Of a DNA stretch of 64,000 bases, positions 1-64,000 are shown one piece after another. Under the pieces are notes generated by a model. It searched no databases, was not told the origin of the DNA, and was given only the letters and a program-made list of their open reading frames with translations. The position numbers and the translations under genes are program-made. Origin of the DNA: Hyphomicrobium sp. (GTDB lineage Bacteria > Pseudomonadota > Alphaproteobacteria > Rhizobiales > Hyphomicrobiaceae); NCBI GenBank assembly GCA_002928735.1, contig PERL01000004.1, forward strand, positions 62,001-126,000, in the 5' to 3' direction. The first letter of the stretch is position 1. Each line of letters starts with the position of its first letter.

Positions 1-640
1 GCAGCAGCGCGGCACCTTCAAGTTTCGCATACCGGATGAGGGATTGCGTCGCCGCGCGGACCTGGCTCACGGTGCCGGGCGCCGCATCGAGTTCATCCGA
101 CCACAGCGTCTGAATGGAATCGACGACGACGAGATCCGGCTTGGCTCCCGCATCCAGCGTCGCCAGAATATTCGCCAGATTGGTCTCGGCGGCCAACGCA
201 ACAGGTGCCGACGCCAATCCCAGCCGTTCTGCCCTGAGCCGCACCTGCGCCGTGGCTTCTTCACCTGAGAAATAGATCGCCCGCCGCCCCGCCCTCGCCA
301 GCGATGCGGAGAGCTGCAACAGCAGTGTCGATTTGCCGATGCCAGGTTCGCCACCGATCAACAGCGCCGATCCCGGCACGATGCCCCCGCCCGTCACGCG
401 ATCGAGTTCCGCCATGCCCGTCGTGAAGCGCGGCGCCTCATCCGCGCCGCCCGCCAACGTCCCGAGCTTGACCGCCTTGCCCTTCGACGCCCGCGTGATC
501 CCAGACCCCGGTGGCGGCCCCGCGTCGGTCTCCTCAGCTAGCGTATTCCACTCGCCGCACCCCGGACATTTCCCTGCCCAGCGTGGCGAGGATGCCCCGC
601 ACGCCTGACACACGTAGAGCGACTTTGACGCTTTCGCCAT
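1..640 (-). CDS. radA: DNA repair protein RadA, partial (N-terminal part; C-terminus beyond left edge)
   Basis: RadA is a RecA-like ATPase that promotes branch migration and processing of recombination intermediates. Reading from the ATG at 640 on the minus strand, the protein opens with a four-cysteine zinc finger (YVCQACGASSPRWAGKCPGC) and continues into an ATPase core with the P-loop GEPGIGKS. About 213 residues are present; the KNRFG region and Lon-like domain would lie to the left. The start codon overlaps the stop of alr by one base (TAATG), so the two are probably translationally coupled. The dnaB-alr-radA order is common in alphaproteobacteria. Confidence 0.95.
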   Translation of the reverse strand, partial: MAKASKSLYVCQACGASSPRWAGKCPGCGEWNTLAEETDAGPPPGSGITRASKGKAVKLGTLAGGADEAPRFTTGMAELDRVTGGGIVPGSALLIGGEPGIGKSTLLLQLSASLARAGRRAIYFSGEEATAQVRLRAERLGLASAPVALAAETNLANILATLDAGAKPDLVVVDSIQTLWSDELDAAPGTVSQVRAATQSLIRYAKLEGAALL

Positions 641-1806
641 TAAGCGCCGCCTCCGGCATAAACCCGCTGCATCCGCCGCCCCAGGCGCGTCAGGACCTCA
701 TAGCCGATGGTCCGCGCATCAGCCCCAACGGCCTCCAACGTCAGCGTTTGGCCGATCACCTCCGCCACGTCCCCGCGCGCCACAGGCAACCGGCAATCCG
801 TGACATCGACCGTGATCAGATCCATCGACACGCGCCCGACAATCGGCATCCGCGCGCCATGAATGATGACCGATCCGCCGGAAGCTCCCGTTGGCGCACT
901 GGCCGCGCGACCCAGACCATCAGCATATCCCACGGCCAACGTCGCTATCCGGCTTGCGCGCGGTGCTCGCCACGATCCCGAATATCCCACGGCCCCGCCG
1001 GGCTGAACGTCGCGCACCTGCAGCACACGCGCATAGACCGAAACAACCGACGACACCGGCGCCCGCGCACCGCGAAACGCCTGCCCGCCGTAGAGCGCAT
1101 ACCCCGGCCGCACCAGATCGAAATGAAAGTCCGGTCCAAGCATCAGTCCATCGGATGCCGCCAGCGACGCAGGCGCTCTTGGCAAAAGATGACGCAACAG
1201 CGTGAAGGCTTCCAATTGTGCCGCATTGGCCGGATCGGCCGGATCATCCGCCGCCGCGAGATGACTCATCACGAGCACCACATCGAGCGATTCCAGAAGT
1301 TCTGGCCGCGCCGCCAGCCGCTGCACCTCGTCCAATGGCAGCCCCAAACGATGGAGACCGCTATCGACGTGCAGCGCGCATGCGAGCCGCGCTCCGATCC
1401 GCCGCGCATGCGCAGCCCATTCCTCAACTTCCGCCAGACCGGCAAGACACGGAAGTGCAGCGGCTGCGAGAATGTCATCGGCCGCCCCCGGAAAGAGCCC
1501 ATCGAGCACAAAAATGCGCGCGCGCCCGTCCAGCGCCCGCGCTTCGGCCGCTTCGCGCGGCGTGGCCACAAAAAAAGTCTGGCATCCGGCCATCGCCAAC
1601 GCGGGCAGCACCCGTCCAATGCCAAGGCCATATGCGTCGGCTTTCACCACGGCCCCGCACTCAGCCGGAGCAACCCGCCGCGCCAACGCCCGCCAATTGT
1701 TGACCAGCGCATCAAGGTCGATGTGCAGAACACCCGTTTCCGCCCCGGCAATAGACACCGTGTCGGCAGGGAAGGGGGGTGATTTGATTTCGGGCCGCGT
1801 GGTCAT
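640..1806 (-). CDS. alr: Alanine racemase
   Basis: PLP enzyme converting L-alanine to D-alanine for peptidoglycan. The N-terminal barrel carries the cofactor lysine in VVKADAYGLG, with the LHVDSGLHRLG segment further on; the C-terminal beta domain has the VGYADGLGR segment and a closing YEVLTRLG motif. I chose the ATG at 1806 (MTTRPEIKS), giving 388 residues, the usual length. The open frame runs up to 1983, but that extension enters the 3' end of dnaB and is not Alr-like. It sits between dnaB and radA and shares a TAATG junction with radA. Confidence 0.96.
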   Translation of the reverse strand: MTTRPEIKSPPFPADTVSIAGAETGVLHIDLDALVNNWRALARRVAPAECGAVVKADAYGLGIGRVLPALAMAGCQTFFVATPREAAEARALDGRARIFVLDGLFPGAADDILAAAALPCLAGLAEVEEWAAHARRIGARLACALHVDSGLHRLGLPLDEVQRLAARPELLESLDVVLVMSHLAAADDPADPANAAQLEAFTLLRHLLPRAPASLAASDGLMLGPDFHFDLVRPGYALYGGQAFRGARAPVSSVVSVYARVLQVRDVQPGGAVGYSGSWRAPRASRIATLAVGYADGLGRAASAPTGASGGSVIIHGARMPIVGRVSMDLITVDVTDCRLPVARGDVAEVIGQTLTLEAVGADARTIGYEVLTRLGRRMQRVYAGGGA

Positions 1807-1885
1807 ACCCGCTCTTTCGCACACCACGGCGGCCCAGGCGAGGCCACCCGTGCCACACGCCGCAGCCCCGTGTTCCAAATCGCGG

Positions 1886-3403
1886 CTATTCCATCCGCTC
1901 CGGCAGCCATGCATCGCGCGCCAAATTGCCGAACCGCGTGAACTGGCTCTCGAACGCCAGCGGCACCGTGCCGACCGGACCATGACGCTGCTTGCCGATG
2001 ATGACCTCGGCCTTGCCCGAGACCTGCATCATCTTCTGCTGCCATTCCTGGAACTTCGGATCGCTCTCGGCGGGCTTCAGGCGCTCGACGTAATATTCCT
2101 CGCGGAAGACGAACATCACAACGTCGGCGTCCTGCTCGATCGATCCCGATTCACGCAAGTCCGACAGCTGCGGGCGCTTGTCCTCGCGTTGCTCCACCGC
2201 ACGCGACAGCTGTGACAGCGCGATGATGGGCACCTGCAATTCCTTCGCCAGCGCCTTCAGCCCCGTCGTGATCTCCGTGATTTCCTGCACGCGGTTCGCA
2301 CTTGAAGACTTCGACGATCCCGCCAGCAGCTGCAAGTAGTCAATGATCAGAAGCCCAAGACCGTGCTGCCGCTTCAGCTTACGCGCCCGCGCGGCAAGCT
2401 GCGCCACCGTGATGCCGCCCGTCTGGTCGATAAACAGCGGCGCCCGGCTCATCTCCTGCGAGACGACAACGAGCTTATTGAACTCGTCCTGCGTGATCAT
2501 TCCGCGCCGGATCTTCTCCGATGGGATCTCAGCCTGTTCCGAAAGAATACGCGTGGCGAGCTGTTCGGCCGACATTTCCAGCGAGAAGAACCCGACCTTG
2601 GCCCCCTCGACGGCTTTCTCCTCGCCGTTAGCCTGGATTTCCGCCCGATACGCCTTGGCGACATTATAGGCGATGTTGGTCACAAGCGCCGTCTTCCCCA
2701 TCGACGGACGGCCGGCGAGAATGATGAGGTCCGACGACTGCAACCCGCCGAGCTTGGAATCAAGATCTGTCAGCCCCGTCGAGATGCCCGACAAATGACC
2801 GTCGCGCTCGTAGGCCAGATTGGCCATCTCGATCGCGTGTGTCAGCGCCGTGCCGAACGACAGGAATCCCTGCCCGTATTTGCCCTTTTCCGCGAGCGCA
2901 TAGAGCTTGCCTTCGACCTCGGCGATCTGGTCATCCGGCGAATGATCGACGGCACTATCAAACGCCGTGTTGACCAGATCCTCGCCGATCACGATCAGAT
3001 TGCGGCGGATCGCCAGATCGTAAATCGTCTGCCCATAATCGTGCGCGTTGATGATCGTCGTGGCGCTCGCCGCCAGCCGGCCGAGATACTGCGGCACGGT
3101 CATGTTCGGCCCGATCGGCTCGGCGTTCTCAAAGAACGTCTTGAGCGTTACGGGGGTTGCCTGCTTGCCGGCTTGAATCAGCTTCGTCGCTGTCTCGTAG
3201 ATCTCGGCATGCAGCGGATCATAGAAGTGGACCGGATCGAGAAAGTCGGTCACCCGGTCCAGCGCTTCATTGTTGACGAGGATCGCACCCAGCAAAGCCT
3301 GCTCGGCCTCGATGTTGTGCGGCACCTGACGGAAATTGACCGGCTCCGTAGCGTTCGCCACGGCGCGCAGTTTTTCGGAGGGGAGAAATGCGGGTTCAGC
3401 CAT
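1886..3403 (-). CDS. dnaB: Replicative DNA helicase DnaB
   Basis: Hexameric 5'-3' helicase of the replication fork. The N-terminal domain (about residues 20-130) includes the typical HNIEAEQALLGAIL segment; the RecA-like domain holds the Walker A motif AGRPSMGKTAL, the Walker B region LLIIDYLQLL and the RESGSIEQDADVVMF arginine-finger region. The length of 505 residues matches the family. The start MAEPAFLPSEK is the first in-frame ATG. No intein or insertion is visible. It is followed on the same strand by alr and radA. Confidence 0.97.
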   Translation of the reverse strand: MAEPAFLPSEKLRAVANATEPVNFRQVPHNIEAEQALLGAILVNNEALDRVTDFLDPVHFYDPLHAEIYETATKLIQAGKQATPVTLKTFFENAEPIGPNMTVPQYLGRLAASATTIINAHDYGQTIYDLAIRRNLIVIGEDLVNTAFDSAVDHSPDDQIAEVEGKLYALAEKGKYGQGFLSFGTALTHAIEMANLAYERDGHLSGISTGLTDLDSKLGGLQSSDLIILAGRPSMGKTALVTNIAYNVAKAYRAEIQANGEEKAVEGAKVGFFSLEMSAEQLATRILSEQAEIPSEKIRRGMITQDEFNKLVVVSQEMSRAPLFIDQTGGITVAQLAARARKLKRQHGLGLLIIDYLQLLAGSSKSSSANRVQEITEITTGLKALAKELQVPIIALSQLSRAVEQREDKRPQLSDLRESGSIEQDADVVMFVFREEYYVERLKPAESDPKFQEWQQKMMQVSGKAEVIIGKQRHGPVGTVPLAFESQFTRFGNLARDAWLPERME

Positions 3404-3720
3404 GCCGAAAGTGCTACCGCGAGTCCCTCACCCTCCGCTGATCCGAATCGCACCGGATCTGCCCGTCAACTGGAAGCTATCCTACTTTTCCACAATCGGG
3501 GGAGAGACAACTCTAGCTCACGGTAGCGGCAGTGTCCGCATCAGTCACGAGCGGCGAGGATCAGCACTTTGCAACAGGTGGAGCTTGATTCATTTTCGAG
3601 CAAGCAGAAGGCGACGACCTTCAGGCCGTCGAACTCTGTTTCAAGCTAGGCGTCCGGAAGGACGTTCTCCATGTCGACATCGGCGTGGAACCACCCCGGC
3701 TCAACCGTATGAACGGGGGT
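3404..3720. other. Intergenic stretch upstream of dnaB, no supported gene
   Basis: About 317 bases between dnaB and a small lipoprotein gene, presumably holding the dnaB promoter. On the plus strand the frame is open from about 3589 and reads FEQAEGDDLQAVELCFKLG and onward, which looks faintly protein-like. It has no good start codon and soon runs antisense into the lipoprotein gene. It may be a remnant of a decayed gene or chance coding in GC-rich DNA; I do not recognise it. Confidence 0.4.
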
Positions 3721-4089
3721 TTAGCTTCTGCGGGGCGGAATGGATGCCGTTGCACCGCCAGGACCACAGCGTTGGTTTGCAAGGGTGCCGAGATACTCGT
3801 TGCGCTGCGAAAGAGCCCGGCCTTCTTTGCCGGCGGCATCTTGAAAGTCCATTCCGAACCAAACCGGCCAGATGACCAACCCCACCACTCCAGCAGCGAC
3901 GTTCTGCGTTACCTTCCACCCTTCTTCGCGGGCGAGATCGGTGATGCGATCGTTGTTGATCTTGGCTTCCGCGATGATCTGCTCACACGTGAGGTGCGGA
4001 TCGTTGACCTGCACGATCGGAACCATGTCAGGAGCACGCCCGGCGCAGCCAACCAGCGCGAAAGCCAATAAGAGTGGTGAAAATCGCAT
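3721..4089 (-). CDS. Small predicted lipoprotein, function unknown
   Basis: A 122-residue protein with a short N-terminal hydrophobic segment ending in a lipobox (LLAFALVGC, Cys15), so it is probably a lipid-anchored periplasmic protein. The mature part contains DPHLTCEQIIAEAKINNDR, a segment I have seen in small uncharacterised alphaproteobacterial lipoproteins, then a second hydrophobic stretch (about residues 66-80, GVVGLVIWPVWFG) and a charged C-terminus. It lies downstream of purQ on the same strand, 124 bases away, and may be read from the same transcript. Function is unknown. Confidence 0.75.
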   Translation of the reverse strand: MRFSPLLLAFALVGCAGRAPDMVPIVQVNDPHLTCEQIIAEAKINNDRITDLAREEGWKVTQNVAAGVVGLVIWPVWFGMDFQDAAGKEGRALSQRNEYLGTLANQRCGPGGATASIPPRRS

Positions 4090-4213
4090 GTCCCTGACCT
4101 CAAAATATCGGGTCGGAGACTAAGTCTATGCCCTCGCGACGCAAGTAGGACTTCACTATAATCTGTGTGCAGAGGCAAATCTGTCACGATGCTCGCGAAA
4201 TCTTCCTAATCCC

Positions 4214-4918
4214 TCACGCCGCATCCGCCGTCAGGCTGATCACGGCGCTTTCGAAAATGCGCCGCCCGTCGGTGCCGCCCAGCGCCGCTTCATAAAGCCG
4301 TTCCGGATGCGGCATCATCCCCAGAATGCGCCCCGTCGAATCGGTGATGCCGGCGATATTGCGCTGGGCACCGTTGGGCGATGTCGCATCGCTCACTACA
4401 CCCGCCTCATCGCAATACCGGAACGCGACGCGACCTTCGCCTTCAAGCCGGTCGAGTGTGTCGGTGTCGGCAAAGTAATTGCCCTCCGCATGCGCAATGG
4501 GAACCTTGATCACCTCGCCTTTGCGGCAGCAGCGCGAGAAGAACGTATCGTCCCGCTCGACCCTCAAATGCACGTCCTTGCAGATGAATTTGAGCGAGCG
4601 GTTGCGCATCAGCACGCCCGGCAGCAGCCCGGATTCGCACAGCACCTGAAAGCCGTTGCAGATGCCCAATACCGGCGTCCCGGCTTTCGCCTTGCTGATC
4701 ACGTCCTTCATGATCGGCGAGTGCGCCGCCATGGCCCCGCAGCGCAGATAATCGCCGTAGGAAAACCCGCCCGGCAGAACGATCAAATCAGACGCCGGCA
4801 CGCTGGCGTCTCCGTGCCAAATCATGGCCGGCGCGACACCCGTGATCCGCTCGATCGCAACCTTCACGTCGCGATCGCAGTTGGACCCGGGAAAAACGAT
4901 GACGGAAGCTCTGATCAT
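4214..4918 (-). CDS. purQ: Phosphoribosylformylglycinamidine synthase, glutaminase subunit PurQ
   Basis: Glutamine amidotransferase subunit of FGAM synthase, step 4 of purine synthesis, supplying ammonia to PurL with PurS as partner. The class I glutaminase triad is visible: nucleophile Cys in [10 protein letters not shown], and His-Glu in MMPHPER. The start [17 protein letters not shown] at 4918 gives 234 residues; the longer open frame to 5071 only adds residues overlapping the upstream gene. The ATG overlaps the upstream stop (ATGA). purL is not in this window; downstream lies a small lipoprotein gene instead. Confidence 0.96.
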
Positions 4919-5424
4919 GATCCGGTCCTGCATGAACCCTCTTCGAGGGACTCGATTTCTTTGCCGCTGAACGTCGTCGCGCGCAAGTCGAGGGTCTTGG
5001 ATTTCACCACCGCAAGCAGCAGCATCTCGCCCTCTTTCAACTCTGTGATGGACTTGGGCGCGGGCGACCACAACTCGATGTTACCGTCGGCGCCGACCGA
5101 CAGTGGACACGCCTCCGCGCAGACTTTGGCCTCCCGGAGGCCGAGCGATCCCGCATGTGCGTCCGCCACCGATACGATCCGCCATGCCCCAGACGGCGGC
5201 TTTGTCGCCTCGTCCTTCAGGACCAACGAAATTTTCAGCTCACCCGTCGTGGCATTGGCGGCGTCCGTTTTCACCACCACGGATTTGGTCCTGCACGTCA
5301 GTTCCACGGGCTTGGCGACAACCAGCGTCAACGCGGGAAGTGCGGGAGCATCAGCCGCCTGCGCTGCACCTGGCAGCAAAATCATCAGGGCGGTAGCCAG
5401 CCTCGCCATGCCAGTCCTCGCCAT
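4915..5424 (-). CDS. Predicted exported protein embedded in the purine operon, function unknown
   Basis: A 169-residue protein from the ATG at 5424 (or about five residues shorter from 5409) with an N-terminal signal peptide ending in an AQAA cleavage-type site. The mature part has three spaced cysteines (in [17 protein letters not shown]) and one near the end, suggesting disulfides and an extracytoplasmic location. I recognise no domain. It begins one base after the stop of the small membrane protein and its own stop overlaps the purQ start (ATGA), so it is clearly co-translated with purine genes although nothing in it suggests a purine role. Confidence 0.8.
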
Positions 5425-5425
5425 G

Positions 5426-5575
5426 TTAGTCCGGCAAGGTGAAGACGACGATGGCAGCCGCCACCAGCACCGGCAAAACCGCGAACAGCGCAAACTTCAC
5501 CGCCATGAACACCACCGCGCGGCGTGCATCGTCGCCGCCATGAGACCGGTCGCCCGCGCCATCGCTTGGGCTCAT
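5426..5575 (-). CDS. 49-residue single-pass membrane protein within the purine operon
   Basis: A short ORF starting at the ATG that overlaps the purS stop (ATGA). A polar, charged N-terminus of about 22 residues is followed by one hydrophobic segment (VKFALFAVLPVLVAAAIVVF), predicting a single-pass inner-membrane protein with almost nothing outside. It ends one base before the start of the exported protein gene. The open frame extends upstream to 5632, but the junction argues for the 5575 start. Function is unknown; close coupling suggests it acts with the following exported protein. Confidence 0.65.
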   Translation of the reverse strand: MSPSDGAGDRSHGGDDARRAVVFMAVKFALFAVLPVLVAAAIVVFTLPD

Positions 5576-5814
5576 GGCACCAGATCGTAAGCGTAGTTTT
5601 CGATCACCGTATTGGCGAGCAGGTCTTTGCACATCTGTTCGACAATCGCCCGAGCCTTGGCCTGATCGGTCTCGTTCAACTGAACTTCGATGAACTTGCC
5701 CTGACGGACATCCCCGACATTGGAGATCCCGAGGCCGCGCACCGCGCCCTCGATGGCCTTACCTTGCGGATCAAGCACGCCGTTTTTGAGTGTGATGCGA
5801 ATGAGCGCCTTCAT
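5572..5814 (-). CDS. purS: Phosphoribosylformylglycinamidine synthase subunit PurS
   Basis: Small structural subunit that bridges PurQ and PurL in the multi-chain FGAM synthase. The 80-residue product from the ATG at 5814 has the family pattern: an opening strand LKNGVLDPQGKAIE, then GLGISNVGDVRQGKFIEVQL, and a C-terminal CKDLLANTVIENY. The upstream extension to 5856 is not family-like. It follows purC on the minus strand with an 87-base gap, and its stop overlaps the start of the 49-residue membrane protein. Confidence 0.96.
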   Translation of the reverse strand: MKALIRITLKNGVLDPQGKAIEGAVRGLGISNVGDVRQGKFIEVQLNETDQAKARAIVEQMCKDLLANTVIENYAYDLVP

Positions 5815-5901
5815 ATCGGTCTCCGGCAGCCGGCGATCGGCAACCGCGCACCCCAACCGAACGGCGTCGGTTGCCGGCTGCCGGTTGCCCGATGCCGCAA
5901 A

Positions 5902-6690
5902 TCAGTTGGGTTTCCCCGTGGGATTGGACGCAACAAGCACCGGACCCGATCCCTTCGGGCGCGGGTTTTCCGTCAGCACGCCAAGCCGGCGCGCGACTTC
6001 CTGATAGGCTTCGAGCACCCCGCCCAAATCGCGGCGGAAGCGGTCCTTGTCGAGCTTGTCGCCCGACGTAATGTCCCACAAGCGGCAGCAATCCGGGCTG
6101 ATCTCGTCGGCCAGCACGATCCGCACCTGCTCATTGTCCCACAGCCGGCCAAACTCGACCTTGAAGTCGATGAGCCGGATACCGATGCCGAGAAACAGGC
6201 CGACGAGGAAGTCGTTGATGCGCAGCGCCAGCTGCATGATCTCGTCGATTTCCTGAGGCGTCGCCCAGCCAAAAGCCGTAATGTGCTCTTCCGAAACCAT
6301 CGGGTCGTTCAGCGCATCGGCCTTGTAGTAGAACTCGATGATCGAGCGCGGCAGTGCCGTGCCCTCTTCCAGGCCGAGACGCGTGGCCAGCGATCCAGCC
6401 GCCACGTTGCGCACCACAACTTCGAGCGGCACGATCTCAACTTCGCGGATCAACTGCTCGCGCATGTTCAGCCGCTTGATGAAATGGGTCGGCACACCGA
6501 TCTCACCGAGCCGCGAGAAGATGTACTCTGAAATGCGATTGTTGAGCACGCCCTTGCCTTCGATGAGGGCATGCTTCTTCGCATTGAACGCGGTCGCGTC
6601 ATCCTTGAAGTGCTGGATCAGAGTGCCGGGCTCGGGACCCTCATACAGGACCTTGGCCTTGCCCTCGTAAATCCGCCGCCGCTTGCTCAT
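5902..6690 (-). CDS. purC: Phosphoribosylaminoimidazole-succinocarboxamide synthase (SAICAR synthetase)
   Basis: Ligates aspartate to CAIR in purine biosynthesis. Family motifs include [16 protein letters not shown] at the start, the central [13 protein letters not shown] segment, LIDFKVEFG, and the closing [14 protein letters not shown]. The start at 6690 (MSKRRR) has AGGA five bases upstream and gives 262 residues; the ATG at 6726 lacks this. First gene of the purC-purS-x-x-purQ unit. A structured 350-base leader lies upstream, beyond which the zeta-subunit gene diverges. Confidence 0.97.
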
Positions 6691-6804
6691 CGATCCTGGT
6701 CCTTTGACGATCACGCTCATGCTCACTCAACACAACGGCAACACGCGCCACCAATGCCACTGCCCTTTGATGTTGCAGGTTTATTCTGCTTCTTGTGGGG
6801 GTAG

Positions 6805-6855
6805 GGTTCGGCCGCGCCAGTCTTCAAATGCGACTGCAGGGACCCTAGCCGAACC
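6805..6855. promoter_or_regulatory. Nested inverted repeats in the purC/zeta-subunit divergent intergenic region (6691-7044)
   Basis: The 354-base region between purC and the divergent zeta-subunit gene has no supported ORF. It contains an outer inverted repeat GGTTCGGC (6805-6812) / GCCGAACC (6848-6855) enclosing an inner one CAGTC (6818-6822) / GACTG (6832-6836). In the minus direction this falls about 115-165 bases before the purC start, so it could be a leader structure or an operator. There is no T-run, so a terminator is unlikely. No known riboswitch class is recognised. Confidence 0.35.
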
Positions 6856-7044
6856 GGGGGGGAGAAACAATCTTAACGACGCCGCACCGCCCCCCATCCC
6901 GGCTCAATGGTTCACGTCATCCACAAGCCGTTGATTTGTCATGTGGGACCGGTTAGGCAGCAGGCAACGGGCGTCACGGGAGATTGAGATACAACCGACG
7001 TCGACACCCGAACAATTCAGGAACAGTCCCTTGGGAGAGCCCGA

Positions 7045-7368
7045 ATGACCACCTTCAACGAACGCGAAAAGGCCTTCGAGAGCAAATTCGCCCGCGATGG
7101 CGAACTCAAGTTCAAAGCCGAATCGCGGCGCAACAAGGCCCTGGCCGAATGGGCCGGCGGCCTGATGGGCCTCAACGGTTCCGCCCTTGAGGACTACATC
7201 AAGGACGTGCGCAAGGCCGACCTCGCTGAAAAAGGCGATGACGATGTCTTCCGCAAGGTCAAGGCCGACCTCGCCGCCAAAGGCCTTTCGGTCGCCGATG
7301 AGGACATCCGGAAGGTCATGTACGAGTCGTTGGCGAAGGCCGTGAACGACCTCGAAAAGCCGGCCTGA
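7045..7368 (+). CDS. DUF1476 protein, F1-ATPase inhibitor zeta subunit
   Basis: A 107-residue, highly charged helical protein of the DUF1476 family, the alphaproteobacterial zeta subunit first characterised in Paracoccus, which binds F1 and blocks ATP hydrolysis. The sequence opens with the conserved MTTFNEREKAFESKFA and carries RRNKALAEWAGGLMGL; the N-terminal segment is the inhibitory region in studied homologues. A GGGAG ribosome-binding site lies just upstream. Its position diverging from purC is common in alphaproteobacteria, away from the atp operon. Confidence 0.93.
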   Translation: MTTFNEREKAFESKFARDGELKFKAESRRNKALAEWAGGLMGLNGSALEDYIKDVRKADLAEKGDDDVFRKVKADLAAKGLSVADEDIRKVMYESLAKAVNDLEKPA

Positions 7369-7408
7369 TCCCCGGCCCGCATCGACAGTTACCCCTGCGT
7401 CACTAATG

Positions 7409-8032
7409 TCACGCGTCCGGTGTGCGTTTCAACGCCACCGGCGCGGCTGACAAGCGTTGCATGAAAATGCCGAACGCCAAGAGACCGTCCGGCCAGGGGC
7501 CATGTCCACTGGCCACATTAAGGTGGCCGACTTCGCCGCTCTCGATCACCGTTGATCCCCAAGATCCAGCCATCCCGCGCGCCCGCTCCAGCGTGCAGTA
7601 GGGGTCATTCGCCGACGCCACGACAACTGATGGAAACGGCAGGATCGCGCGCGGCACGGGAGCAAAGCCCGACTCCATCCCCGCGCCGAAGGTCTCTCCC
7701 GCCGTCACAGGCCAATCGCCCGCGTTGTCGACATCCGCGGGTGCCACCAGAAAAGCCCCAACTGGCGGCGCCGGCAGCCGCGCCAACTTGGCGCCCGCAT
7801 GCGCCACCGCGATCGTACCCAAGCTATGGGCAACGAGCACCACCGGCCGCACGGACTGCGCCGCCGCTTCGACGATCCGCGCCACCCACGCATCCCGGTC
7901 AGGCCGAATCCAGTCGTCCTGCTCCACGCGCCGCGCGGTCTTGAGGTTCTTCTCCCACCGCGTCTGCCAGTGGTCCGCCCCGGAACTCGACCAGCCCGGG
8001 ATGATGAGAATATCGGCTTCGGATGTCTTCAT
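7409..8032 (-). CDS. RBBP9/YdeN-family alpha/beta serine hydrolase
   Basis: A 207-residue cytoplasmic hydrolase. The N-terminal IIPGWSSSGADHWQTRWE is characteristic of the RBBP9/YdeN family; the catalytic triad can be read as Ser in VAHSLGT, Asp in SANDPYC and His in GEVGHLN. The start MKTSEADILI at 8032 overlaps the stop of the SecY-like gene (ATGA); the open frame beyond this to 8098 lies inside that gene. Substrate is unknown. Translational coupling to a SecY-family membrane protein is unusual and suggests a shared role. Confidence 0.88.
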   Translation of the reverse strand: MKTSEADILIIPGWSSSGADHWQTRWEKNLKTARRVEQDDWIRPDRDAWVARIVEAAAQSVRPVVLVAHSLGTIAVAHAGAKLARLPAPPVGAFLVAPADVDNAGDWPVTAGETFGAGMESGFAPVPRAILPFPSVVVASANDPYCTLERARGMAGSWGSTVIESGEVGHLNVASGHGPWPDGLLAFGIFMQRLSAAPVALKRTPDA

Positions 8033-9117
8033 AAGCTCTGTGTATCTGGCCCGCCTCGCGCACCCGGACCCGTGTCCGCAGCCTCTGCTGTCTGCCACAC
8101 CTGCATAAAACTGAACAGCACCGTTACCGCAATGATGAGCGTGCTCCCACTGATGAACGGCGGCAAGCCGAGGGAAGCAAATGCAAGATCAGGCAGCACC
8201 GCGATGCCTGCCAGCAGCACACCCGACTTGAAGCCCAGCGACGCATAGCCCGCGAGCGCCCCATACCGCCAGGATAACAACACGATCAGGCCAGCAATGA
8301 TCGCTTCAAACACGGGGTGCCCCGCCTGCACAAAGGTCGAGGTGCCGTCCGCTGAGACCACGCGCATGCTGACGAAAGCGAGGACCCAGCCCGCCAACAC
8401 GGCACCGAGCAAAGGCGGCCACACGACTGCGGAATGATCCTTGAGCCCTAGCACGGTGCGCTGCCGGAGGAGGGCCACCGCCAGCACTGCGGCAGCGATG
8501 GTGACAAGTGGAGTGACGAGCAGTGTCGCTGCCGAATATGCACCCGTCCTAACGCCCGCTAATAGAAAAGTGGCCGTAGCAGGCAAGCCAAACAGACTTT
8601 GCGACAGGAACACGAGCCAAAAGCCGCTTCCGATCCCCTCGCGCGTGATGAGATTGGCCATGAGCATCGACAGCATGCTCGCAGCGAACAGTGTGATAGC
8701 GGCCGGCCACACAAAGCCATCACCGGGCAGCAAAACAAGTCCGTCGAACTGATCGAGCGCGACGGCCACACCATAGGCCTGCACGGCAGCAAAAATTACC
8801 GCGAGGAACATGACGCTGCGCTCGTAAGCAGCGCCGTTGTCTGACCGCCAGCGCCGCACTGCCGGAATGAAAAGCCACACCAACTCGCCCACGATCAACG
8901 CGTTGAACCATGGCATGACGCCCAACGCCAACACCGACAACCGTTGTCCGCTCCCGCTCCAGGCGTCAAACTGTTGCCCCGACAGGGCCTGCGGGTCGAG
9001 CCCAGGCACAGGCAGCCGCGTCCCAACGAACAGCACGGCCAGCACAGCGAGCGTAACGGCGACACGCTGCGCGGACGTGCGCCCGGATCCATGAGTCAAT
9101 GATGTGGCCGACGGCAT
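8029..9117 (-). CDS. Divergent SecY-family membrane protein lacking the C4/C5 cytoplasmic loops
   Basis: A 362-residue protein with about ten hydrophobic segments. SecY landmarks are preserved in order: LPVPGLD after TM1, LALGVMPWFNALIV at TM2b (SecY has ALGIMPYI), NLITREGIGSGFWLV at TM4-TM5 (SecY EQITERGIGNGIS), and FISGSTLIIAVTVLFSFMQV at the last TM (SecY FGGTSLLIVVVV). The loops between TM6-TM7 and TM8-TM9, which contact ribosome and SecA in SecY, are cut to roughly 12-15 residues, hence a length well below the usual 430-450. I chose the ATG at 9117, with AGGAG upstream. It is a paralogue, not the main translocon: no ribosomal-protein context is present. Start and fold are seen; loss of channel docking is inference. 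Confidence 0.85.
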   Translation of the reverse strand: MPSATSLTHGSGRTSAQRVAVTLAVLAVLFVGTRLPVPGLDPQALSGQQFDAWSGSGQRLSVLALGVMPWFNALIVGELVWLFIPAVRRWRSDNGAAYERSVMFLAVIFAAVQAYGVAVALDQFDGLVLLPGDGFVWPAAITLFAASMLSMLMANLITREGIGSGFWLVFLSQSLFGLPATATFLLAGVRTGAYSAATLLVTPLVTIAAAVLAVALLRQRTVLGLKDHSAVVWPPLLGAVLAGWVLAFVSMRVVSADGTSTFVQAGHPVFEAIIAGLIVLLSWRYGALAGYASLGFKSGVLLAGIAVLPDLAFASLGLPPFISGSTLIIAVTVLFSFMQVWQTAEAADTGPGARGGPDTQSL

Positions 9118-9214
9118 GACGAACCATCTCCTGCGGGTCCAATCTCCCGCAAGTACGAATAGCGCCATCTCATTAGACCGCAGTTCCTGAGGGAACGGCT
9201 GGCTGCGGGCGTCG

Positions 9215-10522
9215 TTAACTCTTCCCGAACACCCGGTCGAAGATCGTGTCGACGTGTTTGAAGTGGTAGCCGAGATCGAACATGTCTTCGAGATCCCGGG
9301 CGGGAACCTTGGCCGTCACCTCACTATCCGCCTTCAATTCGGTGAGGAAATCCTTGCCTTCTTCCCACGTTTTCATCGCATTTCGCTGCACCATCGCATA
9401 GGCATCCTCGCGCGACACGCCCGCCTGCGTCAGCGCCAGCAGTACGCGCTGGGAGTTATGCAAGCCACCCAGCTTGTCGAGGTTCCTTTTCATGTTCTCC
9501 GGATAGATGACGAGCTTTTCGATCACGCCAGCTAGCCGGTTGAGCGCGAAATCAAGCGTCACCGTCGCGTCGGGCCCGATCATGCGCTCCACCGACGAAT
9601 GCGAGATATCGCGCTCGTGCCACAGCGCCACGTTCTCCATCGCCGGCACTGCATAGCCGCGCACGATGCGCGCCAAACCAGTCAAGTTCTCCGCCAGCAC
9701 CGGATTGCGCTTGTGCGGCATCGCCGAAGACCCCTTCTGTCCCGGCGAGAAATACTCCTCAGCCTCCAGCACCTCGGTCCGCTGCAAATGCCGGACCTCT
9801 GTTGCCAGCCGCTCAACCGATGAAGCGACCACCGCGAGCGTCGCAAAATACATCGCATGCCGGTCGCGCGGCACCACCTGCGTCGACACCGGCTCCGGCT
9901 TCAACCCCATCCGCTCGGCGACGAAGGCTTCCACGCGCGGATCGATATTGGCGAACGTTCCAACCGCCCCTGAAATGGCGCATGTGCGCACATCCTCCCG
10001 CGCCGCCACGAGCCGCTCCCGGGCCCGCTCGAACTCTGCATACCCACACGCCAGCTTCAGCCCGAACGTTGTCGGCTCAGCGTGGATGCCGTGGCTCCGG
10101 CCGATGGTGGGCGTCAGGCGGTGTTCGAACGCGCGCAGCTTCAATGCCTCGAGCAGCCGGTCGATGTCGGCGATGAGAATGTCGGCCGCCCGCACGAGCT
10201 GAACGTTGAGCGTCGTATCGAGCACATCCGACGACGTCATGCCCTGGTGTACGAACCGCGCTTCCGGTCCCACGATCTCCGCCAGATGCGTCAGGAACGC
10301 AATCACGTCGTGCTTCGTCACCTGCTCGATGGCATCGATACGCGCCACCTCGAATCGCGCCTGCGACCCCTTCTTCCAGATGACGTCGGCAGCCTCTTTG
10401 GGAATGATGCCGAGATTGGCCATGGCCGTCGCCGCGTGGCTCTCGATCTCAAACCAGATGCGGTAGCGTGTATCGGGCTCCCAAATGCGCACCATCTCGG
10501 GCCGGGAGTAGCGGGGAATCAT
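9215..10522 (-). CDS. purB: Adenylosuccinate lyase
   Basis: Fumarase/aspartase-superfamily enzyme catalysing two beta-eliminations in purine synthesis (SAICAR to AICAR, and adenylosuccinate to AMP). The superfamily signature GSSAMPHKRNP with its mobile catalytic loop is present, as are the TSSDVLDT segment and the IGRSHGIHAEP histidine region. The length of 435 residues is standard. The start MIPRYSRPEM has GAGG a few bases upstream. It is encoded near purCSQ, but separated by the SecY-like/hydrolase pair and the zeta-subunit gene. Confidence 0.97.
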   Translation of the reverse strand: MIPRYSRPEMVRIWEPDTRYRIWFEIESHAATAMANLGIIPKEAADVIWKKGSQARFEVARIDAIEQVTKHDVIAFLTHLAEIVGPEARFVHQGMTSSDVLDTTLNVQLVRAADILIADIDRLLEALKLRAFEHRLTPTIGRSHGIHAEPTTFGLKLACGYAEFERARERLVAAREDVRTCAISGAVGTFANIDPRVEAFVAERMGLKPEPVSTQVVPRDRHAMYFATLAVVASSVERLATEVRHLQRTEVLEAEEYFSPGQKGSSAMPHKRNPVLAENLTGLARIVRGYAVPAMENVALWHERDISHSSVERMIGPDATVTLDFALNRLAGVIEKLVIYPENMKRNLDKLGGLHNSQRVLLALTQAGVSREDAYAMVQRNAMKTWEEGKDFLTELKADSEVTAKVPARDLEDMFDLGYHFKHVDTIFDRVFGKS

Positions 10523-11239
10523 GACGTCCTCGTCGGGTCAGTGGAAGGGGGGAGAGCCGGATTGCGCCCGGCCGCAAGATGCCGGTGGCGTAACACCCTC
10601 GCCGCCCGCCAGCAACGTGCCCTCTCGCACAAATCCGAACCGCCCCCGGACAGCCCCGGCACCGAATCGCTCCAGGGCACAAAGCCGGCCAGCCCCGAAT
10701 GAGCCCGAACCAAACGCCATCCAAGCCCCCCTGCGTCAATTCTCACCAATCAAATAATCCCCCGCGATTTCTGAATGAACGTTCATCTCGCACATGCGAA
10801 ATCCGTCGTCGCCGGAGCCGCCAAGTCCCCCATGCTGCTCTGCAAAATCCGTGCGCTCGCCTGTCTTCCACTCATCCCCCGGAATCTCCCGATTTCACGA
10901 GAATATTGCGCGCTGTTTCGCGCCAGCAACGCTCTGCTGCACAGCGAAGAAACACGCCGCTTTGGAGCCATATTTCGATGGCGTATCGGCCCCGGATCGC
11001 GGCGTCGCCATTCACGAACGCTTCAGGTCCAATGTTGAAAACAAGACACGGCACTTAACGCAGTGACCACAAGCCCCTTGTAACCCGAGGGCGCCGACGC
11101 AACTCTACAGTAACGTCATCGGCGTTAGAGTAGCCGGGATGAAGAGCGACGACGAATAGGCACGCCTTTGGGGAAGACGCAGTTTTGGCCCGCGCAAAAA
11201 GCCCGGACCAGTCCTGAAAAGAACAGACGAGAGAAATTT
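10523..11239. other. 717-base intergenic region with a 12-bp palindrome
   Basis: The stretch between purB and a small plus-strand gene has only weak ORFs and is less GC-rich around 10740-10790. It holds a perfect 12-bp palindrome ATGAACGTTCAT at 10775-10786, a plausible dimer-binding operator. A plus-strand frame opens at that ATG (to 11038), but it has no ribosome-binding site and an unconvincing composition. The stretch 11041-11239 presumably carries the promoter of the 65-residue protein. I found no tRNA or recognisable structured RNA. Confidence 0.4.
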
Positions 11240-11437
11240 ATGTCCGAGCAGATGCAGAGCGAAATCGCCGAACTCAATAATCGTTTTGATGAGCTTGACG
11301 ATCCTCGCGCCCAGTACGCTCTCTTGAAAGAGCGGATCAACACCTATCGCTCCCGCGGTGCCTCCGTTCCCGAAGCGCTCCAGCGCATGGAACGGGTGCT
11401 CATGCAGGAGTGCCTGTCTGAATCACAGGGTCGTTAG
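11240..11437 (+). CDS. Small helical protein of unknown function (65 aa)
   Basis: A charged protein rich in Glu, Arg and Leu with a heptad-like pattern (SEIAELNNRFDELDD, then LLKERINTYRSRG) and few hydrophobic clusters, so probably a small cytoplasmic coiled-coil or helical protein. The ATG at 11240 has a GAGAG stretch eight bases upstream and is preferred over the open extension to 11168. It stands alone between the purB intergenic region and a convergent binding-protein gene. I do not recognise the family. Confidence 0.65.
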   Translation: MSEQMQSEIAELNNRFDELDDPRAQYALLKERINTYRSRGASVPEALQRMERVLMQECLSESQGR

Positions 11438-11477
11438 TCGGTTCTCGAACCTGAAATGGATCGCGGCGCCAGCGAGG

Positions 11478-12521
11478 TCACTCGCTGGCGTTTGCGCTTT
11501 TGGACCATCGTCCCGCAACGAGCGGCACAGCAACGAATGAAGGTACGCGCGCGTCACCCTTAGCGTCGAACGCTGACGCACGTCCGCTGCCATCGCCATT
11601 CATGATAGTCGCTGGGTCCCCGGAGCCCCGCGCCGCTCGCCAGATGGCCACAGCCCGTTCCGCCGCGTCGTCAAGGTCGCCGGGATCGAGGCCACCCGAA
11701 CCAGCCCCACGCACCATCACCTTAACTTGGCTAAGCGATCCCTCGGCCGCCTTGGCGAAGTCGTCCGTCGCGTTCGCGTCCGATGCAATCACAGCCGCGC
11801 CGAGGCGTGCCTTGCGCAGACTGCGCAATACAACTGCCGCCTCGGAAGGATAACCGGCAAAGAAGATGACGTCAGGCGGAAGCCCCGACAGCTTGGCCAA
11901 CTCCCCGTCGTAGTCCCGCCGCCCCGCAACGATAGGCACCACAACCGGCGGCATTCCTTTCGCAGCAGCAATCGCCGCTGTTACCGCAGCCGTGAGACCG
12001 CGCGCGTAAGCGGTCCGGTCCTGAACGATCGCGATCCGCCCGCTGGGGGCCATGGCCATCAAATCCGATGCCGCGGCCGCACCTTGCAGATCGTCCCGCC
12101 CCGCCAATCGAAAGATCGTTGGTCCGGCCCGTTTATCGGTCAGCTCAGGATGACGCACGCCCAGCGCGATAAAGACGACGCCAGCGTCGGCGTAAACCCG
12201 GGACGCCGCAATCGCTGCAGCCGGGCAGGGGTGGCCAATCACCAAATCAGGCTTGTTCGACACGATCTCTCGCGCGGCGCCCGCAGCTCGCGCGGCGTCG
12301 CAGCCGTCGTCCACCTCGTCGACCGAAAGCTCGGCTCCGGCCGCCCCGCGCCGCGCCCCCGCGATCATCGCGGGCAGCGTCTCCGCAAGACGGCCCGTCG
12401 CCGGCCCCGCCACCACAATTCGCTGCGCGGCCTCAGCCACGGCGGAATCGCGTGTGCCGGCGGCCAGTACAAGTGTCAGTCCGATCCAGAACCGGAGATG
12501 GCGCAAGGAAAGTGCCCGCAT
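11478..12521 (-). CDS. Periplasmic branched-chain-amino-acid-type (LivJ-like) substrate-binding protein
   Basis: A 347-residue type I periplasmic binding protein. After a signal peptide (hydrophobic core FWIGLTLVLAAG, cleavage near AVAEA) the two-lobe fold is suggested by SNKPDLVIGHPCPAAAIAAS, GVVFIALGVRHPELTD and GRIAIVQDRTAYARGL, in positions equivalent to those in LivJ and amide-binding proteins. No permease or ATPase gene is near, so it is an orphan receptor. It diverges from an alanine/sodium symporter gene with a 164-base gap. Ligand is unknown. Confidence 0.8.
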   Translation of the reverse strand: MRALSLRHLRFWIGLTLVLAAGTRDSAVAEAAQRIVVAGPATGRLAETLPAMIAGARRGAAGAELSVDEVDDGCDAARAAGAAREIVSNKPDLVIGHPCPAAAIAASRVYADAGVVFIALGVRHPELTDKRAGPTIFRLAGRDDLQGAAAASDLMAMAPSGRIAIVQDRTAYARGLTAAVTAAIAAAKGMPPVVVPIVAGRRDYDGELAKLSGLPPDVIFFAGYPSEAAVVLRSLRKARLGAAVIASDANATDDFAKAAEGSLSQVKVMVRGAGSGGLDPGDLDDAAERAVAIWRAARGSGDPATIMNGDGSGRASAFDAKGDARVPSFVAVPLVAGRWSKSANASE

Positions 12522-12685
12522 AACGTCCACGATAACTGACTGACCGGCCCGCTCAACTTTTGGCTCGCAGCCCGATCTTGCGTCGCACACCGGGGCTGGC
12601 CTAGGGTACCGCGATGTTGAAACAGCGTAACTATCGGCGATGCCGGGGGCATCACGATGGCGGCGCGGCGGCCGGGGGGCACGAC

Positions 12686-14305
12686 ATGCCGGGATTGACA
12701 CCACGGGGAGCGACCGCGCGCCGTTGGACTGGCCCGGGCATACTCCTGGGCGCGATCACAGGTTTGATCGCCGCGACGCCGGCCCTAGCTGGCGCTGATA
12801 CACCCCAAGCCCTCACCCTTGACCAGAGCATCAACGAAACGGTCGGCACCCTGTCCGCCCCCTTCGTCGCCTTTATCTTCTCGCCGCTACCCGGCACGGC
12901 TTTTCCCTGGATCGTCCTCTGGCTGATCGCCGCCGCGGTTGTCTTCACCGTCTACTTCGGCCTCATCCAGATCCGCGGCTTCGGCCACGCGCTCGCCCTC
13001 GTCAGTGGCAAATACGATAACGCCAAGGACCCCGGTGAGGTCAGTCACTTCCAAGCCCTCTCCACTGCACTCTCCGGAACCGTCGGTCTCGGCAATATCG
13101 CTGGCGTCGCCGTGGCCGTCTCCGTCGGCGGCCCGGGCGCCACGTTCTGGATGATCCTCGCCGGCCTTCTTGGCATGGCGACCAAGTTCACCGAGTGCAC
13201 GCTCGGCGTCAAATACCGCAACGAGTTCGCCGATGGACACGTCTCCGGCGGCCCCATGTACTATCTCTCGAAAGGCCTCGCCGCACGCGGCCTCGCCGTC
13301 CCCGGCCGCATCATGGCCGCCATCTTTGCGGTCTTCTGCGTTCTGGGGTCCTTCGGCGCCGGCAATATGTTCCAGGCCAATCAGGTCCACGCCCAACTCG
13401 TCAACGTCACCGGCGGCGATGCCAGCTTCCTCGCCGGACAGGGTTGGCTGACGGGATTGGTCCTCGCCGTGATCGTGTTCGCCGTCATCGTCGGCGGCAT
13501 CAAGTCGATCGCCACGTTCGCCGAATTCATCGTGCCCATCATGGCCCTCATCTACTGCGGCGCGGCTCTCATCATTATTGGGATGAATATCGAAAAGCTG
13601 CCGTGGGCCGTCGGCCAGATCGTTTCGGGAGCCTTCACGGGAGCCGGGGTCGCCGGCGGCATGCTCGGCGCCATCATCCAAGGCTTCCGCCGCGCGTCGT
13701 TTTCAAACGAAGCCGGCCTCGGATCAGCCGCCATCGCCCACTCCGCTGTCAAGACGAAGCACCCCGTCACCGAAGGCCTGGTCGCCCTCCTGGAACCCTT
13801 CATCGACACCGTCGTCATCTGCACCTGCACCGCCCTCGTCATCGTCATGACCGGCGTCCTTCAAATCGATCCCGCGACCGGGCTCTACATCTGGAACGCC
13901 GAAGCCGGCCGTATCGCGACACAAGGCAACCTCACGGGCGTCGAATTGACCTCCGCTGCCTTCGAAAGTTCGATTTCCTGGTTTCCATACGTGTTGGCAC
14001 TAGCCGTCGTACTCTTCGCCTTCTCGACGCTGATCTCGTGGTCCTACTACGGCCTGAAAGCCTGGACCTATCTGTTCGGCGAAGGCCGCGCGCGCGAAAT
14101 CACCTTCAACACCATCTACTGCGGCATGGTCGTGGTCGGCGCCGCGATCAACCTGAACCACGTCATCGATTTCGCCGACGCCGCCATTTTCTCCATGGCG
14201 CTCGTCAACATCACCGGGCTCTACATCCTGATGCCGGAAGTGAAAAAGGACCTTGCCGACTACTTCGCCAAATTAAAAAGCGGTGAGATCAAACCCGCAG
14301 CGTGA
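12686..14305 (+). CDS. Sodium:alanine symporter family (AGCS) transporter
   Basis: Inner-membrane transporter of the AGCS family, importing alanine or glycine with sodium. The family signature is clear: LSGTVGLGNIAGVAVAVSVG, GPGATFWMILAGLLGM and the FSNEAGLGSAAIAHS segment. From the ATG at 12686, preceded by a G-rich stretch, it has 539 residues with around eleven membrane segments. A long N-terminal hydrophobic extension before the core looks like a cleaved leader, a feature of some proteobacterial members. It diverges from the binding-protein gene, hinting at shared control of amino-acid uptake. Confidence 0.93.
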   Translation: MPGLTPRGATARRWTGPGILLGAITGLIAATPALAGADTPQALTLDQSINETVGTLSAPFVAFIFSPLPGTAFPWIVLWLIAAAVVFTVYFGLIQIRGFGHALALVSGKYDNAKDPGEVSHFQALSTALSGTVGLGNIAGVAVAVSVGGPGATFWMILAGLLGMATKFTECTLGVKYRNEFADGHVSGGPMYYLSKGLAARGLAVPGRIMAAIFAVFCVLGSFGAGNMFQANQVHAQLVNVTGGDASFLAGQGWLTGLVLAVIVFAVIVGGIKSIATFAEFIVPIMALIYCGAALIIIGMNIEKLPWAVGQIVSGAFTGAGVAGGMLGAIIQGFRRASFSNEAGLGSAAIAHSAVKTKHPVTEGLVALLEPFIDTVVICTCTALVIVMTGVLQIDPATGLYIWNAEAGRIATQGNLTGVELTSAAFESSISWFPYVLALAVVLFAFSTLISWSYYGLKAWTYLFGEGRAREITFNTIYCGMVVVGAAINLNHVIDFADAAIFSMALVNITGLYILMPEVKKDLADYFAKLKSGEIKPAA

Positions 14306-14321
14306 GCGGCAAACCGTTCGC

Positions 14322-17012
14322 TCAAGCGGCCTTGGCATTGGCCAGATTGAGGGTCGCCAAACGCACGCCCGCATCCTCCGGGTCGTCGCTGATGGCAAAC
14401 CCAAGCCGCGCGCAAAAATCGAGCATGGTCTGGTTCTCGGCCAGCACCGTGCCCGATAGTTCGCTGAGGCCCTCCGCCCGAGCGTAAGCGATCAGATGCT
14501 GCATCAAGCGCTTGCCGAGCCCCTTGCCCTTCAAGTGCGACGCCACGAGAACCGCAAACTCGGCCTTCTGGTAGTCCGATCCGGCCATCATCCGCGCAAC
14601 GCCCAACAGCGTTCCTGTCGCCTTCTCGATGGCCACGAACGCCATCTCGCGCCCATAGTCGATCTGCGTCAGCCGCGCGATGGTCGCGTGGTTGAGTGAC
14701 TTCGCCGCCATGAAAAAGCGCATCCGCATGTCATGCGGCGTCACCTGCTTGAAGAAATCGTCGTAACGCAATTCGTCGTCGGGCCGGATCGGACGGATCA
14801 GCAACTCCTGGTTTCCGCCCAGCAGAAAATCGGTCTCCCACCGCGACGGATACGGCCGAATGCTCATGGGCACCCGCGGATTGAGAACGGGATCGGCGAT
14901 GACGATGCGCGCGTCGAGCGCCACCACATCGTGGTCGTCGGCCAGCAATGGATTGATATCGATCTCCCGAATTTCGGGATGCTCGGCGACAAGATAGCTG
15001 AGGCGCACGAGAACCATGGCAATCCGGTCGAGGTCGGCAGCTGGCCGGTCCCGATAGCCGGCCAGCAGCCGCGACACCCGCGTCTGCGCCATCAGATCGT
15101 GCGCCAAACCGAGATCGAGCGGCGGCAACGCCTCCGCCGTATCCCGCATCACTTCCACGCCCGTCCCGCCGGCACCAAACACGATCAGCGGCCCAAATGT
15201 CTGGTCGGTGCTAACGCCTGCAAACAGCTCGTGCGCATCCTTCTTGCGGATCATCGGCTGCACGGTGAAGCCCTCGATGACCGCATCAGGCTTGAGCCGC
15301 TTGATCCGGCTCAGCATCGCCTCCGCAGCGTCCGCGCAATCCTCAGGTGTGGTGAGATCGAGCCGTACGCCCCCGACATCTGATTTATGCGTGATGTCGG
15401 GCGAGCGGATTTTCAACGCAACGGCCTTGCTGGAGGCCAGCAACTCGGTGGCAACCGCCCGCGCCTCTTCCGGCGTCGCTGCCGTCCGCGTCGGCACCGT
15501 CTTGATGCCATAAGCCGCCAGAACATCCTTCGACGGGGCTTCCCCCAGAACCGTCTCCCCGCGCTTCAGTGCGTCCTTCAGCGCCCGGTTCACGTATTGG
15601 GGATCAAGCCCCATCTCGTCCGGCAGTGACGGCGGCGTCCGCATCAAAAGATCCTGCGCCCGCCGGTGCCGAACCAATTGCATGAAACCGTTGATCGCAT
15701 CGTCGGGGCTCTCGAACGACGGATGCCCCGCCGCACGAAACGCCGCTCGCCCCGGTTCAGCCGTGCCGTTTCCAAGCCACACGCTGAGGAGTGGCCGCCG
15801 CCGCCCATCCGGCTTGTGCGCCCTCACCGCCTCAATGACGGCCTCAGCCGCCTTCGTGCTGTCTGCCAAAGCCGTCGGGCAATTCATAACGAGGATAGCA
15901 TCCGTCCCCTTGTCGTTCAGAACGGCCTCAACCGCCGCCGTGTATCGCTCCGGTGAGGCATCCCCAATGATGTCGACTGGATTTGCATGCGACCACGTCG
16001 GCGGTAGCGCGGCGTTGAGTGCAGCGATCGTCGGCGCATCGAGAGTCGCCAGCGAGCCGCCCCAATCCGACAGCCGGTCCACGGCCAAAACGCCGGCCCC
16101 CCCGCCGTTGGTGATGATCGTCAACCGTTCGCCGCTGATGCGCCCCACCCGCGACAGCGTTTCGGCCGCATCGAACAACTGTTCGATCTCGCGCACGCGC
16201 AACACGCCGGCGCGCCGGAACGCCGCCTCATATGCCTTGTCCGAGCCTGCCAACGCGCCCGTGTGCGACAGGGCCGCCTTAGCACCCGCAGAATGCCGCC
16301 CCGACTTAATGACGATCACAGGCTTCGCGCGCGCCGCTCGCCGCGCCGCCGACATAAACTTCGGCGCATTCGTAATGTTCTCGATATAGAGAAGAATGGC
16401 CCGGCTCGAGGTGTCCGCCGCCAGATAATCAAGCAGGTCCCCGAAATCGACATCCAGCATATCGCCCAGTGACACCACGTGGCTGAACCCGATGCCGCGC
16501 GAAGCAGCCCAGTCGACGATGCTCGTCACCAGCGCACCCGACTGAGACAAAAACGCGAGATCGCCTTTCAACGGCGCGATGTGAGAAAAACTGGCATCCA
16601 ATCCGATTTGCGGCAGCATCAGGCCAAGGCAATTGGGACCCTGCACCCGCAGGCACGTCGGCCGCGCCGCCTTCAGAACAGCTGCCTTTTGGTCGGCGCT
16701 GAGCCCCGCCGTGATCACCACCGCCGCCCGCACACCCTTGGCGCCCAGCTCAGCAATGATGCTGGGCACCGTATCGGGCGGCGTCGCAATGACCGCCAGA
16801 TCCGGCACACCCTCCAACTCGCGCACCGATGTGACGCAAGCCTGTTCCTCGACATGGCGATGCTTCGGATTGACGAACTGAATCCGCCCAGTGAACCCAG
16901 CGCGCAGAAGATTGCGCGCGACCACGTTCCCCACCGAATTCGGTGTCGGGCTGGCCCCGATCAGCGCCACGGACCGCGGCGTCAAAAGAGAGTCGAGATT
17001 TCGCGTTGTCAT
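14322..17012 (-). CDS. Pat/YfiQ-type protein lysine acetyltransferase (acyl-CoA synthetase-like plus GNAT)
   Basis: An 896-residue fusion. A CoA-binding Rossmann domain opens it (SVALIGASPTPNSVGNVV), followed by a succinyl-CoA ligase-like domain (ALSHTGALAGSDKAYEAAF), an ATP-grasp domain (about residues 480-700, VALKIRSPDITHKSDVGGV) and a C-terminal GNAT domain with the acetyl-CoA loop KGKGLGKRLMQHL. This layout matches Pat/YfiQ, which acetylates acetyl-CoA synthetase and other proteins. The start overlaps the stop of the upstream kinase gene (ATGA), and both follow an FNR-type regulator on the same strand. Acetate-CoA ligase activity is a less likely alternative. Confidence 0.9.
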   Translation of the reverse strand: MTTRNLDSLLTPRSVALIGASPTPNSVGNVVARNLLRAGFTGRIQFVNPKHRHVEEQACVTSVRELEGVPDLAVIATPPDTVPSIIAELGAKGVRAAVVITAGLSADQKAAVLKAARPTCLRVQGPNCLGLMLPQIGLDASFSHIAPLKGDLAFLSQSGALVTSIVDWAASRGIGFSHVVSLGDMLDVDFGDLLDYLAADTSSRAILLYIENITNAPKFMSAARRAARAKPVIVIKSGRHSAGAKAALSHTGALAGSDKAYEAAFRRAGVLRVREIEQLFDAAETLSRVGRISGERLTIITNGGGAGVLAVDRLSDWGGSLATLDAPTIAALNAALPPTWSHANPVDIIGDASPERYTAAVEAVLNDKGTDAILVMNCPTALADSTKAAEAVIEAVRAHKPDGRRRPLLSVWLGNGTAEPGRAAFRAAGHPSFESPDDAINGFMQLVRHRRAQDLLMRTPPSLPDEMGLDPQYVNRALKDALKRGETVLGEAPSKDVLAAYGIKTVPTRTAATPEEARAVATELLASSKAVALKIRSPDITHKSDVGGVRLDLTTPEDCADAAEAMLSRIKRLKPDAVIEGFTVQPMIRKKDAHELFAGVSTDQTFGPLIVFGAGGTGVEVMRDTAEALPPLDLGLAHDLMAQTRVSRLLAGYRDRPAADLDRIAMVLVRLSYLVAEHPEIREIDINPLLADDHDVVALDARIVIADPVLNPRVPMSIRPYPSRWETDFLLGGNQELLIRPIRPDDELRYDDFFKQVTPHDMRMRFFMAAKSLNHATIARLTQIDYGREMAFVAIEKATGTLLGVARMMAGSDYQKAEFAVLVASHLKGKGLGKRLMQHLIAYARAEGLSELSGTVLAENQTMLDFCARLGFAISDDPEDAGVRLATLNLANAKAA

Positions 17013-18562
17013 GGTGGGCCGGTGCTCGCATGCAAATGTGACATTGCCGTGCAGAGCGTTTCCTCAGGAGTCCCGCTGGCGTCGAGTCGCGTCCATTCGA
17101 GCTCCCCCAGATCGTAGGACATTTGCCGTTCGACAACCTGCGGCGTGGCGTCCGAGGCATCATTTTTGCGTGCACCAACCCGTTGCAGCAACACGTGACG
17201 CGGCGCTTCGAGCCAGAATGCCACGAACCGCGCACCCGCGCGCTGGGCCAGCGCCGCCATTTCGGCGCGTTCGGACGGATGGGCATGAACCGCATCGGCA
17301 ACCACCGAATGACCCGCGCGCAATGCCGCTTCGCTCTTCGCCAGGAGGCGTGCATAGACACGCACCGTCACGTCCGCGCCATAAGCAGCGTCCGGCAACC
17401 GCTCCAAGTCCCCGGCACCAAACAGCGCCTTGCGTTCCAGATCGCTGCGCACATGCACCGCACCGGGTGCGCGCCCGAGCATCGGCGCCAACGCGGCGGC
17501 CAACGTCGACTTGCCCGATCCCGACAATCCCGCCGTGACAACGAGATGAGGCCGTCCCTCATCCAGATACGACAAAGCCCGCTTGAGATAGGCCCGCGCC
17601 TCCGCCAGCCCCTCATCCGTTGACGCGGCCCGTTGGGCGCCCACCATGGCCCGGATCGCCGCGCGCAGCGCCAGAAACACCGGCAACGCGGCAAGCCCCT
17701 CCAGATCGGTGTCGTCTTGCCGCCGCCAGATGTAACGGTTGAAAACCGCATTCGCCGCTGCCCGGTGTCCGCGGTGATCGAGATCCATCAGCAGGAATGC
17801 CAGATCGTAGAGTACATCGACCGTCGCCAACGCCTCATCGAATTCCAGAGCATCGAACAGCATCGGAGCCCCGCCGATGAAAACGACATTGCCCAGATGC
17901 AAGTCGCCATGGCACCGCCGCACGGACCCAGCCCGCGCGCGCTGTTTGAACAGAGGAGCAAGCGTTGATAGGCGCAGCGATAGGGCATCGGTGAGGCCCA
18001 GCACATCGCCGTCAGTACCGCCGAAAAATCCCGGCAATGCCGCCAAAACATCGTGAGCAATGGACGCGATCGCCGCCCGCTCCGGCGGTTCAACAACAAC
18101 CTGAGCGGCGCCATGCGAGGCAACGACGGCATCCGCCAGCGCCTTGGCCTCATCCCCCGTAAGAGCCGTCTGTACCACGCGGTTGACGAGCACATCCTCT
18201 TCCGCGAAGCGGGCCATATGAACGGCCCATTCGACAGGCTCTCCCGCGCCGTTGAGCGCCAATCGCCCATCGGCTTCACGCGTGATCGCCACCAGACCTT
18301 TGTACACGGCCGGCGCATGCGGCGCATTGATCTCCACCTCGCGCGCACACGCGGCCCGCCGTTTCGCGAGTGAGGAAAAATCCATGTACGGATAGCGCAC
18401 CGCGCGTTTGATCTTGTAGACGTCGTGCGCGCCGATGAAGACGTGCGCGCCATGCGTATCGATCCGGTGCACAGCCTCCGCTTGCCGCCCTTCCCAACCG
18501 GCACACGCCAGAAACGCGACCACGTCGCGCTGACAATCGCTGATGTCGGAATCCTCGTTCAC
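17009..18562 (-). CDS. Bifunctional protein: aminoglycoside-phosphotransferase-like domain fused to P-loop kinase
   Basis: About 517 residues from a GTG at 18562 preceded by TGGAAG. The N-terminal half is phosphotransferase-like with the catalytic loop RCHGDLHLGNVV and a DALEFDEAL metal-binding segment; the C-terminal half is an AAA-type kinase with Walker A TAGLSGSGKST and a VVADAVHAH region. Two-domain proteins of this COG2187-COG0645 type are often found near stress and acetyl-transfer genes; substrate is unknown. It lies 86 bases after fnr and overlaps pat by four bases. The open frame continues to 18796 inside fnr, which I reject as a start. Confidence 0.82.
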   Translation of the reverse strand: MNEDSDISDCQRDVVAFLACAGWEGRQAEAVHRIDTHGAHVFIGAHDVYKIKRAVRYPYMDFSSLAKRRAACAREVEINAPHAPAVYKGLVAITREADGRLALNGAGEPVEWAVHMARFAEEDVLVNRVVQTALTGDEAKALADAVVASHGAAQVVVEPPERAAIASIAHDVLAALPGFFGGTDGDVLGLTDALSLRLSTLAPLFKQRARAGSVRRCHGDLHLGNVVFIGGAPMLFDALEFDEALATVDVLYDLAFLLMDLDHRGHRAAANAVFNRYIWRRQDDTDLEGLAALPVFLALRAAIRAMVGAQRAASTDEGLAEARAYLKRALSYLDEGRPHLVVTAGLSGSGKSTLAAALAPMLGRAPGAVHVRSDLERKALFGAGDLERLPDAAYGADVTVRVYARLLAKSEAALRAGHSVVADAVHAHPSERAEMAALAQRAGARFVAFWLEAPRHVLLQRVGARKNDASDATPQVVERQMSYDLGELEWTRLDASGTPEETLCTAMSHLHASTGPP

Positions 18563-18648
18563 GTTGGCTTCCAGGGTCTTGCGGACAACACTCGCAGCCT
18601 GCGCGCACAAAAAGGCCGCCGTCAACCGCGCAACAACCCGCCCATTCC

Positions 18649-19371
18649 TTAAGCGTGAACCAGACCTTGCGCCCGTTGCGCGAGCGCTGCCATATCGGCC
18701 ACCTTCAAACCCCGGCGCCGGCCGGTTGTGATGATGCCTTCCGCCTTCAGCGCTGCAAATTGGCGGCTGACAGTTTCGAGCCGCAGCCCCAGACACTCGG
18801 CGATTTCCGTTCGCGATAACGGAAGATTGAATTCCAGTCCCGCGGCGTCTTGCCCAGCATCACGCGCCTTACCGCTGAACTTGCCGGCAATCAGCATGAG
18901 CAGGCTCGCCACCCGCTCTTCCGCCGTCTTGCGCGCGATCATCGACATCCACTGCCGCGCGGAGTCGAGATCATCCAGCGTCCGCTTGAAAATCGTCCGC
19001 TCCAGATCCGCATGCGTCTGCATGAGGCTTTCAAATGCGCTGCCGGAAAACGCGCACACTTCAAGATCGGTCGCCGCTTCCGCCACGAGTGGGGCGCCCT
19101 CAACGAATGGCCGGCCCACAAACTCCGATGGGAACTGCAACCCGACGATCTGGTTGCTTCCATCCGGCTGCACATTGACGAGTTTCACCACGCCCTCGAC
19201 GATAATTGAGAACGTCTTCGCCCTGTTCGTTCCGCCGTAGAGAACCTGTCCGGCCGGGATCCGGCGGCGATGTACGATCCGCGCAAGCTCATCGGCGGTC
19301 GCCGCCGTGAGCGCGCTGCACGGCGCGTTAGTTCGCACCGAACAATGCTGGCATCTGATACGAAGCGTCAC
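18649..19371 (-). CDS. FNR-type oxygen-sensing transcription regulator
   Basis: A 240-residue Crp/Fnr-family protein. From a GTG at 19371 (AGGTGG upstream) it carries cysteines 7, 10 and 18 (RCQHCSVRTNAPC) and 106 (EVCAFSG), the pattern that holds a 4Fe-4S cluster in FNR and FnrL. A cNMP-like sensor domain and long helix follow, then a helix-turn-helix with ETVSR in the recognition helix, predicted to read TTGAT half-sites. The open frame reaches a TTG at 19479, but that would place coding over a perfect FNR box, so I prefer the GTG. It heads a unit with the kinase and pat. Confidence 0.9.
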   Translation of the reverse strand: MTLRIRCQHCSVRTNAPCSALTAATADELARIVHRRRIPAGQVLYGGTNRAKTFSIIVEGVVKLVNVQPDGSNQIVGLQFPSEFVGRPFVEGAPLVAEAATDLEVCAFSGSAFESLMQTHADLERTIFKRTLDDLDSARQWMSMIARKTAEERVASLLMLIAGKFSGKARDAGQDAAGLEFNLPLSRTEIAECLGLRLETVSRQFAALKAEGIITTGRRRGLKVADMAALAQRAQGLVHA

Positions 19372-19456
19372 GGCCCACCTCGGCGCGATTGCAACCGGCA
19401 CTGGACAATCCGGCCCCGGGTGCAAACCTGTGTACGCCCCACTGCGCCGGTGCGAA

Positions 19457-19470
19457 TTGATGGAAATCAA
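19457..19470. promoter_or_regulatory. Perfect FNR/FixK box
   Basis: TTGAT-GGAA-ATCAA is an exact match to the FNR/FixK consensus TTGAT-N4-ATCAA. Its centre lies about 92 bases upstream of the proposed GTG start of the FNR-type regulator and about 190 bases upstream of the divergent dusA. The ETVSR recognition helix encoded next door is the type that binds this sequence, so autoregulation is likely. Whether it activates or represses depends on the unmapped transcription start. The rest of 19372-19654 holds a CCGCGG inverted repeat (19529-19546) and nothing else recognised. Confidence 0.85.
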
Positions 19471-19654
19471 ACGAAACAAGGGGTTATTTATCGGTCCCCC
19501 GCGCGAGCTGTATTGGCACGCCTGGAGCCCGCGGTTGCAGCCGCGGCCGCCACGTCACCCTGCCGCATCCCCGACAACGCTCCTGAATGATGTTTACCAT
19601 GTTCGCAGCCAACTTTAGGGTGCGGCGAGGCCAGCGATTGGAGTACCAAGCCGC

Positions 19655-20659
19655 ATGACCGCGCCCACCCACCGTTTCTCAGTCGCCCCCATGATGGATT
19701 GGACCGACCGGCACTGCCGGTTCTTCCATCGCGGCCTGACGCGCCATGCGCTGCTCTACACTGAGATGGTGACAGCGGAGGCCATCCTCCACGGCAATCG
19801 CGAACGCCTTTTGGGCTTCGATCCCGCCGAACACCCCGTGGCCCTGCAACTTGGTGGCTCCGATCCGTCCAAGCTCGCCGCGGCTGCCCGCATCGGCGAA
19901 GACATGGGCCACAGCGAAATCAATCTCAATGTCGGCTGCCCCTCCGACCGCGTGCAGGAGGGCCGCTTCGGCGCCTGCCTCATGGCCGAGCCCGAACTCG
20001 TCGCCCGCTGCGTGTCCGCGATGACGGACGCAGTCGCCATCCCCGTCACCGTGAAATGCCGCATCGGCATCGACGACCAGGACGCCGAGGAAGATTTCCG
20101 CCGCTTCATCGACACGGTTGCCGCCGGTGGCTGCCGCCTGTTCATCGTCCACGCCCGCAAAGCCTGGCTGCAAGGTCTCTCGCCGAAAGAAAACCGCGAG
20201 ATCCCCCCGCTCGACTACGCCCGTGTCTATCGCCTCAAGGCCGAGCGCCCCGATCTCACCATCGTCATCAACGGCGGCATCGACAGCCTGGAGGCTTGCG
20301 ACGAACACCTGCGCCACGTTGATGGCGTCATGCTCGGCCGCGCCGCCTACCACGATCCCTACATCCTGGCCGGCGTTGACCGCCGCTTCTTCGGCGCGAC
20401 GTCAGAGCCCGTCACTCGCCGTGCCGCGCTCGAACGACTGATCCCCGCCATCGAACGCCAGATTTCCAAAGGCGGCCGCCTCAACAACGTCACCCGCCAT
20501 GTACTGGGCATCTACCACGGCCGCCCGCGCGGACGCCTCTTCCGCCGCATCTTGAGCGAAGAGGGCCAACGTCCCGGTGCCGGAGCCGAAGTTTTGATGA
20601 AGGCCATCGCCGCCGCCGAAGGAGACAGCGCCATCGTCCTGTCGCCAGCAGCCGAGTAA
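19655..20659 (+). CDS. dusA: tRNA-dihydrouridine(20/20a) synthase DusA
   Basis: FMN enzyme reducing uridine to dihydrouridine in the tRNA D-loop. The sequence begins with the DusA-typical RFSVAPMMDWTDRHCRFF, then INLNVGCPSDRVQEGRFGAC with the catalytic cysteine, FIVHARKAWLQGLSPKENR and a GRAAYHDPYIL loop; the C-terminal helical domain has NNVTRHVLGIYHG. Length is 334 residues. NRE-type residues and the subfamily motifs separate it from the DusB encoded at 47745. The following permease gene starts 12 bases downstream. Confidence 0.96.
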   Translation: MTAPTHRFSVAPMMDWTDRHCRFFHRGLTRHALLYTEMVTAEAILHGNRERLLGFDPAEHPVALQLGGSDPSKLAAAARIGEDMGHSEINLNVGCPSDRVQEGRFGACLMAEPELVARCVSAMTDAVAIPVTVKCRIGIDDQDAEEDFRRFIDTVAAGGCRLFIVHARKAWLQGLSPKENREIPPLDYARVYRLKAERPDLTIVINGGIDSLEACDEHLRHVDGVMLGRAAYHDPYILAGVDRRFFGATSEPVTRRAALERLIPAIERQISKGGRLNNVTRHVLGIYHGRPRGRLFRRILSEEGQRPGAGAEVLMKAIAAAEGDSAIVLSPAAE

Positions 20660-20671
20660 TCATACCCCCTG

Positions 20672-21505
20672 ATGTCAGACCTCCCCACCCAACTCATCAC
20701 CTACGCCCCGATGATCGCAGCCCTCGCCGTGGCCGGCATGGCGGCGGGATTTCTTTCTGGGCTATTCGGCATCGGCGGCGGGTCGGTCCTGGTTCCCGTT
20801 CTCTATGCGGCCATGGGCGCCGCCGGCGTATCGGAAGACGTCCGCATGCAGGTCACGCTCGGCACGTCGTTCGCGGTCATCGGTCCCACGGGGCTGCGGT
20901 CCTTCCTCGCCCAGCGCGCGCGCAATGCCGTCGACATGTCGGCCCTCCAACGTCTTGCGCCAGCCGTGCTTCTCGGCGTGATCGTGGGTGTGGCACTCGC
21001 CAGCGTCTCCTCCAGCGAAACACTGCGCTGGGTCTGGGTGGTCGCCGCTATTGTGATGAGCCTCAAACTCGCACTCGGCCGCGACGATTGGCGCCTCGGC
21101 GGCGCATTGCCATCGACACGCGCGCTCGAAGCCGCAGCCTTCGCCATCGGCGTCCTCTCCGCCTTGATGAGCATCGGCGGCGGCCTGTTCATGGTCTCGC
21201 TGCTGATGCTGTTTGGCTATCCGGTGCTAGCGGCCGTGGCGACCTCATCAGGCTTCGGCCCGCTCATCGCCGTCACGGGCGGTCTTGGCTACATTTGGGC
21301 GGGCTGGGGCGCCACTGGCCTGCCGCCAGGATCATTGGGCTACGTCAATATCCCCGCAGCCCTCGTGATGTTGCCGACGAGTCTCGCCTTCGCACCCTTA
21401 GGCGTTCGCGCCGCGCATGGCCTACCCAAACGCGCACTGGAATTGGCGTTCGCAGCCTTTCTGGCGCTTGTGGCCATCAAGTTCTTGTGGAGCCTCTACG
21501 GCTGA
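20672..21505 (+). CDS. TauE/SafE-family membrane permease
   Basis: A 277-residue polytopic membrane protein with two repeats of the DUF81/TauE fold: the first has GFLSGLFGIGGGSVLVPVL, the second SALMSIGGGLFMVSLLMLFG. Members export sulfite, sulfoacetate or other small anions; the substrate here cannot be told. It follows dusA closely and probably shares its transcript. Its 3' end overlaps the convergent DUF599 gene by ten bases. Confidence 0.9.
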   Translation: MSDLPTQLITYAPMIAALAVAGMAAGFLSGLFGIGGGSVLVPVLYAAMGAAGVSEDVRMQVTLGTSFAVIGPTGLRSFLAQRARNAVDMSALQRLAPAVLLGVIVGVALASVSSSETLRWVWVVAAIVMSLKLALGRDDWRLGGALPSTRALEAAAFAIGVLSALMSIGGGLFMVSLLMLFGYPVLAAVATSSGFGPLIAVTGGLGYIWAGWGATGLPPGSLGYVNIPAALVMLPTSLAFAPLGVRAAHGLPKRALELAFAAFLALVAIKFLWSLYG

Positions 21506-22227
21506 GCATCCGGACCCTTGAGAATGGCCCGCGACTGCGAAAAGAAGTCGCGACGCGTGAGGATGAGCACCACCCACGATGCCGCGACGATAAACGCCAC
21601 CGGATGGAAGAACCACATCAGACCGGCGATCGTGTAGTAAAACGACCGCAGCCCCAAGTTCGAATGCCAGCCGACGAGCCCGAGCAACTCCGCCGTCCGC
21701 TCTGCATGGCTGCGCCGCGCCGCGCCATCGGGATGATCGTGCGGTGGCGTCGCCCCCATCATCATCACCGTGTAGTGCGACAGCCGGAACGCCCAAGCGA
21801 ATTTGAAGAACGCATAGATCATGATCATCATCAGAAAGATGACCTTGATCTCCCACAGCGTCGCCGTTGAGGCCGCCGCGTACGGTAGGGATTCCACAAT
21901 CTCGCGCGCTTTCTCCCCGTACGACAACAGCGCCGCCAGACCGCCGATCACGATCACAGTGGTAGAAGCGAAAAACGCGTTCGCGTTCACCAGCCAGCCG
22001 AGCAACTGACCATCGACGATGCGGCTATCCCGCTCTGCCATTTCCATCATCCACCCGCGCCGGTGGGTCTGGACATAATAGGCGATCGACTTGGCGTAGA
22101 TGCTGGGCCGCGTCGCGATGAACTCGTAGGCCGCGATGATCCCCACGAACCAGCAGACGGCAGCCAAGTCGAGAATGGAAATCTGATCGAAAATCAAGGG
22201 AGCAACCTGAAGGCTGGAGGGAGGCAT
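21496..22227 (-). CDS. DUF599 family membrane protein
   Basis: A 243-residue protein with four or five hydrophobic segments and the DUF599 hallmarks: a first transmembrane segment (LAAVCWFVGIIAAYEF), then the RRGWMMEMAERDSRIVDGQL cytosolic motif, NANAFFASTTVIVIGGLAAL, and FKFAWAFRLSHYTVMMMGA. The histidine-containing LVGWHSNLGLRSFYYTIAG near the end is also typical. The function of the family is unknown. It converges on the TauE-type permease gene. Confidence 0.88.
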   Translation of the reverse strand: MPPSSLQVAPLIFDQISILDLAAVCWFVGIIAAYEFIATRPSIYAKSIAYYVQTHRRGWMMEMAERDSRIVDGQLLGWLVNANAFFASTTVIVIGGLAALLSYGEKAREIVESLPYAAASTATLWEIKVIFLMMIMIYAFFKFAWAFRLSHYTVMMMGATPPHDHPDGAARRSHAERTAELLGLVGWHSNLGLRSFYYTIAGLMWFFHPVAFIVAASWVVLILTRRDFFSQSRAILKGPDAQP

Positions 22228-22362
22228 CGTGCGAGTGTGAACCGTATCCTGTGACCCCTATCACCGTGGACACGCCGCGAACAGAGAGCGGCCCTCGCTT
22301 GATTCCCGCGTTTTCAGACCTAGATCAAGGCCACAACGCCCCAGCAGCACCAGAAATGCGCC

Positions 22363-22944
22363 ATGACCGATCTAGCCACGTTCGCCCTCGGTGCCCTCGC
22401 GCTGCTCGCAACGCCCGGACCGACGAATACGCTTCTGGCTACAGCTGGCGCGACCCGGGGCATAAAAGCATCGCTGCCGCTGCTTTTGGCCGAAGCCGCC
22501 GGCTATGTCCTGGCGATCATTGGCCTGCGCACACTCGTCGGCCCATTGATGGCAACTGAACCGGTCCTCGCCAATGTGCTCAGCGCCCTCGTGTGCGTGT
22601 ATCTGATGTATCTGTCATGGAAGCTATGGCGCGCGAGTTCGCTGCCCGTCTCCACCACCACTGACTTCGGCTTCGCCAGTGTTTTCGTGACGACGCTTTT
22701 GAACCCGAAGGCAATCGTCTTCGCCTTCACGCTCCTACCGGCCAACGTGTCCGCTGCGGCCCTGGCACCTTGGTTCTCTGCTCTCGTTGTGCTTATCGCA
22801 CTGTGCGGCGGCGCCTGGATCAGCTTTGGCGCAGCGCTGACAACGCAGACGGGCTCGCCCCCGCGCTTTGGCTACCGCGCCGGCGCCGCGGCGCTCTTTA
22901 CGCTCGCCCTGTTACTCGGCTCCCGCGCCGCCGGCATGACCTGA
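22363..22944 (+). CDS. LysE/RhtB-family exporter
   Basis: A 193-residue, about six-segment inner-membrane exporter of the LysE superfamily, exporting amino acids or related solutes. The signature near the N-terminus is LLATPGPTNTLLATAGATRG (family PGPNN variant as PGPTN), followed by GIKASLPLLLAEAAGY and a FVTTLLNPKAIVFAFTLLP segment. It is slightly shorter than the usual 200-210 residues. It stands alone with no regulator beside it; the substrate is unknown. Confidence 0.85.
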   Translation: MTDLATFALGALALLATPGPTNTLLATAGATRGIKASLPLLLAEAAGYVLAIIGLRTLVGPLMATEPVLANVLSALVCVYLMYLSWKLWRASSLPVSTTTDFGFASVFVTTLLNPKAIVFAFTLLPANVSAAALAPWFSALVVLIALCGGAWISFGAALTTQTGSPPRFGYRAGAAALFTLALLLGSRAAGMT

Positions 22945-22972
22945 CCCGGCATCACCGAATGATGACGCCGGG
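22945..22972. terminator. Possible bidirectional terminator hairpin between convergent genes
   Basis: CCCGGCATCA (22945-22954) can pair with TGAT...GCCGGG (22960-22963 and 22967-22972) with a three-base bulge and a five-base loop. It lies just after the LysE-type gene and before the end of the convergent OmpA-type gene. There is no T-run, so termination is inferred from position only. Confidence 0.4.
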
Positions 22973-22992
22973 CGAGCGCCTCCCGTGCGCGC

Positions 22993-23730
22993 TTACTTCG
23001 CGCGCACGCTGACTGAGATGCGCCGGTTCTTTGCGCGGCCTTCCGGCGTGGCGTTGTCCGCGATCGCGAACTGATCGCCATAGCCCTCCGCCTCAAGCCG
23101 GTCGGCCGCGATGCCAAGACCAACGAGGGCCTCCATCACTGCCTTCGCGCGGCTATCGGAAAGCTTGAGGTTGTTCTCGGGCTTGCCGGTGTTGTCCGTG
23201 TAGCCGCCGATCTTGATCTTCACCGCCGGATACGCCTTCAGAATGGCCGCCATGTTGTCGACTTGCGCCTTGGAGTCGGCGGTCAGCTTGGCGGAGCCTG
23301 TCTCGAAATTCAGACGGTCAAAATCAAACCACTTGGTCTTGTCGATCTGCGCGTTCGCATCGTTGATGAACCCGAGGAGCTGGCTTTCCACACCCGTTCC
23401 CGATGCTTCGATCGCAGCTCCGCCCGCCAGCGCCAGTTTCGTCATCGCCGATGTCGGCGCGGCAGGAGGGGCGGCAGCCGGTGCCGGTGCCGGTGCGGGA
23501 GCCGGCGGCGCTGCCGCGACCGGTGCGGCAGCCGGTGCTGGCGTCGCGGCAGCCGGGACAGCAGCCTTCGCGGGAGCGGCGGCCGGCGCGGGAGCTGTCG
23601 CCACCACAGGCGTGCGGTGTGTCAGAAATTTCGCAAGCACTTGGCTGCCGATCCCCAGCACCAAGAAGAAGCCGAGAACAATAAATGCAGTCGGATAAAA
23701 GCTGAAATCGTCGTCCTGGCGCCGGTCCAT
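22993..23730 (-). CDS. OmpA-domain protein with inner-membrane anchor and Ala/Pro linker
   Basis: A 245-residue protein: a short cytoplasmic start, one transmembrane segment (FIVLGFFLVLGIGSQVL), a long Ala/Pro-rich linker of about 70 residues, and a C-terminal OmpA-like peptidoglycan-binding domain with FDRLNFETGSAKL, GYTDNTGKPENNLKLSDSRA and the closing GRAKNRRISV arginine. It therefore tethers the inner membrane to peptidoglycan. The ATG at 23730 has GGGAG upstream; the open frame to 24018 is rejected. The neighbouring divergent gene encodes an LssY_C-domain protein. Confidence 0.9.
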   Translation of the reverse strand: MDRRQDDDFSFYPTAFIVLGFFLVLGIGSQVLAKFLTHRTPVVATAPAPAAAPAKAAVPAAATPAPAAAPVAAAPPAPAPAPAPAAAPPAAPTSAMTKLALAGGAAIEASGTGVESQLLGFINDANAQIDKTKWFDFDRLNFETGSAKLTADSKAQVDNMAAILKAYPAVKIKIGGYTDNTGKPENNLKLSDSRAKAVMEALVGLGIAADRLEAEGYGDQFAIADNATPEGRAKNRRISVSVRAK

Positions 23731-23983
23731 GGTCGTCTCCCGTTGTGCCGCAAGTCCGCGGAGGTGGCTCACCGCAGTCGTGGCAAGATCATCCGTGCAA
23801 GTCAATGCCACTCTACCATGCGTTCTGTAGAGGACTTTTGACGAACGCGCGCGACACGCACGCGCCGAACAGGTCCCGGTGCGCACGTCATGTGCCAGTG
23901 AACGGCAGAGCGGTCGCGTCTGACCCTGCCCACGCGATCGAAGAGGCGCTAGCATACCCGCACCCATCATCCGGAGAATCCTC

Positions 23984-24682
23984 ATGCGGCATATCTGGTG
24001 GATTTTTCCGGCCCTCATCGCGGCCTGGGCGATAACCGCTTATCTCGTCATGCCCCTCTGGTGGGAGCGCTACGCCAAAAGCCATCCCGGCCTCGACGGC
24101 ATCCCCGGCATCACGGAGACCACCGCAGGGATTCCCGGAGATCCCGTCAACGTCGCACTTCTTGGGACTGAAGAGCAGGTGAGGGCGATCTTCGCCGCCG
24201 CGGGTTGGCGCGTGGCCGCCCCGTTGTCCGTATCGAACGACGTTCGCATCGCCGCTGACTCAGTGCTCGACCGCCCCGACCCGAATGCCCCCGTCAGCAC
24301 GCTTCTGCTGTTCGGCCGCAGCCAAGACCTCGCCTTCGAACAGACCGCTGCCGCATCGCCGCGCGAGCGTCACCACGTTCGCTTCTGGCGCGCCCCCAAG
24401 GACGACGCGTCGGGCGCGCCAATATGGATCGGCGCCGCATCCTACGATCGCAGCGTCGGCCTCAGCCGGGACACCGGACAGATCACGCATCACATCGCGC
24501 CAGATGTCGACACCGAACGCGACCACGTCATCGCGACGCTGAAGGCCACGGGCCAATTGAGCACCGTAATCCCTGTCATCGGCTTTCACGCCAAACGCTC
24601 AGGCCTCAACGGCGGCGGCGATCCCTGGCGAACGGACGGGACCCTTATACTCGCTGTGATCGGTCAAACGGGCGCGCATTAA
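23984..24682 (+). CDS. LssY_C-domain membrane-anchored protein
   Basis: A 232-residue protein with an N-terminal transmembrane anchor (IWWIFPALIAAWAITAYLVM) followed by a domain matching the C-terminal part of LssY: VNVALLGTEEQVRAIFAAAG, PVSTLLLFGRSQDLAFEQ, RHHVRFW and HHIAPDVDTERDHV. In LssY the domain is attached to a PAP2 phosphatase; here it is alone, so the protein is a domain-only member. The function of the domain is unknown. It diverges from the OmpA-anchor gene. Confidence 0.82.
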   Translation: MRHIWWIFPALIAAWAITAYLVMPLWWERYAKSHPGLDGIPGITETTAGIPGDPVNVALLGTEEQVRAIFAAAGWRVAAPLSVSNDVRIAADSVLDRPDPNAPVSTLLLFGRSQDLAFEQTAAASPRERHHVRFWRAPKDDASGAPIWIGAASYDRSVGLSRDTGQITHHIAPDVDTERDHVIATLKATGQLSTVIPVIGFHAKRSGLNGGGDPWRTDGTLILAVIGQTGAH

Positions 24683-24702
24683 GGGATCCGTTAAGGCGTT
24701 CT

Positions 24703-24777
24703 ATGCGTTACAACTTGAGGCGAAACCGCAGGCCTGTTGTTATACGGCAGCTCTCGCTTGCTCTGGAGGTTGTGTGA
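24703..24777 (+). CDS. Possible 24-residue leader ORF coupled to the next gene
   Basis: A short ORF with AAGG six bases before its ATG encodes a very basic 24-residue peptide beginning MRYNLRRNRRPVV. Its TGA overlaps the ATG of the following exported-protein gene (TGATG), which suggests translational coupling. The ribosome-binding site of the next gene lies inside it. It may equally be chance; nothing but the arrangement supports it. Confidence 0.25.
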   Translation: MRYNLRRNRRPVVIRQLSLALEVV

Positions 24778-25055
24778 TGCGGCCCGGCCCCATCATTGCC
24801 ATCGCGCTTTTCAGCGCCCTACCGACGCCGTCGCTCGCCGATCGCGCCGCCGGTGATGCATGCGCTGCCGGCCTGCCGCCGCCCTCCCAGCAGATCTATT
24901 CCGCAACCGTCGCCAGCAAGCCCGCGCCCGAGGCGGCCCGCAGCATTGTCGTCGCCGAAACCAAACGCATGGTCCGCGCCGGCGTTCTGAGCCCCTTGAA
25001 GGCACGCTCCGCCGCCGAGGCAGCCGGCCGCTGCCTCGCTCTCATCACGAAGTGA
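24777..25055 (+). CDS. Small exported protein, function unknown (92 aa)
   Basis: Begins with a signal peptide (hydrophobic core GPIIAIALFSALPTPSLA) and has two cysteines in the mature part (DACAAGLPPP and GRCLALI) that may form a disulfide, around a basic helix (SIVVAETKRMVRAGVLSP). GGAGG five bases upstream selects the ATG at 24777 over the GTG just before it. It lies between the LssY_C gene and the end of the convergent phosphomannomutase gene. The spacing of features resembles small periplasmic proteins of Hyphomicrobiales, but I do not recognise a family. Confidence 0.7.
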   Translation: MRPGPIIAIALFSALPTPSLADRAAGDACAAGLPPPSQQIYSATVASKPAPEAARSIVVAETKRMVRAGVLSPLKARSAAEAAGRCLALITK

Positions 25056-25062
25056 CGGCGCC

Positions 25063-26562
25063 TCAGATCTTCTGATTGTATTCGCCGACTTCCGGATGCT
25101 TGGCGAGCCGCGCCTCGATGTCCCGGAACATCGCGATCTTGTTGGCCTCCGACACCGGGCTTTCCACCACGATCACAAGCTCTGGCTTGTTCGACGACGC
25201 CCGCACCAGCCCCCACGTTCCATCCGCCAGCGTCACGCGCACGCCGTTGACGGTGACGAGATCGCGCACGCTCTGCCCCGCAATCGTCCCGCCCGACTTC
25301 GCGATGCCTTCGTACTCAGAAACAATCTGATCGACGATGCCGTACTTCTTCTCGTCATCGCAGTGCGGTGACATCGTCGGCGACTGATAGGTCTTCGGCA
25401 GCGCCCGTCTTAGGTCGGCCATCGATTGATCCGGCGCGCGATCGAGCATGTCGCAGACGGCAAGCGCTGCAACAAGTCCGTCATCATACCCGCGCCCCAG
25501 CGGCGGCTGGAAGAAAAAGTGCCCCGACTTCTCAAAGCCCACGAGCGCCTTCTGCTCGAACGTATAGCGCTTCATGTACGAATGCCCGGTCTTCCAATAG
25601 AGCGCCTTGGCGCCATTGGCCTGTAGCACGGGATCGGTCATGAAAAGCCCGGTCGACTTCACGTCGGCAACGAACGTCGCGTTGGGATATTGCGCCGAGA
25701 TATCCCGCGCCAGCATCACACCGACCGTGTCGGCAAAAATCTCATGCCCCTCGTTGTCGACGACGCCGCAGCGATCCCCGTCACCGTCGAAGCCGAGGCC
25801 AACGTCGGCCTTGTGCGCGATCACCGCCTCCGAGATCGCATGCAGCATCTTCATGTCTTCGGGGTTGGGATTGTAGCGCGGGAACGAATGATCGAGCGTG
25901 CAGTCGAGCGGCACCACCTCGCACCCGATCGCTTCCAGAACCTGCGGCGCGAACGCGCCCGCCGTGCCATTGCCGCACGCCGCCACCACCTTCAGACGGC
26001 GCCTGAGCTTGGGCCGCTTCGATAGCGCCGCAATGTAGCGCTCCGCCATATCGGGCACGAAGATATACCGCCCGCCCTCGGCAGTCTTGAACCCGCCGGA
26101 CAGAACGATCTCCTTCAGCCGGCTCATTTCATCCGGCCCGAATGTCAGCGGACGCGCCAGACCCATCTTGATCCCGGTCCAGCCATTGTCGTTGTGCGAC
26201 GCCGTCACCATCGCGACGCCTTCAACGTCGAGATCGAACTGAGCAAAGTAGGCCATCGGCGACAGCGCCAGCCCGATGTCATGAACCTCGCAGCCCCCCG
26301 CCAAAAGCCCCGTGATCAGCGCCTGCTTCACGCTGCCCGAATACCAGCGGTAGTCATGGCCGACGACGATCCGCTTCGGCACGCCGCGCTCGGCAAACAG
26401 CGTCGCCATGCCGAGCCCTACGGCGTTGAGCCCCATCAGGTTGATCTCCTGCGGGAAAAGCCATCGCGCATCGTATTCGCGAAAGCCGGTCGGCTTCACG
26501 AGCGGATAGCGTTCGAAGTCAGCCGTGTTGGGTTTTAGATCGGCGCGCGGACGGGGGAGCAT
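25063..26562 (-). CDS. Phosphomannomutase/phosphoglucomutase
   Basis: A 499-residue alpha-D-phosphohexomutase moving phosphate between C6 and C1 of mannose or glucose for polysaccharide precursors. Domain 1 has the phosphoserine loop TASHNDNGWTGIKMG, domain 2 the metal site GFDGDGDRCGVVD, domain 3 the sugar-binding ALVGFEKSGHFFF loop, and domain 4 the phosphate-binding RASSNKPELVI. The phosphoserine loop departs from the usual TASHNP form. The ATG at 26562 (MLPRPRADLK) is chosen over the open extension to 26634. It is a single gene with no capsule cluster nearby. Confidence 0.93.
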   Translation of the reverse strand: MLPRPRADLKPNTADFERYPLVKPTGFREYDARWLFPQEINLMGLNAVGLGMATLFAERGVPKRIVVGHDYRWYSGSVKQALITGLLAGGCEVHDIGLALSPMAYFAQFDLDVEGVAMVTASHNDNGWTGIKMGLARPLTFGPDEMSRLKEIVLSGGFKTAEGGRYIFVPDMAERYIAALSKRPKLRRRLKVVAACGNGTAGAFAPQVLEAIGCEVVPLDCTLDHSFPRYNPNPEDMKMLHAISEAVIAHKADVGLGFDGDGDRCGVVDNEGHEIFADTVGVMLARDISAQYPNATFVADVKSTGLFMTDPVLQANGAKALYWKTGHSYMKRYTFEQKALVGFEKSGHFFFQPPLGRGYDDGLVAALAVCDMLDRAPDQSMADLRRALPKTYQSPTMSPHCDDEKKYGIVDQIVSEYEGIAKSGGTIAGQSVRDLVTVNGVRVTLADGTWGLVRASSNKPELVIVVESPVSEANKIAMFRDIEARLAKHPEVGEYNQKI

Positions 26563-26669
26563 GAGCAACCTATGGTTCAGCGTGAAGGTCAAAATCGGAA
26601 CGCAAACAAACGCGGCCGCGCTTTGCCCCCACATTGTGGCGGCGCGCGGGCCGATCCCGAGACGGAACG

Positions 26670-27263
26670 TCAGTCTTGTAGGATAAGTTTCCCAGACCGC
26701 ATATCCACCCGGTCCAGTTGGTTGAGGAAGGTCATCCCAAGCAGGGAGACCGAGAGCGCGCCGGGTTCTGAGACCACAGCCCGAACGTCGCGCACAGTGA
26801 TGTCGCCGATGGTCACTTCGTCAAGCACGACCGGTGCGACGCGCGCCGACCCGTTGGCCGTCTGGATCCGGCCGGTGAAATCCCGGTCGCGCACGAAGAT
26901 TCCCGCCGTATCGGCGTCATCCGCCGTCAACGCCACCACCGAGGCCCCGGTGTCAACCAGCACCGCGACCGACCGGCCGTTGATCTCAGCATCGACGTGG
27001 TAGTGGCCGTCGGGACCAACCGCGACCTCGAACGTATAGCCGTCCGTAGCGGCCGGCTGAGGCGCGACAGCCTCCTCGACCGGAGCGCCGTTCTGCTGGA
27101 TCGCCGCCAACACCGCCGGATCAGTGCCAATCAAGCGGTGACCGGCCGCCTTCAACTCATCGAAGTGTGTAATGCACACCACCATGACGCCCGCAAAAAA
27201 CATCCACGATGCCACTTCGCCAAGGAGCGTACGATGACCGGAAGAAAACATGATGGCCGCCAC
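26670..27263 (-). CDS. Membrane-anchored retropepsin-like aspartic protease (TIGR02281 type), copy 1
   Basis: A 197-residue protein with one N-terminal transmembrane segment (VASWMFFAGVMVVCI) and a C-terminal single-lobe aspartic protease domain carrying the catalytic VLVDTGASVVALT, a VAPVVLDEVTIGDITV strand and the closing SLLGMTFLNQL hydrophobic-Gly motif. Such clan AA enzymes act as dimers; the Rickettsia relative APRc is the best-known bacterial example. A paralogue with the same domain lies immediately upstream on the same strand. The substrate is unknown. Confidence 0.88.
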   Translation of the reverse strand: MAAIMFSSGHRTLLGEVASWMFFAGVMVVCITHFDELKAAGHRLIGTDPAVLAAIQQNGAPVEEAVAPQPAATDGYTFEVAVGPDGHYHVDAEINGRSVAVLVDTGASVVALTADDADTAGIFVRDRDFTGRIQTANGSARVAPVVLDEVTIGDITVRDVRAVVSEPGALSVSLLGMTFLNQLDRVDMRSGKLILQD

Positions 27264-27304
27264 TCACTGAACTGAACACGGGCGGCGGACCCGACGGGCT
27301 CTGG

Positions 27305-28012
27305 TTATCCCCGAAGCGTCAGAAAATCGCCGCTGAACTCATAGGAGCGCAAACGCCTTAAAAAACTCATACCGAGCAAACTTTCGTTAAGATTTCCCGG
27401 CTTTGACACCAACGCCTCGATATCGTTGACCACGATGTCCCCGATCGCAATCGACCGCAGCCTGACCGGCGCGGCAAAGGTCGTTCCATTGGCCGTCGCA
27501 ACGGGAACCGAGAACGTCAGCGCCGCCAGATCGATCCCCGCCCGCTCCGCATCCGCCGGCTTCAGAACGACCGTCGAAGCGCCGGTATCGACCAGCATGG
27601 AAACCGGCGCGCCGTTGACTGCCCCGCGCGCCACGAAATGACCGCTCAAATGTTTGCGCAGCCGAACCGCGCGGTCGCCCTGCTCGTCCGATGTCTCCGG
27701 GAGAGGCACACCCGCCGGCAGCAACTCACCGCCAACCCGGCGCGCGACATGCCCCAAGTCGTCGCGATAGGCGTATCCGGTGATCAACGCGAAGAACAGC
27801 CCCAACCAGATACCGGCATGCCGCATCCCTTGCAGCGCCCGTCCGCGGTAGTCCCCAGCGAGTGACGCGAGATAGAGCAACGCGAGAGCCCCAAACACGG
27901 CTGCAACGGCGATCTCACCGCCTTCCAGCGTGCTGAGCGGCCCATCCTGACCCGACAGCAGATAAAACAGGCCCACGAGCGCCGTGAGCAGCACCATCAG
28001 CCAAACGAGCAT
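27305..28012 (-). CDS. Membrane-anchored retropepsin-like aspartic protease (TIGR02281 type), copy 2
   Basis: A 235-residue protein from the ATG at 28012, with three hydrophobic segments (VWLMVLLTALVGLFYLL, then IAVAAVFGALALLYLASL, then GIWLGLFFALITGYAY) and a protease domain with MLVDTGASTVVLKP, IAIGDIVVNDIEA and ESLLGMSFLRRL. It has two more membrane spans than its neighbour, so the two may sit at different depths or orientation. It follows the DUF1289 gene by four bases. The tandem arrangement suggests duplication with divergence; heterodimers are possible. Confidence 0.88.
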   Translation of the reverse strand: MLVWLMVLLTALVGLFYLLSGQDGPLSTLEGGEIAVAAVFGALALLYLASLAGDYRGRALQGMRHAGIWLGLFFALITGYAYRDDLGHVARRVGGELLPAGVPLPETSDEQGDRAVRLRKHLSGHFVARGAVNGAPVSMLVDTGASTVVLKPADAERAGIDLAALTFSVPVATANGTTFAAPVRLRSIAIGDIVVNDIEALVSKPGNLNESLLGMSFLRRLRSYEFSGDFLTLRG

Positions 28013-28016
28013 GTGA

Positions 28017-28202
28017 TCACGCCTTGCTTGGGCCTCGGAGGCGGCTGGGCAATTCTGCCATGATTTGGCGCCGGTGCTCGGATGTGTAGGTTGACCACGC
28101 GGCGATTTCGTCGATCGTCCGGCCACAACCTTCGCATAGCCGCGTCCGCGCGTCGATGACACACGTCTTGACACAGGGAGTTTCGATGCGAGGCAATTCC
28201 AT
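28017..28202 (-). CDS. DUF1289 protein (four-cysteine, probable Fe-S or zinc)
   Basis: A 61-residue protein with the DUF1289 signature: [20 protein letters not shown] followed by RTIDEIAAW. The four cysteines are spaced to bind an iron-sulfur cluster or zinc. The ATG at 28202 (MELPRIETP) is preferred over the 28247 start. It immediately precedes the second aspartic-protease gene and is probably co-transcribed with both proteases. Members are often found beside unrelated genes and their role is not known. Confidence 0.9.
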
Positions 28203-28348
28203 CACGGCATCCAGACGCTGTTTTCTGCTGAGTTGGCAGCAAGCCAACCGCCGGCACGCGCTCAGTCAGACCAGTTAAACACCGTCATCTCCCCGCGCAA
28301 GAGATGGTGAGCCGCAGGCCGGAGACAAAGTCAAAAAGCGCCAGAATA

Positions 28349-29935
28349 TCAGGAGGCCATCGCCCGCAGCCGGCCCGCACGGGCCGAACGCGCAGGCTGC
28401 ACGCCGCGGTGACGCTCCTGCCCCAACGGCTGCAGCGGCGGCAGCGCGGCCAGAACCCGCTGCTTGGGCAGCGTAATGATGGCTTCCGTTCCCTTGCGCA
28501 ACTCGGACAGCAATTCGAAGGCCCCGCCGTGCAACTCAATCAGGTTCTGCACGATCGGCAGCCCGAGGCCCGTTCCGCCCTCCGCCGTCTCATGCGCGAG
28601 CGATCCTTGACCAAAAACCTGCAGCACCTTCGGGATCTCGTCGGCGGGAATGCCGGGACCGGTATCCAGAACCGAGAGATATTGCCCGCCGTCAACCGTT
28701 GCGCCGACCGTGATCGTAATCCGTCCGCCCTTCGGCGTGAACTTCAGCGCGTTCGACATCAGGTTGAGGCAGATCTGCCTGAGTGCCCGCTGATCACCCC
28801 ACACCTGCGCCAGCGACGCATCGTAATCCTCGATGAGTTCGATGCCCTTCGACTGCGCCCGCAGCTTCAGCAGGCGCACGCAATCTTCCGCGATGTCGCT
28901 GAACCGAAGCGGTTCTTCATGCAGCTCATAACGGCCGGCCTCGATCCGCGACAAGTCGAGGATCTCATTGATGAGGTGCAACAGATGCTTGCCGCTGTCG
29001 TGAATGTTGCCGGCATATTCTTTGTATAACGGGCTGCCGATCGGCCCCATCACCTCGGTCTTCATGACTTCTGAGAAGCCCATGATCGCATTGAGCGGCG
29101 TGCGCAATTCATGGCTCATGGTGGCTAGAAAACGTGACTTGGCCTTATTGGCGGTTTCGGCCCGGCGCCGTGCTTCATCGGATAGAAGCCGCGCCTCCTC
29201 CAATTCCGCGATGAGCGCATCCTTCTGCGCCCGGAACTCGAGCATCGCGACAGCCGTCGAATGCAGCCCCTTCGCCAGGAAGATGAAATAGACGTTCACT
29301 CCGGCCGACATCGACGCCAGCGCGAAGTAGAACGGATCGTCCCCCATCACCAGCCGCGAGACGACGACAATCGTCATCGGCAGCGTGCCGGCATAAAGAA
29401 TGCCCATAACGGTCGAGCCGAAGCTCATGCGGACCGCAAGCACAACGATCAGCGTCGCGAACAGGAATACATGCGAGGCAAATACTGTCCCCTGCGAGGC
29501 TTCCCCCAACTGCCCCAGGCCGACGAGTGCAAAGCACGCCCAGGTCATGCCGTTCAGCAATTCGGACAGAATGAGCCGGCGGCGCCACACCTCAAGATTG
29601 ATTTGATCGCGCGGCTGCGCCAGAAACCGGCGGCACGTCTCGATCAGAACGACCTTGGCCGTAATGACGAGCCCCAGCCAAACCATCGCTTCCAGAGCCG
29701 GCGCCCAGAACATGGCCGCCAACGCAAAGATCACCGACAGCGCCGGCATGGTGAAGGCAGCCCCCACCTCGTTGCGCGCAAACATGGACAGCAGTTCGTA
29801 TTCGAACTCCGGCCGCAAGCTGGAGGCGCCGCTCAGCCGTTCGCGTGCAGCCCGGATATCCTCAGCACGCCGCTGACGCGTTTCCCGCCGCAGTTTTTGC
29901 TTCTGGAGTTGGTCGACTGTTGCGCTCTTGGTCAT
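28349..29935 (-). CDS. Membrane sensor histidine kinase, PleC/PdhS-like
   Basis: A 528-residue kinase: a coiled cytoplasmic start, about five transmembrane segments (residues roughly 60-245), a helical linker (AELEEARLLSDEARRRAETA), then HisKA with SHELRTPLNAIMGFSEVM and a HATPase domain with NLMSNALKFT, DTGPGIP and GGTGLGLPIVQNLI. The HisKA region and the DSGKHLLHLINEILDLS segment resemble kinases of the PleC/DivJ/PdhS group that feed the CtrA pathway. No response regulator is adjacent. The ATG at 29935 is taken as the start; the open frame to 30115 overlaps the SNase gene. Confidence 0.88.
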   Translation of the reverse strand: MTKSATVDQLQKQKLRRETRQRRAEDIRAARERLSGASSLRPEFEYELLSMFARNEVGAAFTMPALSVIFALAAMFWAPALEAMVWLGLVITAKVVLIETCRRFLAQPRDQINLEVWRRRLILSELLNGMTWACFALVGLGQLGEASQGTVFASHVFLFATLIVVLAVRMSFGSTVMGILYAGTLPMTIVVVSRLVMGDDPFYFALASMSAGVNVYFIFLAKGLHSTAVAMLEFRAQKDALIAELEEARLLSDEARRRAETANKAKSRFLATMSHELRTPLNAIMGFSEVMKTEVMGPIGSPLYKEYAGNIHDSGKHLLHLINEILDLSRIEAGRYELHEEPLRFSDIAEDCVRLLKLRAQSKGIELIEDYDASLAQVWGDQRALRQICLNLMSNALKFTPKGGRITITVGATVDGGQYLSVLDTGPGIPADEIPKVLQVFGQGSLAHETAEGGTGLGLPIVQNLIELHGGAFELLSELRKGTEAIITLPKQRVLAALPPLQPLGQERHRGVQPARSARAGRLRAMAS

Positions 29936-30096
29936 TCCGCCGCCACCCAGACACTCGTGGCGCGGCGCACAGTTCGACTTCGCAGGGATGGCGAAGCGGA
30001 AACCGGCGGCGACGCATTGGTGCCATCCATCGTTAATTTCGCACCCATTCGCTAAGGTAGTGTTTACTGAGGCTGGCAAAACCGGAGCAGCGTTCG

Positions 30097-30678
30097 ATGG
30101 GATTTGGTCCGTCATGGCCCCAAAATACGGGCCGGGGGAGGGGACGGCGCGGTCGCAGCCAGGGGTTTTCTCTCGGCCCCAATCGCAACGCCGCGCGCAC
30201 CGTGGCCTTGATCCTATTGGGCATAGCGGCTGCCGCGATCTCCCGCTGCGCCCCGGCGATCGTGGAAGGGTCGATCGACGGCCGCCCGCGCCTTGTTGAC
30301 GGGGACAGCTTCTTCATGGGTCAGACGGAGGTGCGAATGCAAGGTATCGACGCACCGGAGGGACGCCAAACCTGCACGCGTGAGGGCCGCGACTGGAGGT
30401 GCGGCGAGGAGGCCAAGCGCACCCTCCAGCGCCTGACCGGTGGCCAACCCATCCGCTGCGACATCCACTCAACCGACCAGCATGGCCGCAAACTGGCGAC
30501 CTGCTTCTCCGCGTCCGGCGCCAACTTGAACGCCGCGATGGTGGCTGAAGGGTATGCCGTAGCCTTCGGAGCCTATGAGAGTGAGGAGCGGCAAGCTAAA
30601 TCCGCCCGGAGAGGAATCTGGGGGGCCGAATTCGAGCGTCCCCAAGATTGGCGCCGTCGCAACAACGGCGGGTCCTGA
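30097..30678 (+). CDS. Exported/anchored staphylococcal-nuclease-like (SNase) protein
   Basis: A 193-residue protein with an N-terminal hydrophobic segment (VALILLGIAAAAISRCAP) that acts as signal or anchor, followed by an SNase OB fold: RLVDGDSFFMGQTEVRMQGI, APEGRQTC, a LNAAMVAEGYAVAF segment and a GIWGAEF end. Catalytic features are partly visible (Arg in VRMQGIDAPE, DGDS). Members cut DNA and RNA in the periplasm. It opens a plus-strand run with an MBL hydrolase and a UDG-family gene. Confidence 0.85.
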   Translation: MGFGPSWPQNTGRGRGRRGRSQGFSLGPNRNAARTVALILLGIAAAAISRCAPAIVEGSIDGRPRLVDGDSFFMGQTEVRMQGIDAPEGRQTCTREGRDWRCGEEAKRTLQRLTGGQPIRCDIHSTDQHGRKLATCFSASGANLNAAMVAEGYAVAFGAYESEERQAKSARRGIWGAEFERPQDWRRRNNGGS

Positions 30679-30810
30679 TACCGGATCAGCGTCCCGACGC
30701 GGCACTTGATCCGCCATGGTTGCCCGCCGAAGCAGGCACTGTTACCTGCGGAACAGTGGGGACCATCCTGGCTGGATAGACTCCATCGTTCAAAAGGCAA
30801 TTGGGGCGAT

Positions 30811-31554
30811 ATGCAACTTACCGTGATAGGCAGCAGTGATGCGTTTGGCAGCGGTGGACGCCTCCAAACCTGCTTTCACGTGGCCCATTCAGGAGGCGCA
30901 TTTCTGATCGATTGCGGCGCCACGTCGCTCATCGGCCTTGCCCGCGAAAACATCGACCCGAATTCCATCAGCACCATCTTCATTACCCACCTGCACGGCG
31001 ACCATTTCTCAGGCCTCGTTTGGTGGCTGATCCACGCGAACCACGTCGGCCGCCGCACCGCGCCCCTCGTCGTCACCGGCCCCGCGGGCATCGAACAGCG
31101 TTTCACCGCCGCCGCCGAAGCCCTCTTTCCCGGCGCGACCTCGACCGCGCGGCCCTTCGCGCTCACGTTCCGGACCTATGTCGATCGCCAACCCCTCACC
31201 GAAGGCGGCGTCACCGTCACGCCCTTCGAGGTTAGCCACCCCTCCGGCGCGCCCCCTTATGCCCTGCGCTTTTCCGTCGACGGCCGCACGCTCGCCTTCT
31301 CTGGCGATACCGAATGGGTCGAGAACCTCATCGATGCCGCCAATGGCGCCGATCTCTACATCACCGAGTGCTACGCATATGATTCAACCGCGCGCTATCA
31401 CATGAACTGGCGCACGATCGAAGCCCAGGTGCCGCGCCTGAGCGCGCGCAAGATCCTGCTCACGCACATGGGCCCGGAAATGCTGGCCAATCAGCACAAC
31501 GTCACTCATCCCGCCGTCGCCATCGCCAGCGACGGCTTGAAGATCGCGATGTGA
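30811..31554 (+). CDS. MBL-fold metallo-hydrolase, RNase Z/phosphodiesterase type
   Basis: A 247-residue beta-lactamase-fold enzyme. The metal motif is IFITHLHGDHFSGL (HxHxDH), with further ligands in FEVSHPSG, AFSGDTEW and the closing ILLTHMGPEML. The fold begins directly at MQLTVIGSSDAFGSGG, so I use the ATG at 30811 rather than 30706. This subgroup includes cyclic-nucleotide phosphodiesterases and RNase Z relatives. Its stop overlaps the start of the UDG-family gene (GTGA), pointing to joint translation. Confidence 0.9.
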   Translation: MQLTVIGSSDAFGSGGRLQTCFHVAHSGGAFLIDCGATSLIGLARENIDPNSISTIFITHLHGDHFSGLVWWLIHANHVGRRTAPLVVTGPAGIEQRFTAAAEALFPGATSTARPFALTFRTYVDRQPLTEGGVTVTPFEVSHPSGAPPYALRFSVDGRTLAFSGDTEWVENLIDAANGADLYITECYAYDSTARYHMNWRTIEAQVPRLSARKILLTHMGPEMLANQHNVTHPAVAIASDGLKIAM

Positions 31555-32198
31555 CCGCGCGCTCCGCATCACCCCGCTCCGTCAATGCGCCATCCCTGGA
31601 CCGCCTCTTGGCCGATATCCGCGCCTGCCGCGTTTGCAAAGATCATCCGCAAGGCCCGCCGCTCCCCCACGAGCCGCGTCCCGTCGTGCGCGCGTCGGCC
31701 ACCGCCCGCATTCTCATCGCCGGCCAAGCACCGGGCACCAAGGTCCACGCCTCCGGCCGCCCCTTCGACGACCGCTCCGGTGACCGGCTGCGCGCCTGGA
31801 TGAACGTGACGCCCGATGTTTTCTACGACGAATCCCGTATCGCCATCGCGCCCATGGGCTTCTGCTTTCCCGGTCAAGATGCGAAGGGCGCCGACATGCC
31901 ACCGCGCAAAGAATGCGCACCTCTCTGGCGGCAGCGCCTCATGACAGAACTGGTGTCCGTTGACCTCGTGCTGCTCGTCGGCGCCTACGCGCAGCGCTGG
32001 GCACTCGAGGATGCCCGCGGCCGCTCGCTCACCGACACTGTCCGCGCCGGCCCGCGCCCACTCCCCGGACCGGCAAGCGCCCTCGCGATCCCGCTGCCTC
32101 ACCCGTCCTGGCGCAACACCGGCTGGCTCAAGGCCAACCCCTGGTTTGAAGCCCAGATCGTCCCCCGCCTTCGCGCCGCCATCGCAGAACGCCTCTAA
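31551..32198 (+). CDS. Uracil-DNA glycosylase superfamily protein with probable 4Fe-4S cluster
   Basis: A 215-residue protein starting at a GTG overlapping the MBL-hydrolase stop. Motif A is ILIAGQAPGTKVHASGRPF and motif B PLPHPSWRNTGW. Four cysteines are spaced as in Fe-S (family 4) enzymes: CRVC at residues 26-29, then GFCFPG and KECAPLW further on. The usual GEAPG of family 4 reads GQAPG, so activity may differ. The function is base excision or a related DNA-binding task; this is inferred from family. Confidence 0.85.
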   Translation: MTARSASPRSVNAPSLDRLLADIRACRVCKDHPQGPPLPHEPRPVVRASATARILIAGQAPGTKVHASGRPFDDRSGDRLRAWMNVTPDVFYDESRIAIAPMGFCFPGQDAKGADMPPRKECAPLWRQRLMTELVSVDLVLLVGAYAQRWALEDARGRSLTDTVRAGPRPLPGPASALAIPLPHPSWRNTGWLKANPWFEAQIVPRLRAAIAERL

Positions 32199-32300
32199 CG
32201 CGGCATTCAGTTCCCCAGATCGCCATCGCGCGACAATAACTTTTCACACTCCGAGACCTCAGGCATACTACCCGGAATGAATTTCTCATCCGGAGGCCGC

Positions 32301-32789
32301 ATGCTCGACGAAATGGACGTCAAAATCCTCTCGATCCTGCAGGAAGACTGCACCCGTCCCGTCGCCGACATTGGCAAGGAGGTTGGCCTCTCCACCACAC
32401 CCTGTTGGCGCCGCATCCAGAAACTTGAAGAAACCGGCGTCATCCGCAAACGCGTCGCCGTTCTGGAGCCGGAAAAGATCAACGCCGGCGTCACGGTCTT
32501 CGTGTCCATCAAGACCGACAAGCACTCGACCGCCTGGTTGGAAAAATTCCATAAGGCCGTCGACGATTTCCCCGAGGTGATCGAGTTCTATCGCATGTCC
32601 GGCGAGGTGGATTACCTGTTGCGCGTCGTTGTTCCCGACATCCGCGCCTACGACGAGTTCTATAAAAAAATGATCTCGCGCATCGAGATCGCGAAGGTCT
32701 CGTCCGCCTTCGCAATGGAGCAGATGAAATACACCACCGCGCTCCCGCTGCAGTTCGCCCGCACCCCGCGAGCCGGTTCCGACACCTGA
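32301..32789 (+). CDS. Lrp/AsnC-family transcription regulator
   Basis: A 162-residue regulator. The N-terminal helix-turn-helix reads LDEMDVKILSILQEDC and GLSTTPCWRRIQKLEETGVI; the C-terminal RAM domain binds amino acids and forms the oligomer. The start at 32301 is supported by GGAGG five bases upstream, rather than the ATG at 32277. Nothing in the sequence shows which amino acid it senses. It ends just before a strong hairpin terminator. Confidence 0.94.
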   Translation: MLDEMDVKILSILQEDCTRPVADIGKEVGLSTTPCWRRIQKLEETGVIRKRVAVLEPEKINAGVTVFVSIKTDKHSTAWLEKFHKAVDDFPEVIEFYRMSGEVDYLLRVVVPDIRAYDEFYKKMISRIEIAKVSSAFAMEQMKYTTALPLQFARTPRAGSDT

Positions 32790-32814
32790 CGGCACCTCGC
32801 GACGCGACAACGAA

Positions 32815-32848
32815 AAAGGGCGCGCCAGCCCCAGCCGGCGCGCCCTTT
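32815..32848. terminator. Strong rho-independent hairpin between convergent genes
   Basis: A perfect 12-bp stem, AAAGGGCGCGCC (32815-32826) with GGCGCGCCCTTT (32837-32848), closes a ten-base loop. A-rich and T-rich flanks on the two sides allow it to end the Lrp gene (plus) and the small minus-strand gene. Confidence 0.85.
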
Positions 32849-32867
32849 GATTGATGAGGTGCAAAGA

Positions 32868-33074
32868 CTACGCGACAGCGATCCAGCGCCCAGCAACGTA
32901 GCCGTAAGCGACCGCGTCGCTGTTGTCATTTTTGACGGAGCGTTCAAGCTCCCGCTCGTCGAGAATGACGACAAATGGCTTCTTCGCGGCCCCGTTCGCG
33001 GCGGCCGTGACCGTCTCGAAACCACTGAGCAGGATGATGTCCCGATTGTCGATCGATACCGTCGGCAATGCCAT
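32868..33074 (-). CDS. Small cytoplasmic protein, function unknown (68 aa)
   Basis: GGAGG a few bases before the ATG at 33074 gives a strong translation signal. The product opens MALPTVSIDNRDIILLSGF and holds a beta-rich segment (KPFVVILDERELERSV) ending AYGYVAGRWIAVA, with no signal or membrane segment. I do not recognise it. Two 7-bp direct repeats lie 66-83 bases upstream (33140-33157). It converges on the Lrp gene across a shared terminator. Confidence 0.7.
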   Translation of the reverse strand: MALPTVSIDNRDIILLSGFETVTAAANGAAKKPFVVILDERELERSVKNDNSDAVAYGYVAGRWIAVA

Positions 33075-33139
33075 GGTGGTCCTCCTGTTGGGCTCTGCGG
33101 ATCCCCACCCGCAAAACCAAGGCTGCATGACCTCCCCGT

Positions 33140-33157
33140 GTCCCTAGTAAGTCCCTA
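33140..33157. promoter_or_regulatory. Tandem 7-bp direct repeats upstream of the 68-aa gene
   Basis: GTCCCTA occurs at 33140-33146 and again at 33151-33157, a period of 11 bases (one helical turn), as expected for an operator bound on one face. The second copy runs into AAGT-CCCT-ACTT, a short inverted repeat. The region 33075-33243 carries no gene. Confidence 0.35.
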
Positions 33158-33243
33158 CTTTGGTCGGATGTCGAGAGTGTGACGACCAATATTTATTACT
33201 GAACATTGCACAACGCGCGTGCATTGCATTGCTGCGCTGCACT

Positions 33244-34125
33244 CTACGATTTCGGATCATCCAGGCGGACAATCAGGCTCGATGTGTCGAAGCGCCCGCC
33301 GCCACGGGCTTGCACGTCGGCATAGTACCCATCGACGAGTTCCGCCACCGGCACTGCTGCACCGCAGCGCTTGGCTTCAGCGAGACAAATTCCCAGATCC
33401 TTGCGCATCCAGTCGACCGCGAACCCGAAATCAAACTTCCGGGCATGCATCGTCGCCCAGCGGTTCTCCATCTGCCACGACTGCGCCGCGCCCTTCGAAA
33501 TGATCCCGATCACGTTTTCCACATCGAGCCCTGCCCGTTCCGCGAAGTTGATCGCTTCCGACAACCCCTGCACCAATCCGGCAATCGCGATCTGATTGAC
33601 CATCTTGGTCAACTGTCCCGAACCCGACGGCCCGATGAGCATCGCCAGCTTTGCGTAAGTCGCCATCAGCGGCTGCGCCCGCTCGAAGGCCTCCGGATCG
33701 CCGCCGCACATCACGGCGAGCTGACCCTTCTCCGCGCCCGCCTGTCCCCCCGACACCGGCGCGTCGATGAAGAAGAGGCCGCGGGCCTGCGCCTTCGCAT
33801 ACAGTTCGCGCGCAACCTCGGCCGAGGCCGTCGTATGGTCGATGAACACGGCGCCCGAACCCAGCGTCTGGAACGCGCCATCAGGCCCCGCCGTCACGGC
33901 CCTCAGATCGTCGTCGTTGCCCACACAGGCGAAAACAAACTCCGCCCCCCGCGCCGCCTCCGCCGGTGTCGGCGCCGTCCGTCCGCCGGGAAAAGCCGCA
34001 GCCCACGCCGCAGCCTTGGCTGCCGTCCGATTATAGACGGTCACATCATGGCCGCCGCGCATCAAGAGATGCCCCGCCATGGGGAAACCCATAACCCCCA
34101 GCCCGATCCACGCGACCTTCGCCAT
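33244..34125 (-). CDS. 3-hydroxyisobutyrate dehydrogenase-family NAD(P)-dependent oxidoreductase
   Basis: A 293-residue beta-hydroxyacid dehydrogenase. It has the NAD loop GLGVMGFPMAGHL, substrate motif FIDAPVSGGQAGAEKGQL and the catalytic lysine in SGQLTKMVNQ. Substrates of the family include 3-hydroxyisobutyrate, tartronate semialdehyde and glyoxylate; no nearby gene decides among them. The start at 34125 (MAKVAWIGLG) is chosen by the fold, not the longer frame to 34161. It diverges from the threonine dehydratase gene. Confidence 0.9.
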   Translation of the reverse strand: MAKVAWIGLGVMGFPMAGHLLMRGGHDVTVYNRTAAKAAAWAAAFPGGRTAPTPAEAARGAEFVFACVGNDDDLRAVTAGPDGAFQTLGSGAVFIDHTTASAEVARELYAKAQARGLFFIDAPVSGGQAGAEKGQLAVMCGGDPEAFERAQPLMATYAKLAMLIGPSGSGQLTKMVNQIAIAGLVQGLSEAINFAERAGLDVENVIGIISKGAAQSWQMENRWATMHARKFDFGFAVDWMRKDLGICLAEAKRCGAAVPVAELVDGYYADVQARGGGRFDTSSLIVRLDDPKS

Positions 34126-34305
34126 GCTGCGCTGTCCTTCCGCCATCCGACCTATCTGCATGTGCGATATACCGGATCGCTGAAACCGCGTCTCCCCTTC
34201 CGCCCATGGCGACGCCCAGCCACTTCTCAGACCAGGCGCCTTTCAGAATCATCCGCTGAGCCCCATGGTTCCCCATCGGGCCGGCTGCAGCCCCAGGAGA
34301 CGACC

Positions 34306-35553
34306 ATGACCGCTGCGATCAGACCCGAGGCGTCCCCCGTTACGCTGGACGAGATCGAAGACGCCGCGCGCACGCTGAAGGGCGCCATCGTCGCGACACC
34401 CATCGCCATGAGCCGCACCCTGTCCGTGCTTCTGGGCTGCGAAATCTGGCTCAAGTTCGAAAACCTGCAATTTACCGCCGCCTACAAAGAGCGTGGCGCC
34501 CTCAATAAGTTGGCAAGCCTCACCTCCGCCGAACGGGCAGCCGGCGTCATCGCCATGTCGGCCGGCAATCACGCTCAGGGGGTCGCGTACCACGCGGCCC
34601 GCCTCGGCATTCCCGCCACCATCGTCATGCCCGAGGGCACTCCCGCCGTAAAAGTCGAAAACACCCGCGCGCTGGGCGCCCGCGTTATCTTGGAAGGCGC
34701 GACGTTCGAAGACAGCGCCCGCATCACCCGCAAGCTCGCGCGCGACGAAGGCTACACCTTCATTCACCCCTTTGACGATCCCAAGGTCATCGCCGGCCAA
34801 GGGACCATCGCGCTGGAAATGCTGCACGCCAACCCCGATCTCGACGATCTCGTCATTCCCATCGGCGGGGGCGGATTGATTTCGGGCATGGGCACCGTCG
34901 CGCGCGCATTAAAGCCGTCACTCCGTGTCATCGGCATCGAAGCCGCCCTCTATCCCTCGATGTACAACCTGATCAAGCACGCGAGCCTTCCCATCGGCGG
35001 CGACACGCTCGCCGAAGGCATCGCCGTCAAAGAGCCGGGCGCTCTGCCCCGATCCATGATCGCCAACGTCGTCGATGACATCATGCTGGTGAGCGAAGCG
35101 GAAATCGAACGCGCCGTGGCCTTGCTCATCGGCATCGAGAAAACGGTTGTCGAAGGCGCTGGCGCGGCGGGCCTTGCCGCCATCATCGCCGATCCGCACC
35201 GCTTCCGTGGCCGCAAAGTCGGTCTTGTCCTGTGTGGCGGCAACATCGATGCACGGCTTCTGGCCAGCGTTCTCACCCGCGAACTGGCCCGTGACGGCCG
35301 CCTCGCGCGCCTCGCCATCGACATCCCCGACCGCCCCGGCCAGCTCGCCAAAGTGTCGGGCGTTATCGGCAGCGCTGGCGCCAACATCGTCGAGGTCTAT
35401 CACCAGCGCGTCTTCACCGACCTGCCGGCTAAGGGCACCGAACTCAACCTCGTGATCGAAACCCGCGACAGCGGCCACCTGACCGAAACGGTCACAGCAC
35501 TCGAGAAGGCGGGCTACCGCGTCATCGTAAAGCGCTCCGCCGCCGAAGCCTGA
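34306..35553 (+). CDS. ilvA: Threonine ammonia-lyase with C-terminal ACT domain
   Basis: PLP enzyme converting threonine to 2-oxobutanoate, first step of isoleucine synthesis. Motifs are the PLP lysine in TAAYKERGALNKL, substrate loop SAGNHAQGVAY and PLP phosphate loop PIGGGGLISGM. The C-terminal 80 residues form one ACT domain (LAIDIPDRPGQLAKVSGVIG). It is 415 residues from the ATG at 34306 with AGGAG upstream; the open frame runs back to 33160, which is antisense over the dehydrogenase. A single ACT domain rather than the tandem form is the shorter bacterial type; a catabolic role is also possible. Confidence 0.94.
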   Translation: MTAAIRPEASPVTLDEIEDAARTLKGAIVATPIAMSRTLSVLLGCEIWLKFENLQFTAAYKERGALNKLASLTSAERAAGVIAMSAGNHAQGVAYHAARLGIPATIVMPEGTPAVKVENTRALGARVILEGATFEDSARITRKLARDEGYTFIHPFDDPKVIAGQGTIALEMLHANPDLDDLVIPIGGGGLISGMGTVARALKPSLRVIGIEAALYPSMYNLIKHASLPIGGDTLAEGIAVKEPGALPRSMIANVVDDIMLVSEAEIERAVALLIGIEKTVVEGAGAAGLAAIIADPHRFRGRKVGLVLCGGNIDARLLASVLTRELARDGRLARLAIDIPDRPGQLAKVSGVIGSAGANIVEVYHQRVFTDLPAKGTELNLVIETRDSGHLTETVTALEKAGYRVIVKRSAAEA

Positions 35554-35694
35554 ACGTCACGCTCCGTATATCCTGCCAGAGAATCGCTGCGCTGTGCCGC
35601 GCCCGACACGGTCATGGCGTCACCAGACCGCTAGGCTGCAATGAGGCGCGGCGAGTCGCGCCGACACCACGCGCCGGGCGGAGCACCGACACCC

Positions 35695-36240
35695 ATGACG
35701 AATACCGCAGAACATACGCCGCACCAGTCCCTCAGCCCAGGTCTCCTCGTGTTGTTGGCGGGTGCGGAAGCGCGCGGCAAGGATCTACTGATCGCACAGG
35801 CCCGCCGCCGCTATGCTGGCGATCCGCGTCTTGAATTTCCAGCCCGCTTGCAGACACGCCAATCGGCCCACGACAGCGAACACATCGGCGTACCCCGCCG
35901 CGTCTTCCGCGACATCGAACGCGCCCAAGGTTTCGCTGTCAGCTGGCAACATGCCGATGCCGACCATGGATTGACCGCTGGCGCGCTGGAAGCGCTCGAC
36001 GCCGGCCGCATCGTCGTCATCGCCGTCCCGCCCGCCGCTATCGACCGCTTCCGCGCCATTTGGCCCAACGTCGAAGTGATCCCGCTGGCCTCCGACGTCG
36101 ACGCCGCCCGCCCCGGCAGCCAGCGCACGCCGCACGCCTCCGCCGTCCGCCACTCCGGCGATATCGCCGATGCCGTCCGCCGCTTCAATCGCGTGCTCGA
36201 CACGCTCGCCGCCCGGCAATTCTCCTCGGCCCGAGTTTGA
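35695..36240 (+). CDS. PhnN/guanylate-kinase-like protein with degenerate P-loop
   Basis: About 181 residues from the ATG at 35695. The layout follows PhnN (ribose 1,5-bisphosphate phosphokinase): LLVLLAGAEARGKDLLIAQA at the P-loop position, then PARLQTRQSAH, GFAVSWQHADADHGLTAGAL (PhnN has FALHWQAHG...YGI) and IVVIAVPPAA. The P-loop GPSGSGKD of relatives reads GAEARGKD here, keeping GK but losing Gly and Ser residues. No phosphonate genes are nearby. It lies 141 bases downstream of ilvA. Whether it still binds nucleotide is doubtful. Confidence 0.7.
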   Translation: MTNTAEHTPHQSLSPGLLVLLAGAEARGKDLLIAQARRRYAGDPRLEFPARLQTRQSAHDSEHIGVPRRVFRDIERAQGFAVSWQHADADHGLTAGALEALDAGRIVVIAVPPAAIDRFRAIWPNVEVIPLASDVDAARPGSQRTPHASAVRHSGDIADAVRRFNRVLDTLAARQFSSARV

Positions 36241-36262
36241 AGGCCGCCGCCCTAAAAAGCTG

Positions 36263-36290
36263 AAGCCCCCGCCTTGGGAGGCGGAGGCTT
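36263..36290 (+). terminator. Probable terminator after the PhnN-like gene
   Basis: AAGCCCCCGCC (36263-36273) pairs with GGCGGAGGCTT (36280-36290), an 11-bp stem with one mismatch and a six-base loop, 23 bases after the stop codon. A short AAAA run precedes it. The T-run is weak. Confidence 0.6.
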
Positions 36291-36329
36291 AAACTTCGAA
36301 CCGAACGGTGGGGCGGGGGAGGGGAGAAT

Positions 36330-36506
36330 TCAGACGATGGGAGCCGACATCAAACCAGCACTGGGAGGAACCGCCGGACCGGCCTTCTGTGCATGCGTGA
36401 GTGAATTGAACAGGAGCCCGCAAGCGAGCGCGAAGCAAACAAAAGCCAAACGTTTGGCCCACTGTGGTGCAGCAGCTCCGATCAACGTGTGGGCCTGAAG
36501 ATCCAT
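36330..36506 (-). CDS. Possible small exported or membrane protein (58 aa)
   Basis: A minus-strand ORF of 58 codons opens MDLQAHTLIGAAAPQW and continues with a strongly hydrophobic segment (LAFVCFALACGLLFNSLTHA) ending in a plausible signal-peptidase site, then a short Pro/Ala/Gly-rich tail. The structure is protein-like, but there is no clear ribosome-binding site and two plus-strand ORFs overlap it, so support is moderate. The remaining bases of 36241-36688 hold the terminator at 36263 and an AT-richer 36570-36680 stretch without a convincing gene. Confidence 0.4.
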   Translation of the reverse strand: MDLQAHTLIGAAAPQWAKRLAFVCFALACGLLFNSLTHAQKAGPAVPPSAGLMSAPIV

Positions 36507-36688
36507 GTTGGCTTGCTCTTCGATCGCCGGGTTCAGATTTCGCTACCCGATGGCAGCGCGTTGAAGATTTGTTTAGGCCAAAAATGTCTTACAGTCGAGC
36601 AAAGGCGCGAGTTATCGCTAATCGCTGTTCGCGCGTTTTCATGTTTTCTTAAGACCTCGCGGCACACTGCGTAACGATTGCGTAACCT

Positions 36689-38353
36689 TTAGGTCCGCTT
36701 ACGCAGCGCGCTCGTGCGAAAGGCCGTGAGTGTCGTCGCGGGTGTAATCGCCTCGCCATCGAGCGCCAACGCAATCACCGCCGGCCGGCCGCATTCAACA
36801 GCTGCATCGAACGCCGCCTCGAAATCCGCCGTATCGCGCACCGTGATCCCGAATGCGCCGAAGCTCTTCGCCAGGTCTGCAAAATCCGGATTGACGAGGC
36901 TCGTGCCACTCACCCGCCCCGGATACGCCTTCTCCTGATGCATGCGAATGGTGCCATACATGCCGTTGTCCGCCACGATCACGACAATCGGCAAATCGTA
37001 TTGAACCGCCGTCGCCAGTTCCTGCGCCGTCATCAAAAAACAACCATCGCCCGCATAAGCCACGACGGTACGCTCCGGATGGGCGATCTTGGCCGCGATC
37101 GCCGCCGGCAACCCATAGCCCATCGAACCGGAAGCCGGTGCCAGGCTTGAAGGAAACGAACGGTAGCTCGTGTAGCGATGCACGAACTGGCTGTAGTTGC
37201 CGGCCCCACTGCAGATGATGGCCGTCTCTGGCACCCGCTCGGCCACCGTGCGGACCACCTCAGCAAATTGCACCGCCCCCGGCGTCGGAACCGGCCGCAA
37301 CGTCCGCTCATATCCGGCCCTGAGATCGCGCCGGAATGTGCGCCAGCGCTTATCAGCGGGCGGCTCTAGTGCCGCCAGCCCGCGCGCAAATCCGTCCGCC
37401 GTGGCCACGATCGCGTCGGTAACCCGAACCCCGTCGCGCGGATCGGGACCCGCCGGGTGCACATGGATGATGCGCTGGGTTGGAACGGGCGACGTGATCA
37501 CCGACCATCCCGCCGTGCCGATCTCATCCAGCGGCGCACCGATGACGAGCAACAGATCCGACGCCCGGATCGCCGTCGCCAGCCGCTCGTCCATGTTGAT
37601 GCCGATGTGCCCGCAATAGGACGGATGCCGGTTGTCGATGTAATCCTGAGCCCGGAAGGCCGCAGCTACCGGCAGATCGAACCGAAGTGCGAACGCCTGC
37701 ACCGCTTCCTGCGCGGCAACCGACCAGCGCGGCCCACCCACGATCACGATCGGCTGCTCCGCCTTCCCAATCGCAGCCGCAATATCGGCCAGCGCACCCT
37801 CGGACGGCTCCGACCGCGCCGCATCCACAAAGGGCGCATCGGGCACGTGCGCGCTCTCCGAAAGAACATCCTCGGGCAACCCGATGACGACAGGGCCCGG
37901 ACGCCCATTGAGCGCAATCTGATACGCGCGCGAAACTGTCTCCGGCAGCCGCGCCGCCGCCGAAGCGATCTCGACATGTTTGGCGAGACCGCCGAAGAGC
38001 GCGGCCAAATCGAAATCCTGAAAGGCTGTCAGATGCGCGCGCGCCCGCGGCGGCAATCCCACGAACAGGATCATCGGCGTCTGCCCCTGTGCGGCCACGT
38101 AAACGCCAGACGTCGCGTTCGTGGCCCCTGGCGCCCGTGTGACGAAGGCGATCCCAGGCCGCCCACTCAGCCGCCCCGCGGCCTCCGCCATCATCGCCGC
38201 CCCGCCCTCGTGCCGGCACACGACCGTGCGCACCGCCGGCGCGTCGTACAGCGCATCGAGCACGGCCAGGAAGCTCTCTCCCGGGACGAGATAAGCAGCG
38301 CTCGCCCCCTGGAGAGCCAGTTGATCGACAAGAATTCGGCCACCGGTGCGCAT
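36689..38353 (-). CDS. Thiamine-pyrophosphate enzyme, acetolactate-synthase-like
   Basis: A 554-residue three-domain TPP enzyme. The N-terminal domain has the activating glutamate in CRHEGGAAMMAEAAGR; the C-terminal domain has the TPP/metal motif YAGDGCFLMTAQELATAVQ to VADNGMYGTIRM. It resembles the catalytic chain of acetolactate synthase and relatives (sulfoacetaldehyde acetyltransferase, glyoxylate carboligase, benzoylformate decarboxylase); no regulatory subunit or ilvC lies nearby, so a catabolic decarboxylase is more likely than biosynthesis. I chose the ATG at 38353 over the TTG at 38368. Confidence 0.85.
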   Translation of the reverse strand: MRTGGRILVDQLALQGASAAYLVPGESFLAVLDALYDAPAVRTVVCRHEGGAAMMAEAAGRLSGRPGIAFVTRAPGATNATSGVYVAAQGQTPMILFVGLPPRARAHLTAFQDFDLAALFGGLAKHVEIASAAARLPETVSRAYQIALNGRPGPVVIGLPEDVLSESAHVPDAPFVDAARSEPSEGALADIAAAIGKAEQPIVIVGGPRWSVAAQEAVQAFALRFDLPVAAAFRAQDYIDNRHPSYCGHIGINMDERLATAIRASDLLLVIGAPLDEIGTAGWSVITSPVPTQRIIHVHPAGPDPRDGVRVTDAIVATADGFARGLAALEPPADKRWRTFRRDLRAGYERTLRPVPTPGAVQFAEVVRTVAERVPETAIICSGAGNYSQFVHRYTSYRSFPSSLAPASGSMGYGLPAAIAAKIAHPERTVVAYAGDGCFLMTAQELATAVQYDLPIVVIVADNGMYGTIRMHQEKAYPGRVSGTSLVNPDFADLAKSFGAFGITVRDTADFEAAFDAAVECGRPAVIALALDGEAITPATTLTAFRTSALRKRT

Positions 38354-38504
38354 GAGCGGTCCAAGCAAAGGGGGAGAGCCGCGTGCCGCTCCCTCAGCCT
38401 TTCTCTACGCCAGCCCCCTGCGGTCGGCAGTCAAAAAAGTGCAAAGCGGTTGATGCGGCGGGAGGCCGCTAGCCCGGCGCAGGGAGAAGCAACCAGCCGC
38501 GCGA

Positions 38505-39104
38505 TCACGCCAGCCCCAAACCGAGGCCCATCCGCACCAGATCAGCCATGGACTTGGCCTGCATCCGCGTCATCACCCACGTGCGGTGAATTTCGACGGT
38601 GCGCGGGCTGATCCCCAACTCCAGCCCGATTTCCTTATTCGACATCCCCCGGATCAGGAGATGCATCGTGTCGCGCTGCCGGTCCGACAGCGACGCATAG
38701 CGCGCCTTCAGTTCCTGTAACTCCAGCGTCGTCTTCATCGAAGTCACCGATGTTTCCATCGCCGACTTCACCGCCGCCAGCAGCCGGTCCAATTCGAATG
38801 GCTTCTCGATGAAATCGAAGGCGCCGAGTTTGAGAGCCTGCACCGCCATTTCGATGTCGCCATGCCCGGTGAGCAAAATGATCGGCCGCGGGTCTTCGTT
38901 GGATTGCAACTGGCGCACCAGATCGAGCCCCGTCGTCTCCGGCATGCGCACATCGCTCACGATGGCCCCCGGAGTGAACGGCGCACTTAGAAAGTCCGCC
39001 ACACTGGCATACGTTGCTGTCGCGTAGCCGTTTGTCTCCAGCAGCATGCCGACGGCATCCCGCACCGAGGCTTCGTCGTCGATGATCGAAACGGTATCGC
39101 TCAT
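38505..39104 (-). CDS. FixJ/NarL-type response regulator
   Basis: A 199-residue regulator. The receiver has its acidic pair in SIIDDEAS, the phospho-acceptor Asp in IVSDVRMPETTG and Lys in FDFIEKPFEL; the output is a LuxR-type helix-turn-helix (LSDRQRDTMHLLIRGMSNKE, then GISPRTVEIHRTWVM). This pattern matches FixJ and TodT/StyR relatives. The start overlaps the stop of the MASE1 histidine-kinase gene (ATGA), so it is the cognate partner. A perfect inverted repeat upstream of the divergent stress genes at 40759 may be a target. Confidence 0.93.
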   Translation of the reverse strand: MSDTVSIIDDEASVRDAVGMLLETNGYATATYASVADFLSAPFTPGAIVSDVRMPETTGLDLVRQLQSNEDPRPIILLTGHGDIEMAVQALKLGAFDFIEKPFELDRLLAAVKSAMETSVTSMKTTLELQELKARYASLSDRQRDTMHLLIRGMSNKEIGLELGISPRTVEIHRTWVMTRMQAKSMADLVRMGLGLGLA

Positions 39105-40678
39105 GAGAGATCTCCTGTGGGAAGCTGAAGGCTGACGGTGGCACCGCGTGCAGCCGACCGGATGCTGAGCTTGCCGCCATGGGCCTCGGCAATCGATCGC
39201 ACCACGGTCAGTCCGATACCCGATCCATCGGCTTTCGTGGATGTAAAGGGCGGCGGATCGTTGACATCGTAGGCTGGAGGAAATCCCGGGCCGTCGTCCA
39301 TTACGTCGATGCGGATACTCTGGCCGTCCGGCCGTTCGGCGCGCACCGCGACACGTCCCTTCCGCCCCATGCTTTCGATCGCCTCCGCCGCGTTCACAAC
39401 CAGATTGTGCAAGGCCTGCTGTAACTGCACCGGGTCCGCTTTGAGCCGCAGCGCCGGTTCGAGCATTTCAAATGACAGCGTCACGCCCCGCTTGGCTAGA
39501 TCGGTTCGCAACAGTTCCCCGATTTGCTGAAACGCCTTATCGATGTCGACCTCGGACTTGTTGAGTGCGCCCTGCCGCAGCAATTCACGAATGCCGGTTA
39601 GAACGCTCGCCGCCCGCTGGCTCTCGCTTTCCACCTTCGCGATAGCCCGCGCCGCCAAAGCGTCGTCCCCCTCCCGCAAAGCCTTTGCGGCAATTCCCCC
39701 GTAGGTCGCCAGTGCTGTCAGCGGCTGATTGATCTCATGCGCGATCGTTGCCGCGATCTCGCCGGCCGAACGAAAACGCAGCGTCCGGTTCAACGCCGCC
39801 TGCTGATCCCTTAGCCGCGCTGCCGCATCCTCGCGCTCAGCCACGATCGCCCCGACGATGAGTCCCGTGATCGCCAGCGCGATCATCAAAACCTGGAGCG
39901 CACTAAATCTCGGATCGGGACCAAACCGGATTTCCGCGCCGATCACGATTCCGACCTGCACCAGCACCAGAGCCACTGCTGCACCGGGCGGTCCATAACT
40001 TAGCGCCACCCACAACACCGGCAGAAACAGCAGATAGAATAACTGAAACGCCGTCGCCTCATGGTATCCGAACACGAGCAGCAGCGCCGTCAGAATGGCC
40101 AGAACCTGCAGCGGCATCCACGGCCCAACCGACGGCCACGGCTTGTGGGTTCGCCATAACAAGAGCACCGGCGCAACGGTGAGAATGCCGATCATGTCGC
40201 CAACCGCCGAGCGCCAGCCGACCGTTGAAACTTCGTCACGCATCAACAGACCGGTCGTCAAATATATGACCACCAGAATGCCTGCCGACACCAGTGCGGT
40301 CACCGCCGCCACGCCGACCAGCGTTAGCACATCGCGCACCGTCCGGAACCGTGGATCGAAATGCGTGATCCTCTGCAGCGCGAGGCCGGCGGCAACAAAC
40401 GTTCCCCCGATCAAAATGGAACCACCCAAGTCGATCAACAACGGCACCGACGTTTCGCGCACGATCAGATCGGCAACAAACGGCGCCAGCAAAACGAAGG
40501 GTGCCAGCGCAATCCCTTCCAGGAAGATCACCGCAACGGCGAGCCCGACCGGCGGGTTCCATGGCGTGATACCGATATCGCGATAGGGCTTCACGTAACT
40601 CACGAAATCGAGTGCCACGTAAGCGGCTAGAAATGCGAGTCCGACCAGCCAAATTCGCAGGGTCGACGTTGCCGACAT
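39101..40678 (-). CDS. MASE1-domain sensor histidine kinase
   Basis: A 525-residue kinase: residues 1 to about 285 form about eight transmembrane segments of MASE1 type (WNPPVGLAVAVIFLEGIAL, then SAVGDMIGILTVAPVLLLW), then a short coiled linker and HisKA with the H-box IAHEINQPLTALATYGG, then HATPase motifs NLVVNAAEAI, DDGPGFP and GSGIGLTVV. FixL-like PAS or haem domains are absent, so the signal is likely sensed through the membrane domain. It is coupled to the FixJ-type regulator by a four-base overlap. The ligand is unknown. Confidence 0.92.
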   Translation of the reverse strand: MSATSTLRIWLVGLAFLAAYVALDFVSYVKPYRDIGITPWNPPVGLAVAVIFLEGIALAPFVLLAPFVADLIVRETSVPLLIDLGGSILIGGTFVAAGLALQRITHFDPRFRTVRDVLTLVGVAAVTALVSAGILVVIYLTTGLLMRDEVSTVGWRSAVGDMIGILTVAPVLLLWRTHKPWPSVGPWMPLQVLAILTALLLVFGYHEATAFQLFYLLFLPVLWVALSYGPPGAAVALVLVQVGIVIGAEIRFGPDPRFSALQVLMIALAITGLIVGAIVAEREDAAARLRDQQAALNRTLRFRSAGEIAATIAHEINQPLTALATYGGIAAKALREGDDALAARAIAKVESESQRAASVLTGIRELLRQGALNKSEVDIDKAFQQIGELLRTDLAKRGVTLSFEMLEPALRLKADPVQLQQALHNLVVNAAEAIESMGRKGRVAVRAERPDGQSIRIDVMDDGPGFPPAYDVNDPPPFTSTKADGSGIGLTVVRSIAEAHGGKLSIRSAARGATVSLQLPTGDLS

Positions 40679-40758
40679 CGTGCAGCTGATCCTCTCATAT
40701 GAACCCGGCGCAGGCGGCCGGGCCCGTCGCTTGTGACACCGGATGCCGTCCGTAACGA

Positions 40759-40774
40759 TAAGTACCGCTACTTA
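40759..40774. promoter_or_regulatory. Perfect 16-bp inverted repeat, candidate operator
   Basis: TAAGTA-CCGC-TACTTA lies 81 bases from the kinase start and 93 bases before the divergent 58-residue ORF. The six-base arms match exactly; the sequence is clearly less GC-rich than its surroundings. LuxR-type output domains such as the neighbouring FixJ-like regulator often bind such AAGTA-like half-sites, so it is a candidate target. The site is seen; its binding protein is inference. Confidence 0.5.
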
Positions 40775-40866
40775 GACCGGCGGCCTAGGAACTCCTGCCC
40801 TCTGGCCGCGCCCGGCAAAACAGCAGACCATGTGAACTCATCGTCCCATTCGGAAAGGAACCGCCC

Positions 40867-41043
40867 ATGCCCGATACCGACAGCGACGGCCTTCAGACAA
40901 CGGTCGATCTTCCTGCCGTTTACTCGCAGGGCGGGTTCGTACAGGTCCGCACCATTATTCTGCCCTCGAACAAACCTGGGCTTACTTTGGCATCCGCCGC
41001 CAATGATCAAGAGGACCCCGTCCAAGTTCTCCCCGCGTCATAA
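40867..41043 (+). CDS. Small protein of unknown function (58 aa)
   Basis: An ATG at 40867 with AAGGAA upstream opens a 58-codon frame that is separate from the longer overlapping frame from 40733. The product begins MPDTDSDGLQTTVDL and includes a beta-like segment (SQGGFVQVRTIILPS) and an acidic C-terminus; no signal or membrane segment. Codon use is GC-rich at third positions, like its neighbours. It precedes the universal stress protein gene by 100 bases and lies downstream of the 16-bp palindrome. I do not recognise the family. Confidence 0.6.
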   Translation: MPDTDSDGLQTTVDLPAVYSQGGFVQVRTIILPSNKPGLTLASAANDQEDPVQVLPAS

Positions 41044-41143
41044 GTTCGGGCGGCGGCTGCAACACGTGAGGAAACGTCCTTCAGACGCCAAACAAGACGC
41101 GGCCGCCGCCCCCCTTCAATTATTCAGACAAGCACAGAACCCC

Positions 41144-41581
41144 ATGCCCCGCTTTCTCGTCGTCGTAGATGGCACCGCTGAAGCCGCCGTCGCCCTCGAC
41201 AAAGCGATGGACGTCGCAGCCGCTGCTGGCGGAGAGTTGATCCTCCTCGGCGTCGAACGCGAACCATCCGCCTGGGAACTTCATCGCCGCAAGCGCTTCC
41301 AAGGCGTGGCCAACGAGATGCTGGCCCGCGCCAATTCTTCCGCCGCAGCACGCGGCATTCGCACCTCGACCCGGGTGGAGCAAGGCGACAAGGCCGACGT
41401 CATCACGCATATCGCGGGTCAGGAGCGCTGCGATCAAATCTTCGTCGCCGAAGCCCGCAGCACGTTTACAGACCGCCTCATCTCAGCCTTCACCGCGGCG
41501 TGCACGGGCCGCATCGCCGAGCGCGTCATCAGCGACGCCGGCGTTCCCGTCACAGTCGTCGCGCCCAAGACGAAACGCTAA
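41144..41581 (+). CDS. Universal stress protein (UspA family)
   Basis: A 145-residue single-domain USP. The start MPRFLVVVDGTAEAAVALDKAM follows the beta-alpha opening of the fold, LILLGVERE is the next strand, and the C-terminal region CTGRIAERVISDAGVPVTVV carries the family's end motif; the ATP-binding G-2xG-9xG-S/T loop is not intact (FTDRLISAFTAACTGRIAE), so nucleotide binding is uncertain. In alphaproteobacteria USPs are often induced by low oxygen. It sits beside the MASE1/FixJ pair. The frame to 40733 is not USP-like. Confidence 0.85.
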   Translation: MPRFLVVVDGTAEAAVALDKAMDVAAAAGGELILLGVEREPSAWELHRRKRFQGVANEMLARANSSAAARGIRTSTRVEQGDKADVITHIAGQERCDQIFVAEARSTFTDRLISAFTAACTGRIAERVISDAGVPVTVVAPKTKR

Positions 41582-41640
41582 TCGCACCCGGCCAATCCGG
41601 CCCGGGCGCACACAGGTCATACCCATGGGGAGGACACAGC

Positions 41641-42606
41641 ATGCCAAATTCGGAGGCGGCCGCGTCATGCAGAGCCAATGACGCGACCAAGATCGTTCAG
41701 AAGACCATCAAGGCGAACTTCAATTCAATCTACAGCCAGCCAGATCCCCGCGCGTACTTCCGCGAGCTCTACGGCCTGGACTACATCATTCCCGAATTGG
41801 CCCACCCGGTCTTTGCCTCGATCGTCACTGAATTGGAACACCTCCGCGGCCGCCCTCTGCGCGTGCTCGATATCGGCTGCAGCTATGGCATCAACGCGGC
41901 ATTGCTGCAATATCCCGTCGATCTCGATCGATTGGCCAAACGGTATGCCAATCTCCCCGAAAGTGAGATTGGCCCCGCGCAATTGGCCATGCTGGACCGC
42001 AGCTATTTCCGGTCCTGGCCCCGCCATGAGATCGATATCATCGGCCTCGACGCCTCCGAACCCGCCGTCAGCTTTGCGCGCACCACCGGCGTACTGCAGG
42101 GGGCCATCGTCGGTGATTTCGAGTGCGATCCCTTGCCCTCCGACGCACAAGATGTGCTGAGCGGTATTGACTTGATTATCTCAACCGGCGCCATCGGCTA
42201 CGTGACCGAAAAGACCATTGCGAAGGTTCTCACCGCGATTGGCGAGCCACGGCCCTGGGTGGCGTCGTTCGTCCTGCGCATGTTCCCCTACGACCCGATC
42301 GCCGCGGCACTGGATCATGCGGGCCTTGTCACCCAAAAGCTGCCCGGCACGACATTCGTTCAGCGCCGCTTTGAATCGGAGGACGAATGCCGGCAAGTGA
42401 CGTCGCGCTTAAAGGCGCTGGGTATCGATCCGACTGGCAAGGAAAGCGAAGGCCTGCTCCACGCCGATTTCTATTTGTCCCGGCCCAAACACGAAGCGGT
42501 GGGTGCGCCGATCACCGACATCGTCTCGATTGAGCTCGGCACGCGCCGGTCCTTTGGTCGCCGCTACATCAGCCGGCCCGGAGAACCCATTCGCCTCGTT
42601 CGCTGA
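41641..42606 (+). CDS. Class I SAM-dependent methyltransferase, substrate unknown
   Basis: A 321-residue protein with GGGGAGG before the ATG at 41641. Motif I is LRVLDIGCSYGINAALL, with EIDIIGLDASEPAVSFA as motif II (acidic residue binding the ribose) and a LIISTGAIGYV segment at motif IV. The N-terminal about 70 residues (FNSIYSQPDPRAYFRELYGLD) form a cap. It lacks a signal peptide, so acts in the cytoplasm. No linked genes identify the substrate; it lies between the stress protein and the cytochrome-like gene. Confidence 0.82.
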   Translation: MPNSEAAASCRANDATKIVQKTIKANFNSIYSQPDPRAYFRELYGLDYIIPELAHPVFASIVTELEHLRGRPLRVLDIGCSYGINAALLQYPVDLDRLAKRYANLPESEIGPAQLAMLDRSYFRSWPRHEIDIIGLDASEPAVSFARTTGVLQGAIVGDFECDPLPSDAQDVLSGIDLIISTGAIGYVTEKTIAKVLTAIGEPRPWVASFVLRMFPYDPIAAALDHAGLVTQKLPGTTFVQRRFESEDECRQVTSRLKALGIDPTGKESEGLLHADFYLSRPKHEAVGAPITDIVSIELGTRRSFGRRYISRPGEPIRLVR

Positions 42607-42740
42607 CATCTCCCGTGTGGCGGGCTGGCCATAGGCCCGCCGCATCCCCCCGGCTATGGTGCCGCCGCAATCAAGACGGCGGGGATGGTGTCAGAGTGGG
42701 GCGGGCAAGAGGTAAAATCAGAGATCGGCGCGACAGTGCG

Positions 42741-44363
42741 ATGGCGCAGCCCAGAATCCTGCGCGTCCTCGTGGCGATTGCTACGACAACTTTAAGCACG
42801 GCCACGTCGATTGCCGCCACCTTGGCCCCCGACGGTTTGGCCGAGAGCGCCCGCACAGTCCTGGAAACGCACTGCGCCCGCTGTCATCAGGCGGGCCGGC
42901 TCGAAAATCCGCCCGCCAAAGGCAATCTAGGCAACATTCTGGATCTCGATGCACTGAGCGCCCGCGAGGATCTCATCGTACCGGCAGATCCCGATGCCTC
43001 GCGCCTTTATCAAATCATGCTGGCGCGCCACCGTCCGCAGTCAGTTTTCTTCGGGCCTGTTCCGGGTCCCACCGCCACCGAAATCGGCGCCGTTCGCGAT
43101 TGGCTTTCAGCACTTCGCGCCGGCGGCGACACCTGTTCTGGCAAAAGCCGCGTCAGCCTGAGCGATCTCAAGCGCGACATGACCGCCTGGCGCAAAGTCT
43201 TCGAGCCCGACGCCACCAAGCCGCTGCGTTTCATTTCGCTGGCCAACATGCACAATATCTGCCGGTCGGATGCTCAACTCGCCGCCTACCGGCAAGCCGT
43301 CGCGATCCTTCTGGCAAGGCTGACGCGCCACACCATCAGCGGCCTAGATACAGTGGGCGATGCCAGCGTGCTCTTGGCCTTCCGTCCCGATGATCTCGGC
43401 CTCACCGCCGAGGCCTGGGACCTGCGCGCCGGCCGCGGTGACGCCCTTCCCGATGTGGTCGATGCGGAGGTCCTCGCTGCCCGCGCGCTATCGGCCGGTA
43501 CGATGGCCGCTACCGTCCCAGTCCAAGCTCCCGCCCCAACTCCAGCACCTGGCGCAATCGCCCGCGCCAACGCCTCTCCCACCGAGACTGCATTGATCGA
43601 CGGCCTCGACCCCGTCGATGCTCTCGCTCTCGAACACACCCGCCGCGTTCTCCCGGCCCGCGCCGCCGCCGAACTCCATCTCAGCGTTGATCAATTGCGC
43701 GACCGCATCAGGCTGCTGCCCGAGGACGAAGCCATCCCCGGCGTGCGCCTCTTCCAATCCGGTCTGCCGCGCGCCGAGTGGGAAACATTGAAGGCGCACA
43801 TCGCCGGCCGCCAACTACCCAAGCCAATTGAGACGACCGCCACGCAGACCGCCACGGACCTGCACCTTGCGCTATGGACCGAGACGACCACCTACAAGGC
43901 CGGCGATATCCTCACGCTCTATGCGTTGCCCAGCGCCGATTGCCACCTGACCATCGTCGCCGTCGAAGCCGGCGGCCTCGCCACCGTGCTGTTTCCAAAC
44001 GACACGACGACGGACAACAAGATCAAAGGCGGCACCACGCTGCAGTTGCCGCCACCCGGCGCACCCTTCCAATTTCGTCTCGATAAGCCCGGCCGGCATG
44101 GCCTCGTTGCCATTTGCAACGCCGTCGCCAAACGCCCGCAAGGCATCGGCCATGACTTCGAGCGCCAGCGCTTCACCGTGCTCGGCGACTGGCGCACCTT
44201 CCTGATCGAGACCGCCGAACGCGAAACCGCCTATCAAAAAACCCAGGAGGACCTGCGCAAATTCCGCACCGGCGCCGGCCGCGCAGAAACCCTCGAAGAG
44301 CAAATCCCCCTCGGCACTGACGCGGAAACCCGCGCCGCCATCTCGCTGGACGTCGCGCCGTAA
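42741..44363 (+). CDS. Exported c-type haem-motif/DUF4384 fusion protein
   Basis: A 540-residue protein from the ATG at 42741. An N-terminal signal-like hydrophobic stretch (RVLVAIATTTLSTATSIAAT) precedes a haem-attachment motif in ETHCARCHQAGRLENPPAKG, as in planctomycete-type cytochrome c domains. After a middle region (SLANMHNICRSDAQLAAYR) the C-terminal part matches DUF4384: HLALWTETTTYKAGDILTLY, LPSADCHLTIVAVEAGG and TVLFPND. The combination suggests a periplasmic haem protein with a beta-sandwich sensor or binding domain. The pentapeptide gene is convergent next door. Confidence 0.75.
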   Translation: MAQPRILRVLVAIATTTLSTATSIAATLAPDGLAESARTVLETHCARCHQAGRLENPPAKGNLGNILDLDALSAREDLIVPADPDASRLYQIMLARHRPQSVFFGPVPGPTATEIGAVRDWLSALRAGGDTCSGKSRVSLSDLKRDMTAWRKVFEPDATKPLRFISLANMHNICRSDAQLAAYRQAVAILLARLTRHTISGLDTVGDASVLLAFRPDDLGLTAEAWDLRAGRGDALPDVVDAEVLAARALSAGTMAATVPVQAPAPTPAPGAIARANASPTETALIDGLDPVDALALEHTRRVLPARAAAELHLSVDQLRDRIRLLPEDEAIPGVRLFQSGLPRAEWETLKAHIAGRQLPKPIETTATQTATDLHLALWTETTTYKAGDILTLYALPSADCHLTIVAVEAGGLATVLFPNDTTTDNKIKGGTTLQLPPPGAPFQFRLDKPGRHGLVAICNAVAKRPQGIGHDFERQRFTVLGDWRTFLIETAERETAYQKTQEDLRKFRTGAGRAETLEEQIPLGTDAETRAAISLDVAP

Positions 44364-44376
44364 GTGACCATGCCAG

Positions 44377-45156
44377 CTATCTAGTGAGGTTGCGCGCCCG
44401 GTCGCGTCCAGTCACCGTATCTAGACCTTTGACATCGGCGAGGATCGCACCGTCGAAATCAGCATCCACGACATCGGCGCCCGTCAGATCGGCACCCGTC
44501 AGATCCGCCTTCGAGAAATCGGCATTGTGCAGCTTGGCACCCTTCAGGTTGACGCCCTTCATGCTCGCATAGCGAAACGAGACGTACGTCAGATCGCTGC
44601 CGTCGAAATTGGCGCCGTTGAGCTGCGCGCCTTCCATCTCGGTGCGGAAGAGGTCTTCGATAAAACCCGTCTTGCCGAACGGCGCCAACGTGGCCCGCTC
44701 CAAGTTGGCCCGCGAAAGGTCGACACGGCTGAACTGACCGAACACTTTCGCACCAGTCAAATCCGCGCCGATGAAACTCGGCGGCGTTTCCGCGCCAGGA
44801 TCGCGTCCCATGGTCGTCGAGGGCCTCAGAAGGCTCGCACCCTTGAGATTGGCTCCATCGAATTTGGCGCCGATGATGTTCGCCCGGTCGAGATTGGACC
44901 CGGCTAAATCCGCGCCAGCAAGATTCGATCCCGTCAGGTTCACACCGAACATCCGCGCGTTCGAGAGCCGCGTCTTCTTGAAGTCGATCAGCGACAGATC
45001 GAGCCCTTCCAGATCGCGCCCCGAAAGATCGATCGCCCCCGTCGCCCGATAGAGCTGCTCCGTCACCTCCCGCGCCGTGAAGTCCGCCGCACGCGACTGC
45101 CCGCCCGGCAAAGCCAGTGCACAAGCGACAAGCATGAGGCGGGAGCGAAACGTCAT
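44377..45156 (-). CDS. Exported pentapeptide-repeat protein
   Basis: A 259-residue protein with a signal peptide (LMLVACALALPGGQSRAAD) and about 20 or more repeats of the A(D/N)LXX form, for example LAGADLAGSNLDRANIIGAK and KADLTGADLTGADVVDAD, which fold as a right-handed quadrilateral beta-helix. The repeat run is interrupted by a PSTTMGRDPGAETPPS insertion. GGAG before the ATG at 45156 supports the start. Surface-binding or DNA-mimic roles are known in the family; a periplasmic one is inferred. It converges on the haem-motif/DUF4384 gene. Confidence 0.9.
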   Translation of the reverse strand: MTFRSRLMLVACALALPGGQSRAADFTAREVTEQLYRATGAIDLSGRDLEGLDLSLIDFKKTRLSNARMFGVNLTGSNLAGADLAGSNLDRANIIGAKFDGANLKGASLLRPSTTMGRDPGAETPPSFIGADLTGAKVFGQFSRVDLSRANLERATLAPFGKTGFIEDLFRTEMEGAQLNGANFDGSDLTYVSFRYASMKGVNLKGAKLHNADFSKADLTGADLTGADVVDADFDGAILADVKGLDTVTGRDRARNLTR

Positions 45157-45182
45157 GGAGGTCTCCAAACCCTACGGTCAAA

Positions 45183-45674
45183 CTAGTCGAGCGCCGATTC
45201 TAACATCGCCAAGGCCTTAGCCACGGCAGCGATGCGAACGCCGCGGCGTCCGAGATCGCCGAAGCGGCACCCCTCTTCTACGGTCGGCCGCCCCGTCCGG
45301 GCCACAGCAAGATGCACGAGCCCAATCGGCTTTGTTTCTGTCGCCCCGCCGGGTCCTGCAATTCCCGTGATCGACACCGCGACATCCGCCAACGAATAGC
45401 GCAGCGCACCCTCGGCCATGGCAATCGCAACTGCCGCGCTCACCGCCCCATGGGTTGCAAGCGAAGCCGGATCAACACCAAGAACGGCCATCTTCGCTTC
45501 GTTGGAGTAGGTCACGAACCCACGGTCCAGAACAGCCGACGACCCCGGCACATCCGTGATGGCAGCCGCCACGAGACCGCCCGTACAACTCTCTGCCGTC
45601 GCCAGCTTCAAACCGGCCGCCGTCATCCGTTGAACGAGCGCCGCCGCAGCAGAAAGCAGGTCATCAGGCAACAT
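45183..45674 (-). CDS. CinA-family nicotinamide-nucleotide amidohydrolase
   Basis: A 163-residue stand-alone CinA C-terminal domain (PncC), which hydrolyses NMN to nicotinate mononucleotide for NAD salvage. Motifs: TAESCTGGLVAAAITDVPGS, SNEAKMAVLGV, AVAIAMAEGALR and the SITGIAGPGG end loop. The N-terminal MoaB-like domain of full-length CinA is absent, as in the E. coli-type stand-alone enzyme. It follows the MarR gene on the same strand but a terminator lies between them, so it is likely expressed separately. Confidence 0.94.
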   Translation of the reverse strand: MLPDDLLSAAAALVQRMTAAGLKLATAESCTGGLVAAAITDVPGSSAVLDRGFVTYSNEAKMAVLGVDPASLATHGAVSAAVAIAMAEGALRYSLADVAVSITGIAGPGGATETKPIGLVHLAVARTGRPTVEEGCRFGDLGRRGVRIAAVAKALAMLESALD

Positions 45675-45696
45675 CGGCCTCACTCCCAAAAAACAA

Positions 45697-45730
45697 AAAG
45701 ACCGGCGACCCAATCGGGACGCCGGCCTTT
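45697..45730 (-). terminator. Strong rho-independent terminator after the MarR gene
   Basis: In the minus direction the stem AAAGGCCGGCG / CGCCGGTCTTT (one mismatch, 45697-45730) is followed by TTTTTGTTTTTT, a classic terminator. It ends the MarR-type gene and separates it from the CinA gene. Confidence 0.88.
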
Positions 45731-45763
45731 AAATCTACGTGCGTTTGTCCGCCGGAGCAAAGC

Positions 45764-46252
45764 TCAGGGCTGCACGAGCTTTTCAGCCTGCTTCAGGAGA
45801 CCGTCGAGCGTGCCGCGCGAATCCGCGCCCATCACAGTGATGGCGTGGCTCTGGGCGTTCTGCCACACCGGGAAGGCATCGCGCAGAACCGCCTGACCCT
45901 TCGGCGTCAGGTGCAGACCACGGCCGCGCCGGCCGGCTGGCGGATCCATGATGATGAGGCCCAGCGCCAAGAGACGCTTGAGGTTGCGCGACAGCGTCGA
46001 CTTCTCAATGTCGAGCTCGTGCCCGATTTCGACGGCGGTGATGCCATCGCGCGCGGCAAGCTGCGCCAGCAGCGTGTACTGGCTGGCGGTAATGCCGAGC
46101 GGGCGCATCGCATCGTCATAGACGCGCGTAATAATGCGCGAGAGCTGGCGGACACGGGTTGCGAGGCACGACGTCGCCGTGGTTTCGGCAATATCGGCCA
46201 TGTTGGCGGGCTCTTTGGCCGCGCGTTCGACGGGCTGGGTCATAATGTTCAT
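45764..46252 (-). CDS. MarR-family transcription regulator
   Basis: A 162-residue winged-helix regulator with the N-terminal segment CLATRVRQLSRIITRVYDDA, recognition helix VEIGHELDIEKSTLSRNLKR and wing PAGRRGRGLHLTPKG. AAAGGC precedes the ATG at 46252. No target gene is adjacent on the same strand (the CinA gene is behind a terminator). The next gene upstream is ispDF, on the same strand, so MarR is expressed from its own promoter in 46253-46360 or by read-through. Ligand unknown. Confidence 0.92.
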   Translation of the reverse strand: MNIMTQPVERAAKEPANMADIAETTATSCLATRVRQLSRIITRVYDDAMRPLGITASQYTLLAQLAARDGITAVEIGHELDIEKSTLSRNLKRLLALGLIIMDPPAGRRGRGLHLTPKGQAVLRDAFPVWQNAQSHAITVMGADSRGTLDGLLKQAEKLVQP

Positions 46253-46360
46253 CGGTTCGCCTTTGCGAGGGTCGGTCTCATGATCTCGAGGTCTTTTTGA
46301 CCATACAACTGCTATGCCGGGTGTGCCGCGATTCTGCCAGGGGGGTCAATGTCGCGGGGC

Positions 46361-47596
46361 TCAGGATTGATCCTGAGCAGTTGAGAACGGAAGAAGAACA
46401 CTAGCGTTCGCCATAGCCACGATGCCTTCCCGGCGGCCGATACTGCCCAATTCTTCCATCGTGGTGGCCTTCACGCCCACCCTGTCCGCCGTAATCCCCA
46501 GGATTTCAGCCACGCGGGCCTGCATCGCGGCACGGTACGGCCCAATCCGCGGCGCCTCCGCCAATAGCGTCACATCCACGTTCACGATCCGCCCGCCACG
46601 CGCGCGGACCCGCCGCGCGGCTTCAGTCAAGAACAGGTGCGAGGCAGCCCCCTTCCACTTGGGATCAGACGGCGGAAAGTGCTGCCCGATATCGCCATCG
46701 CCGATCGTGCCCAAGAGTGCATCTGTCAACGCATGCAGCGCGACATCCGCATCCGAATGCCCCTCCAGCTTATGCGTATGCGGGATCTCCACACCACACA
46801 GCCACACGCTCGATCCTTCGGCGAAGCGATGCACGTCAAAACCGGTCCCGATTCTGGGTTCCATCGTCATCGCTGCCTCGCATGCCGCCTGCGCGTCCGC
46901 CACATCTGCTGCCGTCGTGATCTTGATATTGCGCGCATCGCCCTCGACCAGAGCGACTGGAAAACCGGCCCATTCTCCAATCGCCGCATCGTCCGTGAAG
47001 TCGTCAAAACCTTCCACCGCCGCCGCCCGGTGCGCATCCAGGATCCGCGCGAAGCGGAACCCTTGCGGCGTCTGCGCCCGCCAGAGACCGGCCCGATCGA
47101 CGGTTTCCGCGATGGTCTGTCCCGCGTCGGCCCGCTTCAGTGTATCAGCCACCGCCAGAGCCGGGATGGCGCCCGGGTGCCGTTCAAGGGCGGCGACCAC
47201 TCGATCGATCAGTCCACGATCCACAAACGGGCGTGCCGCGTCGTGGATGAGGACCAGATCGGGCTCCTCGGCCGCCAAGGCTTCGAGCCCCGCCCGCACC
47301 GAAGCCTGCCGCGACGACCCACCCGTCACGGGGGCCCGCAAAGCGGCCGGACGGCGGCTCAGACTGTCCTCATAAAGCGACCCGTCATCCGCATGGATGA
47401 CTGATTGAACAAGAGCCACAGCCGGGTGCAACGCAAAGGCATCGATCGCCCGCTGCAAAATGGTCTCCCCACCGATGCGGACGTACTGCTTGGGCACACC
47501 CCCACCAACCCGGCTGCCGCGTCCGGCGGCGACGATAAGGGCGGCGACACGCACCTGCGGGCTCTCCTTGACCAAAATCAGACCTCGCGGATGCAT
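46361..47596 (-). CDS. ispDF: Bifunctional IspD/IspF (MEP cytidylyltransferase / MECDP synthase)
   Basis: A 411-residue fusion carrying two non-consecutive steps of the MEP isoprenoid pathway. Residues 1 to about 245 are IspD with the CTP loop ALIVAAGRGSRVGGGVPKQ and the VLIHDAARPFVD segment; residues about 250-411 are IspF with GTGFDVHRFAEG, LEGHSDADVALHALTDALLG and a QHFPPSDPKWKG loop. Fused IspDF is common in alphaproteobacteria. The ATG at 47596 is used; a later start is possible because residues 1-15 are not conserved. It diverges from dusB. Confidence 0.96.
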   Translation of the reverse strand: MHPRGLILVKESPQVRVAALIVAAGRGSRVGGGVPKQYVRIGGETILQRAIDAFALHPAVALVQSVIHADDGSLYEDSLSRRPAALRAPVTGGSSRQASVRAGLEALAAEEPDLVLIHDAARPFVDRGLIDRVVAALERHPGAIPALAVADTLKRADAGQTIAETVDRAGLWRAQTPQGFRFARILDAHRAAAVEGFDDFTDDAAIGEWAGFPVALVEGDARNIKITTAADVADAQAACEAAMTMEPRIGTGFDVHRFAEGSSVWLCGVEIPHTHKLEGHSDADVALHALTDALLGTIGDGDIGQHFPPSDPKWKGAASHLFLTEAARRVRARGGRIVNVDVTLLAEAPRIGPYRAAMQARVAEILGITADRVGVKATTMEELGSIGRREGIVAMANASVLLPFSTAQDQS

Positions 47597-47744
47597 AACC
47601 GGGAAGGTCGGATGGCCGCAATCGCATCCGAGGGATCACGCTTGAAAATCAAATGATCAAACTCTATTGTGCCCAACTTGAGGGCAGTTTGTAAGTCTGC
47701 TTAAAAGATGCGCACAATGGCGACCTGAGAGGACAACACTCCCG

Positions 47745-48749
47745 ATGGCGGGTCTCTCCATCGCGACCGTAACTGCCCGGAACAACGTGTTTCTGGCACC
47801 CATGACCGGTGTCTCCGACCTGCCGTTTCGCCGCCTGGCGCATGCGCTGGGCGCAGGTCTCGTCGTGTCCGAAATGGTCGCCAGCGCCGAACTGATCGCC
47901 AACCGCCCCGATGTCCGCCGCCGCGCCGAAGGCGGCGATCTTTCGCCCCATGTTATACAACTCGTCGGCTGTGAGCCACATCTGATGGCGGAGGGTGCCC
48001 GCATCGCGGCCGGCGACGGCGCCGATGTCATAGACATCAACATGGGCTGCCCCGCCCGCGAAGTGACCGGCAAAGCCTCCGGCAGCGCGTTGATGCGCGA
48101 TCTCACGCATGCACTCTCTCTTATCGAATCCGTCGTCGGCGCGGTCAAAGTCCCCGTCACACTCAAGATGCGCCTCGGCTGGGACGACACCACGCGCAAC
48201 GCCCCCGAACTGGCCCGCCGCGCGCAAGACGCTGGTATTCACCTCGTCACCGTCCACGGCCGAACGCGCAACCAGTTCTTCAAAGGTAAAGCAGATTGGT
48301 CCTTCGTGCGCCGCGTGAAGGAAGCCATCGCCATTCCCGTCATCGTCAATGGCGACATCGTCACCGTCGATGATGCCCGCGCAGCGCTGACCCAGTCCGG
48401 CGCCGATGGCGTCATGATCGGGCGCGGCGCCTATGGCGCACCCTGGCAACCCGGCCGCATTGCTACCGCCCTCGCCACCGGCACGGACACCGGTCCGCCG
48501 CCGCTTTCAACTCAATGCGCGATCGCCAAAGATCACATCGCCGCGATGCTGGTCCACTACGGCCCATTCCTCGGCCTCAGAAACGCGCGCAAGCACATCG
48601 GCTGGTACCTGGAAAACAGCGGCCTGCCCGAAGAAGCCGTCAAGCGTTGGCGCAAGCGGCTTTGCACGGAAGAGAACGCCGATGCCGTCTTCGCCGGCCT
48701 CGACGAGGCCTACGCCGAAGCAGCCGGCGCGCGGAGCATCGCCGCATGA
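47745..48749 (+). CDS. dusB: tRNA dihydrouridine synthase DusB
   Basis: A 334-residue FMN enzyme (historically NifR3) reducing tRNA uridines. Motifs: [39 protein letters not shown] with the catalytic cysteine, [18 protein letters not shown] and [12 protein letters not shown]. Its stop overlaps the ntrB start (ATGA), as in many rhizobia where nifR3-ntrB-ntrC form one operon. The first gene of this nitrogen-regulation locus, it is read divergently from ispDF. Confidence 0.96.
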
Positions 48750-49894
48750 CGTCATCTGCCGAAGCCCGCTCCCCCAAACCGGCCGCACCCGACAAGCCGA
48801 TCGAACTCGATCTGCTGCTCTACGCGCTGCCCTATCCAATTTTCGTTCTGGGCGAGAACAACCGCATCGTCTTCGCCAATGCCGCCGCTGAGGCATTCCT
48901 GTCGTCGAGCATCGCCGTGCTCAAGCGCCAGACGCTAGATGAACTCTTGGCCTTTGGCTGCCCGCTCCTGCCGCTGCTCGATCAGGTCCGCCGCTCAGGC
49001 GCCACTGTCAATGAGTACGGCGTCGAAATGCATTCGCCCAAATTCCTGATGCCCAAGCTCGTCGACGTGCATGCCGGACCTTTCCCCGAACGCGCCGGCC
49101 ACATCCTGCTCATGGTCCAGCAGCGCAACATGGCGCAAATGATCGAGCGCCAGTTCACCCACCGCGCCGCCGCCCGCACCGTCTCCGGCATGGCCGCCGT
49201 CCTAGCCCACGAAATCAAGAACCCCCTGTCCGGCATTCGCGGCGCGGCCCAGCTTCTCGAGCCCGGCCTCTCCGACGAAGATCGCGCCCTCACGCAGTTG
49301 ATCTGCGCCGAGACCGACCGCATCCGCAATCTGGTCGATCGCATGGAAGTGTTCGGCGATGAGCGCCCGCTCGCTAAAGAGCCGGTCAACATCCACGACG
49401 TGCTCAATCACGTCCGCCGTCTCGCCGAAACCGGCTTTGCGCGTGGCATCCGCTTCGTCGAGGATTACGATCCCTCGTTGCCCTTCGTCCCCGGCAACCG
49501 CGACAAACTCGTTCAAGCCTTCCTCAATCTTGTGAAGAACGCCGCCGAAGCCGCCGGCGACAGCGCCGATCACGGCCGCATCGTTCTCACAACGAAATTC
49601 CGTCCCGGCGTGCGCCTCTCCGTGCCCGGCTCCAATTCCCGTGTCAGCTTGCCCCTCCTGATCCAGGTGGAAGACAACGGCAATGGCGTTCCCGAACACC
49701 TCCGCCCGCACCTCTTCGATCCCTTTGTAACGACGAAGCACAACGGCACCGGCCTCGGACTTGCCCTCGTTGCAAAGATCATCGGCGATCACGGCGGCAT
49801 CATCGAATACGACAGCGAACCGCGCCGGACCGTGTTCCGCGTTCTTCTGCCCATGCAGGAGACGAAGCGTGGTGAGCAAGACCCAGGAGAATAA
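48746..49894 (+). CDS. ntrB: Nitrogen regulation histidine kinase NtrB
   Basis: A 382-residue cytoplasmic kinase/phosphatase. An N-terminal PAS domain ([20 protein letters not shown]) precedes the H-box [20 protein letters not shown], and the HATPase domain has [21 protein letters not shown] and [13 protein letters not shown]. It is controlled by PII proteins and phosphorylates NtrC in nitrogen limitation. No transmembrane segments are seen. The ATG at 48746 overlaps the dusB stop; the frame extends further back inside dusB. Confidence 0.96.
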
Positions 49895-49899
49895 GCCCT

Positions 49900-51345
49900 A
49901 TGGCGCGTGGCACGATCCTCATCGCCGACGACGACACCGCGATCCGCACGGTGCTGAACCAAGCGCTCGCCCGCGCCGGTTATGCCCCGCGCGCCACCGG
50001 CAATGCGGCAACGCTCTGGCGCTGGGTGAGCCAAGGAGAGGGCGATGTCGTCATAACCGACGTCGTCATGCCCGACGAGAACGCGTTTGATCTCATCCCG
50101 CGCATCAAAAAACTGCGTCCCGATCTGCCCATCATCGTCATGAGCGCACAGAACACGCTGATGACGGCGCTCACCGCGGCCGAAAAAGGCGCCTATGAAT
50201 ACCTGCCCAAACCCTTCGACCTCGCCGAAGTGGTCTCCGTCGTCTCCCGCGCGCTGGCAGCGCCCGGCCGCAAACCACAACGCGGCCCCGAGATCACCGA
50301 CGGCGAAGAACTGCCCCTCATCGGCCGCTCGCCGGCCATGCAGGATATCTATCGCGCGCTCGCCCGCCTGACGCAGACCGAACTCACCATCATGATCACC
50401 GGCGAGAGCGGCACCGGCAAGGAACTCGTCGCCCGCGTACTTCACGATCACGGCAAACGCCGCACCGGTCCGTTCGTCGCCATCAACATGGCAGCCATCC
50501 CGCGCGAACTGATCGAGAGCGAACTCTTCGGCCATGAGAAGGGCGCCTTCACCGGCGCGCAAGCCCGCACGCAAGGCCGCTTCGAGCAGGCCGAAGGCGG
50601 TACGCTCTTCCTCGACGAAATCGGCGACATGCCGCTCGAAGCACAAACGCGTCTCCTGCGCGTTCTCCAGCAGGGCGAATACACCACCGTCGGCGGCCGC
50701 ACACCGATCCGCACCAACGTCCGCATCATCGCCGCCACCCATCGCGATCTGCGCTCGCAGATCCAGCAGGGCCTCTTCCGCGAGGATCTCTTCTATCGCT
50801 TGAACGTCGTCCCCCTGCGCCTTCCGCCGCTGCGCGAACGCACCGAAGACATCGGCGATCTGACGCGCCACTTCCTGCGCATCGCCGCCCGCGAAGGCCT
50901 CGGCCAGAAATCAATCGAACAAGCCGCCATTGATCGCCTGAAGCAGCATCCCTGGCCGGGCAACGTGCGTGAGCTTGAAAACTTTGTGCGCCGCGTCGCG
51001 GCTCTCCACACCCAGGATCTCATCACCGCGCCGATCATCGATCAGGAATTGGCCGAAGCCATCCCGGCCCGCATGCCCGCCACCGCCGCCAATACCAAGG
51101 ATCTCTCCGAGCTCGTCGAGCGTCACCTCGCCGGATATTTCGGCGAATTCGGCAACGAGCTTCCCCCTTCTGGGCTCTACGATCGCATCATCCGCCAAGT
51201 CGAATACCCCCTTCTCAGCGCCGCCCTCGCCGCCACACGCGGCAATCAAATCCGCGCCGCCGAACTTTTGGGGCTCAATCGCAACACGCTGCGCAGCCGC
51301 ATAAAAGAACTGAACATCAAGGTCTTCCGGACCCCGCTGACGTAA
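49900..51345 (+). CDS. ntrC: Nitrogen regulation response regulator NtrC
   Basis: A 481-residue sigma-54 activator. The receiver carries [14 protein letters not shown] and the phosphorylated Asp in [15 protein letters not shown]; the AAA+ domain has Walker [14 protein letters not shown] and the sigma-54-contacting GAFTGA loop ([14 protein letters not shown]); the C-terminus is a Fis-like helix-turn-helix ([20 protein letters not shown]). It starts five bases after ntrB and is co-transcribed. Confidence 0.97.
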
Positions 51346-51358
51346 GCACGCGAACCTG

Positions 51359-51378
51359 TGCACCGTTCAAAATGTGCA
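51359..51378. promoter_or_regulatory. Inverted and direct repeat upstream of ntrY
   Basis: TGCAC (51359-51363) and GTGCA (51374-51378) form an inverted repeat with a 10-base spacer; the same bases lie in a direct repeat TGTGCA(C/A)CG with a 16-base period. The half-sites resemble NtrC sites, but a usual NtrC site has a 7-base spacer, so the match is imperfect. The 246-base ntrC-ntrY gap (51346-51591) also has a possible -35 (TTGACG at 51385). Confidence 0.35.
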
Positions 51379-51591
51379 ACGCGATTGACGATCTTGTCGC
51401 GAAAATGTCACAGTTAGCTGGCTCTTGTGACTCCGGCGCTGCAGGTTTCGCTCCGTGCGTTGCCCGCGCGCCTCTCCAAGCCCTGCCTTAAGTGCCGTCC
51501 GGCACACACTGGCGTGTCTTGGCACAACAGCGCCGGAATTCCGCCCCCGCGGGTCGTCTTCCGGAATTTCCGCAGCAACTCGGCCGGCGCC

Positions 51592-53913
51592 ATGGTGACA
51601 GAGAAACTCAAAGCGCTGTTCCTGATCCCCGGTGGCCCGCAACAGGCCCCGACGCTCGACGCGAGCGAGCGCGCCTTTTCCATCGGTCTCGTGACCGTTG
51701 TGCTCTCTCTGGTGTCCGGCCTCGCTACCTTCCTCATCCTGACTGGCCTCACCCCCATCACCCCCCGCGACGACATCGTCTTGGGCGCGCTGCTGATCAA
51801 CATCGCCCTCATCGTCGCCATGATCATTATTCTGGCATGGCAGGGCATCGGCCTCTGGAAGGCCTGGAAGGCGGAGGTTCCCGGAGCCCGCCTGCACGTC
51901 CGCATCGTCGGCCTGTTCTCGATCATCGCAGCGCTGCCTGCGATCCTGCTGGCCATCGCCGCCACGACGACGTTCTCCCGCGCCATTGACAGCTGGTTCA
52001 CCGAGCGCACGCGCGCCATCATCAACAATTCGATGGACGTGGCCCAGTCGTATCTCGAAGAGCACGGCTCCGTCATTCGAACCGATGTCGCCAACATGGC
52101 CCGCGATGTCGATGCCTCCGCGGACGATATCGTCGACAATCCCCAGGCCCTCCGCCAACTCCTGATTGCCCAGGCGGGTCTGCGCGATCTCGTCAGCGCC
52201 TATCTCGTGTCGCCCAATGGCCAGCTGCTTGTCACCGCGTTCAACGACGAAAGCGAACCCTTCGCCAGCCCGCCCCCGGCCGCCATCGCCGAAGCCGAGA
52301 AGGGCCAGATCGCGATCATCAAATCGCTGGAGCGCGCCCGCGTCGCAGCCCTGTCCCGCCTGCAGCGATTCCCCGGCCAGTATCTGCTCGTCACCCGCGC
52401 CGTCAGCCCCAAGGTGATGTCCTACCTGCAGCGCACCGAACAGAGCGTCGACGAATACAACCGCCTGCGCAAAGCCCGCGGCGGTTTGAAACTCGCGCAC
52501 GGCCTCATGTACACGATGATCTCGATGACGGCGCTGCTCGCCGCCATTTGGACTGGGTTGTGGTTCGCCGGCCGCTTCGTGGCTCCCATCCGACGCCTCA
52601 TCGCCGGCGCGCGCGACGTCTCAACCGGCAACCTCGACGTCGAACTGCCCGAGCGGCGCGGCGAAGGCGACTTGCGCCGCCTGTCGAGCACGTTCAACAC
52701 GATGACACGCGAACTGAAAAACCAACGCAACGCCCTGGTCACCGCCAACTCCGAATTGTCCGAGCGAACGAGCTTCATCGAAGCCGTTCTCGCCGGCGTT
52801 TCATCCGGCATCATCGGCCTCGATGAAAACCGCTGCATCACCCTAATCTCACCCTCTGCTTTGAAACTCCTGGCCGTCGCGGAAAAGGACATCGTCGGCA
52901 AACCGATCGTCGAGGCACTCCCCGAATTTGCGCCCATATTCGAGCACCCCGAAGAGCCCGCCATCAAGACGAAGGGCGCCGCGGAAGTGCGCCGCGTCGT
53001 TGGCAACGACGAACGCACGTTCTCCGCACGCGTGACGGCGGAGCAAGCGGACGGCGGTCCCGTCGGCTCGGTCGTCACCTTCGACGACATCTCCGAACTT
53101 GTCGCCGCTCAGCGCACGTCCGCTTGGGGCGATGTCGCCCAGCGCATCGCGCACGAGATCAAAAACCCGCTCACGCCTATCATCCTCTCCGCCGAGCGCA
53201 TCCGCCGCAAGTATGGCAAGGTCATCGTCGAAGACCGCGAACTGTTCGAAAAGCTCACCGCGACCATCGAACGCCAAGCCGGCGACATCAAAACCATGGT
53301 CGACGAATTCGCCTCCTTCGCCCGTGTGCCAAAACCCGTCATGGAAGAGGGTGACATCCGCGACGCGGTCCAGGAATCCGTCATCCTCTTCCGCGAGGGC
53401 CACCCCGCCGTCACCTACAACTTGGTCATGCCCGAAGAGCGCGTCATCACCCACTTCGACCGCCGCCTCATCACCCAGGCCGTCACGAACCTCGTCAAAA
53501 ACGCCACCGAGGCGTGCGAGAGCGCCGTCCAATCCGGACAAACGGAAAAAGGCCGCGTCGAAACCATCATCCGCGTCACGCCCGAACGCATCGACATCGA
53601 CGTGATCGACAACGGCATCGGCCTGCCCAAACAAAATCGCTCACGCCTCCTCGAACCATACGTGACCACCAAGGGTTCCAAGGGCACCGGCCTCGGCCTC
53701 GCCATCGTTCAGAAAATCACCGAGCAGCACGGCGGAGCGCTCTACCTCGATGATGCGCCGTCCGCACCTGACCGAACCACTGGCGCTCTCGTGCGCATCA
53801 CCATTCCGCGCGGCGGCCGCCCCGCCACGCATCCCACCGCAACTAAAGATCACGACACCAACGGCGTGCCGGAAGCCGAACAGGCTCCCCCCGCGCGCGC
53901 CACAGCAAATTGA
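51592..53913 (+). CDS. ntrY: Nitrogen-regulation membrane histidine kinase NtrY
   Basis: A 773-residue kinase from the ATG at 51592 (MVTEKLKAL). The N-terminus has three or four transmembrane segments (VTVVLSLVSGLATFLILTG and a second block around VGLFSIIAALPAILLAIAAT), then a periplasmic sensor region, a last transmembrane segment, HAMP, PAS (IEAVLAGVSSGIIGLDENRC), the H-box [20 protein letters not shown] and the HATPase motifs NLVKNATEAC and GTGLGLAIVQKI. The open frame reaches 51427 but the typical length and fold favour the later start. It is followed by ntrX. Confidence 0.94.
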   Translation: MVTEKLKALFLIPGGPQQAPTLDASERAFSIGLVTVVLSLVSGLATFLILTGLTPITPRDDIVLGALLINIALIVAMIIILAWQGIGLWKAWKAEVPGARLHVRIVGLFSIIAALPAILLAIAATTTFSRAIDSWFTERTRAIINNSMDVAQSYLEEHGSVIRTDVANMARDVDASADDIVDNPQALRQLLIAQAGLRDLVSAYLVSPNGQLLVTAFNDESEPFASPPPAAIAEAEKGQIAIIKSLERARVAALSRLQRFPGQYLLVTRAVSPKVMSYLQRTEQSVDEYNRLRKARGGLKLAHGLMYTMISMTALLAAIWTGLWFAGRFVAPIRRLIAGARDVSTGNLDVELPERRGEGDLRRLSSTFNTMTRELKNQRNALVTANSELSERTSFIEAVLAGVSSGIIGLDENRCITLISPSALKLLAVAEKDIVGKPIVEALPEFAPIFEHPEEPAIKTKGAAEVRRVVGNDERTFSARVTAEQADGGPVGSVVTFDDISELVAAQRTSAWGDVAQRIAHEIKNPLTPIILSAERIRRKYGKVIVEDRELFEKLTATIERQAGDIKTMVDEFASFARVPKPVMEEGDIRDAVQESVILFREGHPAVTYNLVMPEERVITHFDRRLITQAVTNLVKNATEACESAVQSGQTEKGRVETIIRVTPERIDIDVIDNGIGLPKQNRSRLLEPYVTTKGSKGTGLGLAIVQKITEQHGGALYLDDAPSAPDRTTGALVRITIPRGGRPATHPTATKDHDTNGVPEAEQAPPARATAN

Positions 53914-53935
53914 CGACCCAAGAGGAGACGTTTCG

Positions 53936-55330
53936 ATGGCAGCCGATATTCTGATCGTCGACGATGAAGCCGACATCCGAGAGTTGATTTCAGGCATTCT
54001 CGAAGACGAAGGCCACCACTCGCGATTGGCCCGCGACAGCGATGAAGCCCTGCGCGCCATCGAAGAGCGCCGCCCACACCTCGTCATTCTCGACATTTGG
54101 CTCCAAGGCAGCCGCCTCGACGGCCTCGAAGTGCTCTCCGTTATCAAGCGCACCTATCCCGACCTGCCCGTCGTCATCATTTCCGGCCACGGCAACATCG
54201 AAACGGCCGTCACCGCCATCAAACGCGGCGCCTACGACTATATCGAGAAGCCCTTCAAGGCCGACCGCCTGATCCTCGTCGCTTTGCGGGCACTCGAAGC
54301 CTCGCAGTTGAAGCGCGAGGTCAAGGAACTGCGCGAACGCTCCACCGTCTCCGCCGACATGATCGGCAAGTCCGCCGCCCTCAACCAGCTTAAAGGCCAG
54401 ATCGACCGCCTAGCGCCCACCAACAGCCGCATCCTGATCCGCGGCTCTTCCGGCACCGGCAAGGAACTCGCCGCCCGCGTCATCCACCTAAAGTCGCGCC
54501 GCGCCGACGCGCCGTTCGTCGTCCTCAACGCCGCTGCCATGGCCCCCGACCGGGTCGAGGAAGAACTGTTCGGCACCGAAGACCGCACCGGCGGCCCGCG
54601 CAAAGTCGGCGCGCTCGAAGAAAGCCACGGCGGCACGCTCTACATCGACGAAGTCGCCGACATGCCTCTCGAAACCCAAGGCAAGGTCCTGCGCGTCCTC
54701 GTCGAGCAGAAATTCCAGCGCATCGGCGGCTCGCAGAAAGTCTCCGTCGACGCTCGTATCATCTCCTCCACCAGCCGCGATCTCGAGCGCGACATGAACG
54801 AGGGCCGCTTCCGCGAAGACCTCTACCACCGCCTCAACGTGGTGCCGTTGCGCGTGCCCAGCCTCGCCGAGCGCCGCGAAGACATCCCCGACCTGATTCA
54901 GTTCTTCATCTCCCAGCTGTCGCAAGCCTCGGGCTTGGCCCCTCGCCGCATCGGGGAAGATGCCATCGCCGTCCTCCAGGCCCACGACTGGCCGGGCAAC
55001 GTGCGCGAACTCAGAAACAACATCGAACGCCTGATGATCCTCGCCGGCGGCGATCCCAACACCGTCATCACCGCCGAGATGCTGCCCGAAGAAATCGGCT
55101 CCAACGTGCCCTTGCCCGTCAACGGCGGTGCCGAGCACCTAATGTCCCTGCCGCTGCGCGAAGCCCGCGAAATCTTCGAGCGCGAATATCTGCTCGCCCA
55201 GATCAATCGCTTCGGTGGCAACATCTCCCGCACCGCCGAATTCGTCGGCATGGAGCGTTCCGCGCTCCACCGCAAATTGCGCGCGCTGGGCGTCTCCTCC
55301 GACCAGCGCACCGAAGGCCGGCCCATGTGA
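53936..55330 (+). CDS. ntrX: Nitrogen-regulation response regulator NtrX
   Basis: A 464-residue NtrC-like regulator with receiver (DILIVDDEADIRELI, phospho-Asp in HLVILDIWLQGS), AAA+ domain (RGSSGTGKELAARVI) and Fis-type helix-turn-helix (GNISRTAEFVGMERSALHRK). The sigma-54 contact loop GAFTGA is missing: that position reads FGTEDRTGGPRKVGALEES, as in other alphaproteobacterial NtrX. It therefore probably acts without sigma-54. GAGGAG precedes the ATG at 53936, 22 bases after ntrY. Confidence 0.95.
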   Translation: MAADILIVDDEADIRELISGILEDEGHHSRLARDSDEALRAIEERRPHLVILDIWLQGSRLDGLEVLSVIKRTYPDLPVVIISGHGNIETAVTAIKRGAYDYIEKPFKADRLILVALRALEASQLKREVKELRERSTVSADMIGKSAALNQLKGQIDRLAPTNSRILIRGSSGTGKELAARVIHLKSRRADAPFVVLNAAAMAPDRVEEELFGTEDRTGGPRKVGALEESHGGTLYIDEVADMPLETQGKVLRVLVEQKFQRIGGSQKVSVDARIISSTSRDLERDMNEGRFREDLYHRLNVVPLRVPSLAERREDIPDLIQFFISQLSQASGLAPRRIGEDAIAVLQAHDWPGNVRELRNNIERLMILAGGDPNTVITAEMLPEEIGSNVPLPVNGGAEHLMSLPLREAREIFEREYLLAQINRFGGNISRTAEFVGMERSALHRKLRALGVSSDQRTEGRPM

Positions 55331-55457
55331 ACCGCAACATGCGATCGCGCGGTTAACCCGCTCGTGAGACCGATCGGCTAATGTGCCCGGCGAATGGCGA
55401 CGGCCCCGGCCGTAGCTGCAACTTGATACCGAGGCCCGCTCCGTCGCGGGATCCGAC

Positions 55458-56834
55458 ATGAAAGTCATCATCTGCGGCGCGGGACAGGTGGGCACTGGCA
55501 TTGCCGAGCGCCTCGCCGCGGAAGGCAACGACATCTCCATCGTCGATGCCAGCGCCGAACTCGTCCAGCGCGCCAACGACGTCCTGGAAGTCCGCGCCAT
55601 CCAGGGCAACGCCGCCCATCCCGACATCCTCGAAAAGGCCGGCGCCCGCGAAGCCGACATGCTGATCGCCGTCACGCTCCATGACGAAGTCAATATGGTC
55701 GCCTGTCAGGTCGCGCACGCGCTGTTCGATATCCCGACCAAGATCGCCCGCGTTCGCGCCCAATCCTATTTCGATCCCGAATGGCGCAAGCTCTTCGATC
55801 GCGACAACATGGCGATCGATAGCGTCATCTCGCCCGAAATCGAAGTCGGCCGCATGATCCTGCGCCGTCTCGAAACGCCGGGCGCCTTCGAAACCGTCAC
55901 CTTTGCTGATCGCCGCGCGGTGCTCCTCGGCATTGCTGCCGGCAGCGAATGCCCCGTCATCGACACGCCGCTCCTTCAGCTTGGCCAGCTCTTCCCCGAT
56001 CTCAACGCCGCCATCGTCGCCATCGTCCGCGCCGGCAAACTCATCGTCGCCCACGCCAATGATCAGGTCCAGGTCGGCGACGATGTCTATGTCATCGCCG
56101 ACGTCGCTCAGATTGGCCGCGTCCTCCAGATCTTTGGTCACGAAGAAACGCAAGCCCGCCGCCTCGTCATCGCCGGCGGCGGCAACATCGGCTACTTCAT
56201 CGCCCGTGAGCTGGAAGAGCGCGATGCCAACCTGCGCGTGAAGGTGATCGAGATGTCGCGCAACCGCGCCATGGAAATCGCCGAAAAACTTACACGCGCT
56301 GTCGTTCTGCACGGCTCTGCCTTGTCCGAAGACGTCCTGCGCGAGGCCGAAGCCCCCTCCGCCGATACGCTGATCGCCGTCACGAACGACGACCAGACCA
56401 ATCTTCTCACCGCCGCTCTGGCCAAGCAGATCGGCTGCAAATCCTCCCTCTGCCTGCTCAATTCCTCCAACTATGCCGCCATGATCCGCTCGCTCGGCAT
56501 CGACGCGCAGTTGAACCCCAAGACCGTCACCGTCTCCCGCATCCTTCAGCACGTCCGCCGTGGCCGCATCCGTGGCGTTCACTCGATCCACAACGGCGCC
56601 GGCGAAGTGCTCGAAGCCGAAGTCCTCGAAACCTCCGGCCTTGTCGGCAAATCGATCCGCGAGATCGATCTGGGCGAAGGCGTCCGCTTCGGCGCCATCC
56701 TGCGGCAAAACAAACTCGTCAAACCGACAGGCGATACCGAATTCGAAGTCGGCGACCGCGCCGTTCTCTTTGCCCGCGCCGACTTCGTCCGCCAGGTCGA
56801 ACAGCTCTTCCGCGTCAGCCCAGATTACTTCTAA
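55458..56834 (+). CDS. trkA: Trk system potassium transporter peripheral subunit TrkA
   Basis: A 458-residue NAD-binding cytosolic regulator of TrkH/TrkG-type K+ uptake. It has two Rossmann (RCK-N) units, VIICGAGQVGTGIAERLAAE and LVIAGGGNIGYFIARELEE, each followed by a TrkA-C domain (for example DTPLLQLGQLFPDLNAAI and KSIREIDLGEGVRFGAILR). The channel gene is not in this window. Its position between ntrX and dat is standard in alphaproteobacteria. Confidence 0.97.
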   Translation: MKVIICGAGQVGTGIAERLAAEGNDISIVDASAELVQRANDVLEVRAIQGNAAHPDILEKAGAREADMLIAVTLHDEVNMVACQVAHALFDIPTKIARVRAQSYFDPEWRKLFDRDNMAIDSVISPEIEVGRMILRRLETPGAFETVTFADRRAVLLGIAAGSECPVIDTPLLQLGQLFPDLNAAIVAIVRAGKLIVAHANDQVQVGDDVYVIADVAQIGRVLQIFGHEETQARRLVIAGGGNIGYFIARELEERDANLRVKVIEMSRNRAMEIAEKLTRAVVLHGSALSEDVLREAEAPSADTLIAVTNDDQTNLLTAALAKQIGCKSSLCLLNSSNYAAMIRSLGIDAQLNPKTVTVSRILQHVRRGRIRGVHSIHNGAGEVLEAEVLETSGLVGKSIREIDLGEGVRFGAILRQNKLVKPTGDTEFEVGDRAVLFARADFVRQVEQLFRVSPDYF

Positions 56835-56858
56835 AAAGATCCTGCAAAGGGACATCGC

Positions 56859-57719
56859 ATGGCACGCATCGTCTATGTCAACGGCCGCTACCTCCCCTAC
56901 GCCGAAGCCGGCGTGCATGTGGAGGATCGCGGCTTCCAGTTCGCCGACAGCGTCTATGAGGTCTGCGAAGTTAAATCCGGCGCGCTGATCGACACCACGC
57001 GCCATCTCGCCCGCCTTGACCGTTCGCTGGCCGAACTCAAAATCGCCAAGCCCATGTCGGATGCCGCCCTGCGCCACGTGCTCGCCCAAGTCGTCCGCCG
57101 CAACCGCGTCCGCGATGGACTGGTCTATCTGCAGGTCACACGCGGCAAGGCTGCCCGCGACTTCCTCTTTCCCGGCGAAACCGACCCCACGCTCGTCGCA
57201 CTCGCCCGCCCCATCGACCCGCACAAGGTGGCCGCGAAAGCCAAGTCCGGCATTGCCGTGAAAACCGTTCCCGACCCGCGCTGGGGCCGGTGCGACCTGA
57301 AGACCGTGATGCTGCTGCCCGCCGCCCTCGCCAAGGAGACGGCCCGCGATGCCGGCGCGCAGGAAGCCTGGTTCGTCGACGAGAAAGGCTTCGTGACCGA
57401 AGGCGCCTCGTCCAATGCCTGGATCGTCCGCCCCGACGGCTTCGTCCTGACCCGCCCCCTCGACCACCGCATCTTGGGCGGCGTCACCCGCGCCACGCTC
57501 CTCGACCTCCTGAAAGCCCAAGGTGTGCCGGTCGAACAGCGGCCTTTCACGGTTCCCGAGGCTCAGGCCGCCCGCGAAGCCTTCGTGACCTCCGCATCGG
57601 CAACCGTCATGCCCGTCGTCAGCATCGACGGCCGCAAGGTCGCCGACGGCCGTCCCGGCGCGCTAACCCAGCGCCTCCGGGAAAAATTCCACGATCTGGC
57701 TGAAATAACGCCAGTTTGA
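56859..57719 (+). CDS. dat: D-amino-acid aminotransferase
   Basis: A 286-residue fold-type IV PLP transaminase moving amino groups between D-amino acids and 2-oxo acids. It begins ARIVYVNGRYLPYAEAGVHV, contains EDRGFQFADSVYEV, the catalytic lysine region GRCDLKTVMLL, and GASSNAWIVRPDG and RATLLDL segments. A branched-chain aminotransferase cannot be excluded, but the DAAT-like opening favours this call. The gene lies between trkA and hfq, an order conserved across many Hyphomicrobiales. Confidence 0.92.
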   Translation: MARIVYVNGRYLPYAEAGVHVEDRGFQFADSVYEVCEVKSGALIDTTRHLARLDRSLAELKIAKPMSDAALRHVLAQVVRRNRVRDGLVYLQVTRGKAARDFLFPGETDPTLVALARPIDPHKVAAKAKSGIAVKTVPDPRWGRCDLKTVMLLPAALAKETARDAGAQEAWFVDEKGFVTEGASSNAWIVRPDGFVLTRPLDHRILGGVTRATLLDLLKAQGVPVEQRPFTVPEAQAAREAFVTSASATVMPVVSIDGRKVADGRPGALTQRLREKFHDLAEITPV

Positions 57720-57870
57720 ATAGCTTTTTAGCCCTGTTTGCGCCGACACTGATCAGACTTCCCACGCATTTTTGCTGCAGCTGCGAAGAGAACCCGCTAA
57801 AAAGGTGCAGTACGTCACTGAGCCGCATCGCATGTCCGGCCAAGGCCGCACGCCCGTAATCTGCGTATGC

Positions 57871-57911
57871 CAACAAAAAGAACCGACCGATCAATCGGAA
57901 AGAACAACAAA
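57871..57911 (+). promoter_or_regulatory. A-rich hfq leader with small hairpin
   Basis: Two A-rich tracts, CAACAAAAAGAACC (57871-57884) and GGAAAGAACAACAAA (57897-57911), flank the short inverted repeat CCGATCAATCGG (57887-57898) just before the hfq ATG. The tracts contain A-R-N triplets of the kind bound by the distal face of Hfq, so autoregulation is plausible. The remainder of the 192-base dat-hfq gap shows no other feature. Confidence 0.4.
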
Positions 57912-58160
57912 ATGCCCCCCGAACGCGCCCCCAGCTTGCAAGACACCTTCCTCAATCACGTCCGTAAGCAAAAAATTCCCCTGACGATCTTCCTCATCAA
58001 CGGCGTCAAGCTCCAGGGCATCGTCACCTGGTTCGACAGCTTCTGCGTGCTGCTACGCCGTGACGGCCACTCCCAGCTCGTCTATAAGCATGCCATCTCG
58101 ACCATCATGCCCGGCGCGCCCGTAAACCTCATGGACGGTGAAGGCGGCGAAGAGGGCTGA
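57912..58160 (+). CDS. hfq: RNA chaperone Hfq
   Basis: An 82-residue Sm-like protein forming a hexamer that pairs small RNAs with mRNAs. The Sm1 motif is [20 protein letters not shown] and Sm2 is [14 protein letters not shown], with the proximal-face YKHA residues intact. GGAAAG lies upstream of the ATG at 57912; the frame extends to 57867 but the family begins [15 protein letters not shown]. hflX begins within its last codons. Confidence 0.97.
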
Positions 58161-59595
58161 GGCCGAACTCCACGCGAGCACGGCGGCACACGTCATCGAT
58201 AAAGCGACAGAAGACGGCATCAACGACGTTCCCGAGCGTGAAAAGCCCGGCACCGAGGTCCTGCGCGTATCCACCGGCCGCGCCCTCGTGATCGTTCCAG
58301 TCCTCAAAGACATCTACAACCGCGACGATGGCCCGCGCGATAGCCGCGGTGCGCCCGTCGTCACCCACTCGCCCAACGACCGCCTGACCGAAGCAACCGG
58401 CCTCGCCGAAGCCATCGATCTCGAAATCGCCGGTGCACGCGTCGTCACCATCGCCGAGCCACGTCCATCCACTCTCTTTGGAAAAGGCAAAGTCGAGGAA
58501 CTGCGCCTCGAAGTTGAAGAGACCGGCGCCGGCCTCGTTATCGTCGATCACGCGATCACCCCCGTGCAGCAGAGCAACTTGGAGAAAGCCTGGAACGCCA
58601 AGGTGCTCGATCGCACCGGCCTCATCCTTGAAATTTTCGGCCGCCGCGCGCGAACCCGCGAAGGGCGCCTACAAGTCGAACTCGCCCATCTGACCTATCA
58701 GAAGGGCCGCCTCGTGCGCGCCTGGACTCACTTGGAACGCCAGCGCGGCGGCGGCGGCTTCTTGGGCGGCCCCGGCGAAGCCCAGCTCGAACTCGACCGG
58801 CGCATTCTGGAATCGCGCATCGAGTCCATCAAACGCGAACTCACCCAAGTCGTGAAAACGCGCGAACTCCACCGGGCCGGCCGCCGCAAGGTGCCCTATC
58901 CGATCGTCGCCATCGTCGGCTATACGAACGCCGGCAAATCAACGCTCTTCAATCTCATCACGGGTGCCGCCGTCCTGGCCAAGGATCAGGTCTTCGCGAC
59001 GCTCGATCCCACCATGCGCGAAGTGAAGCTGCGCAGCGGCCGCCGCATCATCCTCTCCGACACGGTGGGTTTCATCTCATCCCTTCCCACGATGTTGGTC
59101 GCGGCTTTCCGCGCCACACTGGAAGAAGTCGTCGAAGCCGATCTCATCCTGCACGTGCGCGACATCTCGCATCCCGAAACAGACGCGCAAGCAGCCGACG
59201 TCGAAGGCGTGCTCGGCGATCTGGGCATCGACACCGTGCCTGCCCACAGCCACATCCTGGAAGTCTGGAACAAGATCGATCTCCTGCCCGACATCCTGCG
59301 CCAGGATGCCGGCAACCTCGCGCGCTTCCAGGAGCGCCAACCCGCACTCGTGTCCGCCATCACCGGGGAGGGTATTCCCGAACTCCTCGACGCCATCGAC
59401 GCGCGTCTCGGCGCCTCTGATCAGATCGTCGAAGTCACACTTCCCGCAGACGCCGGCAAACTGCTCGCCTGGATCCACACCAACGCCGATGTGCTCACCC
59501 GCACCACCAACGACGAAACTGGCGCCACAACGCTCACTTTGCGCACCACGCCTGAAAACAAAGCCCGGCTTGATGCGCAGCTAGCTAAATTCTAG
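58138..59595 (+). CDS. hflX: GTPase HflX
   Basis: A 485-residue ribosome-associated GTPase that splits stalled ribosomes in stress. The N-terminal domain has [20 protein letters not shown], followed by [17 protein letters not shown] and the [15 protein letters not shown] glycine-rich loop; the G domain has G1 [15 protein letters not shown]3 SDTVGFIS and G4 NKID. The GTG at 58138 overlaps hfq by 23 bases; an ATG is not available nearby. The stop shares a CTAG with that of convergent mazG. Confidence 0.95.
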
Positions 59596-60545
59596 GTCGC
59601 TGACTTGGTGCCAGAGACGGTGCCTGGCACCGCCTCATGGCCCAGCCGCGCCTTATCCTGCGCCCGCACCTCGTCCCAAAGCGCGTCCATTTCTTCGAGC
59701 GTGGACTGCTCTGGCGTTTTGCCCATCTCCGCCAATCGCCGCTCGATGTAAGCGAACCGCCGCATAAACTTGTCATTCGCCTTTCGCAGCGCCGTCTCCG
59801 GATCGAGCTTCAAATGCCGTGCGATGTTCGCCATCACAAACAGCATGTCGCCCATCTCTTCTTCAATCAACACCGCGGCTTCCGGCCGACTCCCTGCAGG
59901 GGAGTCGGAAGCCGCAGATAAAAAAGCAACCTCTTCTAGCTCACCGATCTCTTCCTTCATCTTCGCAAACACCGGCGCCAGATCCGGCCAATCGAATCCC
60001 ACGCGCGCGGCTTTGTCCTGCAACTTGATCGCCCGCGTCAGCGCCGGCAACCCAACCGGGACGTCGGCGAGCACTGCCGCACGATGCGCGCTGGGCGCCT
60101 GCTGACCGGCGCTTCCAAAACGCGCCCGCTCGGCCGCCTTGGCCGCCCGCTCCTCGGCCTTGATGCGCGCCCAGAAATCTGGCTGCGCACCTGCCGCCCG
60201 CTCCTCCGCGCTCCCGAACACGTGCGGATGCCGCCGGATCATCTTTGTATTGACCGCGTCGGCCACATCGGCAAACGCAAACGCGCCCTGCTCCTCCGCC
60301 ATCCGTGAATGATAGACAACCTGCAGCAAGAGATCGCCAAGCTCGTCCTTCAAGTCGGCCAGATCACCGCGCGAAATCGCATCCGCCACCTCGTAGGCTT
60401 CCTCGATGGTGTAGGGCGCAATCGTTTGAAACGTCTGCTCCAGATCCCACGGGCAGCCGGTCTCCGGCGTGCGCAACGCGGCCATGATCTCAATGAGGCG
60501 CTGCAGCGCCCCGGCGGCGGAAGGAGAAGGTTCGCTCTGTGTCAT
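59592..60545 (-). CDS. mazG: Nucleoside triphosphate pyrophosphohydrolase MazG
   Basis: A 317-residue enzyme hydrolysing NTPs to NMP plus pyrophosphate. Two MazG units are visible; the first has CPWDLEQTFQTIAPYTIEEA and EYVADAI-type acidic helices followed by DLKDELGDLLLQVVYH, the second VLIEEEMGDMLFVMANIARH. The last dozen residues ([13 protein letters not shown]) lie in a repeat-like stretch and are probably not part of the fold. The ATG at 60545 (MTQSEPSPS) is used; 60557 is also possible. It converges on hflX. Confidence 0.94.
   Translation of the reverse strand: MTQSEPSPSAAGALQRLIEIMAALRTPETGCPWDLEQTFQTIAPYTIEEAYEVADAISRGDLADLKDELGDLLLQVVYHSRMAEEQGAFAFADVADAVNTKMIRRHPHVFGSAEERAAGAQPDFWARIKAEERAAKAAERARFGSAGQQAPSAHRAAVLADVPVGLPALTRAIKLQDKAARVGFDWPDLAPVFAKMKEEIGELEEVAFLSAASDSPAGSRPEAAVLIEEEMGDMLFVMANIARHLKLDPETALRKANDKFMRRFAYIERRLAEMGKTPEQSTLEEMDALWDEVRAQDKARLGHEAVPGTVSGTKSAT
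59607..59631. repeat. Inverted repeat in the mazG 3' end
   Basis: GGTGCCA (59607-59613) pairs with TGGCACC (59625-59631) around an 11-base loop containing a second GGTGCC. It encodes the V-P-G-T-V-S-G-T tail of MazG and lies just inside the convergent hflX/mazG ends, so it may be a terminator-like structure or a dispersed element read into the gene. Confidence 0.45.
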
Positions 60546-60595
60546 GGCCGCGGACACTACCGCCTTTCATCCGCCAATCAACCGCAGCCATATTC

Positions 60596-61300
60596 TCAAC
60601 CCCTCCTCTCGAGGGGGAGGGGCAGGGGTGGGGCGGAGCTTCGCCCGCCGGCGGTCGCAAGCGACGGCAACTGAAACGCCCAACGGTCCAACGCCTCGGC
60701 ATACCGCCACACCAGCGCCAGCGGGATTAGCCACGCGATCCACGACGCCGCCGCGTAAATCGGCTCGAACGGCAGCTCCAATAAAATCGCCGAACCCGTG
60801 ATCAAACGGAACCAAACCGCCCCCGTCGTCACCGCCGCCATGGCCAGCATGAGGCGAGCATGACGCCCCCGGTCGCCGCGCCGGATCGACACCACCGCCG
60901 CATAGAAGAGACACAACCACACAATCCCCTGCACGAAAAAACCCGCCCGCGACGGCCACCACGAATAACTGAATATGGCGACGGGCAGCGCGGTCAGCCC
61001 TCCCACCACCACGAAAGCGCCCAACGTCCATCCGATTTTGCGGTGAAGCTCAGGTTTGAAGCGAAGGCTGAGCGCAACAGGTAACAACAGCAACACGATC
61101 GCCGACGCCAGCATGTGCACGCGGAACACGACCGGCAGCCGCCGGTCCACCAGCGACATCTCGAAAGGAAGTGCAATGGCCCCCGTCCCCGATCCCAACG
61201 CCACCACCGCCACGATCAGCGACAGCATGAGCGCCGCCGCGATCCCAATGCGCGCAGCCCATGTCAGACGAGGTTCAGCGAGGGCAGGGGTGGGGAGCAT
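60596..61300 (-). CDS. DUF2306-like membrane protein
   Basis: A 234-residue protein with six or seven hydrophobic segments, for example VVFRVHMLASAIVLLLLPVA, KIGWTLGAFVVVGGLTALPV, FFVQGIVWLCLFYAAVVSI and ARLMLAMAAVTTGAVWFRLI. The histidines in RVHML, LHRKIG and RHARL fit a haem-binding membrane family of DUF2306 type. The ATG at 61300 shares a CATG with the start of the divergent exported-protein gene; starts at 61312 or 61228 are alternatives. Function unknown. Confidence 0.75.
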   Translation of the reverse strand: MLPTPALAEPRLTWAARIGIAAALMLSLIVAVVALGSGTGAIALPFEMSLVDRRLPVVFRVHMLASAIVLLLLPVALSLRFKPELHRKIGWTLGAFVVVGGLTALPVAIFSYSWWPSRAGFFVQGIVWLCLFYAAVVSIRRGDRGRHARLMLAMAAVTTGAVWFRLITGSAILLELPFEPIYAAASWIAWLIPLALVWRYAEALDRWAFQLPSLATAGGRSSAPPLPLPLERRG

Positions 61301-61859
61301 GGTCTCGCGCATCATGGTGGGCATCACAGGCGCTATCGTCGGCGCGCTCTGTGGCGTCACTGCGGCAGTCCTCGCCACCACCAGCGTGCTCGCCGGTGAA
61401 ATGCCAAAGGCAAAACCCGTCGCGGTCGCAGCACTCAGCACGCCCTCGCTCGCCGGCCGCTGGAGCGGCACGCCCCACGTCATCCGCAACGACGCATCGC
61501 GCTGCACAGACGGCGACTGCAAACTCGTCCTCGATATCGTGGCCTGCGCCAGCGGCTGGTGCGCCATCGAAGTCGACCGCGCGAACGCCTGCGCCACCGA
61601 GGTGATGCAACTCAAGACCCACAGCGACACCAAACGCAAAGACGCCTTCGAAGGCAAACTCTCACTCGGCAAGGACACGCAGAATTACGTCATCGACGCG
61701 CATCTCATGGCCGCCGAAGACGACACCCCAGCCATGCTCGAACTCGTCGGCGACACCGGCCCCGAATTCCGCTGGTTCCGCCGCTCCTTTCCCTTCCACG
61801 CCGCCCTCACCCGCGTCGGCGACGCCGTCTGCAAATCCTCAGAAAAACCGCTGAGCTAA
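61299..61859 (+). CDS. Small exported protein with paired cysteines, function unknown
   Basis: A 186-residue protein with a long signal peptide (VGITGAIVGALCGVTAAVLA, cleavage near VLAGE) and about six cysteines in the mature part (SRCTDGDCK, IVACASGWCAIEV and others), probably disulfide-linked in the periplasm. A G-rich stretch precedes the ATG at 61299. The mature part begins SLAGRWSGTPHV and ends with a FRWFRRSFPFHAALT segment; I do not recognise a family. It starts in the same CATG as the divergent DUF2306-like gene. Confidence 0.7.
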   Translation: MVSRIMVGITGAIVGALCGVTAAVLATTSVLAGEMPKAKPVAVAALSTPSLAGRWSGTPHVIRNDASRCTDGDCKLVLDIVACASGWCAIEVDRANACATEVMQLKTHSDTKRKDAFEGKLSLGKDTQNYVIDAHLMAAEDDTPAMLELVGDTGPEFRWFRRSFPFHAALTRVGDAVCKSSEKPLS

Positions 61860-61882
61860 AGCGCGCATCCCCAAGATGTCAT

Positions 61883-61901
61883 CCTCGGGCTCGTCCCGAG
61901 G
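61883..61901. repeat. REP-like palindrome
   Basis: CCTCGGG-CTCGT-CCCGAGG is a perfect 7-bp stem with a five-base loop, set in a GTCATCCTCGGGCTCGTCCC context that resembles short dispersed palindromes in Hyphomicrobiales genomes. It lies just after the exported-protein gene, so it may also act as a terminator. One copy is seen in this window. Confidence 0.5.
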
Positions 61902-61956
61902 ACCCATCGCGCCGGCAGCACGAAACCGAATTATTGTGCCGGTTCCGCACCATCAC

Positions 61957-62160
61957 TCACCCCCGCCGCCCCATCCAAAGCGCCACGGCCACCCCAAGCA
62001 CCGCGCCGAGCGGACCGGTCGCGAACGCGGCCGTCATTGCCGCTTCCAAGTCCTTGTCGTGCATGTTCCCCGAAAACACCTGCACACCGGCGTATCCCGC
62101 GACTGCGCCGAGCGCGTAGCCAACGGCCAACCCCAATGCCACCCGCAAAACCAAATGCAT
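61957..62160 (-). CDS. Small two-segment membrane protein, function unknown (67 aa)
   Basis: A GGAGG-supported ATG at 62160 starts MHLVLRVALGLAVGYALGAV, the first hydrophobic segment, followed by a short loop containing a FSGNMHDKDLEAAM stretch and a second hydrophobic segment (GPLGAVLGVAVALWM). A helical hairpin in the inner membrane is predicted. Gly-rich patches suggest tight packing or oligomers. I do not recognise a family. It diverges from the next gene. Confidence 0.72.
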   Translation of the reverse strand: MHLVLRVALGLAVGYALGAVAGYAGVQVFSGNMHDKDLEAAMTAAFATGPLGAVLGVAVALWMGRRG

Positions 62161-62310
62161 GATCGCCTCCACCCCACGTGCCGTTCCGACTGAAGCGCGC
62201 GCCCTTCCCGCCGTCAACGCACGTCCACTTCCCGCCATGCTCGCCGTTCTCTATGGTGGCGCCGTGGGGCAGGGGCCTCAAAGCCAGAGGCACGGGGATA
62301 AGACGACCGC

Positions 62311-63051
62311 ATGCGCGTGATCCTGAACCTCATCCTGATCCTGTTCGAGATCGCCGCCTGCGCAGCCGTCGCCTGGGCCGGCCTCCACCATCCTGTCCTG
62401 TTCGCGCTTGGAACCGGGCTCCTCGCCTTCGCACTCGGGCTGCGCCTGGAGGTCCTGCGGCTTCGCAACGAAATGCCGTTCTACTTCGGCCCCGGCAATT
62501 CGCTGCGCGGCCTGTTCGTCCCTGTCATCGGATTTGGCGAAGCCCTCTTCAAAGGCCTGCTCGCCGGCGTCGCAGCCCTCTTCACATTCTCCGGCACCGA
62601 CCAGGGCCGCCTGTTCTGGGTCGCCGTCGCTTTTGGGCTGACGATCTACGCCGGCGCCGGCCTCCTGCGCCTCCTCGCCCTCAAATTCGACGCCCGGCCC
62701 GAGCGGTGGGGCTTCTTCCGCCTCGGCCCGCCGCTGGGGCTTCTCTTCTCCGCCATGATCGCGTTTTTGGCCCTCTACGGCCTCGTCCCGTCGCCCACCG
62801 TCGGCGACATCGGCTGGACCATCGTCTGGGAAATGCCAAAAATTCCCACCGTCGAGCAGACCAGCGAACTGTTTTTCCGCCTCAAGCAAGCTTTCGACGA
62901 TTTTATTGTCACCTTATTGTCCGCTTATATGCCGACCTCATCGGCAAGAGCGATTGGCATTATCGTTAGCGTCAATGTATTGGCCGGCTTCGTGGCCTCT
63001 CTGTACGCGGCTGTCGTTGCCGGCATCGTGCGCCGTCTCGAACCGCGATAA
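62311..63051 (+). CDS. Polytopic membrane protein, function unknown (246 aa)
   Basis: About six hydrophobic segments, including LNLILILFEIAACAAVAWAG at the N-terminus, VLFALGTGLLAFALGLRL, LFWVAVAFGLTIYAGAGLL and a C-terminal VSVNVLAGFVASLYAAVVAG. A re-entrant polar part lies around IPTVEQTSELFFRLKQAFDD. No transport or enzymatic motif is recognised. The following gene, also an unknown membrane protein, starts 63 bases downstream; the pair may work together. Confidence 0.72.
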   Translation: MRVILNLILILFEIAACAAVAWAGLHHPVLFALGTGLLAFALGLRLEVLRLRNEMPFYFGPGNSLRGLFVPVIGFGEALFKGLLAGVAALFTFSGTDQGRLFWVAVAFGLTIYAGAGLLRLLALKFDARPERWGFFRLGPPLGLLFSAMIAFLALYGLVPSPTVGDIGWTIVWEMPKIPTVEQTSELFFRLKQAFDDFIVTLLSAYMPTSSARAIGIIVSVNVLAGFVASLYAAVVAGIVRRLEPR

Positions 63052-63113
63052 GCGCCACCTCGCGCCAATCACCCCGGCGGAGACCCTGCAAAGCAACAAT
63101 TGAAAAAGAGCCC

Positions 63114-63974
63114 ATGCAACCCCGCACCTTCACTGGCGACCTCGTTCTCGGCATCCTCATTCTCGCGTTCGTGTTCGCTGCGTTGATTGCACTGTCGTAT
63201 GCCATTTCAGCCCTAAGCCCAGCGCTGGGCCCGCCCGTCGCCAACGTGCTGTGGGCAGGGGCGCTCATCGCCATGGCCGTCATCGCGACACGGGCCGAGC
63301 GCTGGGGACGCGCCGCAGCCCCCGTCGCCTTCATTGCGCTGTGGGCGGCCGGCGCCCAAATCAACGCCGGGCTCCTCTCCGCCCAAACCGGAACCCGCGA
63401 CGGCCTGACCCACGTTCCCGACGTCCGCCCCGTCACACGCCTGATCGTCAACGCCTCCTACGGTCTGCCGATCGATCCCACCCGCTCCGGCGGCGTCGCG
63501 GTCGCCCGCTTCGACGAATGCAGCGCCTGGTGCCGCGATTTGATCCTGAAGCAAGGCATGGGCTCGGTTGTCCTCTGGACGCCCAAACCTGATGCTCCAA
63601 CCGCCCGCACACTCTTTCGCAAGGGCGGGGCAGGGGAGTGCACCGGCGCCGAGCCCTGCATCGTCGAAGAACCCGCCGAAGCGTTCCCCGACGGACTGAT
63701 GATTGAAATGGGCGATGAAGCCGGCCCCGCGCCCAGCAACAATCTGTGCTGCCCGGTGGCCGTGATATCGAAAATCGAAGGTGGCAACAAAACCGTTTTG
63801 AAGTCCTATCGTCAGGGCCTCAATCTGGCGATCATGCCGCTGCCCGTCATTGCCGCCACTGGCAAGCCCTTCGAAACGCCGCCCGTGATGCAAAGCAACG
63901 TCGCCCTCGGACCGCCCCTGCGGTTCGATACGCTCATCGAAGCTTTGCTCAACACCCAGCTGTCCTGGAAGTAG
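63114..63974 (+). CDS. Membrane-anchored protein with a soluble C-terminal domain, function unknown
   Basis: A 286-residue protein. The first 90 residues hold three hydrophobic segments (GILILAFVFAALIALSYAIS, NVLWAGALIAMAVIAT, AAAPVAFIALWAAGAQINAG), and the remaining about 190 form a soluble domain with four or more cysteines (ARFDECSAWC, AGECTGAEPCIV, NNLCCPVAVISK), probably outside the cytoplasm. It is read from the same strand as the previous unknown membrane gene. I do not recognise a family. The window ends 26 bases after its stop. Confidence 0.7.
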   Translation: MQPRTFTGDLVLGILILAFVFAALIALSYAISALSPALGPPVANVLWAGALIAMAVIATRAERWGRAAAPVAFIALWAAGAQINAGLLSAQTGTRDGLTHVPDVRPVTRLIVNASYGLPIDPTRSGGVAVARFDECSAWCRDLILKQGMGSVVLWTPKPDAPTARTLFRKGGAGECTGAEPCIVEEPAEAFPDGLMIEMGDEAGPAPSNNLCCPVAVISKIEGGNKTVLKSYRQGLNLAIMPLPVIAATGKPFETPPVMQSNVALGPPLRFDTLIEALLNTQLSWK

Positions 63975-64000
63975 CCGCACCAGCCGGACAGCCGCACCGC

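Follow-up and report, generated by a model that had tools for sequence, protein, structure and literature searches.

What could join an oxygen sensor, a kinase, and a protein acetyltransferase on one strand of a bacterial chromosome? In bacteria, lysine acetylation is most often linked to the carbon state, through cAMP-CRP or acetyl-CoA. The question of whether it can also be tied to oxygen is raised by a 64-kb window of Hyphomicrobium DNA (the whole stretch that was analyzed, from a 3.34-Mb genome most closely related, among named ones, to Hyphomicrobium MAGs), where genes for an FNR-type regulator, a two-domain kinase, and a Pat-type acetyltransferase follow one another (Table 1). The initial annotation had placed these three minus-strand ORFs, with their 86-nt gap and ATGA overlap, exactly to the base, and Pfam and NCBIfam models support each of the gene names it chose. 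It had also viewed the regulator as a separately encoded counterpart of the cyclic nucleotide domain fused to mycobacterial Pat, a claim that fared differently.

Table 1. Features of the fnr-kinase-pat locus, with positions in the window unless given as residues
Feature	Position	Strand	Details	Basis
pat	14322-17012	minus	896 aa	ORF list, domain libraries
Pat, NDP-forming acyl-CoA synthetase-like region	residues 1-710
Pat, GNAT region	residues about 735-890
ATGA overlap	17009-17012	minus	kinase stop and pat start	sequence
two-domain kinase	17009-18562	minus	517 aa, GTG start	ORF list, domain libraries
kinase, N-terminal APH/maltokinase-like domain	residues about 16-335
kinase, C-terminal gluconokinase-like P-loop domain	residues about 336-517
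fnr-kinase spacer	18563-18648	minus	86 nt	without conserved terminator or promoter
fnr	18649-19371	minus	240 aa, GTG start	ORF list, domain libraries
putative -10 element TACACA	19429-19434	minus	~29 nt downstream of box center
FNR box TTGATTTCCATCAA	19457-19470	minus	center 92 nt upstream of fnr start codon

Gene order and the FNR box at the head of the unit

The three genes are bordered upstream by a divergent dus gene (19655, plus strand) and downstream by a convergent Na:alanine symporter gene ending at 14305. The same fnr-kinase-pat order is found in all six genus genomes (the source genome and five relatives). Among the relatives, kinase and pat are adjacent in 5/5 and fnr is present in 5/5, once truncated by a contig end inside fnr, and the unit has the same flanking genes in all five as far as the contigs reach. 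Given this conservation across the genus, the synteny is not due to chance. A DUF599 membrane protein gene (window 21496-22227, minus strand) is conserved along with the neighborhood throughout the genus.

Junctions within the unit are tight. The kinase/pat junction in the genus falls 0 to 12 nt past the last aligned kinase residue, the kinase reading frame stays open further 5' of its annotated GTG start, and little of the short fnr-kinase spacer is conserved. A terminator or promoter in that spacer, which the initial annotation recognized would separate fnr from its neighbors, did not emerge. A scan of 13.5-20.5 kb, spacer included, returned no sigma-70-like promoter, using a consensus that fits Alphaproteobacteria poorly. 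The only terminator candidate was a weak, nonconserved 5-pair stem that folded no better than shuffled sequences, and the T-run behind it occurs only in the source genome and its closest relative. From the borders, the short spacer without a conserved terminator or promoter, and the ATGA overlap, we infer that fnr, kinase, and pat form one transcription unit.

At its head lies a perfect FNR box, the sole match with 0 or 1 mismatches in the window, a count that is weak by itself because chance alone would give 1.1 such matches in 64 kb. In the 5/5 genus genomes compared, 13 of the 14 box bases are invariant while the flanks diverge, so that no other invariant block in the diverging fnr promoter is as long as the box, and genome-wide there are 9 perfect boxes compared to 0 for the reversed pattern. 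Downstream of the box, TACACA is a poor match to the -10 consensus; its TA (19434-19433) is invariant and its spacing to the box is ungapped in the five genomes, consistent with a putative -10 element placed as in class II FNR promoters. Such class II spacing would point to activation rather than repression by FNR. Elsewhere in the genome, two perfect FNR boxes lie 73 nt apart (L075; G000:C9 around 46940-47026), flanked by an OmpW-like gene and a further regulator gene of the Crp/Fnr family.

A second FNR and its proposed low-oxygen operon

The fnr product contains cNMP_binding and HTH_Crp_2 domains (Pfam), and its best NCBIfam model is FnrL (191 bits, below the model cut-off of 300). All four cluster cysteines are present, C7, C10, and C18 (C7-x2-C10-x7-C18) together with C106, and they are kept in every genus ortholog with a complete sequence. 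The recognition helix reads E-T-V-S-R (LETVSR), which fits the E-x-x-S-R pattern for TTGAT-N4-ATCAA. Cysteines and helix bear out the FNR identity first assigned to the gene and predict a transcription factor that binds a [4Fe-4S] cluster and whose DNA binding is oxygen labile.

The protein shares its four cysteines, the E-x-x-S-R motif, and a TTGAT-N4-ATCAA box upstream of its own gene with FNR/FnrL of Alphaproteobacteria, but it is a second FNR, in its own clade, that heads a kinase-pat operon. A canonical FnrL with 42% identity to it is encoded at C14:6097, and both paralogs occur in all six genus genomes. In the tree, the operon FNR forms a clade apart from the genome's FnrL (support 100/99), adjoining a homolog from another genome (G018) that itself has a box upstream.

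We consider it likely that fnr-kinase-pat is a low-oxygen operon under its own FNR, linking oxygen to the kinase and Pat transcriptionally. This reading builds on the gene order, the conserved box, intact FNR, kinase, and GNAT motifs, the presence of Acs and CobB, and low-oxygen kinase neighborhoods in relatives; to these it adds, as predictions, co-transcription, FNR binding, the sign of regulation, and substrates for Pat and the kinase. As oxygen falls, FNR would retain its Fe-S cluster, bind the single box upstream of its own start, and activate the operon in a positive loop, and the genome's FnrL may act through the same box. Kinase and Pat would thereby be produced in low oxygen, where protein acetylation would probably be switched up. 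Pat would acetylate lysines of metabolic enzymes, Acs first, with CobB reversing the modification, and acetylated Acs would halt acetate activation when respiration cannot pay its cost. The two-headed kinase, acting on small molecules that are most likely sugars, would serve the same low-oxygen or dormancy state. Feedback of Pat onto FNR by acetylation is also conceivable, since activation is reportedly impaired when Rhodobacter sphaeroides FnrL is acetylated (Wei 2017, cited in PMC6640162).

The separately encoded sensor of the initial annotation could, by contrast, be taken as a detached regulatory domain, with FNR acting directly on the acetyltransferase as the cAMP domain does in mycobacteria. 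What the two systems share is the cNMP-binding fold, for which the mycobacterial Pat model hits FNR at 19 bits, a generic fold score, and related GNAT domains (35 bits). In mycobacterial cAMP-Pat (Rv0998/MSMEG_5458), however, the cNMP domain is fused within a protein that has no acyl-CoA synthetase region, whereas in Hyphomicrobium the genes are separate. FNR with its own HTH falls outside the fused cNMP-GNAT system and is a whole DNA-binding activator that has its own site, Pat is of type I and already has its own 700-residue regulatory region, and relatives carry kinase-pat without any linked FNR. Direct action of FNR on Pat is thus highly improbable, and the split form of the mycobacterial system falls away. 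The broader proposal, that oxygen status is linked to acetylation, holds up as plausible by way of transcription, given the FNR identity, the box at the head of the unit, and boxes that recur in relatives at the kinase and at stand-alone pat genes. A conserved FNR site heading a pat operon would be a direct oxygen-acetylation link. E. coli patZ, in comparison, is reported under cAMP-CRP (Castano-Cerezo 2011, cited in PMC6640162), while the Hyphomicrobium control region has an FNR box.

Active sites of the kinase and of Pat

Domain libraries match the kinase to AAA_33 (97 bits) and APH (20.9 bits, just under cut-off). K50, E75, H218-D220-N225, and D237, along with G345xSGxGK351, D374, D423, R461, and R465, are invariant in an alignment of 56 kinase sequences, and the catalytic residues are likewise invariant in a second alignment of 117; judging by these residues, both active sites are intact. 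Because a PDB sequence search with the kinase gave nothing significant, its fold was predicted with AlphaFold2 (pLDDT 93, pTM 0.93). The best VIA-align matches of the model were maltokinase 4o7o (Z 18.1), gluconate kinase 1ko1 (Z 18.1), and glucosamine kinase 6hwj (Z 17.7). The N-terminal domain aligned with mycobacterial maltokinase and glucosamine kinase at Z 17-18 across 255-291 residues, a likeness that does not imply a substrate, and the C-terminal domain matched gluconate, APS, and related kinases. An aminoglycoside-resistance reading of the APH label was rejected: Foldseek ranks APH enzymes high, but full-length VIA-align prefers maltokinase and glucosamine kinase. While structural ranks do not fix the substrate, our best guess is a sugar-type small molecule.

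The kinase is present in over half of 299 phylum genomes sampled, partial matches counted. M. tuberculosis Rv2004c, described as highly similar to COG2187 and with a gluconate-kinase-like part (PMC1950094), is reported in the DosR hypoxia regulon (PMC5483032, PMC1950094). Its two-domain likeness to the Hyphomicrobium kinase is a lead drawn from the description of Rv2004c, and the COG2187 plus COG0645 label for our kinase is provisional. DosR is the sensor for Rv2004c, whereas in Hyphomicrobium and relatives the boxes are of the FNR/FixK type. This widespread enzyme would thereby be placed in a low-oxygen setting in Proteobacteria, beside its reported DosR-regulon membership in M. tuberculosis.

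Pat combines CoA_binding_2, Succ_CoA_lig, and ATP-grasp_5 domains with GNAT (Pfam/NCBIfam), and its alignment to the E. coli Pat structures 9it0/9isq covers the full length (E about 1e-190). It has the domain order of E. coli PatZ/YfiQ, Salmonella Pat, and R. palustris Pat, and its homology to this type extends from one end to the other. In the GNAT region, both E818, which we take to be the catalytic glutamate after Salmonella Pat, and the LKGKGLG loop (LKGKGLGKRLM) are conserved. Likeness to type I Pat systems extends to the rest of the Hyphomicrobium genome, which encodes an AMP-forming Acs with the acetylation motif PKTRSGK as well as CobB. On these motifs and homologies, Acs is the likely substrate of Pat and CobB the likely eraser.

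The synthetase half is another matter. Reviews describe the synthetase region of type I and II Pats as without activity, the catalytic His being absent (PMC8556138). Loss of the phospho-His, as reported for characterized type I members, is not what we found in Hyphomicrobium Pat, where His250 (SHTG) and His542 (HKSDVGG) are both present and conserved. By alignment they correspond to H256 and H535 of Nmar_0206, phospho-histidines of ADP-forming acyl-CoA synthetases (PMC11494057). The first position is His in 23/23 aligned Pat sequences (SHTG in 22, THSG in one), and SHTG or THTG occurs in nearly all further Pats from relatives in the order. E. coli PatZ (9it0), in contrast, has a deletion at the His250 position and no His there, so that Hyphomicrobium Pat keeps a swinging-loop histidine, phosphorylated in ADP-forming synthetases, that PatZ lacks. 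Because both histidines are retained, we file the protein under Pat architecture and not as a proven PatZ-like mechanism. No report of a type I Pat with catalytic His or of a link between FNR and Pat was found in the open papers searched. The parts are known; new are the way they are arranged, the operon's own FNR, and the histidines kept in the synthetase half. These histidines question the general view of that half as dead in type I Pats.

One possibility raised by these residues, which we hold tentatively and rate below an even chance, is that Pat is truly bifunctional. Residues 1-710 would be an active ADP-forming acyl-CoA synthetase (acyl-CoA + ADP + Pi -> acid + CoA + ATP, or the reverse), while the C terminus would acetylate and silence Acs; in low oxygen such a protein could draw ATP from acetyl-CoA with costly acetate reactivation blocked. 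The NCBI name of the Sinorhizobium fredii homolog, 'bifunctional acetate--CoA ligase family protein/GNAT', agrees with such a role, but the support consists of motifs, and the retained residues could instead serve acetyl-CoA sensing. NCBIfam equivalog models for acyl-CoA synthetases of known substrate all score below cut-off with Pat. Nor is the ADP-forming route required: the idea that missing ackA and pta would force it was dropped, as ackA and pta-like genes are both present in the genome. In one run (L203:6423-12210; G000:C1:52422-58209), ackA, pta-like, fabI-like, and DUF3141 protein genes are headed by an FNR-like box with 1 mismatch (L203:11583), and a stand-alone Pat-like GNAT gene adjoins them. 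This run is a possible second oxygen-acetyl link in the genome.

Kinase, pat, and FNR boxes beyond the genus

The synteny survey suggested by the initial annotation gave a divided answer, with the gene order kept in the genus and fnr not linked to kinase-pat outside it. Kinase and pat are themselves separate in most relatives beyond the genus. These two facts favor a reading in which the genes are neighbors without functional coupling, an ordinary FNR next to a kinase and a pat that loosely share a low-oxygen regulon. We regard that as unlikely, not only because all six genus genomes keep the order but because the kinase-pat tandem recurs in several further genera without linked fnr, the two genes are clustered in S. 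fredii, and box enrichment is common to both even when they are unlinked. In one such genome (G030), kinase and pat lie apart with one box upstream of each.

Enrichment at the kinase was seen in three overlapping sets drawn partly from the same genomes, all using windows of 300 nt upstream that ignore operon structure. FNR-type boxes precede the kinase at 11/33 loci from relatives without linked fnr, against 0.9 expected; 74 named kinase loci hold 19 boxes, against 2.0 expected; and 25/99 nonredundant kinase windows have a box compared to 72/903 other-gene windows (Fisher p 1.3e-6), a background taken from the same loci and itself rich in boxes (8%). Permuted box patterns gave 0-1 in this last comparison. 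Pat promoters away from the kinase had a box in 4/19 examined. Pat is among the kinase neighbors in 16/38 loci, and other neighbors, named by sequence recognition, include Usp, Hsp20, CcoN, and Crp/Fnr genes. On plasmid pSF45436d of S. fredii (L226:8863-19350), the kinase, two Usp genes, and pat are clustered within 10 kb; boxes of the FNR/FixK type precede the kinase by 135 nt and pat by 56 nt. The coupling is not universal, since neither a box nor a nearby pat accompanies the kinase in many distant alphaproteobacteria (most Rhodobacterales, Ancylobacter, Sneathiella).

Actinobacterial kinase homologs, plasmid-borne ones among them, have Usp, Hsp20, acsA, and PDH genes as neighbors, or a GAF-sensor/response-regulator pair, surroundings that recall the DosR regulon. 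A more speculative proposal, which we rate as doubtful, is that the alphaproteobacterial Pat linked to the kinase and controlled by FNR is both an ATP-forming synthetase and an acetyltransferase and that a kinase-acetyltransferase hypoxia module has been reused across phyla. If so, low oxygen would lead cells to cash in acetyl-CoA for ATP while ATP-costly Acs is shut off, and the module would answer to FNR/FixK in Proteobacteria and possibly to DosRS-like systems in Actinobacteria. Among the actinobacterial plasmid lineages examined (DK17 group, BH4, and Streptomyces), an adjacent GNAT was found in the DK17 group only, so the actinobacterial kinase-GNAT pairing is a lead and not a rule. On a plasmid of Rhodococcus sp. 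DK180 (L228:7378-9455), 15 nt separate a GNAT gene from the kinase homolog downstream of it, with acsA nearby, and the GNAT product has 31% identity to the GNAT domain of Hyphomicrobium Pat.
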